64,000 nucleotides of DNA from Pirellulales bacterium (lineage in GTDB: Bacteria > Planctomycetota > Planctomycetia > Pirellulales > Lacipirellulaceae), in the NCBI GenBank assembly GCA_022448265.1, contig JAKVCC010000003.1, forward strand, positions 62,001 to 126,000, in the 5' to 3' direction. Each line of letters opens with the position of its first letter. Within the stretch, counting starts at the first letter, position 1. The notes beneath the pieces are model-generated. The model searched no databases. It saw only the letters and a program-made list of their open reading frames with translations, and was not told where the DNA came from. This document shows, piece by piece, positions 1 through 64,000 of this stretch. The translations under genes and the position numbers were made by a program.

Positions 1-1628
1 AATCATCCGAGGGATACTTTGCCGCCCACGGCCAAATCCCCTGGTTCGTCAATGGCGTCGCTTTCGCGGGTGACTATCTGTCGGCAGCGTCGTTTCTAGG
101 TATCTGCGGCATGATTGCCTTTCACGGTTACGACGGATTTCTCTACTCAATCGGCTTTCTAGCGGGCTGGGTGGTCGCACTGTTTGTCGTGGCCGAGCCG
201 ATGAAGCGGCTGGGAAAGTTCACGTTTGCTGATGCGCTCAACGCAAGGTTTGACTCCCGCGGCATCAAGCTGGCGGCGGGCATCAGCACACTGGCCGTGA
301 GCATATTTTACCTGATCCCGCAAATGGTAGGCGCCGGGGTGCTCGTGCAACCTCTGCTGGGCCTGCCTCACTGGGCCGGCGTGGTTATAGTCGGAGCTGT
401 GGTTATCACCATCGTCGTAACCGCCGGCATGGTCTCCACTACCTGGGTGCAGTTCCTCAAAGGTTCGCTCCTAGTCATTTTTAGCGCCGTGCTCACCGTG
501 ATGATTCTGCAGCGCGGTTTTGAAGTACAGACCAACCCCGCTGAACAGCAAACGGTTACCACTACCGCTGATGGAACATTAGTAAACGGCATGCCACTTG
601 GCGACGGGCCGGGACAAAACTCGTTAGCACCCGTAGGGCACATCAGTAAGTTGCCGGGGGGTATCACCAAAACAGGCCCCGTCGGTCCCTTGGAGTTTTT
701 TAGCACCCTGCAAGATAGCGAAATTGTTCTCTGGGTATCAAAAACAACCGCGTCTGCAGACGGCAGCCAAACCACCACCTACCACCCCCGGCCAACGCCG
801 GGCAGCCAGGTGCTCCGCCCAGGTCAACACCCTAAATTCCGAGGCATTCGCGGCGACGCATTTGGTGACAAGCTAAACTTTCTGTCGCTTATGCTGGCGC
901 TCTTTTGTGGCACCGCCTCGCTGCCTCACATTTTGATTCGCTACTACACCGTGAAAGACGAAGCCGCCGCTCGCAAAAGTACGATTGTTGGAATCGGTTG
1001 CATCGGTTTTTTTTACGTGCTGACTCTTTATATGGGATTGGGGGCAATGACAAGCGGTGCAATGGATGTTACCGATAGCAACATGGCAGCTCCCTTGTTG
1101 GCCCGCAGCATGAGTGAATTATTGTTTGCGATTATTTCTGCCATTGCTTTCACGACCGTACTAGGCACTGTAAGCGGGCTGATCCTGGCTTCGGCTGGGG
1201 CTGTCGCCCACGACTTGATCGGAAGTTTTTCCGCAACTCCGCTCACCGGCCAGGAGCAAGTGCGTATCGCCAAAATCGCTTCAGTAGTCGTGGGAATGAT
1301 TGCTATCGTGCTGGGAATCTTATTTCAGGAGCTCAACGTTGGCTATCTGGTTGGATGGGCTTTTAGTATTGCGGCTTCCGCCAACCTGCCAGCGCTAGTA
1401 ATGCTGCTGTTTTGGAAGGGCACGACAAAACAAGGCATTGTTGCCGCTATCATCGTGGGGATGACCAGTTCGCTCGCCTGGATTCTGTTGAGTGCCGACA
1501 CCTATGCCAAAGTCTATGGCCTACCGGCCGAAGACGCGCTAACGCCCTTTAGCCAGCCGGGCATTATTACTATCCCACTCGGGTTTGTTACGCTGATTCT
1601 TGTGTCGCTGTTAACCCGCAGGACATAG
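1..1628 (+). CDS. Sodium:solute symporter, ActP/VC_2705-like (5' end outside window)
   Basis: This is a partial gene: the frame (codons from base 3) is open from the window edge and ends at TAG 1626-1628. It encodes a multi-pass inner-membrane transporter of the solute:sodium symporter family, related to acetate permease ActP. The segment GDYLSAASFLGI just inside the edge and the motif LPHILIRYYTVKDEAAARKS around base 920 are typical of ActP-type proteins. Several hydrophobic helices are visible. Between two helices lies a hydrophilic loop of roughly 100 residues (about bases 520-860), longer than in E. coli ActP and resembling the large-loop VC_2705 subgroup. The substrate is probably acetate or another short monocarboxylate, but this is inferred only. 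The HAD gene follows on the same strand. Confidence 0.85.
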   Translation, partial: SSEGYFAAHGQIPWFVNGVAFAGDYLSAASFLGICGMIAFHGYDGFLYSIGFLAGWVVALFVVAEPMKRLGKFTFADALNARFDSRGIKLAAGISTLAVSIFYLIPQMVGAGVLVQPLLGLPHWAGVVIVGAVVITIVVTAGMVSTTWVQFLKGSLLVIFSAVLTVMILQRGFEVQTNPAEQQTVTTTADGTLVNGMPLGDGPGQNSLAPVGHISKLPGGITKTGPVGPLEFFSTLQDSEIVLWVSKTTASADGSQTTTYHPRPTPGSQVLRPGQHPKFRGIRGDAFGDKLNFLSLMLALFCGTASLPHILIRYYTVKDEAAARKSTIVGIGCIGFFYVLTLYMGLGAMTSGAMDVTDSNMAAPLLARSMSELLFAIISAIAFTTVLGTVSGLILASAGAVAHDLIGSFSATPLTGQEQVRIAKIASVVVGMIAIVLGILFQELNVGYLVGWAFSIAASANLPALVMLLFWKGTTKQGIVAAIIVGMTSSLAWILLSADTYAKVYGLPAEDALTPFSQPGIITIPLGFVTLILVSLLTRRT

Positions 1629-1708
1629 GCGCAGAGAGGGTGCGAAACTCCCTTGGGCGCGTGCTTCTGTGCGATCTTTGCGCTCAAACCCCCGTCAAGG
1701 ACTTCGTC

Positions 1709-2377
1709 ATGCAATCTCAAGCCGTGATCTTCGACGTCGACGGGGTACTGGTCGATTCCTACCAGGCCCACATGAGGAGCTGGCAGCAGATGCTTGCCGA
1801 ACACCAAATCGAGTTAACCGAAGACCAGTTTCGTACGACGTTTGGCCGCACATCGGCAGATATCCTGAGGGAATTGTGTGGCAATAAGTTTACCGAAACA
1901 GAGCGTTTGGCGATGGACGATCGCAAAGAAGCCCTCTATCGAGATTTAATCCGGGCGGCGTTTCCCGCCGTGGATGGGGCAAGGGAACTCATCGATGATC
2001 TGACGGCGGCCGGCATTGCACTGGCAGTCGGATCATCCGGTCCGCCCGAGAACATCAAGCTCACGCTAGACTGCCTGGGCCGTGCGGAGAAGTTTAGCGC
2101 CTGCATAACCCGCGTCGATGTCACATGGGGCAAACCCAACCCGCAGGTCTTTCAGCTTGCCGGCGACCGTTTGGGCCTGCCACCGGCCCGCTGTTGTGTG
2201 GTCGAAGACGCCCCGGCAGGCGTAGAGGCAGCCAACCGTGCAGGGATGGCCAGCATCGGACTTACCGGCACGGTAACCCCCGGCGAACTGGCCCATGCCG
2301 ATCTCGTGGTCGAAGCGCTGGGCCAACTATCACCAGAGGTGATCACCGGACTCATTTCGCGGAAAACTAGCTGCTAG
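1709..2377 (+). CDS. HAD-superfamily hydrolase, beta-phosphoglucomutase-like
   Basis: A 222-residue cytoplasmic phosphatase or phosphomutase of the haloacid dehalogenase superfamily. HAD motif I is DVDGVLVD at residues 9-16 (nucleophile and acid/base Asp). Motif II is the Ser in AVGSSGPP, motif III the Lys in WGKPNPQVF, and motif IV the acidic pair in CCVVEDAPAGVEAA. The last motif is characteristic of the beta-phosphoglucomutase/phosphoglycolate phosphatase subgroup with a helical cap. The ATG at 1709 is chosen because AAGGA lies about 8 bases upstream and the HAD fold starts immediately; the frame is open further upstream but that extension looks non-coding. The substrate cannot be told from sequence. 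It follows the symporter by about 80 bases and could share its transcript. Confidence 0.85.
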   Translation: MQSQAVIFDVDGVLVDSYQAHMRSWQQMLAEHQIELTEDQFRTTFGRTSADILRELCGNKFTETERLAMDDRKEALYRDLIRAAFPAVDGARELIDDLTAAGIALAVGSSGPPENIKLTLDCLGRAEKFSACITRVDVTWGKPNPQVFQLAGDRLGLPPARCCVVEDAPAGVEAANRAGMASIGLTGTVTPGELAHADLVVEALGQLSPEVITGLISRKTSC

Positions 2378-2739
2378 TAATCGTTGTGCTGAAGATTTAC
2401 CCATGCCACCGCCGGCAACAAGTTGCCTCCCGCCAAAAAAACCACTTGGTGCGAAACAGCGGTTCACTGGAACAAGAGCCCTGCTGCGGGAATCAAGGTG
2501 TTCCAAGGAATTTGGCGCTCGTCCAGCAGGGCGCCGCTGGCCCCGTCATCGCCACCAAGTTTTCCATAAAGGACTTGAATGTAAACACTTACGAGCGGAT
2601 GAGACCCTTGCAGCAGAAGAATCGTTAATGACTCGCGGCAAGACCGAAGCCTCCTGATATTTGCACCCTTTCGCCACTGCCCTCTGCGCCTGCGATGCGT
2701 TTAACATACAGACCCATGTCCTGATCTCCATACAAACCC
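2378..2739. other. Intergenic region upstream of gluQRS
   Basis: About 360 bases between the HAD gene and gluQRS. No convincing gene or RNA was seen; short open frames here have no recognisable protein features. The only clear structure is the tandem duplication at its right end, listed separately. Confidence 0.5.
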
Positions 2740-2752
2740 ATGTCCTCATCTC
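2705..2752 (+). repeat. 24-bp tandem duplication spanning the gluQRS start codon
   Basis: Two adjacent 24-base units, 2705-2728 and 2729-2752, differ at only two positions. Each contains CCCATGTCCT. The ATG of the second unit is the gluQRS start (2740). The ATG of the first unit (2716) is in the same frame but is followed by TCC TGA, so it would give only a two-residue peptide. Whether this is a neutral duplication or affects initiation is unknown. Confidence 0.9.
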
Positions 2753-3696
2753 GCACACGCCTTGCCCCCTCACCAACTGGGGCACTCCATTTGGGCAATG
2801 CCCGAACATTTCTTGTGAACTGGGCGATGGCCCGACAGAACGGCTGGAAGATCGTGCTGCGAATCGAAGACCTCGACGGGCCGCGCATTAAGGCAAACGC
2901 TGCGAAACAGGCAATCGACATCTTGCAATGGCTGGGGCTCGACTGGGACGAAGGCCCTTGCTATCAAACCGATGACCTAGCGCACTACGAATCGGCATTG
3001 GAGCGACTGGTGGCACAAGGGGATATCTATCCTTGCCGCTGCACACGAAAGCAGATCGAGGCAGCCAGCCTATCGGCACCGCAAAAAGGAGACCATGAGC
3101 TTCGCTATCCGGGTACCTGCCGGCAAGCACTCTCGACGGCCAAGAATCAATTTGCCTCGCAAACCGATTCTCATGCCTGGCGGATTCTCGTGCCGCCTGG
3201 GACAACAACCTTTGTCGACACCTTTGCCGGTGCGCAAATACACGATGTTCAACAATCGGTGGGGGACTTTTTAGTTCGCACCAAAGTTCAGCTGCCGTGC
3301 TATCAATTGGCAGTGGTCGTTGACGATGCGCGGCAAGGCATCAATCAAGTTGTGCGCGGTGACGATTTACTCAACTCCGTACCCCGTCAATTGCTTCTCT
3401 ACAATCGTTTGCATCTTAGCCCCACGCCTACGTACACCCATTTGCCTATGGTGATTGGCGCCGACGGACGCCGACTCGCCAAGCGGCATGGCGATAGCCG
3501 TCTGCAGGCCTATCGCAACCAAGGAACCCGTGCCGAGCGCATTGTGGGGCTGCTGGCCGAGTGGTGCGGTTTGGGTCCGCGGCGGGAAATGACAGCCAAG
3601 GAATTTTCCGAGCAGTTCACACTGGGTCGGCTATCGCCAGATCCAGTCGTATTCCGGCGCGCCGACGACAGCTGGCTCGTCGATGCACAATCTTAA
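2740..3696 (+). CDS. gluQ: Glutamyl-Q tRNA(Asp) synthetase
   Basis: A 318-residue paralogue of the glutamyl-tRNA synthetase catalytic domain. It glutamylates the queuosine base of tRNA(Asp) and lacks the anticodon-binding domain, which explains the short length. The N-terminus RLAPSPTGALHLGNART carries the class I HIGH-type signature (HLGN), followed by LRIEDLDGPR. The KMSKS equivalent is RLAKRHGD near residue 247. A zinc site like that of E. coli GluQRS is suggested by YPCRCTRKQ near residue 108 and the YPGTC segment near 124. The start falls inside a 24-bp tandem duplication. The neighbours are functionally unrelated. Confidence 0.93.
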   Translation: MSSSRTRLAPSPTGALHLGNARTFLVNWAMARQNGWKIVLRIEDLDGPRIKANAAKQAIDILQWLGLDWDEGPCYQTDDLAHYESALERLVAQGDIYPCRCTRKQIEAASLSAPQKGDHELRYPGTCRQALSTAKNQFASQTDSHAWRILVPPGTTTFVDTFAGAQIHDVQQSVGDFLVRTKVQLPCYQLAVVVDDARQGINQVVRGDDLLNSVPRQLLLYNRLHLSPTPTYTHLPMVIGADGRRLAKRHGDSRLQAYRNQGTRAERIVGLLAEWCGLGPRREMTAKEFSEQFTLGRLSPDPVVFRRADDSWLVDAQS

Positions 3697-4046
3697 AGAG
3701 CGTGTTGGTAACTTTCTGTACAACGGGGGTGGCTAATAAATCTGCAAAAAATCTATCCTGACCCGAAGATCACGCGGAGGGTTCCTGGGATATTTTTGCA
3801 GAGGCACACCCCCGGATTGATCGGAAGTGAACCGCTCCCCTGGAAAACTCCAATGGGTCCGTCGAGATCGAAGAAAATCTCGTTTTTCTCGACCGCGATC
3901 CGGATGCAATCGGGTAATATTGGCAGCTTGTACGGGGGCATGTTGCCTCCGAGCAGGATTTCATTGTTCTGTCGATTTTTCCAATCGATGGAATTCGCAG
4001 TCACGACAACTTTCCACCCGATCCTCCTCGTCCAGGAGCCACCAAC
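3697..4046. other. Intergenic region upstream of the aldehyde dehydrogenase
   Basis: About 350 bases. No RNA gene or recognisable coding sequence was seen. The reverse strand stays open from 4220 to 3753, running into the aldehyde dehydrogenase gene, but the conceptual protein resembles nothing known and lacks a ribosome-binding site; it is probably spurious. A promoter for the catabolic genes would be expected here, but no clear -35/-10 pair stands out. Confidence 0.4.
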
Positions 4047-5543
4047 ATGTCCACGATTGTCAGTCAAATTGACCTTCTTCCCGAAGTGCAAGAATTCTTG
4101 GGGCGCAGTCCCCTCAAGGCCTTGGTGGGCGGACAGGAGGTCGCAGCGTCCAACGGCGAAACCTTCCAGACTATCGATCCAGGGTCGCAAAATTTGTTGG
4201 CAGAAGTACACAACTTGCAACCTGACGATGTCGACCGGGCGATTGACGCCGCTGCTGATGCTTACCGCAGTAGTGGTTGGGCCACGATGCCGGTCAACAA
4301 GCGCTCAGCCCTTTTGCATCGCTTGGCCGACACCCTGGAAGCGCACCAAACAGCGTTGGCTCAAATAGAATCCATCGACTGTGGCAAGGTGTTCGCCCAG
4401 GCCGAGGGGGATGTGGCGGCGTGTTTCGGAACCTTTCGAAATTTCGCAGACGCGGCGCTAAACATTCAACCGTACACGGAACTGGCCATTAAGAACCACG
4501 AATCTCGCGTGGTGCGTCACAGCTGGGGTCCATGCGGATTCATCGTCCCCTGGAATTTCCCGTTGCTTCTGTTGGGTTGGGGATTGGCGCCCGCCTTGGC
4601 TGCTGGCAACACCGTCGTTCTCAAGCCGGCCGAAGACACTCCGTTGTCCTCGCTCTACTTCGCTCATCTGGCCAAACAAGCAGGTATTCCAGACGGCGTC
4701 ATCAACGTCCTGCCTGGAATAGGTGAAATCACCGGCGCTGCGCTCTCCGCTAATCCAAAATTGCAGCGGATGTCGTTTACTGGGTCGCCTGAGGTCGGAC
4801 GCCTGGTAGCCGAGGCGTCGGGCCGCAATCTTACACCCGTCAAACTCGAATTGGGGGGCAAGGGAGCAGCCGTTATTTTCGATGATGTCGACATCTCCGA
4901 CACGGCCGACAAGCTCGTCCAGGCGATCACGTTCAACACGGGGCAAGTGTGCTGTGACGCAACCCGGTGGTTGGTCCAAAAGAATATCTACGATCAATTT
5001 GTCGATGAGTGCGTCGTGCGTCTTCAGTCCGTGAAAATCGGTCACGAAATGGATGAGGGAACCCAAATGGGTCCAGTCATGAACCAGATCCAGAGAAACC
5101 GCGTGTTGTCTTACCTGGAAAAGGGCAAAGCCGAGGGGGCTGAAATGCTTCTTGAAGGCGGTGCCGCAGAGGTCGAAGGGCGTGACGGTTTTTACGTCAA
5201 GCCAGCCTTGTTAAGCGGTTCATCAAGTAACGTCGCATCGCGCGAGGAAATCTTTGGTCCGGTCGCATACCTCAGCACGTTCGACGATGAGGGCGAAGCA
5301 GTGGCGATGGCCAATGATACAGAGTACGGTCTGGCCAACAGTGTCTGGTCCAGTGATCTGAGCCGTTGCAATCGTGTTGCCGAAGGAATGGTTGTCGCCA
5401 ACAGTTGGATCAATGCCCACAACGTATTTGAATTTGGCATTCCCTACGCCGGCATCAACAAAAGCGGCATGGGAGGTGGCGTAAACTGCCTAGCTACGCT
5501 GATGGATTACTATCGCGACCAATCAGTGACGCGGCCGCTATAA
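4047..5543 (+). CDS. NAD(P)-dependent aldehyde dehydrogenase
   Basis: A 498-residue member of the aldehyde dehydrogenase superfamily, close to the betaine-aldehyde/lactaldehyde dehydrogenase groups and of normal length. It oxidises an aldehyde to the acid with NAD(P)+. Visible landmarks are GFIVPWNFPLLLLGWGLAPALAAGN, the cofactor-binding LKPAEDTPLSS and FTGSPEVG, the general-base Glu in LELGGKGA, and the catalytic Cys in FNTGQVCCDATR. The C-terminal PYAGINKSGMG segment is typical. It lies six bases upstream of an altronate-dehydratase-family gene, implying one operon. Its substrate is therefore probably an aldehyde released in sugar-acid breakdown (glyceraldehyde, lactaldehyde or alpha-ketoglutarate semialdehyde), but this is inference. 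Confidence 0.9.
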   Translation: MSTIVSQIDLLPEVQEFLGRSPLKALVGGQEVAASNGETFQTIDPGSQNLLAEVHNLQPDDVDRAIDAAADAYRSSGWATMPVNKRSALLHRLADTLEAHQTALAQIESIDCGKVFAQAEGDVAACFGTFRNFADAALNIQPYTELAIKNHESRVVRHSWGPCGFIVPWNFPLLLLGWGLAPALAAGNTVVLKPAEDTPLSSLYFAHLAKQAGIPDGVINVLPGIGEITGAALSANPKLQRMSFTGSPEVGRLVAEASGRNLTPVKLELGGKGAAVIFDDVDISDTADKLVQAITFNTGQVCCDATRWLVQKNIYDQFVDECVVRLQSVKIGHEMDEGTQMGPVMNQIQRNRVLSYLEKGKAEGAEMLLEGGAAEVEGRDGFYVKPALLSGSSSNVASREEIFGPVAYLSTFDDEGEAVAMANDTEYGLANSVWSSDLSRCNRVAEGMVVANSWINAHNVFEFGIPYAGINKSGMGGGVNCLATLMDYYRDQSVTRPL

Positions 5544-5549
5544 AACGGA

Positions 5550-7196
5550 ATGAGCGTACTGCAAATCCACTTCGACGATAACGTACTGGTAGCCCTCGAC
5601 GACTACCATCACGGCGATACCGCTATGCACGCAGGTCGCGCCTACACGCTCAAGAGCGATGTGCCTGCCAAACACAAGTTCGCGATCCGCGACCTTTGTG
5701 CCGGCGATCGCATCATCATGTATGGCATCGTCGTTGCGGAAGCACGACATCCGATTCGCGCTGGACAGGCCATCACAACAGCCAACTCGATACACGCCAC
5801 CGAAGACTTGCAAGGCGTTTCACAAGCTAAGCCCTGGACTCCGCCCGACGTCTCGCGTTGGAACCGCGCGACCTTCGACGGCTATCCGCGCGAGGATGGC
5901 CGGGTCGGCACCCGAAACCATTGGCTTGTGGTTCCCTTGGTGTTCTGTGAAAACCGCAACCTGCGAGTCATGCGCGAAGCAATGGTTGAAGAGCTGGGTT
6001 TTGCAACTGACCCCAGCTACCGCAATCACACACGGACACTGGTAGCCATGGCGGCTGCCGGAAAATCTGCGGCCGAGATTCGCGAGACGACGATTGCTGC
6101 GCCGACCAGCGGCCACAACTCGCAGCGCGTATTTCCCCATATCGACGGGCTCAAGTTTCTTGCGCATGACGGCGGCTGCGGTGGGGCTTACGATGACGCG
6201 CTCAACCTCTGCGGCCTGCTGGCCGGCTACATTAATCACCCCAACGTCGCCGGCGCCACCGTGCTTAGCCTGGGTTGCCAAAAATCGCAGATTTCTGATC
6301 TGGAAAACCAACTTCACTTGCGAAATCCTAACTTCAACAAGCCGCTGCTGATTTTCGAGCAACAACAGATTGGCTCGGAGCAGACTCTGATGAACGAAGC
6401 AATTCGACACACATTCGCAGGATTGGTGGATGCCAATCAAGCGCGGCGCGAACCTGCGCCACTGTCGCAACTAACGGTAGGCATGGAATGCGGAGGCTCA
6501 GACGGATTTTCTGGCATCAGCGCCAACCCGGCGATTGGCCACTGTAGCGATTTGCTTGTCGCACTTGGGGCGTCGGTCATCTTGTCCGAATTCCCAGAGC
6601 TGGCAGGCTGCGAAAATGAGCTCGCCGGTCGGTGCGTGGAACCCAAGGTTGCCAAACGTTTTCTCGACCTGATGAAGACTTATGAAAATAGACTGGCCGC
6701 CGACGGCAATTGCTTCGACGACAACCCGTCGCCCGGCAACATTCGCGACGGGCTGATCACCGATGCCATGAAGTCGGCGGGCGCTGCCCGCAAGGGCGGC
6801 ACTTCGCCGGTCGTTGACGTACTCGACTTCCCGGAACCGGTGACTCGTCAAGGTCTCAATTTACTTTGTACACCGGGTGGCGATGTCGAGTCGACCACGG
6901 CCATGGCTGGTAGTGGGGCCACAGCAATGTTGTTTTCAACTGGCCTTGGAACCCCAACCGGCAACCCCGTCGCTCCGGTGCTCAAGATCTCGAGCAATTC
7001 CAAACTGGCACGCCAAATGCCCGACATTATCGATTGTGACGCCGGCGGCGTCGTCAGAGGCGAAGCGTCGATCGAGGAGGTAGGTACGCTACTGCTGGAC
7101 CATATTATCGCCACCGCCAGCAACCGCTCGCCCAGCAAAGCCGAACAACTAGGCCAAGACGATTTCATTCCCTGGAAACGGAGTCTTTCGTTTTAA
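5550..7196 (+). CDS. uxaA: Altronate dehydratase-family protein (UxaA/GarD family)
   Basis: A 548-residue hydro-lyase of the D-galactarate dehydratase/altronate hydrolase family. Family members dehydrate sugar acids such as altronate to 2-keto-3-deoxygluconate. The first ~95 residues form a SAF domain (MSVLQIHFDDNVLVALDD through HKFAIRDLCAGDRI). After a linker come the catalytic domains, with DGRVGTRNH, the Cys-containing GMECGGSDGFSGI near residue 313, NPSPGNIRDG, and LFSTGLGTPTGNPVAPVLKI. The N-terminus is closer to UxaA than GarD, but the protein is about 50 residues longer than E. coli UxaA, and fuconate- or galactarate-type substrates cannot be excluded. It sits six bases after the aldehyde dehydrogenase. 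The nearby DapA-type lyase could act on its 2-keto-3-deoxy product. Confidence 0.85.
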   Translation: MSVLQIHFDDNVLVALDDYHHGDTAMHAGRAYTLKSDVPAKHKFAIRDLCAGDRIIMYGIVVAEARHPIRAGQAITTANSIHATEDLQGVSQAKPWTPPDVSRWNRATFDGYPREDGRVGTRNHWLVVPLVFCENRNLRVMREAMVEELGFATDPSYRNHTRTLVAMAAAGKSAAEIRETTIAAPTSGHNSQRVFPHIDGLKFLAHDGGCGGAYDDALNLCGLLAGYINHPNVAGATVLSLGCQKSQISDLENQLHLRNPNFNKPLLIFEQQQIGSEQTLMNEAIRHTFAGLVDANQARREPAPLSQLTVGMECGGSDGFSGISANPAIGHCSDLLVALGASVILSEFPELAGCENELAGRCVEPKVAKRFLDLMKTYENRLAADGNCFDDNPSPGNIRDGLITDAMKSAGAARKGGTSPVVDVLDFPEPVTRQGLNLLCTPGGDVESTTAMAGSGATAMLFSTGLGTPTGNPVAPVLKISSNSKLARQMPDIIDCDAGGVVRGEASIEEVGTLLLDHIIATASNRSPSKAEQLGQDDFIPWKRSLSF

Positions 7197-7333
7197 CAAA
7201 CCCTTCCCTGCAAGGTGTCGTCCGTCCCTTCTTGCGCCGCCCGTCTTAATTGTCTTCACGGCAGGGCCGCGTCCTCTGGCGATCCAGTGCCCTCGCACGC
7301 GTGCGAACCAGGAACACGACTTATGTGAGAGCT

Positions 7334-8830
7334 TTATTGTGATGCACTGAAATCTCGTCCGGTCAAACTGTATTCCACGGACCGTCGCCATGCTTCAAGT
7401 TGCTGTTGCATCTGCCCGACCACCTCAGGGTGGGTCGCCACAAGGTTCTTCTTTTCCTCGCGGTCATTCACTAGATCGTAGAGCTGCTGAGGTTGGCCTC
7501 GATTATCAACAATCAGTTTGTAGCGATTGCCCGTTAATGCTGCCTCGCCCCGAAAGTCCTTTTCCGTCGCCACCGGATGCCGAAAATTCATGAAGTGGTC
7601 GGGCTTGTTGTATTCACCCCGTGCCTGCCTGGCTCGTTGGCGAGCCGTCATCGTAATCATCTCGTTGAGACTGTCGTCAGATATCCAAGGCTCGTTTTTG
7701 CGCTCCGGTGCCATCGGGTACCACCAATAGCCGATGGGCGCGGATCGTTCTGTCAAATTGTCATCCACAATCAATTCTTTGAGGCTGACCCCATCGAGGG
7801 GGCGATCGGGATGTGGATGAGGAAGCCTCAGAAGATCGAGCAACGTGGGGAAGATGTCGGATGTTACGGCCGGAAGATCGCTGGTACGCGCCGTTTTTAT
7901 CACCTCTGGCCATTCAATGATACATGGCACCAGCAAGCCACCTTCAAATAGTTGCCCTTTTGTTCCACGCAATCGTCCGTTGTACAAGTCTTTTTTTTGG
8001 TCATCTGCAATTCCTTCATGAGTAATTCCGTTGTCAGAATTAAACCACAGCAGGGTATTGCTGCGCACATTCAACTCCTCCAAGCCATCGCGCAAGGTGC
8101 CGATCGCTCGATCCATGGCCGAGATCTCAGCAAAACGACGGCCGATCGGACCACCCAATGCTTTGTAGAGGTCAACATCCTTTTTCAAGCCCGAGTAGGG
8201 GTCATGCGGTGAGCCAAACCAGATCACCATGAAGAATGGGCGTTTTTCAGCATGGACTTTGCGGGCAAACTGCAGCGCGGCTGCGACAACAACCTCGGAA
8301 CCTTCGCCTTCGAGAAGCTCGGGCGGTGCGCCATTACGACTTAGCTTGGGATTCATTTCAAAAAAATTGTCGTGAGAGAGCGATTGGTCGAAACCCATGT
8401 TGTTTGGAGAAAGAGGCGACCCTTTTTTGACGGCGCCGATGTGCCATTTGCCAAAGTGGGCCGTCCGATAACCGGCCCCTTTCAGGACTTGCGCGATGGT
8501 GGTTTCTTCCGGTCGAATCGACCAATTCCACGAGAAGGCGCCGGAGCGATTTGCATTGCGTCCAGTCATGACCGTGGCTCGGGTGGATGAGCAAATGGGC
8601 GAACCGGCATAAAAGCGATCCAGCCTCAGACCCGTTCTCGCCATCTCGTCGAGAACGGGTGTTTGGAGATGCGGATGGCCGTTATATCCTGTTTCGCCCC
8701 ACCCCTGGTCATCGGACATCACCAGGACAATATTCGGTCGGGTGGAAACATCGACCGCCATCGCGAATTGCACAGATGCGACCCAAGACAGGGCCAAACT
8801 CAGGGAAAACGTATGGATTGTTTTCGTCAT
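7334..8830 (-). CDS. Exported sulfatase
   Basis: A 498-residue type I sulfatase. The N-terminal hydrophobic stretch ending VQFAMA predicts a Sec signal peptide, so it should act outside the cytoplasm on sulfated glycans or esters. The metal-binding start is PNIVLVMSDDQGWGETGYNG (residues 32-51). The formylglycine site is around Cys80 (CSSTRATVMTGR); the usual CxPxR core has Ser in place of Pro. FGKWHIG and LLWFNSDNG supply further expected metal or sulfate ligands. It runs opposite to the aldehyde dehydrogenase/dehydratase pair and in the same direction as the DapA-type gene 69 bases upstream of its start. The substrate is unknown; the neighbours suggest a sulfated polysaccharide containing uronic or deoxy sugars. 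Confidence 0.92.
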   Translation of the reverse strand: MTKTIHTFSLSLALSWVASVQFAMAVDVSTRPNIVLVMSDDQGWGETGYNGHPHLQTPVLDEMARTGLRLDRFYAGSPICSSTRATVMTGRNANRSGAFSWNWSIRPEETTIAQVLKGAGYRTAHFGKWHIGAVKKGSPLSPNNMGFDQSLSHDNFFEMNPKLSRNGAPPELLEGEGSEVVVAAALQFARKVHAEKRPFFMVIWFGSPHDPYSGLKKDVDLYKALGGPIGRRFAEISAMDRAIGTLRDGLEELNVRSNTLLWFNSDNGITHEGIADDQKKDLYNGRLRGTKGQLFEGGLLVPCIIEWPEVIKTARTSDLPAVTSDIFPTLLDLLRLPHPHPDRPLDGVSLKELIVDDNLTERSAPIGYWWYPMAPERKNEPWISDDSLNEMITMTARQRARQARGEYNKPDHFMNFRHPVATEKDFRGEAALTGNRYKLIVDNRGQPQQLYDLVNDREEKKNLVATHPEVVGQMQQQLEAWRRSVEYSLTGRDFSASQ

Positions 8831-8899
8831 CTTTTAGAGGTCCCAAACGAGTGTCGGACAAGGGCGATAGCATGACGTTGGTTGCGCAATAGCGGCCGG

Positions 8900-9832
8900 C
8901 TAGGTTTGGCCGCCAGAGGTCTCCACAAAACCCTTCTCGTCCAGGATGCGATGGATTTGCTTGGCAAAGGCCTCAAATTCGAGTTGCTGCTGTTCACTTC
9001 GTGGCAAACTGCTCCGGCCGAAATTGAATCCTCGCTGCGCTACTGCCGCTCGGAAGCCTTCGGGAAACTCGGCCGAAAAAAGTATCGTGTCGAATAGCTC
9101 CAGTAACTGAAATTGCAGCTCCATCGCCTGGTCATGCCGGCCCCCCCGAGTCATGTCGTATAGGGTCCGCGTCAACTCCGGCACCACGCCACTGCTGGCA
9201 AGGGTGCCGCCATCGCAGCCGGCCAGCAACATTGGCACGAGCACTGCGTCCCAACCGGTAAGGAAAGTAAAGTCGGGCTGGACTGGGCGGACCGCCGCCA
9301 TCATCCGCAACATAAAGGCCATGTCCCCCGAACTGTCTTTGATGCCAACAATCCTGGGAAGCTCCGCGAGGCGCTGGATGGTAGGAATGTCGATGGGGTT
9401 GGCGAACATGGGGATGTTGTAGAGCGTCACGTCGATGACGCTGCCCAGCGCTATCTCCCGAAAGTACGCGTAGACCGCCTCCTGGCCTAGTTTGTAGTAA
9501 AAAGGCGAGACGATGGCGACCGCGCGCACGCCGTAGTCTGCGTATTGCTCGCAAGCCGCTAGTGTCTCGCGAACATTAGCCTCGGCAGCCCCGGCAAGAA
9601 TTGGCACTCGCCCAGCCGTCTGTTCGGCAACGATTTGGACAATCCGGCGGCGCTGCTCAGCCGTGAAGCGGGTGAACTCACCTGTCGAACCGTTTGGATA
9701 AAGACCGTGCACGCCCTTGGCGATCAACCAGTCGATGTAGCGGCGCAACTCGTCCTCGTTGATGTTGCCCTGGTCGTCCAAGGGCACGAGGGTTGGTGTA
9801 AAGATCCCTTCGATTTTTTCAGATTGGCACAT
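8900..9832 (-). CDS. Dihydrodipicolinate synthase-family aldolase/lyase
   Basis: A 311-residue class I aldolase of the DapA/N-acetylneuraminate lyase family. These enzymes form a Schiff base with a keto acid. The carboxylate-binding signature is [13 protein letters not shown]; the Tyr motif is TLYNIPMF; the Schiff-base Lys is in VGIKDSSGD. The start at 9832 has AGGGAGA about 9 bases upstream, so the 15-residue open extension is not used. The enzyme next to a UxaA-family dehydratase suggests cleavage or dehydration of a 2-keto-3-deoxy sugar acid rather than lysine synthesis, but DapA families are hard to separate by eye. It precedes the sulfatase gene on the same strand and may be cotranscribed with it. 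Confidence 0.85.
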
Positions 9833-10359
9833 GCGACTAGATCTCCCTGGAAGACTACAACCGCCCCTATGTTTCACTATCCGTCGTTGCGCGGCAAATG
9901 GACCGGCGCCATTGTCGACAAGGCCCCGCCATCAGATTCGTTGGTAGCAGTTTACCGTTGTCGCTGCCAGATGCAAAACCTGATTACCAACAGGGGTTCA
10001 GAACCCACGAGTGGCTGTCTCCTTGTCCTGGGGATGCTCGCTACCCGATGCCATATATTTCGCCCTGCTCGGCTGGCCAAACACCTGGAGTTGGGTTCAT
10101 ACAAATCCCGGAGCCACCACAAACTTCGGAAGCTCCCACACAAGCCGCCCCCACTTGTGCAGTGTATCAACCGCTCGGGAAGTGTGGGGTTCCAACAACC
10201 AACCTTCCACCACCCCTCGTCTCTGACGCCGCTTGACCGGACCCCTATCAAGAATGTAAATTTGTTGCACCCCGTTGCCATGGATGACGGCGAAAGTTTG
10301 TCGCAATTCTCCTGAATATGTTCCTTTTTGCAGAGGCGCCCGGCGCTTCATTCATTTAA
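9833..10359. other. Divergent intergenic region, DapA-type gene / fhs
   Basis: About 530 bases separate the two divergent start codons, so promoters for both directions must lie here. No RNA gene or convincing small protein was seen. A reverse-strand frame at 10351-10097 is open but looks like none of the protein families I know. Only a weak CACAAG...CTTGTG dyad is visible near 10135-10160. Confidence 0.4.
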
Positions 10360-12003
10360 ATGTCTAAACTACTCGAGACGAAGATCCCTGGGGCGATGCG
10401 CCCCGTTCAAGAAATTGCCGCCGAACTTGGGCTCGCTCCGGAGGCGATATTTCCGCACGGCCATCGGATAGCCAAAGTGCCGATCGGCGAACTTGAGCAA
10501 CGTGCCGAGCAGCCTGACGGAGCGCTAATTCTGGTCACGGCCATGACTCCCACACCTTCGGGAGAGGGCAAAACCACCACCACGATTGGGCTTGGCGATG
10601 CGCTTAAGCAGGCCGGCCATCGCACGGCCATTGCCGTGCGCGAACCGTCTCTTGGGCCGTACTTTGGCATGAAAGGGGGTGGCACAGGTGCTGGTCATGC
10701 TCAGATTGTGCCCGCCGAGGATATCAACTTGCACTTTGTGGGTGACATGTACTCGGTAAGCAAAGCGAATAACTTGCTCTCCGCCTTAGTCGACAATCAC
10801 CTACAGCATGGCAATGCGTTGGGCATCGACCCGCGACGGATTACGTGGCGGCGAGTGATCGATTTAAACGATCGCGCGCTTCGAGAGATAATCGTGGGCT
10901 TAGGGGGCGTCGCCCACGGAATTCCTCGTAAGGATGGCTTTAACATCACGCCCGCATCCGAAGTCATGGCTGTGCTGTGCCTGGCCCAATCTTATCGTGA
11001 TCTGAGAGACCGGCTGGCTCGAATTGTTGTCGGCTATACATACGACCGGCAGCCAGTGACCGCCCAACAATTATTGGCCGAAGGTGCCATGACGGTGCTT
11101 CTGCGGGACGCCGTGAACCCCAACCTGGTCCAAACCTTGTACGGCACCCCGGCTTTCGTGCATGGGGGACCTTTCGCCAATATTGCCCACGGCTGTAATA
11201 CCGTGGTGGCCACGCGCTTGGCCTTAAAACTGTGTGACCGCGTGGTGACCGAGGCGGGTTTTGCCAGCGATCTGGGCGCCGAGAAGTTTTTTCATATCAA
11301 GTGCCGCCTGAACAATTTGCGGCCTCAATGTGCAGTGATTGTCGCGACCGAGAAAGCCATTGAGTACCATGGCGGTTTCCAGGAGAAGGGTGGCACAGGC
11401 AATCTGCTCAAGCACATCGAAAATATCCGCGGCTTCGGCCTGGAACCGGTCGTCGCAGTTAATCGATTCCCAGACGATACTCCGGATGGACTGAAAAAAA
11501 TCTTGGAGTTTTGCGAGAAACAAAACGTGCGGGCGGCAGCGTACGAAGCCTACGAAAAAGGGCCAGCAGGAGCAACGGAACTGGCCCAACTGGTCGACGA
11601 TGCGATTGACGCAACCCAAGACAAAAACACGTTCCGCTATCTCTACCCGCTGGAAAGCTCGATTTGCGAAAAGATCGAAACGGTTGCTCGCGAAGTGTAC
11701 GGGGCCGACGGAGTCGATTACGACCGTGCGGCACTTAAGGCGATCGATCTGATTGCCAAGCACGGCCAAGATCAAGTACCCGTGTGCATGGCCAAGACAC
11801 CCAAAAGCATTTCCGATACCCCGCGCCTTCGCGGCCGGCCTGAGGGATTTCGCGTGCGGGTGAACGAGATCCGTCTCTCAGCCGGCGCCGGCTTTGTGGT
11901 GGCTATCTGCGGCGAAATGATGACTATGCCTGGCTTGCCCCGTGAACCAGCTGCTATCCACATCAAGGTTGACGATCAAGGCAACACGTCCGGGCTAGCT
12001 TAG
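10360..12003 (+). CDS. fhs: Formate--tetrahydrofolate ligase
   Basis: A 547-residue cytoplasmic enzyme of C1 metabolism that makes 10-formyl-THF from formate, THF and ATP. Length matches the family. The ATP-binding loop is TPTPSGEGKTTTTIGLGDAL (residues ~62-81), followed by REPSLGPYFGMKGGGTGAGHAQIVP and the INLHFVGDMYSV segment. Family-specific regions VVATEKAIEYHGG and GEMMTMPGLPREPA near the C-terminus are intact. It supplies formyl groups for purines and initiator tRNA, or runs in reverse. It converges on slyX, whose stop lies 8 bases downstream, and no other folate gene is adjacent. Confidence 0.96.
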   Translation: MSKLLETKIPGAMRPVQEIAAELGLAPEAIFPHGHRIAKVPIGELEQRAEQPDGALILVTAMTPTPSGEGKTTTTIGLGDALKQAGHRTAIAVREPSLGPYFGMKGGGTGAGHAQIVPAEDINLHFVGDMYSVSKANNLLSALVDNHLQHGNALGIDPRRITWRRVIDLNDRALREIIVGLGGVAHGIPRKDGFNITPASEVMAVLCLAQSYRDLRDRLARIVVGYTYDRQPVTAQQLLAEGAMTVLLRDAVNPNLVQTLYGTPAFVHGGPFANIAHGCNTVVATRLALKLCDRVVTEAGFASDLGAEKFFHIKCRLNNLRPQCAVIVATEKAIEYHGGFQEKGGTGNLLKHIENIRGFGLEPVVAVNRFPDDTPDGLKKILEFCEKQNVRAAAYEAYEKGPAGATELAQLVDDAIDATQDKNTFRYLYPLESSICEKIETVAREVYGADGVDYDRAALKAIDLIAKHGQDQVPVCMAKTPKSISDTPRLRGRPEGFRVRVNEIRLSAGAGFVVAICGEMMTMPGLPREPAAIHIKVDDQGNTSGLA

Positions 12004-12011
12004 AGTCCCGC

Positions 12012-12242
12012 CTAATAATGGGGCGGCTTCTCATGGGGAAGGTCCTCACCAAGGCGATCGCCTTGCAGGCCCTCGATGAGTTTGCGGTACGACGCCATCT
12101 CGTTTCGCAGTCGGTCCAATTCTACCTGCTGCGCGAGTACCACTTGGTTGAGTTCTTCGAGAGCGCGCTGCTGGAAGCTGAGCTTTTCTTCCAGCTCGAC
12201 CACATGGGCGGCAACCTTAACTGGCAAGGCATCTTCTCTCAT
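12012..12242 (-). CDS. slyX: SlyX-family protein
   Basis: A small 76-residue, mostly coiled-coil cytoplasmic protein. The core VVELEEKLSFQQRALEELNQ followed by QVELDRLRNEM has the heptad pattern and the conserved E-x-K-x-x-FQ...L-x-x-LN signature of SlyX. The C-terminus ends in a proline-rich EKPPHY, as in other SlyX proteins (PPHY ending). The ATG at 12242 is chosen because it gives the usual ~75-residue length; the open frame continues upstream over the antisense strand of phhB but that part is not SlyX-like. Molecular function is unknown across the family. It converges with fhs and diverges from phhB. Confidence 0.85.
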   Translation of the reverse strand: MREDALPVKVAAHVVELEEKLSFQQRALEELNQVVLAQQVELDRLRNEMASYRKLIEGLQGDRLGEDLPHEKPPHY

Positions 12243-12407
12243 TGTGGATTTCGCTCGGGGACCGGGAATCCGCGGGATGAATCTGGGCATGCCCCTGACT
12301 ATGTTAACTGTACCATGCGGGACCACGTAAGAGAATTGACGCGCCCCTACTGCAAACCCGATAATAGGGGTGCCCGTATCCCGTCCCCTCCAGCGATGAG
12401 AGAATTC

Positions 12408-12770
12408 ATGGAAGCCCAAACCCCCACTCAACTTGTCCAAAAAAAATGCCTCCCCTGCGAAGGGGGCGTCGATCCGTGCCCCCTTGATGCGGCCAAAGAG
12501 CAACTCGAAGCGCTCCCGGGTTGGTATTTGACCCACGATGGCCAGAGGATTCGCAAAGACTGGAAAGCGAAACACTTTCTCGCTGGCATGGCTTTTTTTC
12601 AGGGCTGCACCGAAGTTGCCGAAGCTGACGGCCATCACCCCGACCTCCATATCGAAGGCTACCGCAATGTGTCGGTCGAGCTATGGACCCACGCCATCGG
12701 CGGTCTGTCGGAGAACGACTTCATTCTGGCTGCAAAAATCGACCAGTTGCCAATCGAGTTGCAAAATTAA
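12408..12770 (+). CDS. phhB: 4a-hydroxytetrahydrobiopterin dehydratase (PCD/DCoH)
   Basis: A 120-residue pterin-4a-carbinolamine dehydratase, which recycles pterin cofactor after aromatic amino acid hydroxylation. The catalytic signature ADGHHPDLHIEGYRNVSVEL followed by W-x-H-AIGGLSENDFILAAKID is complete. The N-terminal CLPCEGGVDPC is common in bacterial members. Start 12408 has GAGA 6 bases upstream; ATG 12396 is in frame four codons earlier and is equally possible. No phenylalanine hydroxylase gene is nearby, so its partner is elsewhere or it has another role. About 165 bases separate it from slyX. Confidence 0.9.
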   Translation: MEAQTPTQLVQKKCLPCEGGVDPCPLDAAKEQLEALPGWYLTHDGQRIRKDWKAKHFLAGMAFFQGCTEVAEADGHHPDLHIEGYRNVSVELWTHAIGGLSENDFILAAKIDQLPIELQN

Positions 12771-12955
12771 CCAACAGTGGGCAAACAATGTTACACGCTA
12801 CCTCCCATCGATGTCGCCGTTGGCCGCAGCACAACGGCCCGCAAGGCTCTTCACCGAAATACTGTAGGACGACACACCATCTGTTGGGTGGCAACACGGC
12901 ATAGCATCCCGCATCTCTCAAATCTCACCTTTCTGACCTTCACCGTTTAAGCTCT

Positions 12956-13957
12956 ATGGCTTTTCCCTGCCTGATGGTTCGCAGCGACGCAGAAGACGTC
13001 TGCTGCCGCGTGGAGACAATCTCTCACGACGATCTTCCAGAAGGCGATGTGTTGATCGAAGTCGCCATATCATCGCTCAACTACAAAGATGCGCTCGCAT
13101 GCCAGGCCCATCCTGGCGTAGTGCGCCAGTTGCCGCATATTCCGGGAATTGACTGTGCCGGACACATTGTGGAAAGCGCTGCGAAGCGGCACAATTCAGG
13201 CGATCCTGTGCTGGTGACCGGCTATGGGCTGGGCAGTGCGCAGTGGGGCGGCTATTCGGCTTTTGTGCGGGTGCCGAGCGCATGGATCGTGCCGCTCCCC
13301 GTCGGACTCTCGCTTGAAGAAGCAATGGTTCTGGGTACAGCCGGATTTACTGCCGCGCAGTGCGTCAGTGCGCTAGTCCACCATGGCGTGCTTCCCAATC
13401 GGGGCGAAGTAGCGGTCACCGGCGCGACCGGGGGCGTCGGATCGCTGGCAGTCGCCCTCCTTGCCAAGCTCGGCTACGAAGTGGTCGCCGTTACGGGAAA
13501 GCCTGAAAACACAGCTTGGCTTCAGCAACTTGGCGCCAAAAAAGTTGTAGCCCGCGCAGAGATCCAGGACGAAAGTGGCAAGCCGATTCTCAAATCGCGC
13601 TGGGCCGGTGCCGTCGACACGGTGGGCGGCGATATCCTCGCCACGCTCGTGCGCAGCACTGCCCATCGTGGCTGCGTCGCCGCCTGTGGAATGGCTGCCG
13701 GCCCCCAGCTCCCACTTACCGTCTATCCGTTTATCTTGCGAGGTGTAACACTGGCAGGCATCGATTCTGCCGAATGTCCGCTAGAGAGTCGAGTAGAAAC
13801 ATGGGATCGCCTAGCCGGCTTGTGGAAGCTCGACGGCCTCACAAAACTTGCCCGCACGGTAACTCTGGATGAAATCTCCGCGGAGGCCGACAACATGCTG
13901 GCGGGCAACTCTGTTGGCCGCGTTTTGGTACGGCCCGTAACGAGCGCAACCAAATAG
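12956..13957 (+). CDS. acuI: YhdH/AcuI-family quinone oxidoreductase (acrylyl-CoA reductase-like)
   Basis: A 333-residue zinc-free medium-chain dehydrogenase/reductase of the YhdH/YhfP family. The family includes NADPH-dependent acrylyl-CoA reductase AcuI. Landmarks are ISSLNYKDALAC near residue 41, PGIDCAGHIVES, the nucleotide-binding GATGGVGSLAVALLAKLGY (about residues 158-176) and the family-specific FILRGVTLAGIDSAECP. Length fits. It likely reduces acrylyl-CoA or another enoyl or quinone substrate. The fadJ/fadI genes are far downstream and no propionate pathway genes are adjacent, so the role stays general. Confidence 0.85.
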   Translation: MAFPCLMVRSDAEDVCCRVETISHDDLPEGDVLIEVAISSLNYKDALACQAHPGVVRQLPHIPGIDCAGHIVESAAKRHNSGDPVLVTGYGLGSAQWGGYSAFVRVPSAWIVPLPVGLSLEEAMVLGTAGFTAAQCVSALVHHGVLPNRGEVAVTGATGGVGSLAVALLAKLGYEVVAVTGKPENTAWLQQLGAKKVVARAEIQDESGKPILKSRWAGAVDTVGGDILATLVRSTAHRGCVAACGMAAGPQLPLTVYPFILRGVTLAGIDSAECPLESRVETWDRLAGLWKLDGLTKLARTVTLDEISAEADNMLAGNSVGRVLVRPVTSATK

Positions 13958-13990
13958 CAGCCAAGCCGATGTGTAGAATAGTGGTGAGAA

Positions 13991-16327
13991 ATGATCCATA
14001 GAATGCTGACGTTGACAAAGCCAATCGCTACGATGCACGGTTCACCGCCCGCCCACCGGTGTGACCCCATGCCTCATCTCTCATATGCAGCCGCTTGCCG
14101 CAATCCGTTTGATCGTCTGCACAGGACTGTTTCGCGACGGTGGGCAAATGCCGTTTGGGTAGTCGTCATGTCCTGCCTGCATCTTGGCTTCCCGCGGGTG
14201 TCGTTAGGCGTCGATCGCCCCAAACTGGCTGAGCAGGTCACCATCCACCGTGACTCATACGGCGTGCCCCATGTGTTTGGACAGAGTGACGAAAGCGTGA
14301 TCTTTGGCTTTGGCTACGCCCAGGCGGAAGACTATTTTTGGCAGGTAGAAGACGCTTATATATTGGCCCTGGGTCGCTACGCCGAAGTCTATGGGCCACA
14401 AGGACTGAATTCAGATCTACTCAACCGGGCTTTTGAGATTGTGCCCCGCAGCCGGCGCGACTTCGCGGCGCTTGACGCGACTTCACAGCGACTTTATGCG
14501 GCGTTTGTGGCTGGCATCAACTACTATCGAGATGCGCACCCCGAAGTGCAAGCTCGCTTGATCAAGCGTTTTGAGCCTTGGCACGTACTGGCCTATCATC
14601 GGCACATCGCATTGGAGCTTTGCTTTCGTTTTCTAGGATTAGACGGAAGCTATCTACCAAGGCGCAATCCCAAAATATGGACGGCCACCGGTAGTAACGG
14701 TTGGGCCATTAGCGGAGCGCGGACGCGGTCGGGCGGCACGATGCTGCTAGCCAACCCTCACATGCCTTGGTTTGGTTTTTCCCAGATGATGGAGGCTCAT
14801 CTCCACTGCGAGCCGGGTCCGCACACCCCTGGATGGAACTTCAGCGGGGCAGGATTTTATGGCTGCCCGACACTGCCGCTTGGGCACAACGAAAAACTCG
14901 GCTGGACGCTTGTAACCAATGAGCCCGACATTGCCGATACTTGGCGCGTAACATTTGACGATCCGGACGAACCCCTCGCCTATCGCTATGCCGACGGCTG
15001 GCGCACGGCCGACACTTGGCGAGAGACGATCCGCGTGCGTAAGTCGCGTAGCATGGAGGACCGTGTACTCGATTTCCGAAAAACCCACCACGGTCCGATC
15101 GTCGCCCAGGAAGACGCGCACACGATGCTCGCCGCCAGAATTTCCGGGCTGTTCGACACCATCCCCATGCGACAGTGGCTACAAATGGTCCAAGCCCAAA
15201 ATCTAGCCGACTTCCGTCAAGCGCTGGGCATGATGCAATTGCTCTACATGAACGTGCTATACGCCGATGTCGATGGCAACGTCTTCTATCTCTACACAGG
15301 CCGCATACCACGGCGCAATCCCAAGTTTGACTGGTCAAAACCTGTGGACGGAAGCGACCCGGCTGCCGAGTGGCTGGGTGTCCATTCTCTGCAAGAACTT
15401 CCCCAAGTACTCAATCCCACGTCGGGATTTGTGCAGAACTGCAACTCCTCGCCCTTTATGACCACTGCTGGCAACAATCCTCGACTGGAGGACTTCCCCT
15501 CGTATATGATGAGTGACGCAAATCACACCAAACGGCGGGCGCTGCGTTCCTTGGAATTACTCGAGGGCATGAACGATGTCACATTTGACCAGTGGCAACG
15601 CGCGGCATTTGACACAGAAGTCTATTGGGCGCGCCACGAATTTCCCCATTATGTGAAAAAGTACGCGCAGCTTCAGCGGAACGATCCTGCCTTAGCCGCG
15701 CGCGTCCGCCCGTACTGGGAGCATTTGCTGGCGTGGGACACGCGGATTAGCGCCAAGTCGACCGCTGCCAGTCTCTGCCATGCCTGGTACGAACAGCTTT
15801 TTGGCTGTGATTATCCGGGAGAAACCATGCGCGGGCTCTACGTTGGCAAGCCCCACAAACAGTTTGAGGCGCTGGCCCTAGCCGCAGATCGCTTGTACGC
15901 GATGCACGGCGACTGGCAGGTGCCCTACGGAACCGTTTATCGTAGCCAGCGCCAGCCACGTCTGGCAGATCTAGTTGATGCCCGTTTCGACGACAACATT
16001 CCCGATTTGCCCGCCGTAGCCGGGCATGGGCCGATGGGGATCGTATTGACCCAGTATTTCACGCCTAGCCTAAAGATACCCTGGGTGGTTTCGCAGCGCC
16101 GCCGCTATGGACTAGTGGGCACTTCGTACCTCGCCGCGTATGAGTTTACGACCGACGGAGTCCGTGGCGCCAGTCTGGTCCCGTTTGGCGCAAGCGGCGA
16201 CCCTACCTCTGCACATTACTTCGATCAGGCGCCACTGCTTGCCGAAAAGCGGTTGAAACCAGAGCTGTTCACCAAGCACCAAGTCCTCGCCGGCGCGGCG
16301 CGCAGCTATCACCCAGGCGAACAGTGA
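13991..16327 (+). CDS. Penicillin acylase-family N-terminal-nucleophile hydrolase
   Basis: A 778-residue preproenzyme of the penicillin amidase family, which includes acyl-homoserine-lactone acylases. Such proteins are exported and self-cleave into two chains. A hydrophobic segment near residues 51-66 after RR is a likely signal or anchor. VTIHRDSYGVPHVFG (residues 83-97) and FGFGYAQAEDYFWQ are the conserved start of the small chain. The autocleavage site is TATGSNGWAISG, with Ser235 as predicted nucleophile and new N-terminus. ANPHMPW and LGHNEKLGWTLVTNEPD are typical of the large chain. The start is uncertain: ATG 14069 would give a shorter leader. The natural amide substrate is unknown. 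A long dyad follows the stop codon. Confidence 0.88.
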   Translation: MIHRMLTLTKPIATMHGSPPAHRCDPMPHLSYAAACRNPFDRLHRTVSRRWANAVWVVVMSCLHLGFPRVSLGVDRPKLAEQVTIHRDSYGVPHVFGQSDESVIFGFGYAQAEDYFWQVEDAYILALGRYAEVYGPQGLNSDLLNRAFEIVPRSRRDFAALDATSQRLYAAFVAGINYYRDAHPEVQARLIKRFEPWHVLAYHRHIALELCFRFLGLDGSYLPRRNPKIWTATGSNGWAISGARTRSGGTMLLANPHMPWFGFSQMMEAHLHCEPGPHTPGWNFSGAGFYGCPTLPLGHNEKLGWTLVTNEPDIADTWRVTFDDPDEPLAYRYADGWRTADTWRETIRVRKSRSMEDRVLDFRKTHHGPIVAQEDAHTMLAARISGLFDTIPMRQWLQMVQAQNLADFRQALGMMQLLYMNVLYADVDGNVFYLYTGRIPRRNPKFDWSKPVDGSDPAAEWLGVHSLQELPQVLNPTSGFVQNCNSSPFMTTAGNNPRLEDFPSYMMSDANHTKRRALRSLELLEGMNDVTFDQWQRAAFDTEVYWARHEFPHYVKKYAQLQRNDPALAARVRPYWEHLLAWDTRISAKSTAASLCHAWYEQLFGCDYPGETMRGLYVGKPHKQFEALALAADRLYAMHGDWQVPYGTVYRSQRQPRLADLVDARFDDNIPDLPAVAGHGPMGIVLTQYFTPSLKIPWVVSQRRRYGLVGTSYLAAYEFTTDGVRGASLVPFGASGDPTSAHYFDQAPLLAEKRLKPELFTKHQVLAGAARSYHPGEQ

Positions 16328-16347
16328 ACACGCGTTGTGTCACCAGC

Positions 16348-16378
16348 ACGGCGGCTCGTCTACTCGACAAGCCGCCGT
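16348..16378 (+). terminator. Perfect 9-bp hairpin after the acylase gene
   Basis: ACGGCGGCT (16348-16356) and AGCCGCCGT (16370-16378) form a perfect inverted repeat with a 13-base loop, 20 bases after the acylase stop. No U-run follows, so it is not a classical intrinsic terminator; it may limit readthrough or protect the 3' end. Confidence 0.45.
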
Positions 16379-16392
16379 TGCAGTATACTGCA
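16379..16392 (+). promoter_or_regulatory. 14-bp perfect palindrome containing a -10-like hexamer
   Basis: TGCAGTATACTGCA is a perfect palindrome and contains TATACT, a good -10 match, about 75 bases before the PSP1 gene start. It abuts the preceding hairpin. It could be a promoter with a superimposed operator. No convincing -35 was identified. Confidence 0.35.
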
Positions 16393-16466
16393 ATATTGAA
16401 GGGTTCTGGGCCGTCCCCGGTTGGGCCTCATTTTTCCCGCAAGCCAAATGGTTTTACAGTCTCGCC

Positions 16467-17411
16467 ATGCCTAAGTATATCGTAAGACATGGGGTCATGC
16501 GGCAACTCGGAGTGTTTGCCACCCGTGGCCGACATACCTATGGACGCGGGGTGCAGGTCGTGGCACGCACCAGTCGCGGACTGGAACTGGGCGAAGTGCT
16601 GTGCGAAGCGACCGAACATGCCCTTGCCAGCATGAAAAATCCCAAGACAGGCCAAATCTTGCGCGAACAGACCCACGACGATCAGGGTGAATTGCGACGT
16701 CTGTTGGAACAGGAACAGGAAGAATACAAAATCTGTGGAGAGCGCATCGCACAGTTGGGCCTAGACATGCGTCTGGTCGATATTGAGCATGTGTATGGCG
16801 GCGAGCGAATTATTGTCTACTACCTGGCAGAAGAGCGGATTGATTTTCGCGAACTTGTAAAGACTTTGGCGGCCGATTTCCAGACCCGTATTGAAATGTC
16901 GCAAATCGGTGTCCGCGATGAGGCTAAGCTTCTTGCCGACTATGGTGATTGCGGCAAACCGGTTTGCTGTAATACCCATTTGTCGGAAATGCCACCTGTT
17001 TCGATGCGGATGGCCAAATTGCAGAAGGCGACGCTCGACCCCAATAAGATTTCCGGCCGCTGCGGACGCCTCAAGTGCTGCCTCCGATACGAATACGACA
17101 CGTATCAGGAGCTGCAAAAAGACTTGCCTCCGGTTGGTTCAGAGATTATCACCGGAGAAGGCAAGGCCAAAGTTCTGGCACAAGAAATATTGGCGAGCAA
17201 ATTACTCATCCAAACGGAAGATATGCGAAGGGTGATGATCGATGGATCCGACGTACTGACTGTACTCAAAAGAGGCTCGCGACAGAAAGCTCGTTCTACA
17301 AACAAATCGGTGGAAACGCCTGCAGGGCCTTCAAGAAAGTCAGCACCGCCTGGGCACCCGCCGCCAGAAAAGTCCTCCCGACACAAAGACGCGGGCCCCC
17401 CAGGTGGGTAG
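16467..17411 (+). CDS. PSP1 C-terminal domain protein (RicT/YaaT-like)
   Basis: A 314-residue cytoplasmic protein of the PSP1/RicT family. In Bacillus, RicT (YaaT) works with RicA and RicF in a complex that binds Fe-S clusters and directs RNase Y. The start MPKYIVRHGVMRQLGVF at 16467 gives the normal family N-terminus; upstream open frame is ignored. The PSP1 domain spans about residues 20-265 with YKICGERIAQLGLDMRLVD, FRELVKTLAADFQTRIEM and RIGVRDEAKLL-type sequence. Seven cysteines cluster in DCGKPVCCNTHL and SGRCGRLKCCLRYE, likely metal ligands. The last ~50 residues are basic and proline-rich, without a recognised domain. No RicA or RicF gene is adjacent. Confidence 0.88.
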   Translation: MPKYIVRHGVMRQLGVFATRGRHTYGRGVQVVARTSRGLELGEVLCEATEHALASMKNPKTGQILREQTHDDQGELRRLLEQEQEEYKICGERIAQLGLDMRLVDIEHVYGGERIIVYYLAEERIDFRELVKTLAADFQTRIEMSQIGVRDEAKLLADYGDCGKPVCCNTHLSEMPPVSMRMAKLQKATLDPNKISGRCGRLKCCLRYEYDTYQELQKDLPPVGSEIITGEGKAKVLAQEILASKLLIQTEDMRRVMIDGSDVLTVLKRGSRQKARSTNKSVETPAGPSRKSAPPGHPPPEKSSRHKDAGPPGG

Positions 17412-17625
17412 AATGGCTACAGGAAGGTCGGCAATATCCCAGAAAAGAAACACCAACGAGAAGAAAACAAGTAGGGTAGACCGATAGGCAGAATAAACAG
17501 ATCGATAGATTGCACGGATCCGCAAAACAAACTGCGGTCGATTCCGTACGCGGATAGTTGATACCGTAATTCATTCTGCAATCAATACAGCAACTAATAC
17601 TCCAGTTATTACTGAGCCACTCACT

Positions 17626-18090
17626 ATGCTTGATCCCAAACAGGCTATTGCCGAGCTGTTGCGTCGCGATCAGCGGTATCATTTCGATGCCTACGTTTTT
17701 GTTTTTGAGGCACTCCGGTATGCCCAAGACAAACTTGGCATGGGTACCGAGTTCGACACGGCGGACTTCGACGCGGAAGACTCAGTCGACGAGCAGTTGG
17801 ACGGCCTGGAGACCAAGCGCCATGTAACCGGGCAAGAACTTTCCGAAGCGATGCGGCAATTTGCTCACGAGCAGTACGGATACTTAGCCAAGAACGTGCT
17901 CAATCATTGGGGAATCGCCTCGACAAGCGACTTCGGCGAGATTGTTTTTAATCTCATCGAGATCGAGCAGATGCGCAAGACGCCTCACGATCGCCGGGAA
18001 GATTTCGACGATGTGTTTGATTTTGACGAGGGGTTCCAACACAATTTCCAGTTCAATGTTCCCGACTCGAGCGAGGAGCCACGACGCTGA
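17626..18090 (+). CDS. Minf_1886 family protein
   Basis: A 154-residue protein matching the Planctomycetes/Verrucomicrobia conserved family Minf_1886. Recognisable parts are the N-terminal DPKQAIAELLRRDQRYHFDAY...FEALRYAQ, the central HVTGQELSEAMRQFAHEQYGYLAKNVLNHWGI, and SDFGEIVFNLIEIEQMRKT. The C-terminal ~30 residues are acidic and include DDVFDFDEGF, common in the family. No catalytic motif is seen and the function is unknown. About 210 bases separate it from the PSP1 gene, and the small membrane ORF follows 53 bases later. Confidence 0.85.
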   Translation: MLDPKQAIAELLRRDQRYHFDAYVFVFEALRYAQDKLGMGTEFDTADFDAEDSVDEQLDGLETKRHVTGQELSEAMRQFAHEQYGYLAKNVLNHWGIASTSDFGEIVFNLIEIEQMRKTPHDRREDFDDVFDFDEGFQHNFQFNVPDSSEEPRR

Positions 18091-18143
18091 TAGGCGCCCG
18101 TTCCGAGCGGGCCCTTTCACCGGCTAGGTCTCTGCCAGCTACA

Positions 18144-18266
18144 ATGCCACCTGCTTCGATGCCACCGACTGAGACTGGACGAAAACGACCTGTTCAGTTG
18201 GTGGCTTCCTCTCTGTTACTTCTGGCGTGGATGTTGTTTCTAGCCTGGGTTGGAATGAAGGGTTGA
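18144..18266 (+). CDS. Possible 40-residue single-pass membrane protein
   Basis: An ORF of 40 codons from ATG 18144 to TGA 18264-18266, three bases before the next gene's ATG. The protein has a short polar, proline-rich N-terminus with a basic RKRP patch, then a hydrophobic helix (about residues 19-37, VASSLLLLAWMLFLAWVG), ending KG. The positive-inside pattern suggests the N-terminus stays in the cytoplasm. The tight spacing argues for cotranslation with the downstream prenyltransferase-fold gene. Small membrane peptides of this shape occur in planctomycete genomes. No function can be assigned. Without comparative data it may still be a chance ORF. Confidence 0.5.
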   Translation: MPPASMPPTETGRKRPVQLVASSLLLLAWMLFLAWVGMKG

Positions 18267-18269
18267 CGA

Positions 18270-19382
18270 ATGTTTCGCATCCGGATTGGCAATGCGCGTG
18301 CGTTATCGCCACCGGCGATGCTGCTGCTGATCGCCGCGACTGTACCGGATGTCATGATGGCTGCTGAACAGGTTGGCCCCCTGGTCGAACGCGCTTCGCG
18401 TTTTCTGGCTACCACCCAAAACGAGGATGGGTCGTATAGCAGCCAAATGGGCACCGGTATAACGTCTCTCGTAGCCACCGGATTGATGCTAAATGGCCGC
18501 TCTCCTCAGGATCCTCTCGTTGCCGATGCGATCGCCTACCTCGCACGGAACGTGCAAAAAGATGGCGGCATCTATCAGGCAGGCAGTCGATACCGCAATT
18601 ACGAAACTTGTCTGGCTATGGTTTGCTTCAGCACAGCGAACCGAGCCGGCCAATACGACCAACTGCTCCAACGGGCGGAAGCCTTCGTCAAAGAACTACA
18701 ATGGGATGAGGGGGAAGGACATGATGAGTCGAGCACCAGCTTTGGCGGCGCGGGATACGGTAAGCATGGGCGGCCCGATTTGTCGAACGTGAGCCACCTG
18801 GTCGATGCGCTCAAAGCCGTGGGCAATGGTCCCGACGATCTGGCCATGCAAAGGGCGCTGGCCTTTGTGTCGCGTTGTCAAAACCTCGAAACCCAACACA
18901 ACGACACGGCGTTTGCCGCTAAGAATCCCGACGGTGGCCTTTACTATACTCCGGCTGCAGGCGGATTGAGCCAGGCCGGCACAACCGCTAGCGGAGGCCT
19001 GCGTAGTTATGGGTCGATGACCTATGCGGGATTGAAGAGCATGATCTACGCGGGTGTGGGTCCGAACGACCCCCGTGTAAAGGCCGCCTATCGCTGGGCG
19101 CAGAACAATTACTCGGTCTCAGAGAACCCGGGTATGGGCAGCAGTGGATACTATTATTATCTCCACACGTTTGCCAAGGCGCTGAGCGCTATCGGCGAAA
19201 AGGAGATCGCCGACGCAGATGGCGCCAGCCACAATTGGCGGCAAGAACTGATTGTCACGCTGGCTGAGCAACAGCTTGAAGATGGCAGTTGGCTCAACAG
19301 CAATGAGCGATGGCTGGAGAGCGACACAAATCTGGTAACCGCCTACGTGTTGATGACGCTCTCTTACTGCCGCGAAAAGTGA
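18270..19382 (+). CDS. Exported prenyltransferase/squalene-cyclase-repeat protein
   Basis: A 370-residue protein with an N-terminal signal peptide (hydrophobic core LLLIAATV, about 30 residues). The mature part consists of alpha/alpha-barrel repeats of the prenyltransferase/squalene oxidase type. QW-like motifs recur: QNEDGSYSS, QKDGGIYQ, NPDGGLYYT and QLEDGSWLN. The DxDD acid motif of squalene-hopene cyclases is not present, so terpene cyclisation is unlikely; many planctomycete proteins of this type are exported and uncharacterised. YGSMTYAGLKSMIYAGV is a well-conserved stretch in that group. It directly follows the 40-residue membrane ORF. Confidence 0.85.
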   Translation: MFRIRIGNARALSPPAMLLLIAATVPDVMMAAEQVGPLVERASRFLATTQNEDGSYSSQMGTGITSLVATGLMLNGRSPQDPLVADAIAYLARNVQKDGGIYQAGSRYRNYETCLAMVCFSTANRAGQYDQLLQRAEAFVKELQWDEGEGHDESSTSFGGAGYGKHGRPDLSNVSHLVDALKAVGNGPDDLAMQRALAFVSRCQNLETQHNDTAFAAKNPDGGLYYTPAAGGLSQAGTTASGGLRSYGSMTYAGLKSMIYAGVGPNDPRVKAAYRWAQNNYSVSENPGMGSSGYYYYLHTFAKALSAIGEKEIADADGASHNWRQELIVTLAEQQLEDGSWLNSNERWLESDTNLVTAYVLMTLSYCREK

Positions 19383-19579
19383 CTCTGGGGACCTGGCGGC
19401 TTGCTGCGAATGCATTTCGCGAAGCGATTGCCAGCAATAGTAGCACGCACTGCCCGTCCGCCGAGTGCTATTTGCGTCTCTGGTGCGATTTGCTAATTAA
19501 TGCCTCTGAAAAATTGTGGCATCAGTGCTACAAATCTCTTAGTAAATCGGAACACTATTGATCAAATCGGGATTTTCCC

Positions 19580-21985
19580 ATGGAAAACACGAATCGTGTC
19601 CTGCCGTCGCGTTCGCTTGTTCGTCGTCTTGTAGCCCCGTCAGGCGTGGCAATCGCCCTTTTAGGCGGAGGCGGTTGGGGCGTTTATCAGTTCACCTCCG
19701 ACACCTCGAAAAATTCTGTAGCTTGGTCTGAGGATAGCGCGGAGAGTGCTTCTGCCGCCAAAGACGAACTCAAAAACCTGTTTGCATCCGACATACAAAG
19801 CTCCGCCCCAGCTCCGCCCATACAAACGAAAACAACGGACCGCAGTACGCTGCAAACATCTCCGGTACGGAGTCCTGCGGTCAGCGATCGCTACGCGCCC
19901 ACCTCCAAGGGGTCGCCTTCAACCGAGCCCGTGAACGCCTTTACTCTGCCGCCCGTCCGTCAGACCGAAGAGGGTGTCGGTCTGGCCGGAGAGAAAACAG
20001 AGCCCAAGCAGCCGCCAGTAACCACCGTGGATCGCTACGCAATCAGCGATGCCGAGCTGCCGCCCTTGCCGCCTTTGCAGCCCACGCCCGCACCGAATCT
20101 TGTTGAAGCCGCTGCAAATGAGGCCGACGTGACGCGCGGACAAGAGCCGAGCGCCAATCCCCTCCGCAGCGCTGCGCCGCAGGGCGCCAATCTGAGCGAT
20201 GACCAGGGCCCGGCAAAGTCGCCAACAGCCGCTACGAATCCGTTCGCCGTAGAAGAGCCAGCCTCGGCGGCACTAAGCCAAGCTCGCCCTTTGCAGCAAA
20301 ATCTTCCTGCCCACGGCCAGTCGCGCCAGATCGTCCCGGTTAACAATCGCTATCAACCGAGTCCGTCCCCAGATGCCCGTTATGCGCCGACCGGTGGCCG
20401 TCCACAGGTTGACGTGCAGCAGACCTCGCCCTCATTTGCCCAAGACGCTGGCCGTAAAGTTCCGCCACAGACAGCACCCGCGAAACAAGTCTTTGCAGGG
20501 CAGAGCCGGCCGGCATCTCCATTAACCCCTCTGGGGGGTGCCGAGAACATCACGCCAACGCCAGGCCTGACCAACCATCCGGGAACTGGCCGCCCCGGCG
20601 AACGGCTCCTGGAAGGGCTGCAAAGTCCGTCAATCGCCATCCAAAAACTAGCTCCCGCGGAAATTCAAGTCGGCAAACGCTGCACCTTTGCCGTTCGCGT
20701 TCAAAACACGGGCCAGCGAACTGCCCAGCACATCGAGATTCACGATGAAATACCGCTGGGGACGGAGCTGGTCGGAACGGCGCCACGGGCTTCGGTCTCG
20801 GGATCGCAAGTCATATGGGAACTGGGCACGCTGTCGGTCGGCGAGGAGCGGACGGTGGAAATGGAAGTCCTCCCCGTTGAAGAAGGCAATCTGGGAAGTG
20901 TCGCCACAGTTTTGGTCGGCGCCCAGGCCTCGGCCAAGTCGCGGTGCACCCGACCTGAATTAGCCCTCAGGCTGTCGGCTTCCAAGCCGCAAGTTCTGTT
21001 GGGAGAGCAACAACTTGTGCAAATCGAAATCTCAAACCCTGGCAGTGGCGACGCCACAGGCGTGATGCTCCTAGAAACTGTCCCAACCGGTGTCAGTCAC
21101 GAGGCGGGTCCCACCCTGGAGTTTGAAGTGGGAACGCTTCGTGCGGGTGAATCACGGCGACTGGAGTTGGTGCTATCCGCCGAAAAGGCTGGCAAGATTA
21201 ACAACGTCATGACGGCTCGTGCCGACGCCAGCCTACAGATCGAGGCCGAATGCGAATTTGAGGTCATCGCGCCGGAATTGGAGTTGTCGATCGAAGGACC
21301 GCAAAAACGGTTCCTGGAACGGCCGGCCACCTACCGAGTTACAGTCGACAACCCCGGCACAGCCACTGCCTACGACGTGCAGCTGTTGACCCATCTGCCG
21401 AAGGGCCTGCAATTTGTCAGCGCTAACAACATGGGCGAATATGACTCCGCGGCACACACGGTGGAGTGGAATTTGATCGAATTGCAGGCCACCGAGCATG
21501 GCGCCGTGGAACTGGTCGCCTTGCCGATCGAACCCGGCTCCCAGACCTTGCAGGTAGCCGCCAAAGCACGACAAGGCTTGGAAGATCGGATCGAAAAAGA
21601 AGTACAGGTCGATGGCTTGGCAGCGCTCATGTTTCAAGTCGCTGATCTAGCTGACCCGATCGAAGTGGGCGGAGAGACGACCTATGAAATCCGAGTCGTC
21701 AACCAAGGCTCCAAAGCGTCCACGAATGTGCAGGTAGTCGCTATTTTGCCCACAGGCGGCCTGCGCGCGCTGTCTGGCCAGGGTGAGACGCGCCACACCA
21801 TCGATGGGAACCGGGTTGTTTTTGCCCCCTTACCCAGTTTGGGGCCCAAGGCCGAGACAACCTATCGAATTCAGGTTCAGGGCATCCGCTCCGGCGATCA
21901 GCGGCTGAAGGTACAACTCCGAACCGACGATACTTTGGATCCGATCACAAAGGAAGAAAGTACCCGCGTCTACGCGGACAAATGA
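19580..21985 (+). CDS. Envelope protein with DUF11-type repeats
   Basis: An 801-residue cell-envelope protein. A single hydrophobic segment (about residues 17-35, VAPSGVAIALLGGGGWGVYQ) acts as signal anchor. Residues ~40-340 are low-complexity, rich in Pro, Ala, Ser and Gln, without a fold. From about residue 350 there are four tandem beta-sandwich modules of the DUF11/conserved-repeat type. Each begins with a phrase like VGKRCTFAVRVQNTG, LGEQQLVQIEISNPG, ERPATYRVTVDNPG or VGGETTYEIRVVNQG. Such modules occur in surface or outer-membrane-associated proteins such as chlamydial OmcB; there are few cysteines here. A structural or adhesive role is likely but not shown. It converges on the histone-deacetylase-family gene 23 bases away. 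Confidence 0.8.
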   Translation: MENTNRVLPSRSLVRRLVAPSGVAIALLGGGGWGVYQFTSDTSKNSVAWSEDSAESASAAKDELKNLFASDIQSSAPAPPIQTKTTDRSTLQTSPVRSPAVSDRYAPTSKGSPSTEPVNAFTLPPVRQTEEGVGLAGEKTEPKQPPVTTVDRYAISDAELPPLPPLQPTPAPNLVEAAANEADVTRGQEPSANPLRSAAPQGANLSDDQGPAKSPTAATNPFAVEEPASAALSQARPLQQNLPAHGQSRQIVPVNNRYQPSPSPDARYAPTGGRPQVDVQQTSPSFAQDAGRKVPPQTAPAKQVFAGQSRPASPLTPLGGAENITPTPGLTNHPGTGRPGERLLEGLQSPSIAIQKLAPAEIQVGKRCTFAVRVQNTGQRTAQHIEIHDEIPLGTELVGTAPRASVSGSQVIWELGTLSVGEERTVEMEVLPVEEGNLGSVATVLVGAQASAKSRCTRPELALRLSASKPQVLLGEQQLVQIEISNPGSGDATGVMLLETVPTGVSHEAGPTLEFEVGTLRAGESRRLELVLSAEKAGKINNVMTARADASLQIEAECEFEVIAPELELSIEGPQKRFLERPATYRVTVDNPGTATAYDVQLLTHLPKGLQFVSANNMGEYDSAAHTVEWNLIELQATEHGAVELVALPIEPGSQTLQVAAKARQGLEDRIEKEVQVDGLAALMFQVADLADPIEVGGETTYEIRVVNQGSKASTNVQVVAILPTGGLRALSGQGETRHTIDGNRVVFAPLPSLGPKAETTYRIQVQGIRSGDQRLKVQLRTDDTLDPITKEESTRVYADK

Positions 21986-22008
21986 ACGGACAGATGCGGG
22001 CCTGCGGC

Positions 22009-22941
22009 TCAGTCACCTTGCAATGCCGCCAGATGAACTGCCACGCATTCGGCCAGTACCGGCGGGTTGTAGCCTCCTTCTAACGTACTGACGATACGGC
22101 CCTCGGCGTAGGCATTGGCCACTTGCACCGTGGTCGCGGTAAGCCACTGGAAATCCTCAACTTCTAGCCCAAGTGATCCAATCGGGTCGGCCCGATGGCC
22201 GTCGAATCCAGCGCTAACAAGCACTATCTCTGGGCGTATGCGCGCAGCAAAGTCTTCGAGCTCGCGCACAAAATTGTCTCGGTAGACTGCACGCGTTGTG
22301 CCAAATTCAAGCGGAAGGTTGCGCGTGGCACCCAGTCCTTCCCCGGCGCCTGTTTCTTCAACAGTCCCTGTACCGGGATAAAAGGGCCAGCGATGGACTG
22401 AAAAATAACCGACACGCGAATCGTCATAGAATATGGCCTGCGTACCATTCCCATGATGGACATCCCAGTCGACAACCAGTACCCGACACGCACCAATATC
22501 AATTGCCGCCTGGGCGCCGACAGCCGCATGGTTGATCAAGCAGAATCCCATGGCCCGATCCGCCAAGGCATGGTGCCCCGGAGGACGGACCAGGCACAGC
22601 GCGCGATGCGAGTCGCCCGCCATCACGCGCTCGACGGCATCGGATACGGCACCTGCGGCGAGTGCTGCTATCTCAAACGATCGGGGGGCCACGATCGTAT
22701 CGCGATCCACCAACCCGCCGCCCCGGGCCGCTAGGTTTTCCAGCCCTGCGAGGTGACCAGGGCGATGCACTCGCTGGAGTTGCTCTACGGAAGCAGCTTT
22801 CCACGCAGGCTGGGTACACGTGACGTCCGCGCCCGTACTTTTAAGCAATTGCGTGACCTGGCGGAGTCGCTGGGCGCATTCCGGATGGTCGCCGGTCTCG
22901 TGCAGCAGCAGCCGCGGATCGCTGTAGAGGAGTACCATCAC
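22009..22941 (-). CDS. Histone deacetylase-family (AcuC/acetylpolyamine amidohydrolase-like) hydrolase
   Basis: A 310-residue zinc-dependent deacetylase of the arginase/deacetylase fold. Metal and catalytic motifs are complete: RPPGHHALADRAMGFCLINHAA (His-His pair), VDWDVHHGNGTQAIFYDD (Asp and His zinc ligands), SAGFDGHRADP (Asp ligand) and the Tyr in STLEGGYN. Bacterial members deacetylate acetyl-lysine proteins, acetylpolyamines or other acetamides, and the substrate cannot be read from sequence. The first two codons are both ATG, so the start could be one codon later. It converges with the DUF11 protein gene and is divergent from the next gene. Confidence 0.92.
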   Translation of the reverse strand: MMVLLYSDPRLLLHETGDHPECAQRLRQVTQLLKSTGADVTCTQPAWKAASVEQLQRVHRPGHLAGLENLAARGGGLVDRDTIVAPRSFEIAALAAGAVSDAVERVMAGDSHRALCLVRPPGHHALADRAMGFCLINHAAVGAQAAIDIGACRVLVVDWDVHHGNGTQAIFYDDSRVGYFSVHRWPFYPGTGTVEETGAGEGLGATRNLPLEFGTTRAVYRDNFVRELEDFAARIRPEIVLVSAGFDGHRADPIGSLGLEVEDFQWLTATTVQVANAYAEGRIVSTLEGGYNPPVLAECVAVHLAALQGD

Positions 22942-23143
22942 CAGCGCCTAAGGAATCCGGTTAATTTGACAGTTCCACGTGACCGTAAGTATATTAAAGG
23001 ACGGGACTCCAGCTTAGAAGAGGGTCCAACATCTCCCCCATTTGAGATGTTTGTACTCGCGGCCAGGCCTACAGATGATGCGGGCAATTGTTTTCGCTGG
23101 GACACGCTTTTCGGCCGCCAAAACAGCACAAGGAACAGCGACT

Positions 23144-24526
23144 ATGTTTGCGCGGTACGGTTCTGATATCGCGTCTAGTCCGGCGCGCCGGGTCTGTGCC
23201 GCCTCGACGATCGGAGTTTTGATCCCACTTCTGATCACTTTGATAGGACTCATCGCGGCACCGCCCTTCGCAGCTGCACAGAACTTCAAAAAGCTTGAGC
23301 CGAAGCTAAGTGGTAAACAAGCAAAAGCGCTGTCACGTGGCTTTTCTCAAATGCTCCGCGATCCGGACGCTTTCGAGGCTGGGAAGGCGAGAATTGACGA
23401 ATACTTTAAGGGGTACTTTTTCCCCGCGATGACAAATTACGGCCCGAATGAGTTGGGACAACTGGCGAAGTATCGCGAAACCCTCTTGAAGACAGTTCGC
23501 GGGGCCACCGTAGACGCAGCGCAGCAGCAACTGACCGACTTATCGCTCAAGGCGGGAATTGAATTGTCTCGAGGCAATTTTCACCCCGCAGTTCGCTACA
23601 ACGGGACACTGATCATCGGCCTGCTGGATAAGAGGGTTGCAGCCAATGGACCTCCCGAGCCACTTCCGGCAGCCACCATCGCGCTGGTTGATTTATTGGA
23701 GCAGGATAAAGCTGCAGGAGGGGGCGCGGCCGTGCGTGTTCCGGCCTCGGTCAAGGCCGCAGCTTGGGTGGGACTGGAAAGGCACGCCCGCTTTGGAATC
23801 CAAGCCGACTACCGAGAGCGTGTGACCCAGGCCGCCCTTGCCTTGGTGGCTGACACGGAGCCGCAAGAAGAGCTTTCGCGCCCGGTACACAACTGGATGA
23901 AGTGCATGGCCGCACGCGTGCTGGCCCAGCAGTCAGCTGACGGCCCGACGGCCGAAGTCCACAGTGCGTTAACTGAACTGATTGCCGACAACCAAATGGA
24001 CTTGGAAGATCGCTGTTGTGCGGCTGAGCTACTACAAAAGATCGACTACAAAACAGGCGGCAACTGGGATGGTGCCGCCACCGTACTCGCGCTCGGCCAA
24101 TTGGCCCAAGACGTTTTGGAAGAGGAAGCGGAAGAGTCGGTCGAATTTGAAAAAAAGAGGCTCGAGCGCGCTCCCGCATTTCGTTCGCCGCGCCGCCGCA
24201 GCACGCCTCGGCGGGGCGGCACCAGGATCGATGGCCCCGAATATCCTCGCAGCCGCCTGGTCGACCGGCTTACAAGTATCACAGCCGGGGCAAACTCTTT
24301 GGCGAAAGGGCTTCTCGAGGCATCCGAGCAAAATCTCCAACTGCTCACTGCGGCTCTTGAACAGACGATCACTCTGGTTGTCGATAAAGACTCGGGTGAT
24401 CTTCTCGTCACCCAATCGGTTAAAGAACTAAAAAGTACAGTCGACACCTTAGTGAACGGCTGGAAACCGCCGGCTGCCGAGGCTGCCGAGGCCGGCAAAG
24501 AGGACGCGGCCGACGCCACGGGTTAG
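23144..24526 (+). CDS. Exported protein of unknown function, 460 aa
   Basis: I do not recognise a family. The start at 23144 is preferred because AAGGAA precedes it by about 9 bases and the signal peptide then begins properly (hydrophobic core VLIPLLITLIGLIAAPPFAAAQ). The mature part is mostly alpha-helical: a helical region with FKKLEPKLSGKQAKALSRGF, then several weakly repeated Ala/Leu-rich helices that could be HEAT-like (residues ~110-300). An Arg/Pro-rich basic linker with RRRSTPRRGG lies near residue 350, followed by a further helical part. The last 15 residues are Ala/Glu/Asp-rich. The layout suggests a periplasmic scaffold protein; no enzyme motif is seen. Confidence 0.75.
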   Translation: MFARYGSDIASSPARRVCAASTIGVLIPLLITLIGLIAAPPFAAAQNFKKLEPKLSGKQAKALSRGFSQMLRDPDAFEAGKARIDEYFKGYFFPAMTNYGPNELGQLAKYRETLLKTVRGATVDAAQQQLTDLSLKAGIELSRGNFHPAVRYNGTLIIGLLDKRVAANGPPEPLPAATIALVDLLEQDKAAGGGAAVRVPASVKAAAWVGLERHARFGIQADYRERVTQAALALVADTEPQEELSRPVHNWMKCMAARVLAQQSADGPTAEVHSALTELIADNQMDLEDRCCAAELLQKIDYKTGGNWDGAATVLALGQLAQDVLEEEAEESVEFEKKRLERAPAFRSPRRRSTPRRGGTRIDGPEYPRSRLVDRLTSITAGANSLAKGLLEASEQNLQLLTAALEQTITLVVDKDSGDLLVTQSVKELKSTVDTLVNGWKPPAAEAAEAGKEDAADATG

Positions 24527-24885
24527 GACCATTTTCCCGCCACAAACTCATTTAGATTGGCCATAGCGCTGGATTCATTTGCGCCTCTGACGGTACTTAC
24601 GTGTCGTTTGGAAATTATGTCGCTGCCAAGATGCTCAACCTGTTTGATGTTTGGGCTGGCCAGCATCTCGCGCAAATATGACCAACCTCTAATCGCTCGA
24701 TATCGCACCCATCTGACCCGGATGCGAGTTCGTTTGGCAATCTACGCATTCATAGGCGCTCAAGTGGGGTGGCTATTGCGGCGGCTCCTGAGGCTGGTGG
24801 ATTAACTCCAGCGGTGTACAAAACGTCTGGCGATTGACAGCGTGAAGGCGCAATATTTCCAATTAAAAAGAGCCAAGGCTTCATT
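24527..24885. other. Intergenic region with a possible remnant ORF
   Basis: About 360 bases between two convergent genes. A forward frame at 24557-24805 (82 codons) has a hydrophobic C-terminal stretch, IYAFIGAQVGWLLRRLL, that reminds me of a conserved segment in planctomycete membrane proteins. The rest is featureless and there is no ribosome-binding site. It may be a gene fragment or chance. No RNA element was seen. Confidence 0.3.
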
Positions 24886-25614
24886 TCATCCCGTAACCGG
24901 ATCGGTTAGCAGAGGTGCGTACTTCAAGCCAAGCAAGAACCTGTGTGTTGCTCGGTATTCTTCCAATACCAATGGGTTGTTGTGATCAGAACGCGATTGA
25001 AAGTCGCTGCGCAGTTGAGCGCGAAAGCGGTCGGCTAACCGAGTAGCTTCAGCTCGTACCCATTCGTTCTCGGAGTCCCCGTAACGAACCATCTGGTACA
25101 TGAGCAATTCCAAATCATGGCGGTTACGGGCATAGCGCGGACCGGCCACGAACGCGGGCCAGTAGATCGCCCCGGTGGTCAGGTTCAATTGGAATCGATT
25201 GAGTCGGTATTGGCGGGCCATTTCGGTGTCGCGTTGGTAGCGCAGTTCTCTGCCCTGGTCGCGCCGCGATCGCTTTTGCTCTCGCACGTGCTGCCGGTAG
25301 TTGCTCAACAACTCTTTGCGCGCCAACACTGAGACAGTTTTTTTCAGCTCATTGTCGTAATACATCGACTCTGACTGGCGGCGAAGAAGGTCAGCCTGGG
25401 CTTCTAGCACACAATAATTCCCTTCCGCCTGAACCCGAACAGCCTGGCCACGGAGAAATCCCTCAGCGGCGGTCGATGAGTGACGGTGAGGCGCTTCGGG
25501 CGGAGCGTAGGGAAACGCCACTGCCTCGGCGTAAGAATGGACCGATTGGGCGGTCGCAGTTGCAGAAAAAAAAGCAGTAATCGCAAGTGTGATGGCTCGG
25601 AAAGAATGTCTCAT
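24886..25614 (-). CDS. Exported protein of unknown function, 242 aa
   Basis: The ATG at 25614 has AGGAGA 8 bases upstream. A clean signal peptide is visible (AITLAITAFFSATATAQS). The mature protein is basic and helical, with a long charged helix around residues 110-140 (ELLSNYRQHVREQKRSRRDQ). After a GAIYWPAF segment comes the Arg/Glu-rich region RNRHDLELLMYQMVRYGDSEN. I do not recognise a family; proteins of this size and pattern occur as hypothetical secreted proteins in planctomycetes. It converges with the preceding gene. A poly-A/T hairpin lies about 110 bases upstream. Confidence 0.7.
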   Translation of the reverse strand: MRHSFRAITLAITAFFSATATAQSVHSYAEAVAFPYAPPEAPHRHSSTAAEGFLRGQAVRVQAEGNYCVLEAQADLLRRQSESMYYDNELKKTVSVLARKELLSNYRQHVREQKRSRRDQGRELRYQRDTEMARQYRLNRFQLNLTTGAIYWPAFVAGPRYARNRHDLELLMYQMVRYGDSENEWVRAEATRLADRFRAQLRSDFQSRSDHNNPLVLEEYRATHRFLLGLKYAPLLTDPVTG

Positions 25615-26108
25615 GGCCTATCTCCTGGTTTGCTGGTTTTCGCCGAGAATGTGAAGCCGTTGCAATTAACAGCCATTGGTGCGAAAACTGTGCCAAAAGA
25701 TCAGGCAATAACCTAAGGAGTCGGTGACAAAGCAAAAATCGCTTTTTTGTCGGTGTTTTTTCCCTAGCAGCACGGGGCATGCCAGGACGGCGGTCGCCAG
25801 CCGACAGCTCTGATCTCAGAATCCGTCTAAAATTGAGACGGGTGAATCCTATTTGAGTGCTTGCCCCGGTACGGCCTGTGGGTGTTACTTTCGTCCAGAT
25901 AGCTGGGCTAATTTGAGGGGCCAGGCATCCCGAAGCACCACGAGGTTCTTTAGGCGGTGGGCGTCAAAGCGAGAGAGCACGAAAATTACTTTCTGCAAGA
26001 GCTTTCACCCCACCCGCTGTTGCCCATGCTTGAAAAGACTGTTTGCCTGGGGCAAACGCAATAGCCAAAAACAAAGGCGTACTTCCAGAAGAGACGTGTA
26101 GAACGCCT
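25615..26108. other. Intergenic region with two hairpins
   Basis: About 490 bases with no recognisable gene. It holds an A/T-rich dyad at 25726-25751 (GACAAAGC...GCTTTTTTGTC), which in the + direction is followed by a T-run, and the terminator-like hairpin at 26041-26057 listed separately. The promoter for the 242-residue exported protein should lie at its left end. Confidence 0.4.
26041..26057 (-). terminator. Intrinsic terminator-like hairpin downstream of the DUF6580 gene
   Basis: GTTTGCC and GGCAAAC form a perfect 7-bp stem with a 3-base loop. Read on the minus strand it is followed by AGTCTTTTC, about 50 bases after the DUF6580 stop codon, as expected for a short intrinsic terminator. 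Confidence 0.5.
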
Positions 26109-26702
26109 CTAACGCATACCGCGCGCTGCCACCTTGCGATCAGACTGGCGCGAAGCTGCGCGGGCAACTGCGAGACAGCCGACAAGCAGCGTCAAATACA
26201 CGATATCGCCAGCGATCATCGTGCGATAAAAGGGAATGCCAGCTGTGAAACACGCCAGCAATCCAGAGGCCGTAGCAGGATAGTCACTCCTAGCAGCCCA
26301 AACGGCGAAGTTGGTCACCAAGTAAAAGGCCGTGGCGGGCACGATTCCGCACATGGCCCAAGCCGCCGCCCGTCGCCAGGCCTTGGAACCCAGGCCCTCT
26401 GTCCGGCGCATCGCTCGTCCCATCCAAAGCGGCACGATCATCATCAAATGCACCGTGCTCTGCACGATGTAACTATTGTGCGCCGCAACCATCAGGTCGG
26501 ATATCAGTAGCACACCTACCGGCAACAAAATGGCAGGCATCAGTTGGCGAAAGTAATACGCACCCAATACAGTCACCGCAGCTAGCGGTGTAAAATTCCA
26601 GTCGGGTTGCGCCCAGCGCCCCAAGACGCCAATCGCTAACAAAAGACAAAATACGGTCAGTTCTCGCGTGGTTTCACGGTTCACGTTGCTGCTCTTTTGC
26701 AA
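26109..26702 (-). CDS. DUF6580-family integral membrane protein
   Basis: A 197-residue multi-pass membrane protein. The sequence WNFTPLAAVTVLGAYYF near residue 36, then LMPAILLPVGVLLISDLMV, and later YLVTNFAVWA and GIPFYRTMIAGDIVY match the DUF6580 family of putative transport proteins. These resemble substrate-binding subunits of ECF-type transporters. About five to six hydrophobic helices are visible. The substrate is unknown. It is followed upstream (52 bases) by the DUF4430 gene on the same strand. DUF4430 proteins are also linked to ECF-type vitamin or cobalamin uptake in other bacteria, so the two could form one functional unit. This is inference. Confidence 0.8.
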   Translation of the reverse strand: MQKSSNVNRETTRELTVFCLLLAIGVLGRWAQPDWNFTPLAAVTVLGAYYFRQLMPAILLPVGVLLISDLMVAAHNSYIVQSTVHLMMIVPLWMGRAMRRTEGLGSKAWRRAAAWAMCGIVPATAFYLVTNFAVWAARSDYPATASGLLACFTAGIPFYRTMIAGDIVYLTLLVGCLAVARAASRQSDRKVAARGMR

Positions 26703-26754
26703 AAAATGACGGTTTCTGGATCGCTGCCCACGGGGACAACCCGCGGATCCCAGA

Positions 26755-27336
26755 TCACGGCTCGGTCAACGCCTCAGGCTCAGTGTACCCATTGAGGGCA
26801 AACTTCCACAAGACATGTGCCCCCGGCGCAACCGCTTGCACACAAAAGCTGGCGCGGCCATGCTCACTATCCACCTCAAATTTCCAATTTTTCCCGGCCA
26901 CCCCCTGATTAGACAAACCATCAATCCCTGTGAGAAAACCGCCTGCTCCCTCGCCCTGCTGCGAAAATTGCAGGCCGGGACGAAATTGACGTGCCTCTCC
27001 AAGAAGCCCTGCTACGGTCATTTCGGGCCGCCACGGGAGAGCGGCAAACCGCTTCTGCACGCCATTGCCAAAATCGATCTCCAGGCTCACCGTTTCGCCC
27101 TGGGGCACCACCGACGGGATCCACCCGTCCGTCCGACCGGCCTCTCTGCCGCTGGGACCATCGGCAACTGGGCCCGTCGCGCCAGGGGCGGTCGCAACGG
27201 GATCGGTTCGCCAGGGTCGCTGGCTCACGACTCCCACCAGCACTACGATCAATGCCAGAAGGGCGGGAAATACCCACCCCCCGCTGCCCGAATCGCTGGG
27301 CCACGCTTCGTCTGTGCCTAGTCGCCTGGGTTTCAT
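26755..27336 (-). CDS. DUF4430-domain membrane-anchored protein
   Basis: A 193-residue protein. ATG 27336 is chosen; the open frame continues upstream into fadJ promoter sequence but is not protein-like. One transmembrane helix (about residues 22-38, FPALLALIVVLVGVV) is followed by a Gly/Pro/Thr-rich linker. The C-terminal half is the DUF4430 domain: VSLEIDFGNGVQKRF, GGFLTGIDGLSNQG, GKNWKFEVDSEHGR and a late LWKFA. DUF4430 resembles the beta-grasp domain of transcobalamin-like cargo-binding proteins. It probably sits outside the cytoplasmic membrane. It lies upstream of the DUF6580 gene on the same strand and divergent from fadJ. Confidence 0.8.
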   Translation of the reverse strand: MKPRRLGTDEAWPSDSGSGGWVFPALLALIVVLVGVVSQRPWRTDPVATAPGATGPVADGPSGREAGRTDGWIPSVVPQGETVSLEIDFGNGVQKRFAALPWRPEMTVAGLLGEARQFRPGLQFSQQGEGAGGFLTGIDGLSNQGVAGKNWKFEVDSEHGRASFCVQAVAPGAHVLWKFALNGYTEPEALTEP

Positions 27337-27409
27337 AGAATACACCCTACCTGACCGTCGGAGCGACGGTCCAGTCCTGACCGATCTGTATTTTTCTGGG
27401 CGATTTCTG

Positions 27410-29587
27410 ATGTCAGACAACAGCCTCCTTTCTCTCCAAATGACCAACGACGACATTGGCGTATTGACCCTCGACGATCCGCAGAAGTCGGTCAATATTT
27501 TGTCGCGGTCGTTTCTGGTCGACTTCGAAGCGTGTCTCGATCAGCTTGAAGATCGCACCGATGTGGCGGGACTGGTGATCCGCTCAACCAAGCCTGGCAA
27601 CTTTGTTGCCGGGGCCAATTTGCAAGAGTTCGTCGCCGACATTGACCAACCGGCCGACAAGGTCGTTGCTCTCGCCCGTCGCGGGCAACAACTCTTTGGC
27701 CGATTGGCTCAATGTCCCTTTGTGACCGTGGCCGCCATCGATGGGCTCTGTGTGGGTGGTGGCTCCGAGATGGCCATCTGGTGCGACCGTCGCATCATGG
27801 CAGGAGGCGAAAAGACGCGATTCGGATTTCCGGAAGTGAAACTGGGACTGTTCCCCGGCTGGGGCGGAACCGCGCGAACCCCGCGCATCGTCGGGCTAGG
27901 GAATGCCGTGGAGCTCATTACCAGCGGCGATCCAATCGACGCGGCGGCGGCGCTGGCCATGGGGCTCATCAGTCACGTTCTGGATACCTCCCAAGATGGG
28001 CAGGTGTCATCGGCCGATGCGCTCTTGAGCGCGGCGGTAGCCCTGATTCGCGATGAACAGAAATCTCGCCAGTTTCTAAGGGACCGCCAGCAGTGGGCGG
28101 CGCCCATAGCGATCAGCGAAACTGAGTTGGGATTCTTGGGAGCCACCGCCAGCGCCTACATTCAAGGACAGACCAAGGGCCACTACCCGGCACCGCTGGC
28201 AGCGCTGGAAGTTTTGCTAGGCGGAGCGGGGCTCGACGTCGAGTCAGCCTGCCAGCTTGAGGCAGAAGGTTTTGCTCAGTTATTTGGCTCGCCGGTAAAT
28301 CGTGCCCTGCTGAACGTTTTTTTTCTGAGCGACCACAACAAAAAAGAACACGGCCCGGTAGGTACCCGGCCGCGCGACATTCGGTCGGCGACCGTGTTGG
28401 GCGCTGGCATCATGGGACAAGGTATCGCAGCGGCTAATGTCAAGCGGTGTGTCACTGTCGCACTGGGCGATATCGCATCAGAAGCTGTGGCACGGGGCGT
28501 GCAAGGCATCATCAAGGAGGCGAGTTACAACAAAACTACAGGCGGCCCTGACATTGAGCGCGCCTTGCAGTACACGCCTCTGGTCAATGGCACGATGAGT
28601 GACAGCGAACTAGCTGCGTCGGACATCGTTATCGAGGCGATTTACGAAAACGTCGATGCCAAACGGGCCCTCTATGCGCGACTTGAGCCGCTGCTCAGCG
28701 AGGATGCAATTCTCTGCTCCAATACATCGACTATCCCGATTACGGAGCTGGCTAACGGCCTCCAAAATCCAGAACGCTTTTGCGGATTGCACTTTTTCAA
28801 TCCGGTCCGCCGGATGCCACTAGTGGAGGTGATTCGCGGTGCGCGCACTTCGGACGACACGATTGCCACGGCCATCGCTTATGCCAAGGCAATCGGTAAG
28901 TCGCCTATCGTTGTGGGCGACGGTCCCGGTTTTTTGGTCAACCGCGTACTTTTGCCTTACATGAACGAAGCGCTCCTGTTGCTGGAAGAGGGAGCCTCCA
29001 TCAAAGACGTCGACCGCGCTGCGACCCGTTTTGGCATGCCCATGGGCCCGATCACGCTTTACGATACAGTAGGTCTCGACATCGCCATGCATGCCGGTAG
29101 CGTGATGCAGCAGGCGTTCCCCAATCGAGTGGTCCCGGCAAAAATCCTGCCGGCGATGGTAGCGGCAGACCGGTTAGGAAAGAAAAACGGCCGCGGCTTC
29201 TTCGACTACTTCAGTGACTCGAAGGGCAGACAAAAGGCGAGACCTAGTGACGCGGCCGAGAAGATCATCCAACAGTCGGCAAAGGCTGATCCGAATGCAA
29301 ACATCGATTTCGCAGATCGGCTGTTCTTGCCAATGCTCCTCGAAGCGACCAGGCTCATCGAAGATGGAATCGTCGCCGACGTGCGTGACGTGGATCTTGG
29401 ACTGATTTATGGAATCGGATTCCCACCCTTCCACGGAGGCCTATTTCACTGGGCCGATGCGATAGGCGCGTCGCAGATTGTTGAGAAGGTCGCAAAGCAC
29501 GAGTCCCTGGGCGCGCGCTATGAGCCGACAGATTTTCTTTTGGAACATGCCAAAAGTGGGCGAACGTTTTATGAAAGGCAATCATGA
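27410..29587 (+). CDS. fadJ: Fatty acid oxidation complex alpha subunit (enoyl-CoA hydratase/3-hydroxyacyl-CoA dehydrogenase)
   Basis: A 725-residue bifunctional beta-oxidation enzyme. The N-terminal ~190 residues are enoyl-CoA hydratase: [21 protein letters not shown] (oxyanion hole) and [22 protein letters not shown] with the catalytic Glu. From about residue 320 comes the NAD-binding domain [16 protein letters not shown]. The dehydrogenase core [12 protein letters not shown] and [15 protein letters not shown] carries the catalytic His. C-terminal 3HCDH domains include [22 protein letters not shown] 27410 gives the usual FadJ/FadB N-terminus; the ORF is open upstream over the DUF4430 gene. 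The thiolase gene overlaps its stop by four bases, so the two are translationally coupled. Confidence 0.95.
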
Positions 29588-30741
29588 AATCCGCTGTTGT
29601 CGTAAATTGCTGCCGCACCCCGATTGGGCGTTCTCATCCCAAAACAGGAGTCTTTCGTGACGTACGCTCCGACGATCTTGCGGTGGCTGTGGTGCGCGGC
29701 CTTGTCGAGCGATCGGGCATCGATCCGTCGGAAATTGAAGATGTTGTCCTGGGCAACACCCAACAACAAAAAGAGCAGGGATTTAATGTGGCGCGAATCG
29801 TGTCGCTCATGGCCGGCCTGCCGAGTAGCGCGGGCGGAGCGACCGTAAATAGGCTTTGCGGCAGCAGTCTTCAAGCCCTCAATCAAGCTAGCCACGCCAT
29901 TCTTGCCGGAGGCGAGGACGTGCAGATTGTCGGGGGCCTGGAGCACATGCAGCACATCCCCATGGACGCGGGGATTGATTTCAATCCCAAGCTATTTCAC
30001 GTTACCAGCAAAGGCGCCCTGCACATGGGGTTTACTGCCGAGTTTCTGGCCCAGTCGCAAGGCATCAGCCGCGAAGACCAAGACGTATTTGCACTCGGCA
30101 GCCATCAGAGAGCAGCGGCCGCCACCAAGGCGGGCTTGTTCGAGCCGGAGGTCATTCCCATTTGGGGTCGCGACGAAGTGGGGCAGCGCGTCCTGGTCAG
30201 CACGGATCAGAGCATTCGAGCTGACACGAGCACCAAAGCTTTGGCATCGCTCAAGCCGGCCTTCATGCCGGGCGTGGGCACGGTGACCGCCGGCAATAGC
30301 TCACCGCTCAACGACGGGGCAGCGGCATTGTTGGTGATGAGTGAGGAAAAATCCAAGTCGCTCGGGCTCAAGCCGCTGGTGCGCATCCGGGCTACCGCCG
30401 TCGCGGGGGTCGATCCTGCGGTGATGGGCACTGGCCCAGTCCCAGCAACCAAAAAAGCGCTCCAGCGGGCTGGACTGGAACTGGGCGATCTCGATCTGGT
30501 CGAACTCAACGAAGCCTTTGCTTCACAATCGCTCGCATGCCTGCGGATGCTGGACCTCGACCAAGAAAAGGTAAACGTCCGAGGCGGTTCGATTGCCATC
30601 GGGCATCCTCTGGGAGCAAGCGGCGCGCGAATTGCGACGACATTGATTCATTCTATGCTTGACTCCGACGCCACCCTTGGTCTGGCGACTATGTGCATCG
30701 GCATTGGCCAGGGCATCGCAACAGTTTTCGAGCGTTGCTAG
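29584..30741 (+). CDS. fadI: Acetyl-CoA C-acyltransferase (3-ketoacyl-CoA thiolase)
   Basis: A 385-residue thiolase, the last step of beta-oxidation, cleaving 3-ketoacyl-CoA to acetyl-CoA and a shortened acyl-CoA. Catalytic residues are the nucleophilic Cys in [12 protein letters not shown] (about residue 90), His in [16 protein letters not shown], and the second Cys in [16 protein letters not shown] is also typical. It starts in the ATGA overlap with fadJ and forms the beta-subunit partner of that enzyme. Its length fits FadA/FadI-type enzymes; FadA versus FadI cannot be decided by eye. A DUF1559 gene begins 8 bases after its stop. Confidence 0.94.
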
Positions 30742-30749
30742 AAATATCT

Positions 30750-31739
30750 ATGAAAGTTCTTCGCACTCAGCGCCGAGATGGTTTGCCGGGAGGGGGCTTT
30801 ACTCTGGTGGAGCTATTGGTAGTCATCGCCATTATTGGCGTGCTGGTAGCCCTGCTGCTTCCAGCCGTGCAGGCTGCTCGAGAAGCAGCCCGTCGCACTC
30901 AGTGCAACAACAAGTTAAGACAGCTCGGCCTGGCGCTGCACACCTACCACGGCGCCAATCGGCAGTTGCCCTATGCATCGACCGTGTCTCCGTTTTGGAA
31001 GCAGGGGAAGACGCACTTATGGACGGACTTCATCCTGCCTTTTGTCGAACAGGCCAACGTCTACGATCAGTTGGATTTTCAACGCGGAAACTATCAGAGC
31101 CCAAACAGGGAAATCTTTGAGGGTCATAAGTTTACCTGGCTACACTGCCCAAGCAATCCGTGGGCGGGCACCATGCGGACCAAGACCGGTGGCACCTGGA
31201 ATCTGGCTGGTTTTTATGGCATTGAGACCGATGCATCTTGCTACAACGTCTGTGCCGGACCAGGCGCAAAGGATCTGATCATTGGTGACTGCACCAGCCA
31301 AGCATTGGCCCCCATCTGTCAGGTTTCAGGGGATCTTGATGACGTCGCAAGTGGAACGTTTACGCAGGACGTCCCAGGCATGTTCGGGCTGCGGAGCATT
31401 TTTACCTGTCGGTTCAGTGAAGTGACCGACGGCCTGAGTAATACGATGATGCTGTGTGAACGGCGGCCCGAACTGAGTGATTTGCATGGCATGATCGAAT
31501 GGAACTTCCCAGGAGTGCCAACATCGCTAAAGATCAACAGTCCGCTAATTCGTGAAGAGGAAACGAGCGCGACGGTCGCAGCCTGGTCGACCAATTCCGG
31601 CATGGCAAGTCTCCATCCAGGAGGAGCCCATACCTGCTTTGGTGACGGCAGTGTACATTTTCTGAGTGAAAATATTGATTTCGTTCTCTTCAACTATCTC
31701 GGAAATCGCCACGATGGCGAGGCTACGGGGGAATTTTAG
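30750..31739 (+). CDS. DUF1559 domain-containing protein (pilin-like N-terminus)
   Basis: A 329-residue member of the large planctomycete DUF1559 family. The N-terminus is a prepilin-type methylation/cleavage motif: GGGFTLVELLVVIAIIGVLVAL, with cleavage expected after the Gly before Phe and Glu at mature position 5. It is followed by LLPAVQAAREAARRTQCNNKL. The C-terminus has the family motif H...GGAHTCFGDGSVHFLSENID. Such proteins are exported through a type II secretion/pilin-like route; their role is unknown. ATG 30750, 8 bases after fadI, is chosen as the closest start to the pilin motif. It shares near-identical nucleotides with the second DUF1559 gene at 32678. Confidence 0.92.
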   Translation: MKVLRTQRRDGLPGGGFTLVELLVVIAIIGVLVALLLPAVQAAREAARRTQCNNKLRQLGLALHTYHGANRQLPYASTVSPFWKQGKTHLWTDFILPFVEQANVYDQLDFQRGNYQSPNREIFEGHKFTWLHCPSNPWAGTMRTKTGGTWNLAGFYGIETDASCYNVCAGPGAKDLIIGDCTSQALAPICQVSGDLDDVASGTFTQDVPGMFGLRSIFTCRFSEVTDGLSNTMMLCERRPELSDLHGMIEWNFPGVPTSLKINSPLIREEETSATVAAWSTNSGMASLHPGGAHTCFGDGSVHFLSENIDFVLFNYLGNRHDGEATGEF

Positions 31740-32052
31740 CTCCCTGAGTTCGGACATTTCGTTGCGAGGTGGTCTAAGTCGTTGCGTGGCAAAACATGTG
31801 TGGCTTGCGGCCGCAAGTGTGTTTTCACACTTTGAGGATCGCGGACACCCAACTAACGCAGCCGCGGAAGGATTGGGGCCGCAACAGAAGTAACGGGGAA
31901 ATGTGCGGGCCAGCACTTCTGGCCAGCCGTCGCCGTGGCACCAATGTTTTCCTGAATCCGGATGCTATCGATCCGTGGCGGGGCCCCGTTGATCCTTTTC
32001 TGCAGCATGCCAAGCGTGTTTTTCGACTACATCACTCAAAGGAGATTATCAA
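31740..32052 (+). other. Hairpin-rich intergenic region between DUF1559 and lipoprotein genes
   Basis: About 310 bases without a gene. The 14-bp palindrome CTTGCGGCCGCAAG (31804-31817) overlaps a 7-bp hairpin AAGTGTG-TTTT-CACACTT (31815-31832). A third hairpin GGCCAG-CACTT-CTGGCC lies at 31908-31924. AAAGGAGA sits about 10 bases before ATG 32053 and is the ribosome-binding site of the lipoprotein gene. Confidence 0.6.
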
Positions 32053-32520
32053 ATGCATGGTAATAAGCGGCCATCTTCACTTTGCGGAGTGATTGCTTCA
32101 CTCCTATTGACCGGCTGCGGTGGCAGTGAGATTCACACCGTTCCCGCAATAGGTCGGGTAACACTTGGCGGCCAGTCCGTTGGTGGGGCGGTCATTGGAT
32201 TCGCATTGGTTGACGGAATCGAGGCCTACAACGCCTACACAGATGCCAACGGCGCGTTCTCTATGCGTTATTCGAACAGCATCGAGGGAATCCCCCCGGG
32301 TGAATATCGCGTGAGTGTCCGCAGTCTGTCCGATCTTGCACCGTATGGCCTGGGACTGCCCGCGGGGCACATACCTGGACAGCCTATCAAAAGAGAAAAC
32401 CGCAAGAAAATTCCCAGCATGGTTCCGTATCGCTATCACGACTCGACCAAGTCAGGTTTGACAGCAAGCGTTGAAGAAGACGGTGATAATGATTTTGTAT
32501 TTGCTTTGCAATCGAAGTAG
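32053..32520 (+). CDS. Small lipoprotein with carboxypeptidase-regulatory-like fold
   Basis: A 155-residue predicted lipoprotein. A signal peptide ends with the lipobox LLLTGC at Cys22. The mature part starts with GGSEIHTVPAIGRVTLGGQSVGGAVIGF and continues with YTDANGAFSMRYSN and GIPPGEYRVSV. That is the pattern of a transthyretin-like/carboxypeptidase-regulatory beta-sandwich, common in planctomycete lipoproteins encoded next to DUF1559 genes. AAGGAG precedes the ATG. The function is unknown; it may cap or assist DUF1559 assemblies at the cell surface. Confidence 0.8.
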   Translation: MHGNKRPSSLCGVIASLLLTGCGGSEIHTVPAIGRVTLGGQSVGGAVIGFALVDGIEAYNAYTDANGAFSMRYSNSIEGIPPGEYRVSVRSLSDLAPYGLGLPAGHIPGQPIKRENRKKIPSMVPYRYHDSTKSGLTASVEEDGDNDFVFALQSK

Positions 32521-32677
32521 CAACACACGTTAACTTGATTTGTGAAACGTGTAATTATGCAGAATGTCTTCTGGAAAGACTCGGGATCCAGCGACAATTT
32601 GGTGTATCATAGGCGCAAGGCGCAAGAAATTGAAGGTGGTTTTTTCGGATATTGGCAAGCCAGCAAAAAGCACTCGA

Positions 32678-33601
32678 ATGGGAAATGTCGGATTTCGGAT
32701 AGTTGGATTAAAAAATCCACCGCGCGCCTTCACCCTCGTAGAACTGCTAGTGGTGATTGCTATCATCGGCATCCTGGTAGCCCTACTGCTTCCAGCCGTG
32801 CAGGCTGCTCGAGAAGCGGCACGGCGCAGTCAGTGCAGCAACAACCTAAAGCAGATCGGCATCGGCGTTCTCAATTACTACGCCAACCATCAGAGGTTTC
32901 CCGCCGCCGGGAAGGACTATCCGAGAGGCTGCTGTAATTCCACCATCACCGCACACTACAGTTGGTTGCACAAACTTCTGCCGTACATCGAACAGCAGAA
33001 CGTATTCGACATCGTCTCTGGCCTGGAAGGATCGGAGTTGGATAACGCCAACGCCGAGCTTTACGCGACGCCGATCTCGACTTACGCCTGCCCGACCCGG
33101 TTCGGCTATAGAACCGAAAATCGGCTCTTCGTCCCCATCCAGAGGACGGACTACGCCGCTTGCAACGGAATGGCGCGCTGTCAAGACAAGGAGGGTAATG
33201 ACAGAACAATCAATACCATGCTCGACATGTCGGCCATATTCATGCATCCCAATCTCGGCGTTGTCCGGGCCGCCCACGTCACAGACGGTTTGTCGAACAC
33301 GCTGATGATTTCGGAGAAGCAGATCGATCCCGATGGGAAGAGCGGTTTGGGCGACAACGAACCTTACTCCAACGCTGGCTGGGACCCCGACATCCTCCGT
33401 AGCGCACATAAATTGCCGCAGCAGGACAATGAGCACACCCTCAACCCTAATTCCTCGTATCGATTCGGCTCATCGCACGACAGCGGAATAATCGCCGTTT
33501 TGGCGGACGGTTCTGTGCACCTGATTTCGTACGACATCAACCTGCACGTTTTTCAAAATCTCTGCCGCAGGGACGACGGCAACCCGCTGGAAAATTTTTA
33601 G
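32678..33601 (+). CDS. DUF1559 domain-containing protein (pilin-like N-terminus), second copy
   Basis: A 307-residue DUF1559 protein. Its prepilin motif is PRAFTLVELLVVIAIIGILVAL, with Ala rather than Gly before the Phe, followed by LLPAVQAAREAARRSQCSNNLKQ. The C-terminal family motif is present as FGSSHDSGIIAVLADGSVHLI. The ATG at 32678 (MGNVGFRIVGLKN) places the motif about 17 residues in; the frame is open further upstream and a GTG at 32636 preceded by GAAGG is an alternative. The first copy is at 30750. The 60-residue lipoprotein gene follows by 21 bases, the common planctomycete arrangement. Confidence 0.9.
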   Translation: MGNVGFRIVGLKNPPRAFTLVELLVVIAIIGILVALLLPAVQAAREAARRSQCSNNLKQIGIGVLNYYANHQRFPAAGKDYPRGCCNSTITAHYSWLHKLLPYIEQQNVFDIVSGLEGSELDNANAELYATPISTYACPTRFGYRTENRLFVPIQRTDYAACNGMARCQDKEGNDRTINTMLDMSAIFMHPNLGVVRAAHVTDGLSNTLMISEKQIDPDGKSGLGDNEPYSNAGWDPDILRSAHKLPQQDNEHTLNPNSSYRFGSSHDSGIIAVLADGSVHLISYDINLHVFQNLCRRDDGNPLENF

Positions 33602-33622
33602 GCGCCAACCGAGGTGGAATCA

Positions 33623-33805
33623 ATGCGACGACCTTGTCACCTGCTCTTCGTTCTGGTTTTGGGAACCGCCGGTTGTGACGGCTCTGCCTCCGAGAGTCCT
33701 GTCCAGCTGAATGTCGAGGAAAAAGAGCAAATCAAGCAGTATCTCCGCGAGGTGCACCAAAGTGAAGCAACGGGTTTTCACCCGCCGGGACAGCCATCGA
33801 AGTGA
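33623..33805 (+). CDS. Very small lipoprotein
   Basis: A 60-residue predicted lipoprotein, MRRPCHLLFVLVLGTAGC with the candidate lipid-accepting Cys at residue 18, followed by a short Ser-rich and charged tail (EEKEQIKQYLREVHQ). GAGGTGG lies about 7 bases before the ATG at 33623, which supports this start over an upstream GTG at 33614. It lies 21 bases after the DUF1559 gene and is probably cotranscribed. Small lipoproteins in this position are common in planctomycetes; no function is known. Confidence 0.7.
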   Translation: MRRPCHLLFVLVLGTAGCDGSASESPVQLNVEEKEQIKQYLREVHQSEATGFHPPGQPSK

Positions 33806-33922
33806 GAGCTTTCTGCAGATGACGCTCTACTGGTCTACGAATCTTTTGAGCATCCTGGTTAACCGCTGGTCGGCCAGGGTTGGGGAAAGAGGCTCGACGG
33901 AGCATGGCAGAAGGCGTCGCCC

Positions 33923-33948
33923 GGCTCGATGAAGATTCGAGGCCTTTT
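33923..33948 (+). terminator. Probable intrinsic terminator after the DUF1559/lipoprotein genes
   Basis: GGCTCGA (33923-33929), a 7-base loop and TCGAGGCC (33937-33944) form a stem with one bulged G, directly followed by TTTT. It lies between convergent transcription units and may serve the + strand unit ending at 33805. Confidence 0.5.
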
Positions 33949-33980
33949 GGCAGGCAACTTTAGCCTCGTATGCTTTCATT

Positions 33981-35636
33981 TCACTTTTTGCCCTCAGCTA
34001 CGTTAACCTTCAGGCTCCGTATCCGGGCCATGCCGCCCACCACATCAAAACTCAACTTCCCCTGGGGATAATCGTAATCTCTAAGAGAAAAAGCGTGGGC
34101 ATCGTTAACCCAGCACTCCAGGATCGATCCGACCAAAAAGGCCTGAACGGTTACCGGCTTATTTGAATTCAGCTTAACCGGGCGAGGAAATGTTGCAGTC
34201 GGGCTATTGATCTCGATCTCGCTTGTGCGGCGATTTATAACCAGCTTATACCCTGACCGCTGGTCACCATCCTGCTCGCGGAAACCTACCGTTAAAACTG
34301 CCTTAGAATCCAACTGCACCGCAGCATTTAGCATATAGTCGTCAGGAACATCGAAACTGCAGTGGGCATACTCGTTAAGCAATGCATCGGTGTTAACCAA
34401 TGCGCCACCCTCGTACTTCCATGAGTCTGTGACTTTATCCTTTGGTAACCAAGCACGTAACAGGGGCGAAATAACCGGCTTCGGTTTCCTCGCCAGGTCA
34501 AGCACAGTTTTGTTGAAAACCGCCGTTGCTTCTGAAACCGGTCGCGTGCATAGGAAACCTTCTTCGTCGGCGTAAGCTTCACGCGGAATGGCAACACAGT
34601 GTGTAGAGATCGGGTTGGCGTTGTCAACGTCACCGAAAAAATTCCGCAAGCCTCCGATTAAAACATGGCGCTCGCCGTCAAACAATCGCTTAGGCACAAG
34701 CAAGTGGGGCGTATCAAAATCGTACCCTACACCTGAATTGTTTTCACTCCATGGACCTGCTAGGTCCTTTGCACGCCAGTATGTAAAGTAGCTGACGCGG
34801 TACCACCACTCACCGATCTTGAAAATGTCTGTGCAGTCACCCGGCGCCAAGCCATTGATAGGTGCCACCTGCGTCCAATTGACAAGGTCGTCCGAAACTG
34901 CCAACGCGCAGGAATTCGTTGCCGAAACATACTGAGCAGACATAAACATCCACCATTTTTGTTCCTTCTCGTTCCAGACGATGCACTGATCCTTAAAGGT
35001 TGGCTGCTCTAGGGACCCTTCACGTTCGGGCGTTTGGGCTCTGGTTTTATAATGAATACCATCGGGCCCCCATGTCTCTTCCGGATGCTTGGTAAAGTTA
35101 ATAAAATCCTTACTCGTTGCATGCATCATCTGCATCGCACCCTTCGGATGCTTTCGGTTAACGCCGGGATAAAAAATGTGATACGTGCCCTCGTGCTCCA
35201 TCACATGTCCTGTAAAACAATACTCGCCATCAGCGTCTTCGGGATTTCCTTTGGCAAGCGCCATTGGCAGCTCTTCCCAGTTCAATAGATCACTTGATCG
35301 CAGATGCTGCCAACCGCCATCTTTAAGAATAAAAAGGTGGTACGCCCCTTGCGCATAAAAAGGAATGCAGTCACCGTGACACGGAATATGGTGAACAGGT
35401 GATTCAAATTTTTGCTCGCCTTTAAGGTGGTCTTGAGTTTCCGCCGAACTGTACGCCTCGAACCCCAAAGTCGTTGCGTCAGTTTTCTTTTCCTTATTTT
35501 CGTTGCCATGAACTGCGACAGAGCTTCCTGCCGCCAAAATGAATGCTGCCGCCAAAAACATCGCCAATCCAGCGCCACTGGAGCGCGCTTTCGTTGCTGA
35601 CTGACAGCGTTTCATTCTCTGGTCTCCAACTTTCAT
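33981..35636 (-). CDS. Exported GH32-like beta-propeller protein
   Basis: A 551-residue exported protein, signal core AMFLAAAFILAAGSSVAVHG. The mature part has the repeated features of a five-bladed beta-propeller of the GH32/GH43 superfamily: YHLFILKDGGWQHLRSSDLLNWEELP, TYHIFYPGVNRKHPKGAMQM, and GWQH/WWMFMSAQY strands. It also has a C-terminal jelly-roll domain (from about residue 420; VRLDSKAV-type strands, ILECWVNDAHAFSLRDY). The canonical GH32 nucleophile motif NDPNG is not evident (HGDCIPFYAQG in its place), so it may be a fructan-related or different glycosidase. AGAGGG lies about 8 bases before ATG 35636; ATG 35615 is an alternative. The gene is noticeably more A+T-rich than its surroundings. 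Confidence 0.75.
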   Translation of the reverse strand: MKVGDQRMKRCQSATKARSSGAGLAMFLAAAFILAAGSSVAVHGNENKEKKTDATTLGFEAYSSAETQDHLKGEQKFESPVHHIPCHGDCIPFYAQGAYHLFILKDGGWQHLRSSDLLNWEELPMALAKGNPEDADGEYCFTGHVMEHEGTYHIFYPGVNRKHPKGAMQMMHATSKDFINFTKHPEETWGPDGIHYKTRAQTPEREGSLEQPTFKDQCIVWNEKEQKWWMFMSAQYVSATNSCALAVSDDLVNWTQVAPINGLAPGDCTDIFKIGEWWYRVSYFTYWRAKDLAGPWSENNSGVGYDFDTPHLLVPKRLFDGERHVLIGGLRNFFGDVDNANPISTHCVAIPREAYADEEGFLCTRPVSEATAVFNKTVLDLARKPKPVISPLLRAWLPKDKVTDSWKYEGGALVNTDALLNEYAHCSFDVPDDYMLNAAVQLDSKAVLTVGFREQDGDQRSGYKLVINRRTSEIEINSPTATFPRPVKLNSNKPVTVQAFLVGSILECWVNDAHAFSLRDYDYPQGKLSFDVVGGMARIRSLKVNVAEGKK

Positions 35637-36040
35637 AAATATCCCTCTCTCGCTTTAAACTCTAGCTCAATTAACTAACCTGCTGGCAGGAACAAGCACG
35701 CCGGCATGGACACCTCTGCCACAGTTTTCTGCCATGGTCCGCCGCTCATAGATCGGGGTGCAGTGTATGTAGGCGCGTCATCGTCGTCAACGATCTTAAT
35801 CGCGTAAGATCAATACCGTTCCGTCTTGTTTTTCTTCGACTTTGTGTCATCGCTATTGCCGTAGAGGGAGTGCGTTTTCGTGAATCAACCAACCCGTCAA
35901 GAACGACGTTCGGTTTGGCCGCAAGCCCACCTGGATAAAACACCAGAAAACTGGCTATGTCGCCAATAGCAGGGGCGCCGATAGATCGATCTTGCATCAA
36001 AGGCCCCCCCCGGTCGCTTCGATTCCTTCTGCTTATTGTT
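35637..36040. other. Intergenic region between GH32-like and sulfatase genes
   Basis: About 400 bases. No recognisable gene or RNA. A reverse frame (36000-35746) is open but featureless. A run of eight C at 36003-36010 and a small dyad CCTGC-TG-GCAGG near 35680 are the only visible structures. The promoter of the GH32-like gene should be near 35640-35700. Confidence 0.4.
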
Positions 36041-37561
36041 TTAAGGTTTCTTCGGCGACTCTCTCACGCCGTACCGCTCTGCCAGTTCATGCCATCGCGC
36101 TTGCATCCTCTCCAAACGTTCTGGATGGGTGGCCGCTAGATCGTTGCTTTCAATACGGTCCTCTCTGATGTTGTAGAGCTCGCTCGAGTCCACCAGCTTC
36201 CAATCCCCTTGCAACAGTGCGGTCTTGCTGGAATTAAAATAGTAAAATAGCTCCTTGTGTTCTTCACGACGTTTTTGCGTAAAATGTGGCACGAGGCTGA
36301 TGCCTCGCGCCGCGCCGATGGGTTGGCCATGGTGTTGCTTTGGGTAATCGACGCCAGCCAGTTCACGACATGTCGCATGCAAATCTACTAGGTGGCCCCG
36401 TTGTCGTTCAAAGCGACCAGGATTCGTAATTCCCTTTGGCCAATGCGCAATCAATGGAGTCGCGACGCCGCCTTCGTGCTGGTTTTGTTTGAATTTTCGC
36501 CATGGAGTGTTGCACGCGTGGGCCCAGCGTTGGTCGTAGCACCAAAACGAATCAGGGTTCCATGGCGCAAAATTGTGTTCGATCGTTTTCTTTTGACTTC
36601 GTTGAAAGGGGCAGGCGCCGTTATCGCTAAGGAACAAGATAAGCGTGTTGTCCGATTCGCCAAGAGAATCTAGCTTCTTCAACAATCGCCCAACATTTTG
36701 ATCAACGCGATCAATCATTCCCGCATACGTGGCCATCATCAGATCTCGATGCGCTTGTTCCTGTGCTGATAGCAATTTGAATTCTTCAATGTTCTGTGGC
36801 CGGCTTGAGAGCTTTTGGTCAGGCGGGACCACGCCCATTTTTTTCATTCGGGCTAATCGTGTCTTTCGAAGCATGTCCCAGCCGTCCATGTACTTACCTT
36901 GATACTTGTTCACCTCTTCCCTTGGCGCCTGCAGTGGATAATGGGGCGCGTTGTATGCCACGTAAAGGAAGAATGGGTTAGCCTTTTGCGTAGTGTGCTT
37001 TTCGCGGTCATCCAGAAATCGCATGGCGTAGTCGGTGAAATCGTCAGTGCAATAGAACCCTTCCTTGGGTACCCAAAACTCTTGGTGATCCAGTCGAAAA
37101 TAAGTCCGGCCGTAAACGCTCTCGCCCGTGAAGAAATTCGATGCGCCATTAAGAAATCCGAAGTATCTATCGAAACCGCGATCAACTGGTGAGCCCTTTA
37201 GGTGCCACTTCCCAGTCATCATCGTGTGATAGCCGCCGAGTTTCATAATCTCAGGCATCGTGATGCATCTCCGCAAAGCGCCTTTGCCGACCTCGGTGTG
37301 ATAACGGCCACTCATCAACGTCGCCCGTGTCGTTTCACACTTCCCGCAATTTGTAAAGTTTGTAAAACGGATACCACCGGTTGCAAGTCGATCGAGGTTG
37401 GGCGTTTTGATCTCGCCACCGTAACACCCAAGGTCGGAATACCCCATATCGTCAACCATGATCAGAACAACGTTGGGGCGCTCCGCCTTGGCATGGTTTG
37501 CGCCGAATGCAATCGCGACCAGCACTAACACCAAGGCCAGGGAATAATAGTGAAATGGCAT
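36041..37561 (-). CDS. Exported sulfatase
   Basis: A 506-residue type I sulfatase. ATG 37561 gives a clean signal peptide (LALVLVLVAIAFGANHAKA). Metal-binding RPNVVLIMVDDMGYSDLGCYGGE follows. The formylglycine site is around Cys75, CETTRATLMSGR: Thr occupies the position usually held by Pro or Ala. TGKWHLKG and LFLSDNGACPF supply further conserved ligands. The frame is open upstream but that part has no protein character. It and the GH32-like gene run in the same direction with a 400-base gap and could take part in breakdown of a sulfated polysaccharide. The target is unknown. Confidence 0.92.
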   Translation of the reverse strand: MPFHYYSLALVLVLVAIAFGANHAKAERPNVVLIMVDDMGYSDLGCYGGEIKTPNLDRLATGGIRFTNFTNCGKCETTRATLMSGRYHTEVGKGALRRCITMPEIMKLGGYHTMMTGKWHLKGSPVDRGFDRYFGFLNGASNFFTGESVYGRTYFRLDHQEFWVPKEGFYCTDDFTDYAMRFLDDREKHTTQKANPFFLYVAYNAPHYPLQAPREEVNKYQGKYMDGWDMLRKTRLARMKKMGVVPPDQKLSSRPQNIEEFKLLSAQEQAHRDLMMATYAGMIDRVDQNVGRLLKKLDSLGESDNTLILFLSDNGACPFQRSQKKTIEHNFAPWNPDSFWCYDQRWAHACNTPWRKFKQNQHEGGVATPLIAHWPKGITNPGRFERQRGHLVDLHATCRELAGVDYPKQHHGQPIGAARGISLVPHFTQKRREEHKELFYYFNSSKTALLQGDWKLVDSSELYNIREDRIESNDLAATHPERLERMQARWHELAERYGVRESPKKP

Positions 37562-37825
37562 GTGCAGTTTTCGGAAACGTGGGGCATAGCTTATTGTATA
37601 AGCTAGGCAGTGACGAACTTTCTGAAACACAACAGGCTCCCGATGTAACCCCGAACGCAAATACCCACCCACCTAACCTGCGGAATTGGCACCTTCCGCG
37701 ACATATCATCAGACGTAACGCACGGGGGCCTAGTGCAGCAGTAGAAAAATACGACCGAACAAGTCTAGCGCAGTCCCTGTGTTAGACGCTCCGCAATAAT
37801 GAAACCAGACTCTGATTGTTCAGGC

Positions 37826-40735
37826 CTACATGGCTGCCAAAACTTGTCGCAGGTATTTCCCCGTATGGCTCGCATCGCATTGGGCAATTTCTTCGGGCGT
37901 GCCGACTGCCACAATGTGGCCGCCTCCAGCACCGCCTTCTAAGCCCAGGTCGATCACCCAGTCCGCGGTCTTGATGACATCCAAATTGTGTTCAATTACC
38001 AACACTGTGTGGCCAAGATCGACAAGCTTTTGTAGCACGGCCAGCAAACGTCCAATGTCGTCGGTGTGAAGCCCGGTCGTCGGTTCGTCCAGTATATAAA
38101 AGGTTGTGCCCGAGGCAGGACGTCCCAGCTCCGCGGCCAGCTTGATGCGCTGCGCTTCACCGCCTGAAAGTGTCGTCGATCGCTGGCCTAAGGACAAATA
38201 TCCTAAGCCGACGTCAACCAGACTCGACAGCATCAGGTGTATCGCCGCATGATTTTCAAAAAAACTGGCTGCCTCGTCGATACTCATCGTCAACACATCA
38301 GCGATCGATTTTTCTCGATAGAGCACCGCCAGAGTTTGGCGATTAAACTGCTTTCCGTGGCAAAGAGGGCAGGTTACAAAAAGATCGGGAAGAAACCGCA
38401 TTTCGATGCGCTGCGCACCTTGGCCCTGGCATTCCTCACAGCGGCCTCCTTTGGTATTAAAACTAAATCGGCCTAGCTTATAGCCCAACTGCTTGGCATG
38501 CTTCGTCGAGGCATACACCCGGCGGATTTCGTCGAAAATTCCCGTGTAGGTAGCCGGGTTGCTGCGCGGCGTGCGGCCGATCGGGGACTGATCGACGTGA
38601 ATCAGGCGGTCGATCTTATTAGCTCCACGGATTGCCCGAAACGCGCCTGGCCTAGCGACCGCCCGGTGCAGCATTTTCGCCAGAGCGCGAGCGAGGGTGT
38701 CGACCACCAGCGAGCTCTTGCCGGAACCACTCACACCGGTCACACACGTTAGGGTTCCTAGAGGAAAATCCACGTTGAGAGATTTCAAGTTGTTGGCAAC
38801 AGCGCCTTCGAGCCGGAGCATGTGTGTCTTTGCCACCCGGCGACGCTGGACAGGCAATTTGATCTGCTTCCTTTTGGCGAGATAACTGCCCGTCAATGAA
38901 TGGATGTCCTGGGCCACTTGCGTTGGTTGGCCCTCGGCGACGATCTTGCCGCCGCGGTTGCCCGCACCCGGCCCGATGTCAATCAACCAATCGGCCGCGC
39001 GCATGAGTTCTTCGTCGTGCTCCACCACCAGCACTGTATTGCCCTGCTGCTGTAAGTCGCGGAGCGATTCAATCAATCGACGATTGTCTCGGGGATGCAG
39101 CCCAATTGACGGTTCATCCAGAATATACAGCACGCCCACAAGGCCCGATCCGATGCCCGTGGCCAGACGGACTCGCTGCATTTCGCCGCCACTAAGCGTG
39201 TCAGCTGCGCGGTCCAGGGCAAGGTAGCCGACTCCGACTCGACACAGGAACCGCAGCCGCCTAGTGATTTCAGCAACGAGCGGCTCGCCAATCGTTTCCT
39301 GACTTGGATCCAGCTTGAGCGAAGAAAAAAAAGCCATCGCTTCTTCGATGGACATCGCGACAATCTCGTGGATCGCCCGCTTAGCAAGTCGGCACGACCT
39401 AGCTTCCGGCTGCAACCGCGAGCTACCGCATTCGGCGCAGGGGACCCTGGCGCGAAACTCGTCGAGCCGCTCGCGCGCCTTGCCCTGCTTGGACTTGGCG
39501 TAGTCCATTTCTAAATGTGCCAGCACCCCGACAAATTTTTCGTCGCCCGTGAGCAACTGTTTCCGGACAAAATCCGGCCAATCGGCCAACTTCGTATCCC
39601 AATTTAGTTGGTGACGGCTAAGAAAGTCGTCGAGCCGCTCGTGCTGCCTCTTTTTGGTGGCACTAGTGCCGTCGCGAAACGGGGCCAGCGCTCCAGCATC
39701 CAAAGACAGGCTGATATCGGGCAGCACCTGGTCCGGGTCGAATCCCTCGCGCGCCCCCAAGCCTTCACAATTGGGACAAGCACCGTAGGGGCTATTGAAA
39801 CTGAAGGTGCGAGGTTCGACTTCAGCAAGACTGCGCTTGCAATCCGGGCAGGCGTACACGGTACTAAAGACCTGTTCCGACCAACTTATGCCATTCACAC
39901 TATTACTGGTGCCATCCTCGTTTTTGTCCTTGGCCGATGGCCGCGTTTCGACTGTAGATTCGGGAAATCGATAGCTGATACAGATCGTCCCCTCGCCATG
40001 CTTAAGGGCCAGGCGCACGGACTCGGCAAGACGTTTTTCCAGTCCTGCGCGAATCACGACCCGATCAACGACCGCCTCGATATCGTGCCTTTGTGAAGTC
40101 TTCAAGCCAGGGGCCTGTTCGACTTCGTAGGTCTCCCCGTCGATACGCAGCCGCACAAATCCTTCACTTTGAATGCGCTGCATGACGTCGCGATGGGCTC
40201 CCTTGCGCCCGCGCACCATGGGGGCAAGAATTACTACTTTCGTGCCCTCCGGCAAGGCACCAATTGCGGTTTGGATCTCGACGGCGGTTTGCTGGGCTAT
40301 CGGTGTATTGCAATCGGGGCAGGAGACCTCGCCGATACGGGCCATCAATATGCGGAGAAAATCATAAATCTCGGTGATCGTGGCCACCGTGCTCCGCGGA
40401 TTGTGGCCAGCAGAGTTTTGGTCGATCGCGATTGTCGGCTGCAGGCCCTCTATCAGGTCCACATCGGGTCGCTGCAGCTGATCAAAAAATTGCCGGACGT
40501 AGACCGAAAGGCTTTCAATGTACTGCCGCTGCCCTTCGGCCAGCAGAGTATCGAAGGCGAGCGAACTTTTGCCTGAACCGCTGAGTCCTGTCAGAACAAC
40601 CAACTGCTCGTGGGGAATGTCGAGATCGACATTCTGCAGATTGTGGGTCCGCGCCCCCCGGATGCGAATCGCGTTAGGCGTGGCTTGGCACGCGGCTGAG
40701 TGCACGACTGGTGGCGAGGCAGTGTTGCGCGACAT
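37826..40735 (-). CDS. uvrA: Excinuclease ABC subunit A
   Basis: A 969-residue DNA-damage sensor of nucleotide excision repair, with two ABC ATPase units. The N-terminus [33 protein letters not shown] contains the first Walker [29 protein letters not shown] and the first zinc finger (CPDC...CPNCEG) follow. [30 protein letters not shown] is the first signature/Walker B. The second ATPase has [16 protein letters not shown], the zinc motif [10 protein letters not shown]...[18 protein letters not shown] and [12 protein letters not shown]. Length is close to the usual ~940. No SOS box was recognised upstream. It partners UvrB and UvrC encoded elsewhere. Confidence 0.97.
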
Positions 40736-41115
40736 GTGGAGAAGCGAAGCCCTGTTGGGACCGGCTAGCGGGGCTAAAACCCTCTCAGGCTATCAGCCGG
40801 CCCCAGCGCGGGCAAGCTGCGGATAGGTCGTCATTTCTCGCAAATCGTTGATGCTAACGAAAAATGACAAAATCTCCGTGGCCCGCTCCATACTCACGAG
40901 AACCGGTTTAAAAACCTTGTTTTGCGAGCCCATCCTCGGAGATCTTGCTGCCGAACATATGGTTTTGTAATGGGTTCTACACCTAAACAAAGAAGCTTTC
41001 GCATCTATTATGGGTTGTTATAGCTTGGCAATCGGCCATTCCCCAAAGGGTCGGTTGCTAGCCCGCCATAGCCGGCTTATGATGAGTGGTTTCCCTGGAA
41101 TCCGGAGTCGCCCCT
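40736..41115. other. Divergent intergenic region, uvrA / ilvN
   Basis: About 380 bases between divergent starts. A long imperfect dyad, GTCATTTCTCG (40830-40840) and CGAAAAATGAC (40858-40868), with one mismatch in 11, lies about 100 bases upstream of uvrA. No gene or RNA was recognised. It should hold promoters for both directions. Confidence 0.45.
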
Positions 41116-41652
41116 ATGCGCCACGTGCTCTCTGCCTTAGTGCAGAACGTGCCTGGAGTGCTGGCTCATGTCGCCGGCATGTTTGCTTCGCGCGGGTACA
41201 ACATTGACAGCCTCGCCGTCGGCGAGACGGACGAACCCCACTTATCGCGCATGACGTTTGTCGTAGTCGGCGACGATGCGATATTGGATCAGGTCCGCAA
41301 ACAGTTGGAAAAAATTGTCACGGTGGTCCGCGTCGATGACATTAGCTCCCAGGAGCACGTCGAACGCGACCTGATGTTGCTGAAGGTCCGTTGTGACCAG
41401 GGTCTTCGTTCAGACATCAACGAGCTCTGCCAGATTTTCCGTGGCAGGGTGGTGGACGTGTCCCCCGACCAGGTGATCGTCGAAATATCAGGCCAGGAGA
41501 AAAAAGTCCAAGCCTTTATCGAACTCATGCGGCCATTTGGCATTGTTGAACTCGTCCGCACCGGTCGGATTGCCATGGTCCGTAGTGTGCAGCGATCGCA
41601 TGAAACCAGTTCGATCCACTCCGTTGCAGGCGAGCCGGCAACGACCGAATAA
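41116..41652 (+). CDS. ilvN: Acetolactate synthase small (regulatory) subunit
   Basis: A 178-residue regulatory subunit of acetohydroxyacid synthase, mediating valine feedback in branched-chain amino acid synthesis. The ACT domain is at the N-terminus: MRHVLSALVQNVPGVLAHVAGMFASRGYNIDSLAVG, followed by HLSRMTFVV. The C-terminal half has ERDLMLLKVRC and FRGRVVDVSPDQVIVE. ATG 41116 is chosen because it starts exactly at the ACT domain; the frame extends 10 codons upstream. The catalytic ilvB is not adjacent; ilvC follows 125 bases downstream on the same strand. Confidence 0.94.
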   Translation: MRHVLSALVQNVPGVLAHVAGMFASRGYNIDSLAVGETDEPHLSRMTFVVVGDDAILDQVRKQLEKIVTVVRVDDISSQEHVERDLMLLKVRCDQGLRSDINELCQIFRGRVVDVSPDQVIVEISGQEKKVQAFIELMRPFGIVELVRTGRIAMVRSVQRSHETSSIHSVAGEPATTE

Positions 41653-41777
41653 GCGGCACGGCAATCTTGCGCCGAAAACCCGCGATCCGTGGGTAGCACC
41701 GCAAGACACAGGATAATTCACTCTTAAATCCCTGCCAATAAAGCAGGCCTACACAGCAAACACAGGAGTTCTTCTCG

Positions 41778-42782
41778 ATGGCAGCCACGATCTATTACGA
41801 CAAAGATGCCGACCTCGATGTTTTAAAAGGCAAGACGATTGCCATCCTGGGCTACGGCTCACAAGGACATGCACATTCGCAAAATCTCCGCGACAGCGGT
41901 GCCCAAGTTATTGTCGGCCAGCGCCCGGGTAGCCCAAATTACGAACTGGCCGTTAGTCATGGCTTCGAGCCGCTGCCAATCGCCGAAGCCACCAAGCAAG
42001 CCGATATCATCAATCTCCTGCTACCAGACGAGGTGCAAGCCGACATCTACCGTGACCAGGTTCGCGACCATCTGCAACCCGGAAATATCCTGGCGTGCTC
42101 GCATGGGTTTAATGTCCATTTTGGGCAAATCGAGGCTCCCGCGGGGGTCGATTTGCTGCTGGTCGCACCCAAGGGCCCAGGCCATTTGGTCCGCAGCGAA
42201 TTTGTGAGCGGCGGTGGCGTGCCCGGCTTGATCGCGCTCGGTGACAAGGCGAACGAAGAAACCTTCAAGGTTGGCCTCGCCTATGCCAAAGGCATCGGTT
42301 GTACGCGAGGCGGAGTCATTCGCACCACCTTTGCCGAGGAAACCGAGACCGACCTGTTTGGAGAACAAGCCGTGCTTTGTGGCGGGGCAGCAGAGTTGGT
42401 AAAGGCCGGATTTGAAACGCTTGTGGAAGCGGGCTACCAGCCCGAAATGGCTTACTTCGAGTGCCTGCACGAGCTCAAATTGATCGTCGACCTGTTTTAT
42501 CAGGGTGGCCTCAACTACATGCGGTACAGCGTGTCGAACACAGCCGAATACGGCGATTATTCCATAGGACCACGGATCATCACCGATGAGACGCGAGCAG
42601 AAATGAAGCGCGTGCTCGAAGAAATCCAAAATGGGACCTTTGCCCGCAACTGGATTCTGGAAAACAAGGCTGGTGCACCATGCTTCAAATCCCGCCGTCG
42701 CCGCGAGCGCGAGCATCCCGTAGAAGTCGTAGGGAAAGAGTTGCGCAAACTCATGTCGTGGATCGACGACAAAGATGCCTAG
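41778..42782 (+). CDS. ilvC: Ketol-acid reductoisomerase (class I)
   Basis: A 334-residue enzyme of branched-chain amino acid synthesis that converts 2-acetolactate to 2,3-dihydroxyisovalerate with NAD(P)H. Short (class I) length. The Rossmann motif is [24 protein letters not shown]. Conserved [13 protein letters not shown] and the C-terminal helical domain with [16 protein letters not shown] (metal-binding Asp and Glu) and [19 protein letters not shown] are intact. AGGAGT precedes the ATG by about 10 bases. Together with ilvN it forms a short branched-chain operon. Confidence 0.96.
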
Positions 42783-43021
42783 TGACAAACATCGCTGAGA
42801 CATCAGTCGGGCCCCCTGGCACGACACGGTTACTTCCTCGCTAATTGCCGCGGAGGTTTTCGTGCGTATTGTCGACTGGCGAAGGCCTAGGAGACCAGCT
42901 CGACCTGATCAGGGGCATACGGTCATCCGCCATCGCACGGTCTATCATTTTCACAGACTATGCACGCAAGAGCCTCGAGAGACGTGGTGTGAGAAGCAGA
43001 TGGCGGTCGCCCTCAAAAATC

Positions 43022-43834
43022 TCAGAGCGATCCGCTATCGATGTGCTGCAGTGCTGCCTGCCGCGCTTCTGAATCACCTGCCAAATAGAGGGCTACCGGA
43101 GCCGTGAGCTGGGCCCAAGTTGTTTGCTGTTTCATCCACAAGATTTTTTCGTGGCCGGTTGCACGGCAGCAGACACGCATTGAATCGCCGCGCCAATTCT
43201 CCGGGACCACGAATCGAATTGTCAACTCGTGGACGCCTTCCAGAAAGCTTTGTGGTGACGAGCGGAGCTTAAAAAAAACACCATGCTCCTGGCTGATTGT
43301 GCCGCTGGCGACAGCCGCCCGCTGGGGTGCTACCCGCTGCTGAACCTCGGTAATAACCTCCCGCCCTGAGATCCCTGCACTCAGCGACGGGGTCACTTGC
43401 GCAACGAAAGTACCCGCAGGTACAGGTACGGCGCCGCCGAACGATGCACCCAGCGACTTGCCTGTTTCCGTCGTTTTAGTCCATTGAATGGGCTCGCTAA
43501 ATGGACTCTCCATGCGTGTGTTAGGTTCAAAATTGTGGACGCGAATCTTATTGTCGCAGTCCCTAATCTCAATGCGCACTTCTTCCACGTCGTCAAGGTT
43601 TCCGGCAATCAGGTGGACCGAAACGCGCAATTTAACCTCGACAATTTTCTCGTCGGGGTAAGGCGTTCCCTGTGTTTCGAACGTGACCTCACGACATTCA
43701 GCTAAGCGGGCGAAATCGAAGGCCAACGAAGGACCTCCGGCGCATGCTACGCCCAGATTCAGCCACAGAAGGAGTCCAATTGCTGTTGCCGATAACCTAA
43801 AGGCTTTGGCAGGCAGAAAATTCGCTACCATCAT
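43022..43834 (-). CDS. Exported protein of unknown function, 270 aa
   Basis: A predicted secreted or outer-face protein of unknown function. ATG 43834 is preferred because GGAG lies about 7 bases upstream; the frame also contains ATG 43846. A signal peptide (FRLSATAIGLLLWLNLGVACAGG) is followed by a beta-rich domain: ECREVTFETQGTPYPDEKIVEVKLRVS, VEEVRIEIRDCDNKI, and a second beta region LRSSPQSFLEGVHELTIRFVVPENWRGD. The C-terminal 40 residues are helical (ALYLAGDSEARQAALQHI). I do not recognise the family. A strong GC dyad lies just upstream, next to sodN. Confidence 0.7.
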   Translation of the reverse strand: MMVANFLPAKAFRLSATAIGLLLWLNLGVACAGGPSLAFDFARLAECREVTFETQGTPYPDEKIVEVKLRVSVHLIAGNLDDVEEVRIEIRDCDNKIRVHNFEPNTRMESPFSEPIQWTKTTETGKSLGASFGGAVPVPAGTFVAQVTPSLSAGISGREVITEVQQRVAPQRAAVASGTISQEHGVFFKLRSSPQSFLEGVHELTIRFVVPENWRGDSMRVCCRATGHEKILWMKQQTTWAQLTAPVALYLAGDSEARQAALQHIDSGSL

Positions 43835-43866
43835 CGCCGACTCCATTCGTAAGATTTCTTAATAGC

Positions 43867-43893
43867 GGCGGCGCGCCCCTTTTTGGCGCCGCC
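43867..43893. terminator. Perfect 8-bp GC hairpin between sodN and the next gene
   Basis: GGCGGCGC (43867-43874) and GCGCCGCC (43886-43893) with an 11-base loop. It lies 54 bases after the sodN stop on the minus strand and about 35 bases before the next gene's start. No U-run, so its role (3' end, attenuator or insulator) is open. Confidence 0.5.
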
Positions 43894-43946
43894 ACTCTAA
43901 GCCCTCTTACGTAACACGCGGCAGAATGGTTTGGCACGAACCGTTG

Positions 43947-44390
43947 TTATTTACTGCCGTAGGCCTTTTGGAACGCCAAAATCGCAGTTTTTAATGCATT
44001 AGCCTTGGCAGGTTCGGCCGATTGCTTGCACTGCATCGCGGCCACCATCACGCCGTGGGCCGCGGTCAGCTTTCTGACGTAGGCTGGGTCGTCTGCTTTA
44101 ATCTTTTGGGTCATGAAGTACTGGGCGATAACATGTTGCGTGTTGGTCGCATGCTCTTCTTTGGTCGAGATCCAGCGGGCCAGTTGGTTTTGCTGGGTCG
44201 CCGCGTGCGCTCCCGCCAGTTCAATGATCTGATCAATTGACTTGGCGATGGTTGACTGGTCCTCCAGCAACTGGCTAAACCGGGCACCGTCGTCATAAAT
44301 CCCGCAGGGTACTTCGCAATGAGCGGCTAGGTAGGCCATTGGCGCCAATGTAGCACACGCCATCAGGACAATGGGCAATAGTCGTTTCAT
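43947..44390 (-). CDS. sodN: Nickel superoxide dismutase with signal peptide
   Basis: A 147-residue nickel-dependent superoxide dismutase, dismuting superoxide to H2O2 and O2. The nickel hook is HCEVPCGIYDD at residues 24-34: His1, Cys2, Pro5, Cys6 and Tyr9 of the mature enzyme are all conserved, as in Streptomyces NiSOD. The rest is four-helix-bundle-like with KSIDQIIELAGAH and CKQSAEPAKANALK. Residues 1-23 (MKRLLPIVLMACATLAPMAYLAA) form a signal peptide that would end exactly before His1, so export could create the required free N-terminus. GAGGGAGA lies about 8 bases before ATG 44390, excluding the longer upstream frame. No SodX-type peptidase gene is adjacent. Confidence 0.92.
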   Translation of the reverse strand: MKRLLPIVLMACATLAPMAYLAAHCEVPCGIYDDGARFSQLLEDQSTIAKSIDQIIELAGAHAATQQNQLARWISTKEEHATNTQHVIAQYFMTQKIKADDPAYVRKLTAAHGVMVAAMQCKQSAEPAKANALKTAILAFQKAYGSK

Positions 44391-45025
44391 CTTGCTGTCT
44401 CCCTCTGTTGGATAAGATCGGCGGATCGCGAGACGTTGCCCGCGGCACCGAAACAATATAATCATCCCATCATGCGCGGTCAATTCTCCGCACGACTGTT
44501 GGTGACAACGGACACTTAAGTCTGACTGATCACGCCAAGCGACACAGGATTCTCCGAGGCAATCAAGATGGAAATGTGTTCCCGGTGGGACTCCTTGCGG
44601 TGCAAGTCCCAAGAAAGTGCATCGAAAAAATGGAGCCGCGTTAAGATGCCTTAGCGATTCACTAATGGAACGGCCAGTCCGGCACGCGAGCTTTCTTGCA
44701 ACACCACTGGACTAGCCTCCACATCAGGCGGAAGGGTGCTACTGCCGCAGCCCTATCACTTTACAACAAGATGAAACACTCCGGCCCTGGACTCCACCTT
44801 TCACAGAAGATGTTGCTCCAGCTCAATGCCTACTTGCGTCACCAACACAAGCGTTCGGAGGCGCGTCCGTATATTCATCCAGCCCTCGAGTGCTGACAAG
44901 CGAAGCACCTGCACACCACAATGGTATGCCCCCAAGAAACGTTGACGGACTTGACCGCGGAATGAACCGGGCGTGCGCCAAGTAGCGGTCCGCAAAAGCA
45001 GATGGGCCTTCGCCAACGGCACAAA
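44391..45025. other. Intergenic region, sodN / gyrB 3' end
   Basis: About 635 bases with no recognisable gene. A compact hairpin (GGGA...CTTGC-GGT-GCAAG-TCCC) lies at 44587-44610. Short forward and reverse frames are open but have no family features. The sodN promoter should lie near 44410-44480. The hairpin region may be part of an RNA element, but no known class fits. Confidence 0.4.
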
Positions 45026-47554
<2,529 letters not shown>

Positions 47555-47600
47555 TTACCGACAAGTGCCGCCACTCGTGTTGCTGTTTGCCGCTAGGCCG

Positions 47601-47969
47601 TCAATCAATATCTCCGATGCGAAACCTAATTTGTTTGATCTTGGCCTCCGGCAAGGCCCCTTGAAGTCGGGCCAGCAGCTCCTCTTTGTGAAAAGTAAGC
47701 TCCTGAATCACCAGCGAGTTCGCTACCAACACTTCAAATACGCCTCTCCGCAGGCTGCCCACGCGTGTTGACGGAGCCATAGCGCCTGCCGCCGCCTGCC
47801 AGGCCGTCTCGCGCTCGCCGGTCGCCCGTATCTGGGCATATCCTCTTCGCTGAACCAGTTGAGCGATAATGTTGTCAATCCGCTTCGGACGTCTAGCAAA
47901 AAACCAGCGCCGGTGCTGTGCTCGGCGCCGTTCCAGGTCCTCAAACTGTTTGCCGGTCAACTTGCTCAT
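47601..47969 (-). CDS. dciA: DUF721 protein, probable helicase loader DciA
   Basis: A 122-residue DUF721 (DciA-type) protein. DciA loads the replicative helicase DnaB in bacteria without DnaC or DnaI. Conserved core: RIDNIIAQLVQRRGYAQIRATGERETAWQAAAG, then GSLRRGVFEVLVANSLVIQELTFHKEELLARLQ. ATG 47969 overlaps the dnaN stop in ATGA, so it is translationally coupled to the sliding clamp. In other genomes a DUF721 gene often follows recF; here recF is absent and DciA takes its place between dnaN and gyrB. Confidence 0.82.
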   Translation of the reverse strand: MSKLTGKQFEDLERRRAQHRRWFFARRPKRIDNIIAQLVQRRGYAQIRATGERETAWQAAAGAMAPSTRVGSLRRGVFEVLVANSLVIQELTFHKEELLARLQGALPEAKIKQIRFRIGDID

Positions 47970-49081
47970 CGGTCTCGAGCCAACGGCATGATCACGTAGC
48001 CATAGCCGTCGTCCGTGCGGCATACGGCTGCACTCTCGGAATCTTTCACTTCAAATGCAAACGCTTTTTCTGCATCAAGCACCTTGAGAAAATCAATGAT
48101 AAAGCGTGGGTCGAGTGTAACGGTCAACTCATCGCCGTCGTAACCGATAGGTAATTCCACTCGGGCTTGCCCGACTTCAGCCGCTTTACCCGAAAGAACC
48201 AACATGCCGTCACCAAACGTAAAATCGACTCCACGACTCTCTTCACTGGTAACAATTGCTGCCTGACGTACAGCCGCATGGGTGCCACCCACCGCCAGAT
48301 CAAGACTGACACCACCACCCTGTTCGGGAAAAACCTTTTTCCAATCTGGAAAACGCCCCTCCAGAAGCCTGGCTGAAATTGTTGCCTTCGCTGAGTGTAC
48401 CAGAAATTCGTTTCCCTTTACGGCAACCTTAATCTCGGTATCGCCAGGAGAGACAGCTCGTTCGATAAGTTGCATCGCCCGCGTGGGCACAATTGTTGCT
48501 TGCGCCGGGTCAATGACAGAACCTGTTGTGCCAATCGGGCCGGTCATCTTGGCCAAACGGCGTCCATCAGTGCCGATAGCGGTTACTTCGGACTGGTCAA
48601 ACTCTAGCTTGACCCCCCCCAGCGCATAGCGGCTGCTTTCGTTGTCTGTGGCAAACACCGTGCGGCGGATCAACTCTCGCAGCAATCGTGCGGGTATTTC
48701 ATGATAGTTATTTTCCTCAAACGCCGGCACCCGCGGGAATTCTTCCGGATCCTCTGCCGACAGACGGAACTGGCTCCGTTCCCCGCGGATGATTACGCCC
48801 TGACCGTCTGATTCCAAATGCAACGTCTCATCAGTGCCCTCTCGCAAGATCGACCCAAAACGAGCCACCGAAAGCACCACTACTCCCGCCGTTTGCACGT
48901 CTACACCCTCTACGTGGTAGCGAATGCCAACCTCAAGGTCCGTGGCAGACAACACCGCGCCTTCTTCGGATACCTCCAATTTGACATTCTGTAAAATCGG
49001 CTTGGGGCTACGCGCCGGCGCTACAGACGCCACAGTTTGAAAGGCCTGCAGCAGTTGTTCGCGATCACATGATATCTTCAT
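47966..49081 (-). CDS. dnaN: DNA polymerase III beta subunit (sliding clamp)
   Basis: A 371-residue sliding clamp. The start MKISCDREQLLQAFQTVASV at 49081 matches the usual N-terminus. Three clamp domains are visible, with PILQNVKLEV, the second-domain start FRLSAEDPEEFPRVPAFEENNYHEIP, ESSRYALGGVKLEF, FEVHSAKATISARLLEGRFPDWKKVFP-type sequence, and the typical C-terminal MPLARDR. An alternative start TTG 49165 in the same frame would add a Thr-rich 28-residue extension and is preceded by a perfect AGGAGG with 5-base spacing, so the start is not settled. It lies downstream of the dnaA-like gene and overlaps dciA by four bases. Confidence 0.95.
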   Translation of the reverse strand: MKISCDREQLLQAFQTVASVAPARSPKPILQNVKLEVSEEGAVLSATDLEVGIRYHVEGVDVQTAGVVVLSVARFGSILREGTDETLHLESDGQGVIIRGERSQFRLSAEDPEEFPRVPAFEENNYHEIPARLLRELIRRTVFATDNESSRYALGGVKLEFDQSEVTAIGTDGRRLAKMTGPIGTTGSVIDPAQATIVPTRAMQLIERAVSPGDTEIKVAVKGNEFLVHSAKATISARLLEGRFPDWKKVFPEQGGGVSLDLAVGGTHAAVRQAAIVTSEESRGVDFTFGDGMLVLSGKAAEVGQARVELPIGYDGDELTVTLDPRFIIDFLKVLDAEKAFAFEVKDSESAAVCRTDDGYGYVIMPLARDR

Positions 49082-49170
49082 AGTCCGACCTGTCTTTAGT
49101 GTGACGTTTTCATTTTCAATATCGCCGGTTTTAGTGGTAGTTCCGGCAGTTGTGGTAGTAGACAACGGAA

Positions 49171-49176
49171 CCTCCT
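49171..49176 (-). promoter_or_regulatory. Perfect Shine-Dalgarno AGGAGG upstream of dnaN
   Basis: AGGAGG on the minus strand, 5 bases before TTG 49165, which is in frame with dnaN but 84 bases before its canonical ATG at 49081. It decides between two dnaN starts or indicates a leader extension. Confidence 0.6.
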
Positions 49177-49475
49177 AGGGGGTAGGACGGTTTTTTGATG
49201 AGGCAGGTTGTTATATAAAAGTTTCTAAGATAGTAGCAGTAGTAATAAGAAGTGAAATATTGTCGAAAACAGCTTAGTATTAAGCCTAAGTAGGTTATGT
49301 AATCTCACCTTAGTCGTTTTGGTTGGCGGTGGAAGAACTGTTGGTGGAGTGTTGTTTATTTGTTGGTATTGTGTCGACGAGTATGAACCTAGCACTTAAG
49401 GCCTCCAGGTGACTGTAAGGCGCCCCTGGGCGAGCCACGTAGCGAACAAGGTTTCGACAGGTTTTGCACCCCATG

Positions 49476-49497
49476 CCTGCTGAGGAAGCAGGTCCTC
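49476..49497 (-). promoter_or_regulatory. Two overlapping, mutually exclusive hairpins
   Basis: CCTGCT (49476-49481), GAGGA, AGCAGG (49487-49492), TCCTC (49493-49497): the first and third blocks pair, and the second and fourth also pair, so the two stems exclude each other. Such an arrangement is seen in attenuators and antiterminators. It lies in the dnaA-dnaN spacer. Confidence 0.45.
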
Positions 49498-49513
49498 CAT
49501 AGCTCTGTTCTAC

Positions 49514-49541
49514 CGATGTTGAACATCAAGGTTCATCATCG
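49514..49541 (-). terminator. Stem-loop just downstream of dnaA
   Basis: GATGTTGAAC (49515-49524) and GTTCATCATC (49531-49540) pair with one mismatch around a 6-base loop, and the flanking C/G pair extends the stem. It lies 26 bases after the dnaA stop. No U-run follows on the minus strand. Confidence 0.45.
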
Positions 49542-49566
49542 TGTTCCGCTGAAACGGTGAATGCGT

Positions 49567-50805
49567 TCAGGCGGCAGTCAAGATGCGTCGCAAGTTCTCC
49601 AAGGTTTGTTGTGTAGCGGTGTCGGCAAGCAGCAGTTTTTCGATATTTCGATGTGCGTGCATCATAGTTGTATGATCACGGCCACCTAAGCCTTTACCAA
49701 TTTGTGCGTAGCTGAGATCCGAGAGACTACGGGCCAAATAAACCGTGATGCCACGGGCGTAAACGAGCGACTTGCGCCTTCCAGGGCCACGCAAGGCGGT
49801 TTGGGTCAGCAAAAAATAGCGAGCCGTCAAGGCGACAATGTCCTTCAGCGAAGCCTGTGGCCCAGTGCCCCTCGCCTCGCCCCTGCTTGTTGCCGAAGCG
49901 GGTTCCGTCTCCGAGCGTTCTGTCGTCCCCTGCCGCACACGACTGCCCGAGGTGAAGCCAGGGGAGAAATCCGGCGCTGGATCCGCCAAGGCCAGCGGTG
50001 CCCCTTGGCGCGCAAGGCCGCTTTTGCCCCTAGCGAGGGTGGTTCGCCGCTCAATGTCTCGCCGCGCGCTGGCGGCGCGCTGGAGAATGAGGTCCCGTGA
50101 TTCTGGGCCGGGAGGACGCAAGCGCACGACCAGTCCACCCGCAAGTCGATCGCGCAACCCGGCCTCCAGCCGGTGCTGGATAGCGGGTGGCTCTTGGGTG
50201 GTGAGCACGACCAGGCTTCCGGCTTCCTCTAAAATATCGAGCGCATCGCGCAGCTCGCGCTGTACAGAATCGCTCTTGGGGAGGCGATGGATGTCTTCCA
50301 CGATCAATAGCTGCAAGGAGAACAGCTGTTGTCGAAAACCGCTTAAGTTGCCATCGCTATGGGCTGCCCGCACCTGCCGCCCGAAATCGGCAGCCGTAAA
50401 ATAGCCGGCCGCACTGGAACTCGCCAATTGCGCCCAGCGGCGGGCAAGGCCGCGTGCCAACAAGGTTTTTCCGGTGCCCGTGGCGCCCAGGAGGACCAGC
50501 GGATGGAACATGGTCGGGGCCGCCGACAAGGGGTCGCCCGAAAGTAATTGTTGCAAGATGGGAACGGCCAGCCGATTTTCAGTCCCCGTAACGAACGACG
50601 TTGGCCCAATGCCGCCAGGCCCCGTCTTGAATGCGTCTTTCCCGCCGCGATTAGTGCCAATGTTCTTGCCCGCATCTGCGAGCGCCGGATCGGCTACACC
50701 ACTGCCAATACCGACTTCGCCACTACCAAACAAACTGCTATCAGCGCAGAGCGGAGCGCTCCAATCGCAACTTGGCAATTCGATTTGCGTTACCCCGTAA
50801 ACCAC
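49567..50805 (-). CDS. dnaA: DnaA-like replication initiator with atypical AAA+ lid
   Basis: A 412-residue DnaA-like protein (GTG 50805; a TTG at 50859 would add 18 residues). The AAA+ core is present: LVLLGATGTGKTLLARGLARRW (Walker A), QLLIVEDIHRL (Walker B), LVVLTTQEPP (sensor I), and DRLAGGLVVRLRPPGPESR, whose Arg matches the arginine finger. The DNA-binding domain IV at the C-terminus is complete: ARGITVYLARSLSDLSYAQIGKGLGGRDHTTMMHAHRNI. The helical lid with the sensor II motif (usually NVRELEGAL) is missing, replaced by ~75 low-complexity residues (49852-50076). Domain I is not recognisable; a low-complexity N-terminus of ~70 residues stands in its place. It lies upstream of dnaN, so it is probably the chromosomal initiator. 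Confidence 0.85.
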   Translation of the reverse strand: MVYGVTQIELPSCDWSAPLCADSSLFGSGEVGIGSGVADPALADAGKNIGTNRGGKDAFKTGPGGIGPTSFVTGTENRLAVPILQQLLSGDPLSAAPTMFHPLVLLGATGTGKTLLARGLARRWAQLASSSAAGYFTAADFGRQVRAAHSDGNLSGFRQQLFSLQLLIVEDIHRLPKSDSVQRELRDALDILEEAGSLVVLTTQEPPAIQHRLEAGLRDRLAGGLVVRLRPPGPESRDLILQRAASARRDIERRTTLARGKSGLARQGAPLALADPAPDFSPGFTSGSRVRQGTTERSETEPASATSRGEARGTGPQASLKDIVALTARYFLLTQTALRGPGRRKSLVYARGITVYLARSLSDLSYAQIGKGLGGRDHTTMMHAHRNIEKLLLADTATQQTLENLRRILTAA

Positions 50806-50969
50806 AATGGTTCCGTCCAGATAGGTACTTGAACTCAAGAAAAAAACACGCAGCCGCAACAGCTGTTGGAAGCAGAAGAATTCGATTTTACACAGGCTGT
50901 TTTAGGAGGAAAAACGAAACTCCGATTCTATCCGATTTCGCTTCAGAAAGGGAGGAGTTAAACCCCGTT

Positions 50970-52148
50970 TTAGCCGCTTGAGGCTTGTTGCAACCGCTTG
51001 CAGACGGCCAGGATACGGTACGCCCCGTCCGTTGCTTCCGCCTCTGTGGTGGTGGCCCCTAGGCTAAAGCGGATGGATCCGTCGATGATGTCGCGTTCCA
51101 GCCCCATGGCCTCCAGTACAGGCGAAGGCTCGCTCGACCCGCTGGCGCAGGCCGAACCGGTTGAGCAGGCCACGCCTTCCAGGTCGAGCGCCATCAACAG
51201 CGCCTGGCGATCGAAGCCAATGAAGCTGATATTCGAGGTGTTGGGAAGACGCTTGGACAGGCGACCGATCACGGCCAACTCGGGTAACTCGGCAGTCAAT
51301 ACTTGCTCGAAACGGTCGCGGAGTTCTGCCACGCGGCGGCGGCGGGATATGGCTTCACGATGCCAGCACTCCAGGGCCATGGCCATGCCCACCGCCAAGG
51401 CCACTGATTCGGTGCCAGGACGCAAGGCCCCTTGTTGGTGGCCACCAAATAACGTGGGCTGCAATGGCACGCCGTCGCGCAGTAGCAGCACGCCAATACC
51501 GATGGGCCCATGAAATTTGTGGGCCGTGCAAGCCAGGGCGGCGACGTTCAGGTCGGCGAAACGGATGGGCAGTTTACCGGCCACCTGCGCGGCGTCGGTA
51601 TGGACAATGATATTGCGCCGGGCACACTGATCGGCTACTTCGAGGACAGGCTGCAAAACACCCGTTTCGTTGTTTCCGAGCATCAGGCTGACTAGGCGGG
51701 TTTCGTCACGCAGCAAAGGTTCGAACTGCTCGAAACTGACCACACCGTCGCGGTCGGCTGGCGCGAAATCAATTTCCCAACCGCCCAGCGCAAGGTGCTT
51801 GACGGTTTCTTGGACACTAGGATGTTCGATGGCCGAGACGACTAGATGCCTGGGAGAATCTGAGGAGCGCGCGGCGCTGTCGGCTAGGCCCAGCAGGGCC
51901 AGGTTATTGGCCTCAGTGCCGCCACTGGTAAAAATTACGCGATCGGCGTGCGGTCCACCCATGCGTGCCCCCAGCAGAGAGCCGATTTGCTCGCGGGCAT
52001 CTTCCAACACCCGGCGCGCCAACCGGCCTGCTTCGTGCTGGCTCCCGGGGTTGGCCCAGTAGCGCAAGGTTGCGTCGCGCACCGCATCAACAACTTCCGG
52101 AAGCTGGGGTGTGGTGGCGTTGTGGTCCAGGTAGATGAGGGAGGGCAT
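50970..52148 (-). CDS. Cysteine desulfurase (NifS/IscS family)
   Basis: A 392-residue PLP enzyme that releases sulfur from cysteine for Fe-S clusters or tRNA thiolation. N-terminus MPSLIYLDHNATTP is typical. The cofactor Lys is in ALACTAHKFHGPIGIG, and the substrate region is VIFTSGGTEANNLAL. The catalytic Cys loop is GVACSTGSACASGSSEPSPVL, with the Cys in the short group I/II loop. RFSLGATTTEAE near the C-terminus binds the substrate carboxylate. No iscU, iscR or sufE is next to it; it lies upstream of the dnaA-like gene on the same strand. Confidence 0.93.
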   Translation of the reverse strand: MPSLIYLDHNATTPQLPEVVDAVRDATLRYWANPGSQHEAGRLARRVLEDAREQIGSLLGARMGGPHADRVIFTSGGTEANNLALLGLADSAARSSDSPRHLVVSAIEHPSVQETVKHLALGGWEIDFAPADRDGVVSFEQFEPLLRDETRLVSLMLGNNETGVLQPVLEVADQCARRNIIVHTDAAQVAGKLPIRFADLNVAALACTAHKFHGPIGIGVLLLRDGVPLQPTLFGGHQQGALRPGTESVALAVGMAMALECWHREAISRRRRVAELRDRFEQVLTAELPELAVIGRLSKRLPNTSNISFIGFDRQALLMALDLEGVACSTGSACASGSSEPSPVLEAMGLERDIIDGSIRFSLGATTTEAEATDGAYRILAVCKRLQQASSG

Positions 52149-52419
52149 GGTAGAGGCGAGTTTAGAGTTTTAGGGCACGAGTTGTGTTTTGTCGGGCACA
52201 AATTAGGCCGGTCGCCTCGTGCTCGGTGCGCAGTTGCTATCATGCTAGCATCTTAGGCGCGAGTTGATGGAAAATACGTGGGCATTTGGGTGAAAACAAC
52301 TCGCCGCTTCGCGGCTTGCCGAGGCCGCCACTTTTCAATTGCCCTTGCGGCTTAAAATTGTTGGTGGCTATTCTTCGCGGCTGAGCGGTCCATCGGACCG
52401 CCGGCAGAGACTTGTTTCA

Positions 52420-52998
52420 ATGAAAAGCGGAAGAAAAATATCCATGGCAGTGGTCCTACGCGCAATGGTCCTGTTGGCAGTGCTGGTAGGTTTGCCCTCG
52501 GCTTGGGTCTACTATGGCCCGTTGCCGGCAGGCGCTCAAGCGCTGGCGAATCGTGTGGCAGAGATCGCCAAGAGCGCGTTGCTGGGTGACACAGTTGCCG
52601 TCCAGCCAGATCCAAGACTAGGAGAGGCGGCGGCCGACCAGCGCGCTGTCGCCGATGATTGGCAGCTTGCTCAGCCGGTCCGGTATCAGCCGGACCGGAC
52701 CTTGTCCAAGAGTGGCATTGGAGAAAAACGACAGTCCCCAAAAACGGGTTTGCGGGAGCAGTTGGAACCCCATTTGTCAGTTCTCCGCAAACTGGGCGCT
52801 TCTGAATACACCTTGGAAGACTGGGGCCGGGATGGCCAGTTGGTTCGTTTCCGCTGTGCGGTTTCGATGGGCGAGGGAGAGGACTTCATCCGACAGTTTG
52901 AGGTGGTTGCCGCCGATTCTCTGGTGGCGGTGCGGCAAGTTGTGGGTGAAGTCAGCTCTTGGCAGAACGCACGCGGAATGGGCGTGCTATGGAAATGA
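52420..52998 (+). CDS. Membrane-anchored protein of unknown function upstream of scpB
   Basis: A 192-residue protein: N-terminal hydrophobic anchor (residues ~9-30, MAVVLRAMVLLAVLVGLPSAWVYY), a charged linker, and a C-terminal alpha/beta domain (about 125-190) with LSVLRKLGASEYTLEDWGRDGQL and FRQFEVVAADSLVAVRQVV-like strands. I do not recognise a family. A 7-bp hairpin (GCGGTCC-ATC-GGACCGC, 52385-52401) lies 18 bases before the ATG. Its stop overlaps the scpB start (ATGA), so the two are translationally coupled, hinting at a link to chromosome segregation or the cell envelope. Confidence 0.7.
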   Translation: MKSGRKISMAVVLRAMVLLAVLVGLPSAWVYYGPLPAGAQALANRVAEIAKSALLGDTVAVQPDPRLGEAAADQRAVADDWQLAQPVRYQPDRTLSKSGIGEKRQSPKTGLREQLEPHLSVLRKLGASEYTLEDWGRDGQLVRFRCAVSMGEGEDFIRQFEVVAADSLVAVRQVVGEVSSWQNARGMGVLWK

Positions 52999-53693
52999 GC
53001 TTTCGCCAACATTGTCGTCACTTGCGCAGCGCTCCACTCGGCGGGGTGCTCCAGAGTAGCGCACTCCGGTATCGGTTTCCCAAGTTGGTAGTGCGGGGGC
53101 GTCCGCAGCAGGTCGCCCAGCCGCTGAGGGGCGTAAGATCGCGGTCTCACCAGGAATCGGTGGACACTGCAGAGGCTGGGCTGGCACGTCTGGAGGCGGT
53201 ACTTTTTCTGGCTCGCGAACCGCTCTCGACACGAAAGCTGGCGAACTTAGCCAAACTTGCCGATGGTACCGAGGCGCGAACTCTTCTCAAGGAACTGGCG
53301 AAACGCTTGAGGCAGCGTTCGAGCGCCCTCCAGGTGGTAGATGTTGCTGGAGGTGTGCAGCTCCTCACGCGGACTCAGTTAGCCGACTGGCTGCGGCGGT
53401 TGCATGGGGGGCCGAAGGAATTAAGGCTATCGGGGCCCGCGATCGAAACCCTGTCGGTAGTGGCATACCGGCAGCCTATCGTAAGAGCCGAAATTGAGGC
53501 GATTCGCGGCGTTCAATGCGGTGAAATCCTTAGAGTGTTGATGGAACGCGATTTATTGCGTATTGTCGGGCGAGCCGACGAGCTAGGGCGTCCGTTCCTG
53601 TACGGCACGACCAAGAATTTTTTGCAAGTTTTTGGCCTTCGGCGGTTGGAAGAATTGCCCTTAATCGATCAAATCCATACCCTCGTAAGTTGA
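52995..53693 (+). CDS. scpB: Segregation and condensation protein B
   Basis: A 232-residue ScpB of the SMC-ScpAB condensin complex, which organises and segregates chromosomes. The winged-helix core is clear: ARLEAVLFLAREPLSTRKLA, then LSGPAIETLSVVAYRQPIVRAEIEAIRGVQCGEILRVLMERDLLRIVGRADELGRPFLYGTTKNFLQVFGL. ATG 52995 overlaps the stop of the preceding membrane protein gene. The N-terminal ~55 residues are basic and not conserved with ScpB in general. scpA is not in the window. Confidence 0.88.
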   Translation: MSFRQHCRHLRSAPLGGVLQSSALRYRFPKLVVRGRPQQVAQPLRGVRSRSHQESVDTAEAGLARLEAVLFLAREPLSTRKLANLAKLADGTEARTLLKELAKRLRQRSSALQVVDVAGGVQLLTRTQLADWLRRLHGGPKELRLSGPAIETLSVVAYRQPIVRAEIEAIRGVQCGEILRVLMERDLLRIVGRADELGRPFLYGTTKNFLQVFGLRRLEELPLIDQIHTLVS

Positions 53694-53768
53694 TTGTTTT
53701 TAACTGGCCGCCCCAGGGTCGCATATGCGGCAGGGGGTGCAAGTGAGAGATGGTTGGAGGAGCAAGCC

Positions 53769-54287
53769 GTGCAGTCTATTTTGAGTCGCCGCTCTCGCCG
53801 GCACGTTGGGTCCCCGAGCGAGTCGCCCGTTGCGGCGACCAGTTTGGCGGAGCTGGAACAAGAAGACGAAGACGAGCAAGACGAAGACGGGCAAGACGAA
53901 GACGGGCAATACGAAGACGGGCAATACGAAGACGAGCAATACGAATATGAGTATGAAGACGAGGACGCCACGGAGGACGATGCCGACAGCGATTTTCCCG
54001 ATGCAGGAGACAACGGAGAAGGTGGCGGGAAGGACGACGAAGAATACGACTACGAATATGAGGACGACGACGACTCGGAATTTGAGTATGAAGATGACGA
54101 AGGCCCTCTAGCCGACGACGAGGACGAAAATGAGTGGGAGGAGGTCGAAGAGGACTCTGAAATTGAAGATGATTTAGACACTGAGTCAGGCGACGACCCG
54201 GCAGCGGATTCCGAAGATGAAGAATTTGAGTACGAAGACGAGTACGAAGACGACGACGAGTACGAGGACGACGACGGAGAGCCCTGA
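53769..54287 (+). CDS. Extremely acidic repeat protein
   Basis: A 172-residue protein. GTG 53769 is chosen because GGAGGAG lies 6 bases upstream; TTG 53694 is an in-frame alternative. After a basic N-terminus (SILSRRSRRHVG) almost all residues are Asp, Glu, Tyr, Gly or Gln. A pentapeptide repeat of the form EDxQ[D/Y] occurs five times (53868-53942), followed by EYEYED, DDDDSEFEYEDD and DEYEDDDGEP blocks. The net charge is strongly negative and the protein is probably disordered. The function is unknown; polyacidic proteins can bind basic proteins, metal ions or act as charge shields. It lies 75 bases after scpB. Confidence 0.75.
   Translation: MQSILSRRSRRHVGSPSESPVAATSLAELEQEDEDEQDEDGQDEDGQYEDGQYEDEQYEYEYEDEDATEDDADSDFPDAGDNGEGGGKDDEEYDYEYEDDDDSEFEYEDDEGPLADDEDENEWEEVEEDSEIEDDLDTESGDDPAADSEDEEFEYEDEYEDDDEYEDDDGEP
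53868..53942 (+). repeat. 15-bp tandem repeat in the acidic protein gene
   Basis: Five 15-base units coding EDEQD, EDGQD, EDGQY, EDGQY, EDEQY. Units three and four are identical at the nucleotide level, which indicates recent expansion and possible copy-number variation between strains. Confidence 0.9.
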
Positions 54288-54318
54288 GTCGTTGGCCTAG
54301 CAGCGAGCGAGCCTCTCT

Positions 54319-55596
54319 TTAGTCCTCAAGGTGAAACAGGCGCTTGATTGCATCTAGGAGGCCGTGGGGAGTGCCGTTCTTGGCTGCATCTCGTAGTGAT
54401 TCTAGCGGCGGGTGTAGCATTTTATTGACCAGCCGGTCGGCAAATTGCTCGATCTCCCGCTTGGCCGTCGCGTCCAAATCTGGCAGCCGCCGAAACAGGC
54501 GGTTCAATTCGGCCGCCTTCGGGCGCTCGAATCCCTCGCGAAGGCCACTAATTACCGGGGCGGTAGCGCGACGGTTTATCTCGGCCAGGAAGCGACCGGT
54601 TTCTTGGTCCACGATTCTCTCCGCGGATGGTACTTGGGCGGTACGCGCTTTGCGATTTTGCTCACAGGCTCGATCCAGATCGTCCAGCGAATAGAGGTAG
54701 ACCCCCAGCGAGTCACCCACGCGCGGCTCGAAATCTCGCGGCACGGCCAGGTCGAGAATAAACAAAGGCCGTTGATGTCGCCCAGGAGCCACAAGCTGGC
54801 CAAAATCGTTGGCGCTTACGATTCTCTCGTCAGCCGAGGTTGTACTGATCGCCAGATCGGCTAGCACCAGTTGGTCCCAAAGCTGTTCCCACGGATGGTA
54901 GGTGCCCGACCACTTGTGGGCCAGCTCTTGCCCCCGCTTGTCGCTGCGGTTCACGACGTGAATCTGAGCCTGGCCCGCATCGCGCAGATAACGGAGTGTT
55001 TCGTCGGCCGTCTCGCCCGCACCGATAACCAATACGTGTTTGTCGTCAAAGGTCTCGAACACGCACGCGGCCAGGTCGGCGATGGCGACACTCGGCAGGC
55101 TCACGCGGTGCTTGTGTAGCGATGTCTCGCCTGCCACCCGCTTGGCCGTACGCAGCGCCGACTGAAACAATTCGTGGAGCAACGGTCCAGCGCAGCCAAT
55201 CTCCTGCGCGCGTTGATAGGCCTGTTTGACCTGAGACAAAATCTGCGGCTCGCCCACCACCATGCTATCGAGACTCGCAGCCACGCGGTAAAGATGCCTG
55301 ACAACATCCCATCCGGTCAGCGCGACGAGTTGCCCCTCGATGTCTTGGCGGGGGATTTGTCGGAAATCGAGTAAGGCGCCTCGGAGTTCGTCTGCGGTCG
55401 GTGCGTCGTCTTCACTTGTGGCCGCCGCGTAAAGCTCGACCCGATTGCAGGTGGAAATCAGCGCCAATTCGATGTGGGGAAATTGCGACTGCCAGGCGGC
55501 CAGCGCCTCACGCGCCCGCTGGGCATTGAAGGCGAGCTGTTGGCGGATACCCAAAGTCGCATCGCGGTGACTGCAGCCGATCATTTGCAGATTCAT
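54319..55596 (-). CDS. hemA: Glutamyl-tRNA reductase
   Basis: A 425-residue enzyme committing glutamyl-tRNA to tetrapyrrole synthesis (glutamate-1-semialdehyde). Catalytic Cys is in LALISTCNRVELYAA near residue 50. VRHLYRVAASLDSMVVGEPQILSQVKQAYQ and the NADPH domain HVLVIGAGETADETLRYL follow. ISTTSADERI and FILDLAVPRDF are conserved. ATG 55596 overlaps the ccsA stop in ATGA, so the two are coupled. HemA is often under haem feedback, and a ccsA/HemX-like membrane protein upstream fits such control. No hemL or hemB is in the window. Confidence 0.95.
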   Translation of the reverse strand: MNLQMIGCSHRDATLGIRQQLAFNAQRAREALAAWQSQFPHIELALISTCNRVELYAAATSEDDAPTADELRGALLDFRQIPRQDIEGQLVALTGWDVVRHLYRVAASLDSMVVGEPQILSQVKQAYQRAQEIGCAGPLLHELFQSALRTAKRVAGETSLHKHRVSLPSVAIADLAACVFETFDDKHVLVIGAGETADETLRYLRDAGQAQIHVVNRSDKRGQELAHKWSGTYHPWEQLWDQLVLADLAISTTSADERIVSANDFGQLVAPGRHQRPLFILDLAVPRDFEPRVGDSLGVYLYSLDDLDRACEQNRKARTAQVPSAERIVDQETGRFLAEINRRATAPVISGLREGFERPKAAELNRLFRRLPDLDATAKREIEQFADRLVNKMLHPPLESLRDAAKNGTPHGLLDAIKRLFHLED

Positions 55597-56441
55597 GGCA
55601 TGATCTCCGTCACCGCCCGAGTCAGATGCAACGAATCTTGGAGCAGGATCACGGCTAGCACAAAAACCAAGAACGCGAAAGCAGCAACCGTTTGGTAGGC
55701 AACTTTGCGGCCCCGGCGCGCGGGGGGATAGATCAGGCGAAATACTTCGGCCACAACTAGCCAAATCAGCATGGCCGACAGACTCATTACCACCGGATCG
55801 GTCCACGGTATAAAGGGCTCCTGGTTTGACTGGACCAGGCGACTCATTACCCCAGTGAAAAAGCCACCGCCAACCAGCAGGGTCGCCGCGGCCAGCGCGC
55901 GGCTATTCACGCGCTCTAGCCATTCCAGGCTAGGCAGCCGCAGCGCCGTTCCGGTCGCCCGCTTGTGTTTGAGCCGATAGCTCTGAATGAGATACATCAA
56001 CCCCGCTAAAAAACCGAGTAGTACCGCCACGGTTCCCAGCATAAGAAACATGCCATGGACTCGGCCCCACAGACGGGGACCTTGAAAGGTGGCAAGTTGC
56101 GTGTTTGAAGCAGCCTGGGCCCCGGCAATCAGGCCCAAGACCGCCGGCAGCAGAAACAGCCCCATAGATGATTTGGGATAGTAAAGCTTAGCCGCAAGGT
56201 AAATCAGCGCGAGCAGCCAGGCGGCCAGCAGATACCAGTCTTGGTGGGTTGCCAACGGCGCGCGGGGGGTGAGAGCAACGCGTTGTCCGAGAAACCACGT
56301 ATGGGCAACTAGGCCTGCGGAGGTGGCCGCCAACAACGCCAGGCGGCGCCATCGCAGGTGGGCCCATAAGCTCAAAAACTCCAGCACCAGCGCAATGGCG
56401 TAGCTGGCAGTGAAGCACAGCATGTTGACCCCTAAATCCAT
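55593..56441 (-). CDS. Cytochrome c assembly (CcsA/HemX-like) membrane protein
   Basis: A ~282-residue integral membrane protein with about eight hydrophobic helices. It resembles the cytochrome c assembly family (CcsA/CcmC) and HemX: LWGRVHGMFLMLGTVAVLLGFLAGLMYLIQSYRLKHK and IPWTDPVVMSLSAMLIWLVVAEVFRLIYPPARRGRK. The full WWD signature of haem handlers is not obvious. Starts 56441, 56459 or 56468 are all in frame; 56441 is five bases after the upstream gene's stop. Its position directly before hemA recalls the hemX-hemA pairing in Bacillus, where HemX affects HemA amount. A role in haem or cytochrome c assembly is likely but unproven. Confidence 0.78.
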   Translation of the reverse strand: MDLGVNMLCFTASYAIALVLEFLSLWAHLRWRRLALLAATSAGLVAHTWFLGQRVALTPRAPLATHQDWYLLAAWLLALIYLAAKLYYPKSSMGLFLLPAVLGLIAGAQAASNTQLATFQGPRLWGRVHGMFLMLGTVAVLLGFLAGLMYLIQSYRLKHKRATGTALRLPSLEWLERVNSRALAAATLLVGGGFFTGVMSRLVQSNQEPFIPWTDPVVMSLSAMLIWLVVAEVFRLIYPPARRGRKVAYQTVAAFAFLVFVLAVILLQDSLHLTRAVTEIMP

Positions 56442-56445
56442 GGGC

Positions 56446-57492
56446 TTAAGGTTCTCCATCCAAGCCATACTGCTTGAGCTTTTTGTGTAGTGTGTTGCGG
56501 TTGATACCCAGTTTGGCGGCCGCCTTTATTTGGACGTTGCTACAGCTTGCCATCACCTGGGCAATAACTTCGCGTTCGACGCGGTCGACGATATGGCCAT
56601 GCAGATCGCCGTCCTTGTTTTCGGTCCCGCTAAGGCCGCAGAAAACCAGCTCTTTGGTAAGAGACTCAAAGTCCATTGCTCGCGCCCCCGGGGTGCGAGG
56701 CTGCTTTCCCGAGGTGACTACATCCGGGAGCAGCTCCCGAGTCAACTCGTCGCCCTGGGCCATAACAACCGAGCGCTCAACGTAATTTTGTAACTCTCGC
56801 ACGTTGCCCGGCCAACTGTACTGCTGCATTGCCGCCAGGGCCCGTGGGTCGAAATGGACCACATATCGATCATTAAGTTCATTGTAGAAGTTGAGGAAGT
56901 GAGTCACCAGTTCTGGAATATCTTCCGGCCGCTCCCGGAGCGGGGGCAGACGGATAGGAACCACATTGAGCCGGTAGTACAGGTCCTCGCGGAAAAGGCC
57001 CTCGCCGGCAAGTTCCAGCAAATCGCGATTGCTGGCAGCGATCACCCGGGTGTCGACGCTAATGGTCTTGGTATCGCCGACGCGCTCAAACTCGCGCTCC
57101 TGGAGCACGCGCAGCAGTTTCACCTGCAAATGCAGGGTCGTAGAATTGATTTCATCGAGAAAAATCGTCCCCTTGTGGGCCGATTCAAATCGTCCTGTGC
57201 GATTGTCGATCGCCCCGGTAAAGGCCCCGCGAACATGTCCAAAGAGTTCGCTTTCCAGCAAACCCTCGCTGAGTGCTCCGCAATTGACTCGCACAAACGG
57301 GCGTTCATGACGATCGCTGAGCTGGTGAATGGCGCGGGCGACAAGCTCTTTGCCGGTGCCCGTTTCACCGAGTAAGAGCACCGATGCGGAAGATTTCGCC
57401 ACTTGCCGCGTATACCGGTAGACCTCTGACATGGCACTTCCCGAACCAATGATACCGCCCAGCGGCGCGTCGGCTTGAGTCGGATCGGTCAT
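56446..57492 (-). CDS. Sigma-54-dependent transcriptional activator without receiver domain
   Basis: A 348-residue bacterial enhancer-binding protein. The AAA+ domain starts almost at the N-terminus (residue ~14): [18 protein letters not shown] (Walker A), [24 protein letters not shown] (GAFTGA loop that contacts sigma-54), GTIFLDEIN (Walker B), [29 protein letters not shown]. The C-terminus is a Fis-type helix-turn-helix: [25 protein letters not shown]. There is no receiver or GAF domain, so activity must be set by expression or by an unseen partner. It sits directly upstream of ccsA-hemA, and may regulate or simply be cotranscribed with them. Confidence 0.9.
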
Positions 57493-57599
57493 GGAGATTC
57501 GCAGTGGCTGGTGTTTGTTGCTGATATCCTGGGAAATCTTTTCATAGCGACACCCTCAGACAAGCCTCGATCGCGTGCGGTGCACGGCAGCCGGCAGCC

Positions 57600-59765
57600 C
57601 TACTTTCCTTCCAGGATGTCGAGCACTTGGCTCAGCACGGCTTGTGTTTCGGCACTGGCCGTCTCGCTGGCGTTGTAGCGCTGGTACTGTAGGTGAACTT
57701 CTTGCGGAGTCAGCAACTTGCCAACCCGCTGAACGCTTGTTGATAAGGCGTCGGCCGCTTGGCGGCGTATTTCCAGGGGTAGCGGGCTAGCGCTAGCCAA
57801 TTCAACCAGCAGTTGTTGGCTGTCGGCAGTTCCGATTACGGCCAGGACACGCGTTGATGCTTTGGCCAACTCCGGTACGTACGCGGTTTGTCCAAGCCGC
57901 TGAGAATCGCGGACCAGCTCGTCGTAGGGATGGCCGGTTTCCAGCAGTTCGGCCACCCAGGCAAGGGCCTGCCTAGCCTCGGCCAGACGCTGAGCAGGCG
58001 AATCGTCACCGGTTTCCAATTCTGCTAGACGCTCCAGAATCGATCGCATGGCATCGGCGGTGGTGGGCCGGGGTAGAGCAATTAGCCGGGCATCGCGCTC
58101 GGCGATGCCCTGGGCATGACGCAAGTTTTGAGAACTACAGAGAATTGCTATCGGTATGTGGGCCGTGTTGGGGTTGGAGCGGAGTTGAAAAACTACTTCG
58201 CGCAGCAGCGGCCGGCCGATGTCGCTATCGATGAACAACGCTTCCAGGCGTGAGGAGCTGATTGCCGCATGGACTGCCTCGTGGCCGGTGGTCGCCGGCA
58301 GGGCATCGTAGCCCTGGCCGCGTAATTGCGCGGCCCAATCGTGGGCCCGCGCAGAGACGGACGCTGCGACGACCGCTTGGCGCTGGCCCGCTGCGCTCAC
58401 AAAATACCAGAGCGCCTTGGGGATACTGCTGGCCCCAACAAAGGTTTGTTGGGGCGCAATCTGCATGGTTGCTGTGAGCGCGCTAAACCGTACCCTACGG
58501 TCAGCATGCACGAGCGCGCGGGCCAGGGGTGCACGGCGGGTGCCTACGCCCTGGAGCGCGGCCGGATCGGCCCGCCTGCCGAGCTGCTCGGCTAGGCCTC
58601 GGGCCGCAGCCATCGAGCCGTTGACCAGCGCCTCGCCCAGGGTAGCGCTGAGTTCTGCGGTGCTCAGACTTTCGATCCACCGCTCGACTTCGCCTGATAT
58701 GGGCTGACGTAGCGCGCCGGCCGCCTGATAAGTAGAGATAATCGCCAAATGGCGGTCTTCGGGTAGCGGATTGGGCAGTTGTACCAGGAGGCGGGCCACG
58801 CGCTGCGCAGCGAGTATTTGCCTCGTAGCAGCCGAAACCTCGCGAGCCTCGAGCTTGCCGGCAGTAGCATCAAACGACCACCACTGATTGTGGGCAGCTG
58901 GCGGTTGCGCGCTGGGCGCCACACCTGCCTGAAGACGAGTGACTTCGTTGCGGATGACGCTTCGCGCTTCGACGGCTGAGGGGAGCGAAAGCTTCAGCCC
59001 AGTAAGGGCCGCCTGGGCGGCCGACACAACACTTGGGTCAGACTCAGCACCGGCGACCATCGCCGCCAACCAGGGAACCGCCTCAGAAAGTTGTACGTAT
59101 CCGGCCAGCTCTGCCACGTCCCGGCGCACCTGCCCCTGTCCGCGGGCGAGCACGGCCAGCAGTAGCGGATCCACCTCCGGGCGAGTTTCGGCCAAGGTCT
59201 GCATCAAGCGCGCCCGCACTTTTCTGTCGGATGCCTGGGCCAGGGCTTCCACGCAGGCAACCGCGCCGGCCGTTCCGCTCACCGCCAGATCGAGGCGGGC
59301 AGCATTGCGCACCGCAGCGGCCGGGTCATGGAGTTGGCCAATCAGTTGCGCTAACCGGGTTGGATCGCGAGATCGCTCGGCAGCCGCCCCGAGACACCCC
59401 TCGACAAATTGATCCACTCCAGAAAATTTTTCGGCATCCTGCTGGCTCAAAGCCAAAAAACGGGCCGTGCCAAATTGGGCTACTAAGGCCACCCGGGTTT
59501 CTGCATCGAGAGATTTCTGAGACAGAGATTGCCATTGGGCGGCCGCCACATCGGTCTCACCCAAGTCGATCAGCGTCAACAGGGCTCGCAGTTGGTCTGC
59601 CGGTTTTTCTCGCGGCAAAGCAAGTACGGCTGCAACGACCGAATTGCGCTGAGCGGCTTCGGCCAACACGTCTGCGGCTGACGGCTGGGCGCAGAGTGGT
59701 CGCGCCCAGCACGTGGCGAGGAGTAGGGCGGCGGCAAGCGGTATCGATGCGTGTGTGTGGATCAT
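57600..59765 (-). CDS. Exported HEAT-repeat protein with receiver-like domain
   Basis: A 721-residue protein with a signal peptide (IPLAAALLLATCWARPLCAQ). Residues ~40-440 are Ala/Leu-rich helical pairs of HEAT/PBS type. At 463-581 is a segment laid out like a two-component receiver: AVVAASVSARAHDWAAQLRGQGYDAL, a TTGHEAVHAA helix, LFIDSDIG (Asp513 at the phospho-acceptor position), IPIAILCSSQ, and ALPRPTT where the receiver Lys is replaced by Arg. The first acidic pair is also lost. Helical repeats follow to the C-terminus. No enzyme motif is visible; it looks like an extracytoplasmic scaffold. It lies between argH and the sigma-54 activator, 107 bases from the latter. Confidence 0.75.
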   Translation of the reverse strand: MIHTHASIPLAAALLLATCWARPLCAQPSAADVLAEAAQRNSVVAAVLALPREKPADQLRALLTLIDLGETDVAAAQWQSLSQKSLDAETRVALVAQFGTARFLALSQQDAEKFSGVDQFVEGCLGAAAERSRDPTRLAQLIGQLHDPAAAVRNAARLDLAVSGTAGAVACVEALAQASDRKVRARLMQTLAETRPEVDPLLLAVLARGQGQVRRDVAELAGYVQLSEAVPWLAAMVAGAESDPSVVSAAQAALTGLKLSLPSAVEARSVIRNEVTRLQAGVAPSAQPPAAHNQWWSFDATAGKLEAREVSAATRQILAAQRVARLLVQLPNPLPEDRHLAIISTYQAAGALRQPISGEVERWIESLSTAELSATLGEALVNGSMAAARGLAEQLGRRADPAALQGVGTRRAPLARALVHADRRVRFSALTATMQIAPQQTFVGASSIPKALWYFVSAAGQRQAVVAASVSARAHDWAAQLRGQGYDALPATTGHEAVHAAISSSRLEALFIDSDIGRPLLREVVFQLRSNPNTAHIPIAILCSSQNLRHAQGIAERDARLIALPRPTTADAMRSILERLAELETGDDSPAQRLAEARQALAWVAELLETGHPYDELVRDSQRLGQTAYVPELAKASTRVLAVIGTADSQQLLVELASASPLPLEIRRQAADALSTSVQRVGKLLTPQEVHLQYQRYNASETASAETQAVLSQVLDILEGK

Positions 59766-59842
59766 CTAAAAATGGGTGGCCTCATTGCGAGTACGCTCGG
59801 GATGAGTGCTCCGGAAGGCCGCCTATCGCCATGGTGGGTTAA

Positions 59843-61294
59843 CTAACCAAGCCGCTTACGCCACAACGCGACTTGCCGGGCAACCTGTTTGGGCCCGGAG
59901 GAGCCGTCGCTGACCAGCGCGTTTACGGCCTGCTGGACGCCTAACACTTCAAACACTTTTTTGTCCAGCGCTTTGTGCGCTGCCTGAAATTCCGCTAGCG
60001 GCAGCCCGGCCAGGGGAACGTTTTGTTCCATGGCCTGGCGGACGAGTTTGCCGATGATTTCGTGCGCAGTGCGCTGGGCTACGCCCAGCCCAATGAGGTA
60101 TTCCATAAGTGCCGTCGCGTCGAGATAGCCCCGGTCGAGGCTGACGGCGATTGCCTCACGGTTGAGCTTTGCACCTGCCACGACGGCAGTCGCCAGTTCC
60201 ACGCATGCGGCCACCGTGTCGAACGAGTCGAACACACGCTCTTTGTCTTCTTGCAAATCGCGGTTGTAGGCTAGCGGCAGACCTTTCACCAACACTAGCA
60301 AACTCTGCAGGTTGCCCACCACGCGAGCCGTCTTGCCGCGGATGAGCTCCAGGACGTCGGGATTGATTTTTTGTGGCATGATTGACGAGCCGGTGCAATA
60401 AGCTTGCGGCAATCCGAGAAAATTGAACTCGGCAGTCGACCACAGAATCCACTCTTCGGCCCAAGTGCTTAGGTGCTCGGCAACGAGCGCGAGTGCAAAA
60501 CAAAATTCGATGGCAAAATCACGATCGCTGGAGGAATCGAGACTGTTTGCTACCAGCCCTTCGAAGCCCAGTGCATTGGCCACATGCTGGCGGTCAACAG
60601 CAATGCTGGTGCCCGCCAGGGCCGCCGTGCCGAGCGGGAGCTGATTCACGCGGGTTCGGCAGTCGGCCAGTCGGGAACGGTCACGGGCAAACTTTTCGCA
60701 ATAGGCCAGCCAGTAATGGTTGGCCAGAACGGGTTGTGCCCGCTGCAGATGGGTATAGCCCGGCAAGACCACGTCCTTGTCGCGCTTCGTGCGTCCGACA
60801 AAGGCTCGCTGCAAGTCGAGGAGGGTTTGGTCGATCCCATCGATACTATCTCGAATCCATAAGCGAAAGTCGGTGGAAACCTGATCGTTGCGGCTGCGGC
60901 CCGTGTGAAGCTTACGGCCCACCTCGCCGATGCGTTCGATGAGGGCCCGCTCGATGTTCATGTGTACGTCTTCCAGTTCCCGACGAAAAACAAACTCGCC
61001 GGCTTCGATCTGACGACCAATTTCTTCCAGGGCAGAGACTATTTGCCCAGACTCGTCGGCAGAAATCATGCCCGTGGCCGCCAGCATCTTGGCGTGGGCC
61101 GCCGATCCGCGAATATCTTGCGCGTAGAGCCGCTGGTCGAAGCTCACACTCTCGGTGAACTCTTCGACCCGTGGGTCAGTTGCCCCGTCGAAAACACCGC
61201 TCCAAGGTTTTTTGGGAGGGGAAGTCAAGGATGGACCGCCTATGGGGACAAGGGGCGAAGGGACTGGTGGCCCGCGGGATGCGAAATCCTCCAC
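59843..61294 (-). CDS. argH: Argininosuccinate lyase
   Basis: A 483-residue enzyme cleaving argininosuccinate to arginine and fumarate. Family signature: [23 protein letters not shown]. Also visible are [64 protein letters not shown] and [15 protein letters not shown]. The start appears to be GTG 61294, giving a ~28-residue proline-rich N-terminal extension before the core. A tandem ACACGTTC repeat lies about 30 bases upstream. No other arg gene is adjacent. Confidence 0.95.
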
Positions 61295-61323
61295 CGCCGC
61301 TTATGCAGACACAAGCAGTGTCT

Positions 61324-61343
61324 ACACGTTCGGCAACACGTTC
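61324..61343 (-). promoter_or_regulatory. Direct repeat upstream of argH
   Basis: ACACGTTC at 61324-61331 and 61336-61343 (period 12), next to an AGACAC-GTGTCT dyad (61307-61323). They lie about 15-50 bases upstream of the argH GTG and may form a regulator-binding site; the element does not look like a typical ArgR box. Confidence 0.3.
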
Positions 61344-61446
61344 ACAGTAAACAGTTTAGGACACTAGGTCAATCTTCCGCAGGCAGTCGTCGCCCAAGAA
61401 TTAGGCACGCCGGGACCGCAGGAATTAATCCCCCGACCAGCATACT

Positions 61447-62520
61447 CTAACTTTCGGTGCTAGTTTCAAACAGCGTAAGCTGTTGAGGCGAAAATTGGCT
61501 GGCGATCCAGTCGGCCGGGGGCAGGCTCAGCTCTTCGGCGGCTAGGGCTTGGGCAATCCTGACGTACAAATGGCAGGGCCATCCCACTAAGCGGCGATGC
61601 ACGACGTTTGGCGGCACCGCAAATTGCTCGGCAAGACGATTGCGCACCCAGCGCACCGCCTCCTCCAACTCGACCCAGCCCTGCTGCTGAACCAGCTCTC
61701 GATAAATGGCTTGGGCCGCATTAAGTACAGGGCTGGCCGGTAATAGCGCTGCCAGGGCAAACCGATCGCATTCGCGCTCCAGCCGGGCCCACGTACCGTC
61801 CCTGGGCAGTCCCAGGAACCAGGTGGCATCTTCGGCCTCTTTTGAGTGCGCCCATAGGGCAGCCGGCGCAAAGGTTTGAGCCAGCAAATGTCGGTAAGCT
61901 GCGGTCGGACGGGAGTCGGCTACGATGCGGTCGATCCAAAGCGTGGTGTGGCCTGCCGATTTGACGGCACATGCCTGGATGCTAAAGCGGGGGATCAAAC
62001 CGGGCACGATTTCCAGTCGCACACCGGCCTCGGTCTCCAATACCGATTCGACATCGACCGGAGCGGTCGCGATTTGGGTACTGCGCCGGCCTAACAGATG
62101 CCGCACCCGCCATTCAACGGCTAGCTCGGTAAGAGATTCGGGTGTCGCCGAAGAGCAGGCGCCGTCGTCTGCAGCGAACTCAGCTCCCACAAAGTCGGCC
62201 AGCTCCGCGGCTGACTTCCGGTCGAGCGCGTGGCCATCTTCGGTACTCCACCACCACACCAGCGCCCCGCAGGGCGCTTCAGGGTCGGCATGCTTTTCAT
62301 GCGCTATCGAGAGCATCTTTTCCCACAAGGGGGAACCTGGCACCAGCCCCAACACCTCGGCGACCAGCATTAGGGTTGATTCGCGGCGCCAAGGTGCGCG
62401 GCGGCCCGACTCGATGGCACTAACGACTGATGCCCGCTCTCGGATCAAGGAGGCGAAGCTCCGCAAACCCAGTCCAGCGCGCAAGCGATAATGGCGTAAC
62501 AGCGAACCGAATGATGTCAT
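61447..62520 (-). CDS. XRE-family regulator with degenerate ImmA/IrrE-type domain
   Basis: A 357-residue protein. The N-terminal helix-turn-helix is LLRHYRLRAGLGLRSFASLIRERASVVSAIESGRRAP (residues 7-43). From about residue 130 to 270 it resembles the ImmA/IrrE peptidase domain: VDVESVLETEAGVRLEIVPGL, TTLWIDRIVADSRPTAAYRH, then LERECDRFALAALLPASPV (matching the usual E-R-E-A-D-R-F-A-LLMP). The HExxH zinc motif is replaced by HLLAQ (residues 211-215), so proteolysis is unlikely. It is divergent from carB with a 220-base spacer that holds a perfect dyad, a likely operator. Confidence 0.72.
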   Translation of the reverse strand: MTSFGSLLRHYRLRAGLGLRSFASLIRERASVVSAIESGRRAPWRRESTLMLVAEVLGLVPGSPLWEKMLSIAHEKHADPEAPCGALVWWWSTEDGHALDRKSAAELADFVGAEFAADDGACSSATPESLTELAVEWRVRHLLGRRSTQIATAPVDVESVLETEAGVRLEIVPGLIPRFSIQACAVKSAGHTTLWIDRIVADSRPTAAYRHLLAQTFAPAALWAHSKEAEDATWFLGLPRDGTWARLERECDRFALAALLPASPVLNAAQAIYRELVQQQGWVELEEAVRWVRNRLAEQFAVPPNVVHRRLVGWPCHLYVRIAQALAAEELSLPPADWIASQFSPQQLTLFETSTES

Positions 62521-62597
62521 CGGCGAAACCCATCCTGGGCGGTTTTGGGTCGAGCGAGAGAGGATTCGACCGGCAGACTGCCCATGATAGCCGATCT

Positions 62598-62616
62598 GTC
62601 ATACCGCGCGTATGAC
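62598..62616. promoter_or_regulatory. 19-bp perfect dyad between the XRE regulator and carB
   Basis: GTCATAC-CGCGC-GTATGAC: 7-bp arms, 5-base centre. It lies about 80 bases upstream of the regulator start and 124 bases before carB. Size and symmetry fit an XRE-type operator, so autoregulation is the simplest reading. Confidence 0.5.
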
Positions 62617-62739
62617 CTGAAATGTCGGCCACTTGAAGTCCTTGCCCTGGGCGAGCTACGATGGATCGATTTTAGACTTATTGGGTGAGATCCTTAAAAG
62701 CGCCCATTCCATCTCTCTACGCGATCTGAAGTCCTACAA

Positions 62740-64000
62740 ATGGCCCGTCGAGACGACATTCACCGTATTTTGCTGATCGGATCCGGCCCTATCGTGATCG
62801 GCCAGGCATGCGAATTTGATTACTCGGGCACCCAGGCTTGCAAGGCCTTGCGGGAAGAAGGTTACGAGGTGGTGCTCGTCAATTCCAATCCCGCCACGAT
62901 CATGACCGATCCCTCGACGGCCGATCGCACGTATATCGAGCCGTTGACCTGGGAAATGGTGGCCAAGGTCATCGAAGCCGAGCGGCCCGACGCGCTGTTG
63001 CCGACTTTGGGCGGCCAAACGGGGCTCACTGTGGCGATGGATTTGGCGAAACACGGGGTCCTGGAAAAATTTGGCGTGGAAATGATCGGCGCGAATGCCG
63101 ACGTCATCGACAAAGCGGAAAGCCGCGAGCGATTCAAGCAGGCGATGGACCGAATTGGTTTGGAGGTTTGCCGCGGCAAGACAATATCCACTGTGGCCGA
63201 AGGCCGGGAGTGGATCGACGAAAATGGGTTGCCCGCGGTCGTACGCCCCAGCTTCACGATGGGGGGAAGCGGTTCTGCCATCGCCCACAACCGGGACGAT
63301 TTCGATGAACTGGTGCTACGCGGTTTGGACCAGTCGCCGACCAGCGAGGTGCTGATCGAAGAATCGATTATCGGCTGGAAAGAATATGAGATGGAGGTGA
63401 TGCGCGACGCAGATGATAACGTTGTGATCATCTGCTCGATCGAGAACTTTGATCCGATGGGGGTCCATACTGGCGACTCGATCACGGTTGCCCCCGCGCA
63501 AACACTGTCGGACAAAGAGTACCAGCGAATGCGGGATGCCAGTCTGGCGATTATCCGTGAGATTGGCGTCGAGACAGGTGGCTCGAATATTCAATTTGCG
63601 ACCCATCCTGACGATGGCCGCTTGATTGTGATCGAGATGAACCCCCGGGTAAGCCGCTCCAGTGCGCTGGCATCCAAGGCGACCGGTTTTCCGATCGCCA
63701 AAATTGCTGCCAAGTTGGCCGTCGGATATCGGCTGCACGAACTGCCCAACGATATCACACGAGAGACCACTGCCTGCTTTGAACCGTCCATCGACTACGT
63801 CGTCACGAAGGTCCCGCGCTTTGCCTTCGAAAAATTTCCGGAGGCGGACAATACTCTGATGACGCAAATGAAAAGCGTCGGCGAAACGATGGCTATTGGC
63901 AGCACGTTTAAGGAGTCGTTCCAAAAAGCGCTGCGCGGACTGGAGGTGGGCGCGCATGGCTTTGGTTCTGACAGCAATGACCTGTGGGGCACCGACGAGC
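62740..64000 (+). CDS. carB: Carbamoyl-phosphate synthase large subunit (3' end outside window)
   Basis: The first 420 codons of carB; the frame stays open to the window edge. The enzyme makes carbamoyl phosphate from bicarbonate, ATP and glutamine-derived ammonia for arginine and pyrimidines. The N-terminus [33 protein letters not shown] is classic, then [36 protein letters not shown], and the ATP-grasp [35 protein letters not shown], and [33 protein letters not shown]. argH lies nearby on the other strand, so two arginine-pathway genes sit within 3 kb but are not one operon. Confidence 0.97.

Follow-up and report, generated by a model that had tools for sequence, protein, structure and literature searches.

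Planctomycetota have an old pair of DnaA paralogues, and the DnaA protein encoded beside dnaN in this genome is one of the two. As far as aligned residues indicate, the two kinds have been eroded in complementary ways within the order: the dnaN-linked kind keeps the DnaA-box reader and the arginine finger and has mostly lost sensors I and II and the residues that bind single-stranded DNA, whilst the full-length kind keeps the ATPase and the single-strand-binding residues and has a changed box reader. We call the dnaN-linked gene dnaA2 and its product DnaA-N; 'the window' is the whole 64,000-nucleotide stretch analysed, and codes beginning with f, G and L denote families, genomes and loci, respectively.

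The dnaA2 locus and its product

The first-pass annotation of the window had put this gene at the usual dnaA locus, and the gene order found there (NifS-like gene, dnaA2, dnaN, dciA, gyrB) bears this out; the presence of dciA in this operon has already been reported for Planctomycetes (excerpt of PMC5109545).

50970..52148, minus strand: NifS-like class-V aminotransferase (PF00266), upstream of dnaA2
49567..50859, minus strand: dnaA2, dnaN-linked DnaA paralogue, 430 codons counted from the first TTG
49166..49566, unstranded: dnaA2-dnaN intergenic region, probable oriC
47966..49165, minus strand: dnaN
47601..48023, minus strand: dciA, helicase operator (PF05258, E 9e-12)
45026..47521, minus strand: gyrB

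The start of dnaA2 is probably the GTG at 50803-50805, which would give a protein of about 412 aa, because the alignment of same-genus relatives to the window protein begins only at about residue 19-20. The protein was matched by Pfam Bac_DnaA (PF00308) over residues 88-245 with 69.1 bits, passing the cut-off of 23, and by Bac_DnaA_C (PF08299) over residues 339-406 with 70.6 bits, again above the cut-off; NCBIfam TIGR00362 matched in two stretches with 167.9 bits, below its equivalog cut-off of 343.9. DnaA proteins were also the best matches in a sequence search of the PDB and ranked top when Foldseek was run with the AlphaFold2 model (mean pLDDT 76.4 overall, about 97 in domain IV), with domain IV lying at an rmsd of 0.7-0.8 A from the DnaA-DBD 3pvp at 40% identity.

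50770..50805, minus strand: short N-terminal peptide VVYGVTQIELPS at the place of domain I; on visual inspection many orthologues have one like it
50110..50598, minus strand: AAA+ core, residues 88-250 (PF00308, 69.1 bits, and AlphaFold2 model)
50464..50487, minus strand: Walker A GATGTGKT, K178 present
50287..50310, minus strand: Walker B region LLIVEDIH, E-D replacing D-D
50146..50148, minus strand: arginine finger R238 (E. coli R285)
50023..50106, minus strand: surviving first lid helix, residues 252-279 (lid profile and AlphaFold2 model)
49849..50022, minus strand: segment standing for the remaining lid and sensor II, residues 280-337 (coil in the AlphaFold2 model)
49570..49848, minus strand: domain IV, residues 338-430 (PF08299; Foldseek)
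49654..49686, minus strand: classical DnaA-box-binding signature GGRDHTTMMHA

Among the motifs listed at first pass, Walker A, the arginine finger and the box-binding domain stand, whereas sensor I does not, the alignment placing Q at the position of E. coli D269, and Walker B is present only in the E-D form. In addition, the V211-type residue (E. coli numbering) is R. Domain I had been called unrecognisable, and rightly, as DnaA_N found no match in the window protein up to E 1. The N-terminal peptide region is predicted to form strands at residues 17-20 and 23-27, and many DnaA-N proteins, inspected by eye, carry a peptide of roughly the form GV..I.LP at the domain I position. The stretch ahead of the Walker A region, measured from the first start codon, is 57-229 residues long in dnaN-linked copies vs 152-459 in distant ones.

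Loss of the lid and sensor II

The absence of the lid and sensor II that had been noted in the window protein is real, with the exception that the first lid helix is still there. A lid profile built from 11 same-genus relatives matched the window protein over profile positions 1-34 only, up to residue 267 (L040, among the 11, matches 1-83), and the AlphaFold2 model has a helix at 252-279 followed by residues 280-337 without secondary structure, the block pLDDT over 281-330 being 31-53. About 58 residues thus stand where the lid past its first helix, with sensor II, would be. To call this segment low-complexity is fair wording for a mild bias, G, S, R and A together making up 51% of residues 267-336 vs 40% of the entire protein.

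A frameshift or sequencing error concealing the lid was ruled out: across the six frames of 49500-50400 the lid profile found nothing else above 0 bits, and the sister genome G003 (L041) is also without the second lid half. Most same-genus relatives of DnaA-N retain the lid, with a degenerate sensor II stretch such as GPAPQLLRAL; the second half is absent in the window species and in the sister species G003, and in G037, from a different family, the lid remnant is shorter still. Since most relatives keep a lid with a degenerate sensor II and the loss is partly common to G003, the lid loss in the window is, on these comparisons, the extreme of a trend in which the dnaN-linked copy sheds its ATP-sensing parts.

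A second, full-length DnaA and the spread of the pair

The same genome (87 contigs, 97.3% complete, 3.2% contamination) encodes a second DnaA of 503 aa, whose gene encloses positions 45565-46032 (minus strand) of contig C8. It scored 138.5 bits with PF00308, 77.1 bits with PF08299 and 24.7 bits with DnaA_N against a cut-off of 24.6, and came slightly below the TIGR00362 cut-off (338.6 vs 343.9 bits). Walker A and B, sensor I, the arginine finger, sensor II and domain IV are all present, and a single unbroken alignment to B. subtilis DnaA covers the AAA+ core, lid, sensor II and domain IV. Contamination is an unlikely source of this gene because the tree described below groups its product with that of the same-genus locus L003 at 100/99. 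The first-pass annotation had taken the dnaN-linked gene as probably the main initiator and had named a second canonical dnaA elsewhere as evidence that would speak against its account; we looked for such a gene and found it on contig C8, and with a full-length DnaA in the same genome the main-initiator proposal is unsupported. Its further idea, that the window protein may rely on a partner, we keep, the full-length DnaA encoded elsewhere being the candidate.

Both kinds of DnaA occur in 52 of 59 related genomes, a tally of profile matches that takes in the window's own genome and also G031, whose full-length copy is a fragment at a contig end. Four genomes have the full-length kind only (G012, G022, G041 and G058; 77-96% complete) and three the dnaN-linked kind only (G009, G013 and G034; 76-93% complete). 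dnaN adjoins 52 of the 55 dnaN-linked copies, that of the window included, and the other three (L056, L068 and L081) lie at contig ends; within about 1.5 kb of the full-length copies dnaN was found in none of 31. Six dnaN-linked copies that sorting by score had first placed among the distant ones were reassigned by locus of origin, and four rows were dropped, namely L002 (the window itself), L063 (the G031 full-length fragment) and L091 and L092 (duplicates of L012 and L009). More widely, at least two PF00308 matches were found in 63/79 genomes of the class and 75/98 of the phylum, some of the extra matches being other AAA+ proteins.

In a tree of 79 DnaA proteins (L305, a near copy of L304, was omitted) distant copies from across the phylum group together (30 rows, support 91/69), as do those from the class (21 rows, 99/98); the class's short dnaN-linked copies form a further group (24 rows, 100/90), with basal nodes weak and several dnaN-linked branches very long. 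The window protein pairs with that of G003 at 100/88, and the f33 copies L314 and L316 fall outside both groups. The window gene is the dnaN-linked member of an old paralogue pair. As to position, nine one-contig genomes of the order (G006, G023, G025, G027, G029, G030, G035, G040 and G051) have their full-length dnaA in the far half of the chromosome, at 0.28-0.49 of its length from the dnaN-linked copy; in the f22 genomes G060 and G084 the distance is within 0.1.

In the f7 genomes G041 and G058 (L334 and L335) dnaN stands without an adjoining dnaA2, and in G058 a gene resembling, by eye, the NifS-like one directly precedes dnaN; the absence of DnaA-N beside dnaN in this family is apparently a natural loss. 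Contig C34 of G058 also carries a 201-aa open reading frame (L331:1399-2004, minus strand) with a full-length-type domain IV (RRSHSTV) but without an AAA+ match, which is probably a gene fragment.

Complementary residue loss

Residues were compared by alignment to E. coli DnaA in 34 of the 56 full-length copies (the 30 best-scoring PF00308 loci, the window genome's own copy, two from f7 and one from f2), a sample that, consisting mostly of best-scoring loci, is biased to intact copies, and in 54 dnaN-linked copies, the window's included, comprising all but L068, which has undetermined bases at its end. The P-loop lysine K178 is present in every copy of both kinds (34/34 and 54/54) and the arginine finger in nearly all (32/34 full-length, 50/54 dnaN-linked). 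The remaining ATPase positions diverge: Walker B DD is kept in 33/34 full-length vs 12/54 dnaN-linked copies, sensor I D269 in 30/34 vs 2/54 and sensor II R334 in 34/34 vs 15/54. A strict regular expression for sensor II, which had returned 0 dnaN-linked copies, was discarded, since the alignment shows the arginine in those 15.

Domain IV has the opposite pattern. R399, D433, H434 and T435 are positions that we take to be the DnaA-box contacts from the E. coli domain IV structure. R399 is found in 53/54 dnaN-linked vs 9/34 full-length copies (K in 24), D433 in 54/54 vs 0/34 (S in 33) and H439 in 48/54 vs 0/34 (S in 31), and R432, D433, H434 and T436 are invariant in all 54 dnaN-linked copies.

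For residues that hold DnaA-trios in B. subtilis, several of them with roles as given in an excerpt of PMC10721633, we used our own mapping to E. coli numbering, a 21-residue offset. The E183 position is E in 34/34 full-length copies vs 0 of 51 listed dnaN-linked ones; that of I190 (E. coli V211) is L, V or I in 34/34 full-length copies and Ile in 4/54 dnaN-linked ones (two unlisted). K222 is conserved in 34/34 vs 11/54, and losses are milder at R202 (34/34 vs 39/54) and E228 (34/34 vs 46/54). Beyond the order the pattern is less clean: four short copies from f22 have N instead of D at 433, and of the 18 distant copies of the class and phylum, the 14 with a signature readable by our pattern have N (11), K (2) or H (1) at this position.

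A probable origin between dnaA2 and dnaN

Cumulative GC skew along 240 of the approximately 300 kb of the window's own contig has both its minimum and its largest change-point at contig position 111125, which is window position 49125, 41 bases into dnaN (skew -0.019 to the left, +0.056 to the right), and no rise was seen on the 110 kb contig that carries the full-length dnaA. The turning point is looser in G006, where dnaA2 is 19 kb away from the minimum and 46 kb away from the change-point, with a rise of 10.1 vs 2.2 in the stretch around the full-length dnaA. In G051 it is ambiguous, the minimum being about 2 kb from dnaA2 and the largest rise about 83 kb off, and the rise at the full-length dnaA (3.6) being similar to that at dnaA2 (3.25). 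Coarser sampling of G006 and G040, with 20 stretches of 20 kb per genome, was too noisy.

49261..49269, minus strand: DnaA-box-like TTTTCGACA, one mismatch to TTTTCCACA
49231..49248, minus strand: six DnaA-trio-like triplets TTATTACTACTGCTACTA, 12 nt after the box

A BUS-type element has been defined as a DnaA box followed within 16 bp by at least three DnaA-trios (PMC8287927, section 14 part 1), with box-to-trio spacers peaking at 10-13 bp (PMC8287927), and the window's intergenic region holds TTTTCGACA, 12 nt and six triplets. Across 52 dnaA2-dnaN intergenic regions the 8-mers GTGGAAAA and AGTAGTAG recur in 29 and 16, respectively (maximum in ten shuffles, 7), TTTTCCACA with at most one mismatch is present in 37 (exact in 13; shuffles 4.65 for at most one mismatch), and triplet arrays are enriched. 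The region is, on these signals, the probable oriC. By eye, the boxes of these 52 regions frequently have CRACA motifs ahead of them, spaced at about 11 bp.

Boxes with at most one mismatch also lie within 350 bp upstream of 18/33 full-length dnaA genes (exact in 5; shuffles 2.2), in the window's own genome at -191. Inspection by eye upstream of full-length dnaA (L001 and many of L003-L032) gave an AACA-NN-TTTTCCAC box with, about 20 nt past it, an A-tract and T-tract AAATTTTTT. In the two f7 genomes no box with at most one mismatch was found upstream of dnaN (two-mismatch matches numbered one and three), and none, even with two mismatches, in the 450 bp upstream of the full-length dnaA. The joint absence of DnaA-N and the boxes in these two genomes fits DnaA-N as the reader of the boxes, although it counts as one evolutionary event at most. 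A genome-wide search of 20 genomes with the pattern RACANNTTTTCCAC gave 38 matches, of which five lie, by reading, within about 1 kb of either dnaA gene, vs 22 matches for the reversed-pattern control; this weak support does not enter the counts given above.

Possible roles of DnaA-N

Beyond the observed paralogue pair, residue losses, boxes with trios and origin-like position in the window's own genome, we infer box binding by DnaA-N, contact between the two proteins and a division of labour between them. The reading that we favour, with confidence a little short of even, is that DnaA-N acts as a box-bound partner or platform for the full-length DnaA. At oriC, DnaA-N would bind boxes of the TTTTCCAC type, and the full-length protein, supplying the intact ATPase, the single-strand-binding residues and domain I, would build an ATP-dependent filament on the DnaA-trios upon this platform and open the DNA. 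According to an excerpt of PMC10721633, the B. subtilis structure has seven protomers in one filament, two of which bind boxes through domain IV, with arginine fingers directed from the box side to the single-strand side, and domains I-II are dispensable for strand separation. To seed a filament, a box-bound subunit must have a box reader as well as an arginine finger, and DnaA-N has both; subunits on the single strand must have the residues that grip the trios, and the full-length copy keeps these. We infer either a divided initiator or a box-bound regulator.

Several observations weaken the platform reading. Both box-bound B. subtilis protomers also hold the first trio through domain III (excerpt of PMC10721633), and DnaA-N, without the trio residues, is by analogy probably unable to grip it likewise, a point that lowered our confidence in this reading. 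Two f7 genomes apparently manage without DnaA-N and three genomes (G009, G013 and G034) show the dnaN-linked copy only; the full-length DnaA could itself read the boxes upstream of its own gene (18/33); and the N at 433 in f22 short copies, the looser skew of G006, the ambiguous skew of G051, the weak basal nodes and the long dnaN-linked branches all detract from it as well.

The main rival, which we regard as a real possibility and not much less likely than the divided initiator, makes DnaA-N a pure regulator with no opening role, sitting on boxes both at oriC and ahead of the full-length dnaA and so repressing or timing initiation and dnaA/dnaN transcription. The presence of box sites at both places, the eroded sensors and single-strand-binding residues, the absence of domain I and the apparent dispensability of DnaA-N in f7 are all consistent with such a protein, but the retention of the arginine finger (50/54) and the P-loop (54/54) goes beyond the needs of a plain DNA-binding repressor. 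The retention of a classical box reader, together with the position of the gene at the probable origin, could instead suit the first-pass view that DnaA-N is the main initiator at oriC, with lid loss tolerated or made good by a partner and the full-length copy doing other work. ATP sensing is not always needed, given that the DnaA proteins of H. pylori, S. elongatus and D. radiodurans opened DNA whether ADP or ATP was present, the arginine finger being required (PMC8287927). Alanine at the I190-type residue abolished opening in that study, however, and this residue is lost in DnaA-N, whilst the full-length copy keeps the checked ATPase and single-strand-binding residues and domain I, and is the only copy retained in f7; we consider this view improbable. 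Long branches and scattered motif losses might, lastly, point to a decaying relic or an assembly artefact, but R432, D433, H434 and T436 are identical in 54/54 copies, the open frame and dnaN linkage hold throughout the sampled order, and the sister G003 is likewise without the second lid half, which leaves this explanation very improbable. The box-bound platform remains our preferred reading.

Relation to known systems and significance

DnaA-N shares with canonical DnaA (TIGR00362; E. coli, B. subtilis) an AAA+ core with P-loop and arginine finger, the domain IV residues R399, D433, H434 and T435, and a gene beside dnaN and a box-trio element. It differs in having no recognisable domain I, no lid past the first helix and no sensor II, in the sensor I change from D to Q and of the V211-type residue to R in the window protein, and in the second full-length DnaA of the genome. 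Hda is likewise a DnaA-derived AAA+ protein without parts of DnaA. Hda is not known to have domain IV, which is the best-conserved part of DnaA-N, and the Hda profile TIGR03420 gave only 44.3 bits on the window protein vs a cut-off of 194.8, ending at profile position 175 of 226.

Two dnaA copies per genome are already known. Chlamydiales (Waddlia) also have two per chromosome, with the difference that neither lies at the GC-skew minimum (excerpt of PMC2878342), and Acidaminococcus fermentans has two that, unlike the present pair, are adjacent (excerpt of PMC4403523); the excerpts of both papers make no mention of copies that have lost motor and reader residues in complementary fashion. The box, 12-nt spacer and trios of the window's intergenic region match the BUS arrangement (PMC8287927; excerpt of PMC10721633), the difference being that in the present pair one DnaA carries the residues that grip the trios and the other the classical box reader. 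Among the matches listed in a search of the open-licence PMC literature we found no two DnaA proteins with divided functions in Planctomycetes, nor the complementary losses of the planctomycete pair.

For annotation, it is the eroded DnaA gene that occupies position 1 in six one-contig genomes of the window's order (G006, G023, G025, G029, G030 and G035), and in a recent planctomycete description the chromosomes were re-oriented so as to begin at 'the dnaA gene' (excerpt of PMC13315336).

More broadly, Planctomycetota, or at least the window's order, might use a two-protein initiator, an extension that we hold to be rather unlikely as it stands. A box-tethered DnaA-N would provide address reading and an arginine finger that caps and seeds the filament of a second DnaA, which in turn would give ATP sensing, single-strand capture and helicase contact; the DnaA-N of the window species would then be a box reader linked flexibly to a lidless AAA+ cap. 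The common view of DnaA is of a single protein that finds, opens and loads the origin, and known systems hold box reading and single-strand capture in one polypeptide. If these tasks are split onto two paralogues in this phylum, box reading and single-strand capture would become testable apart.
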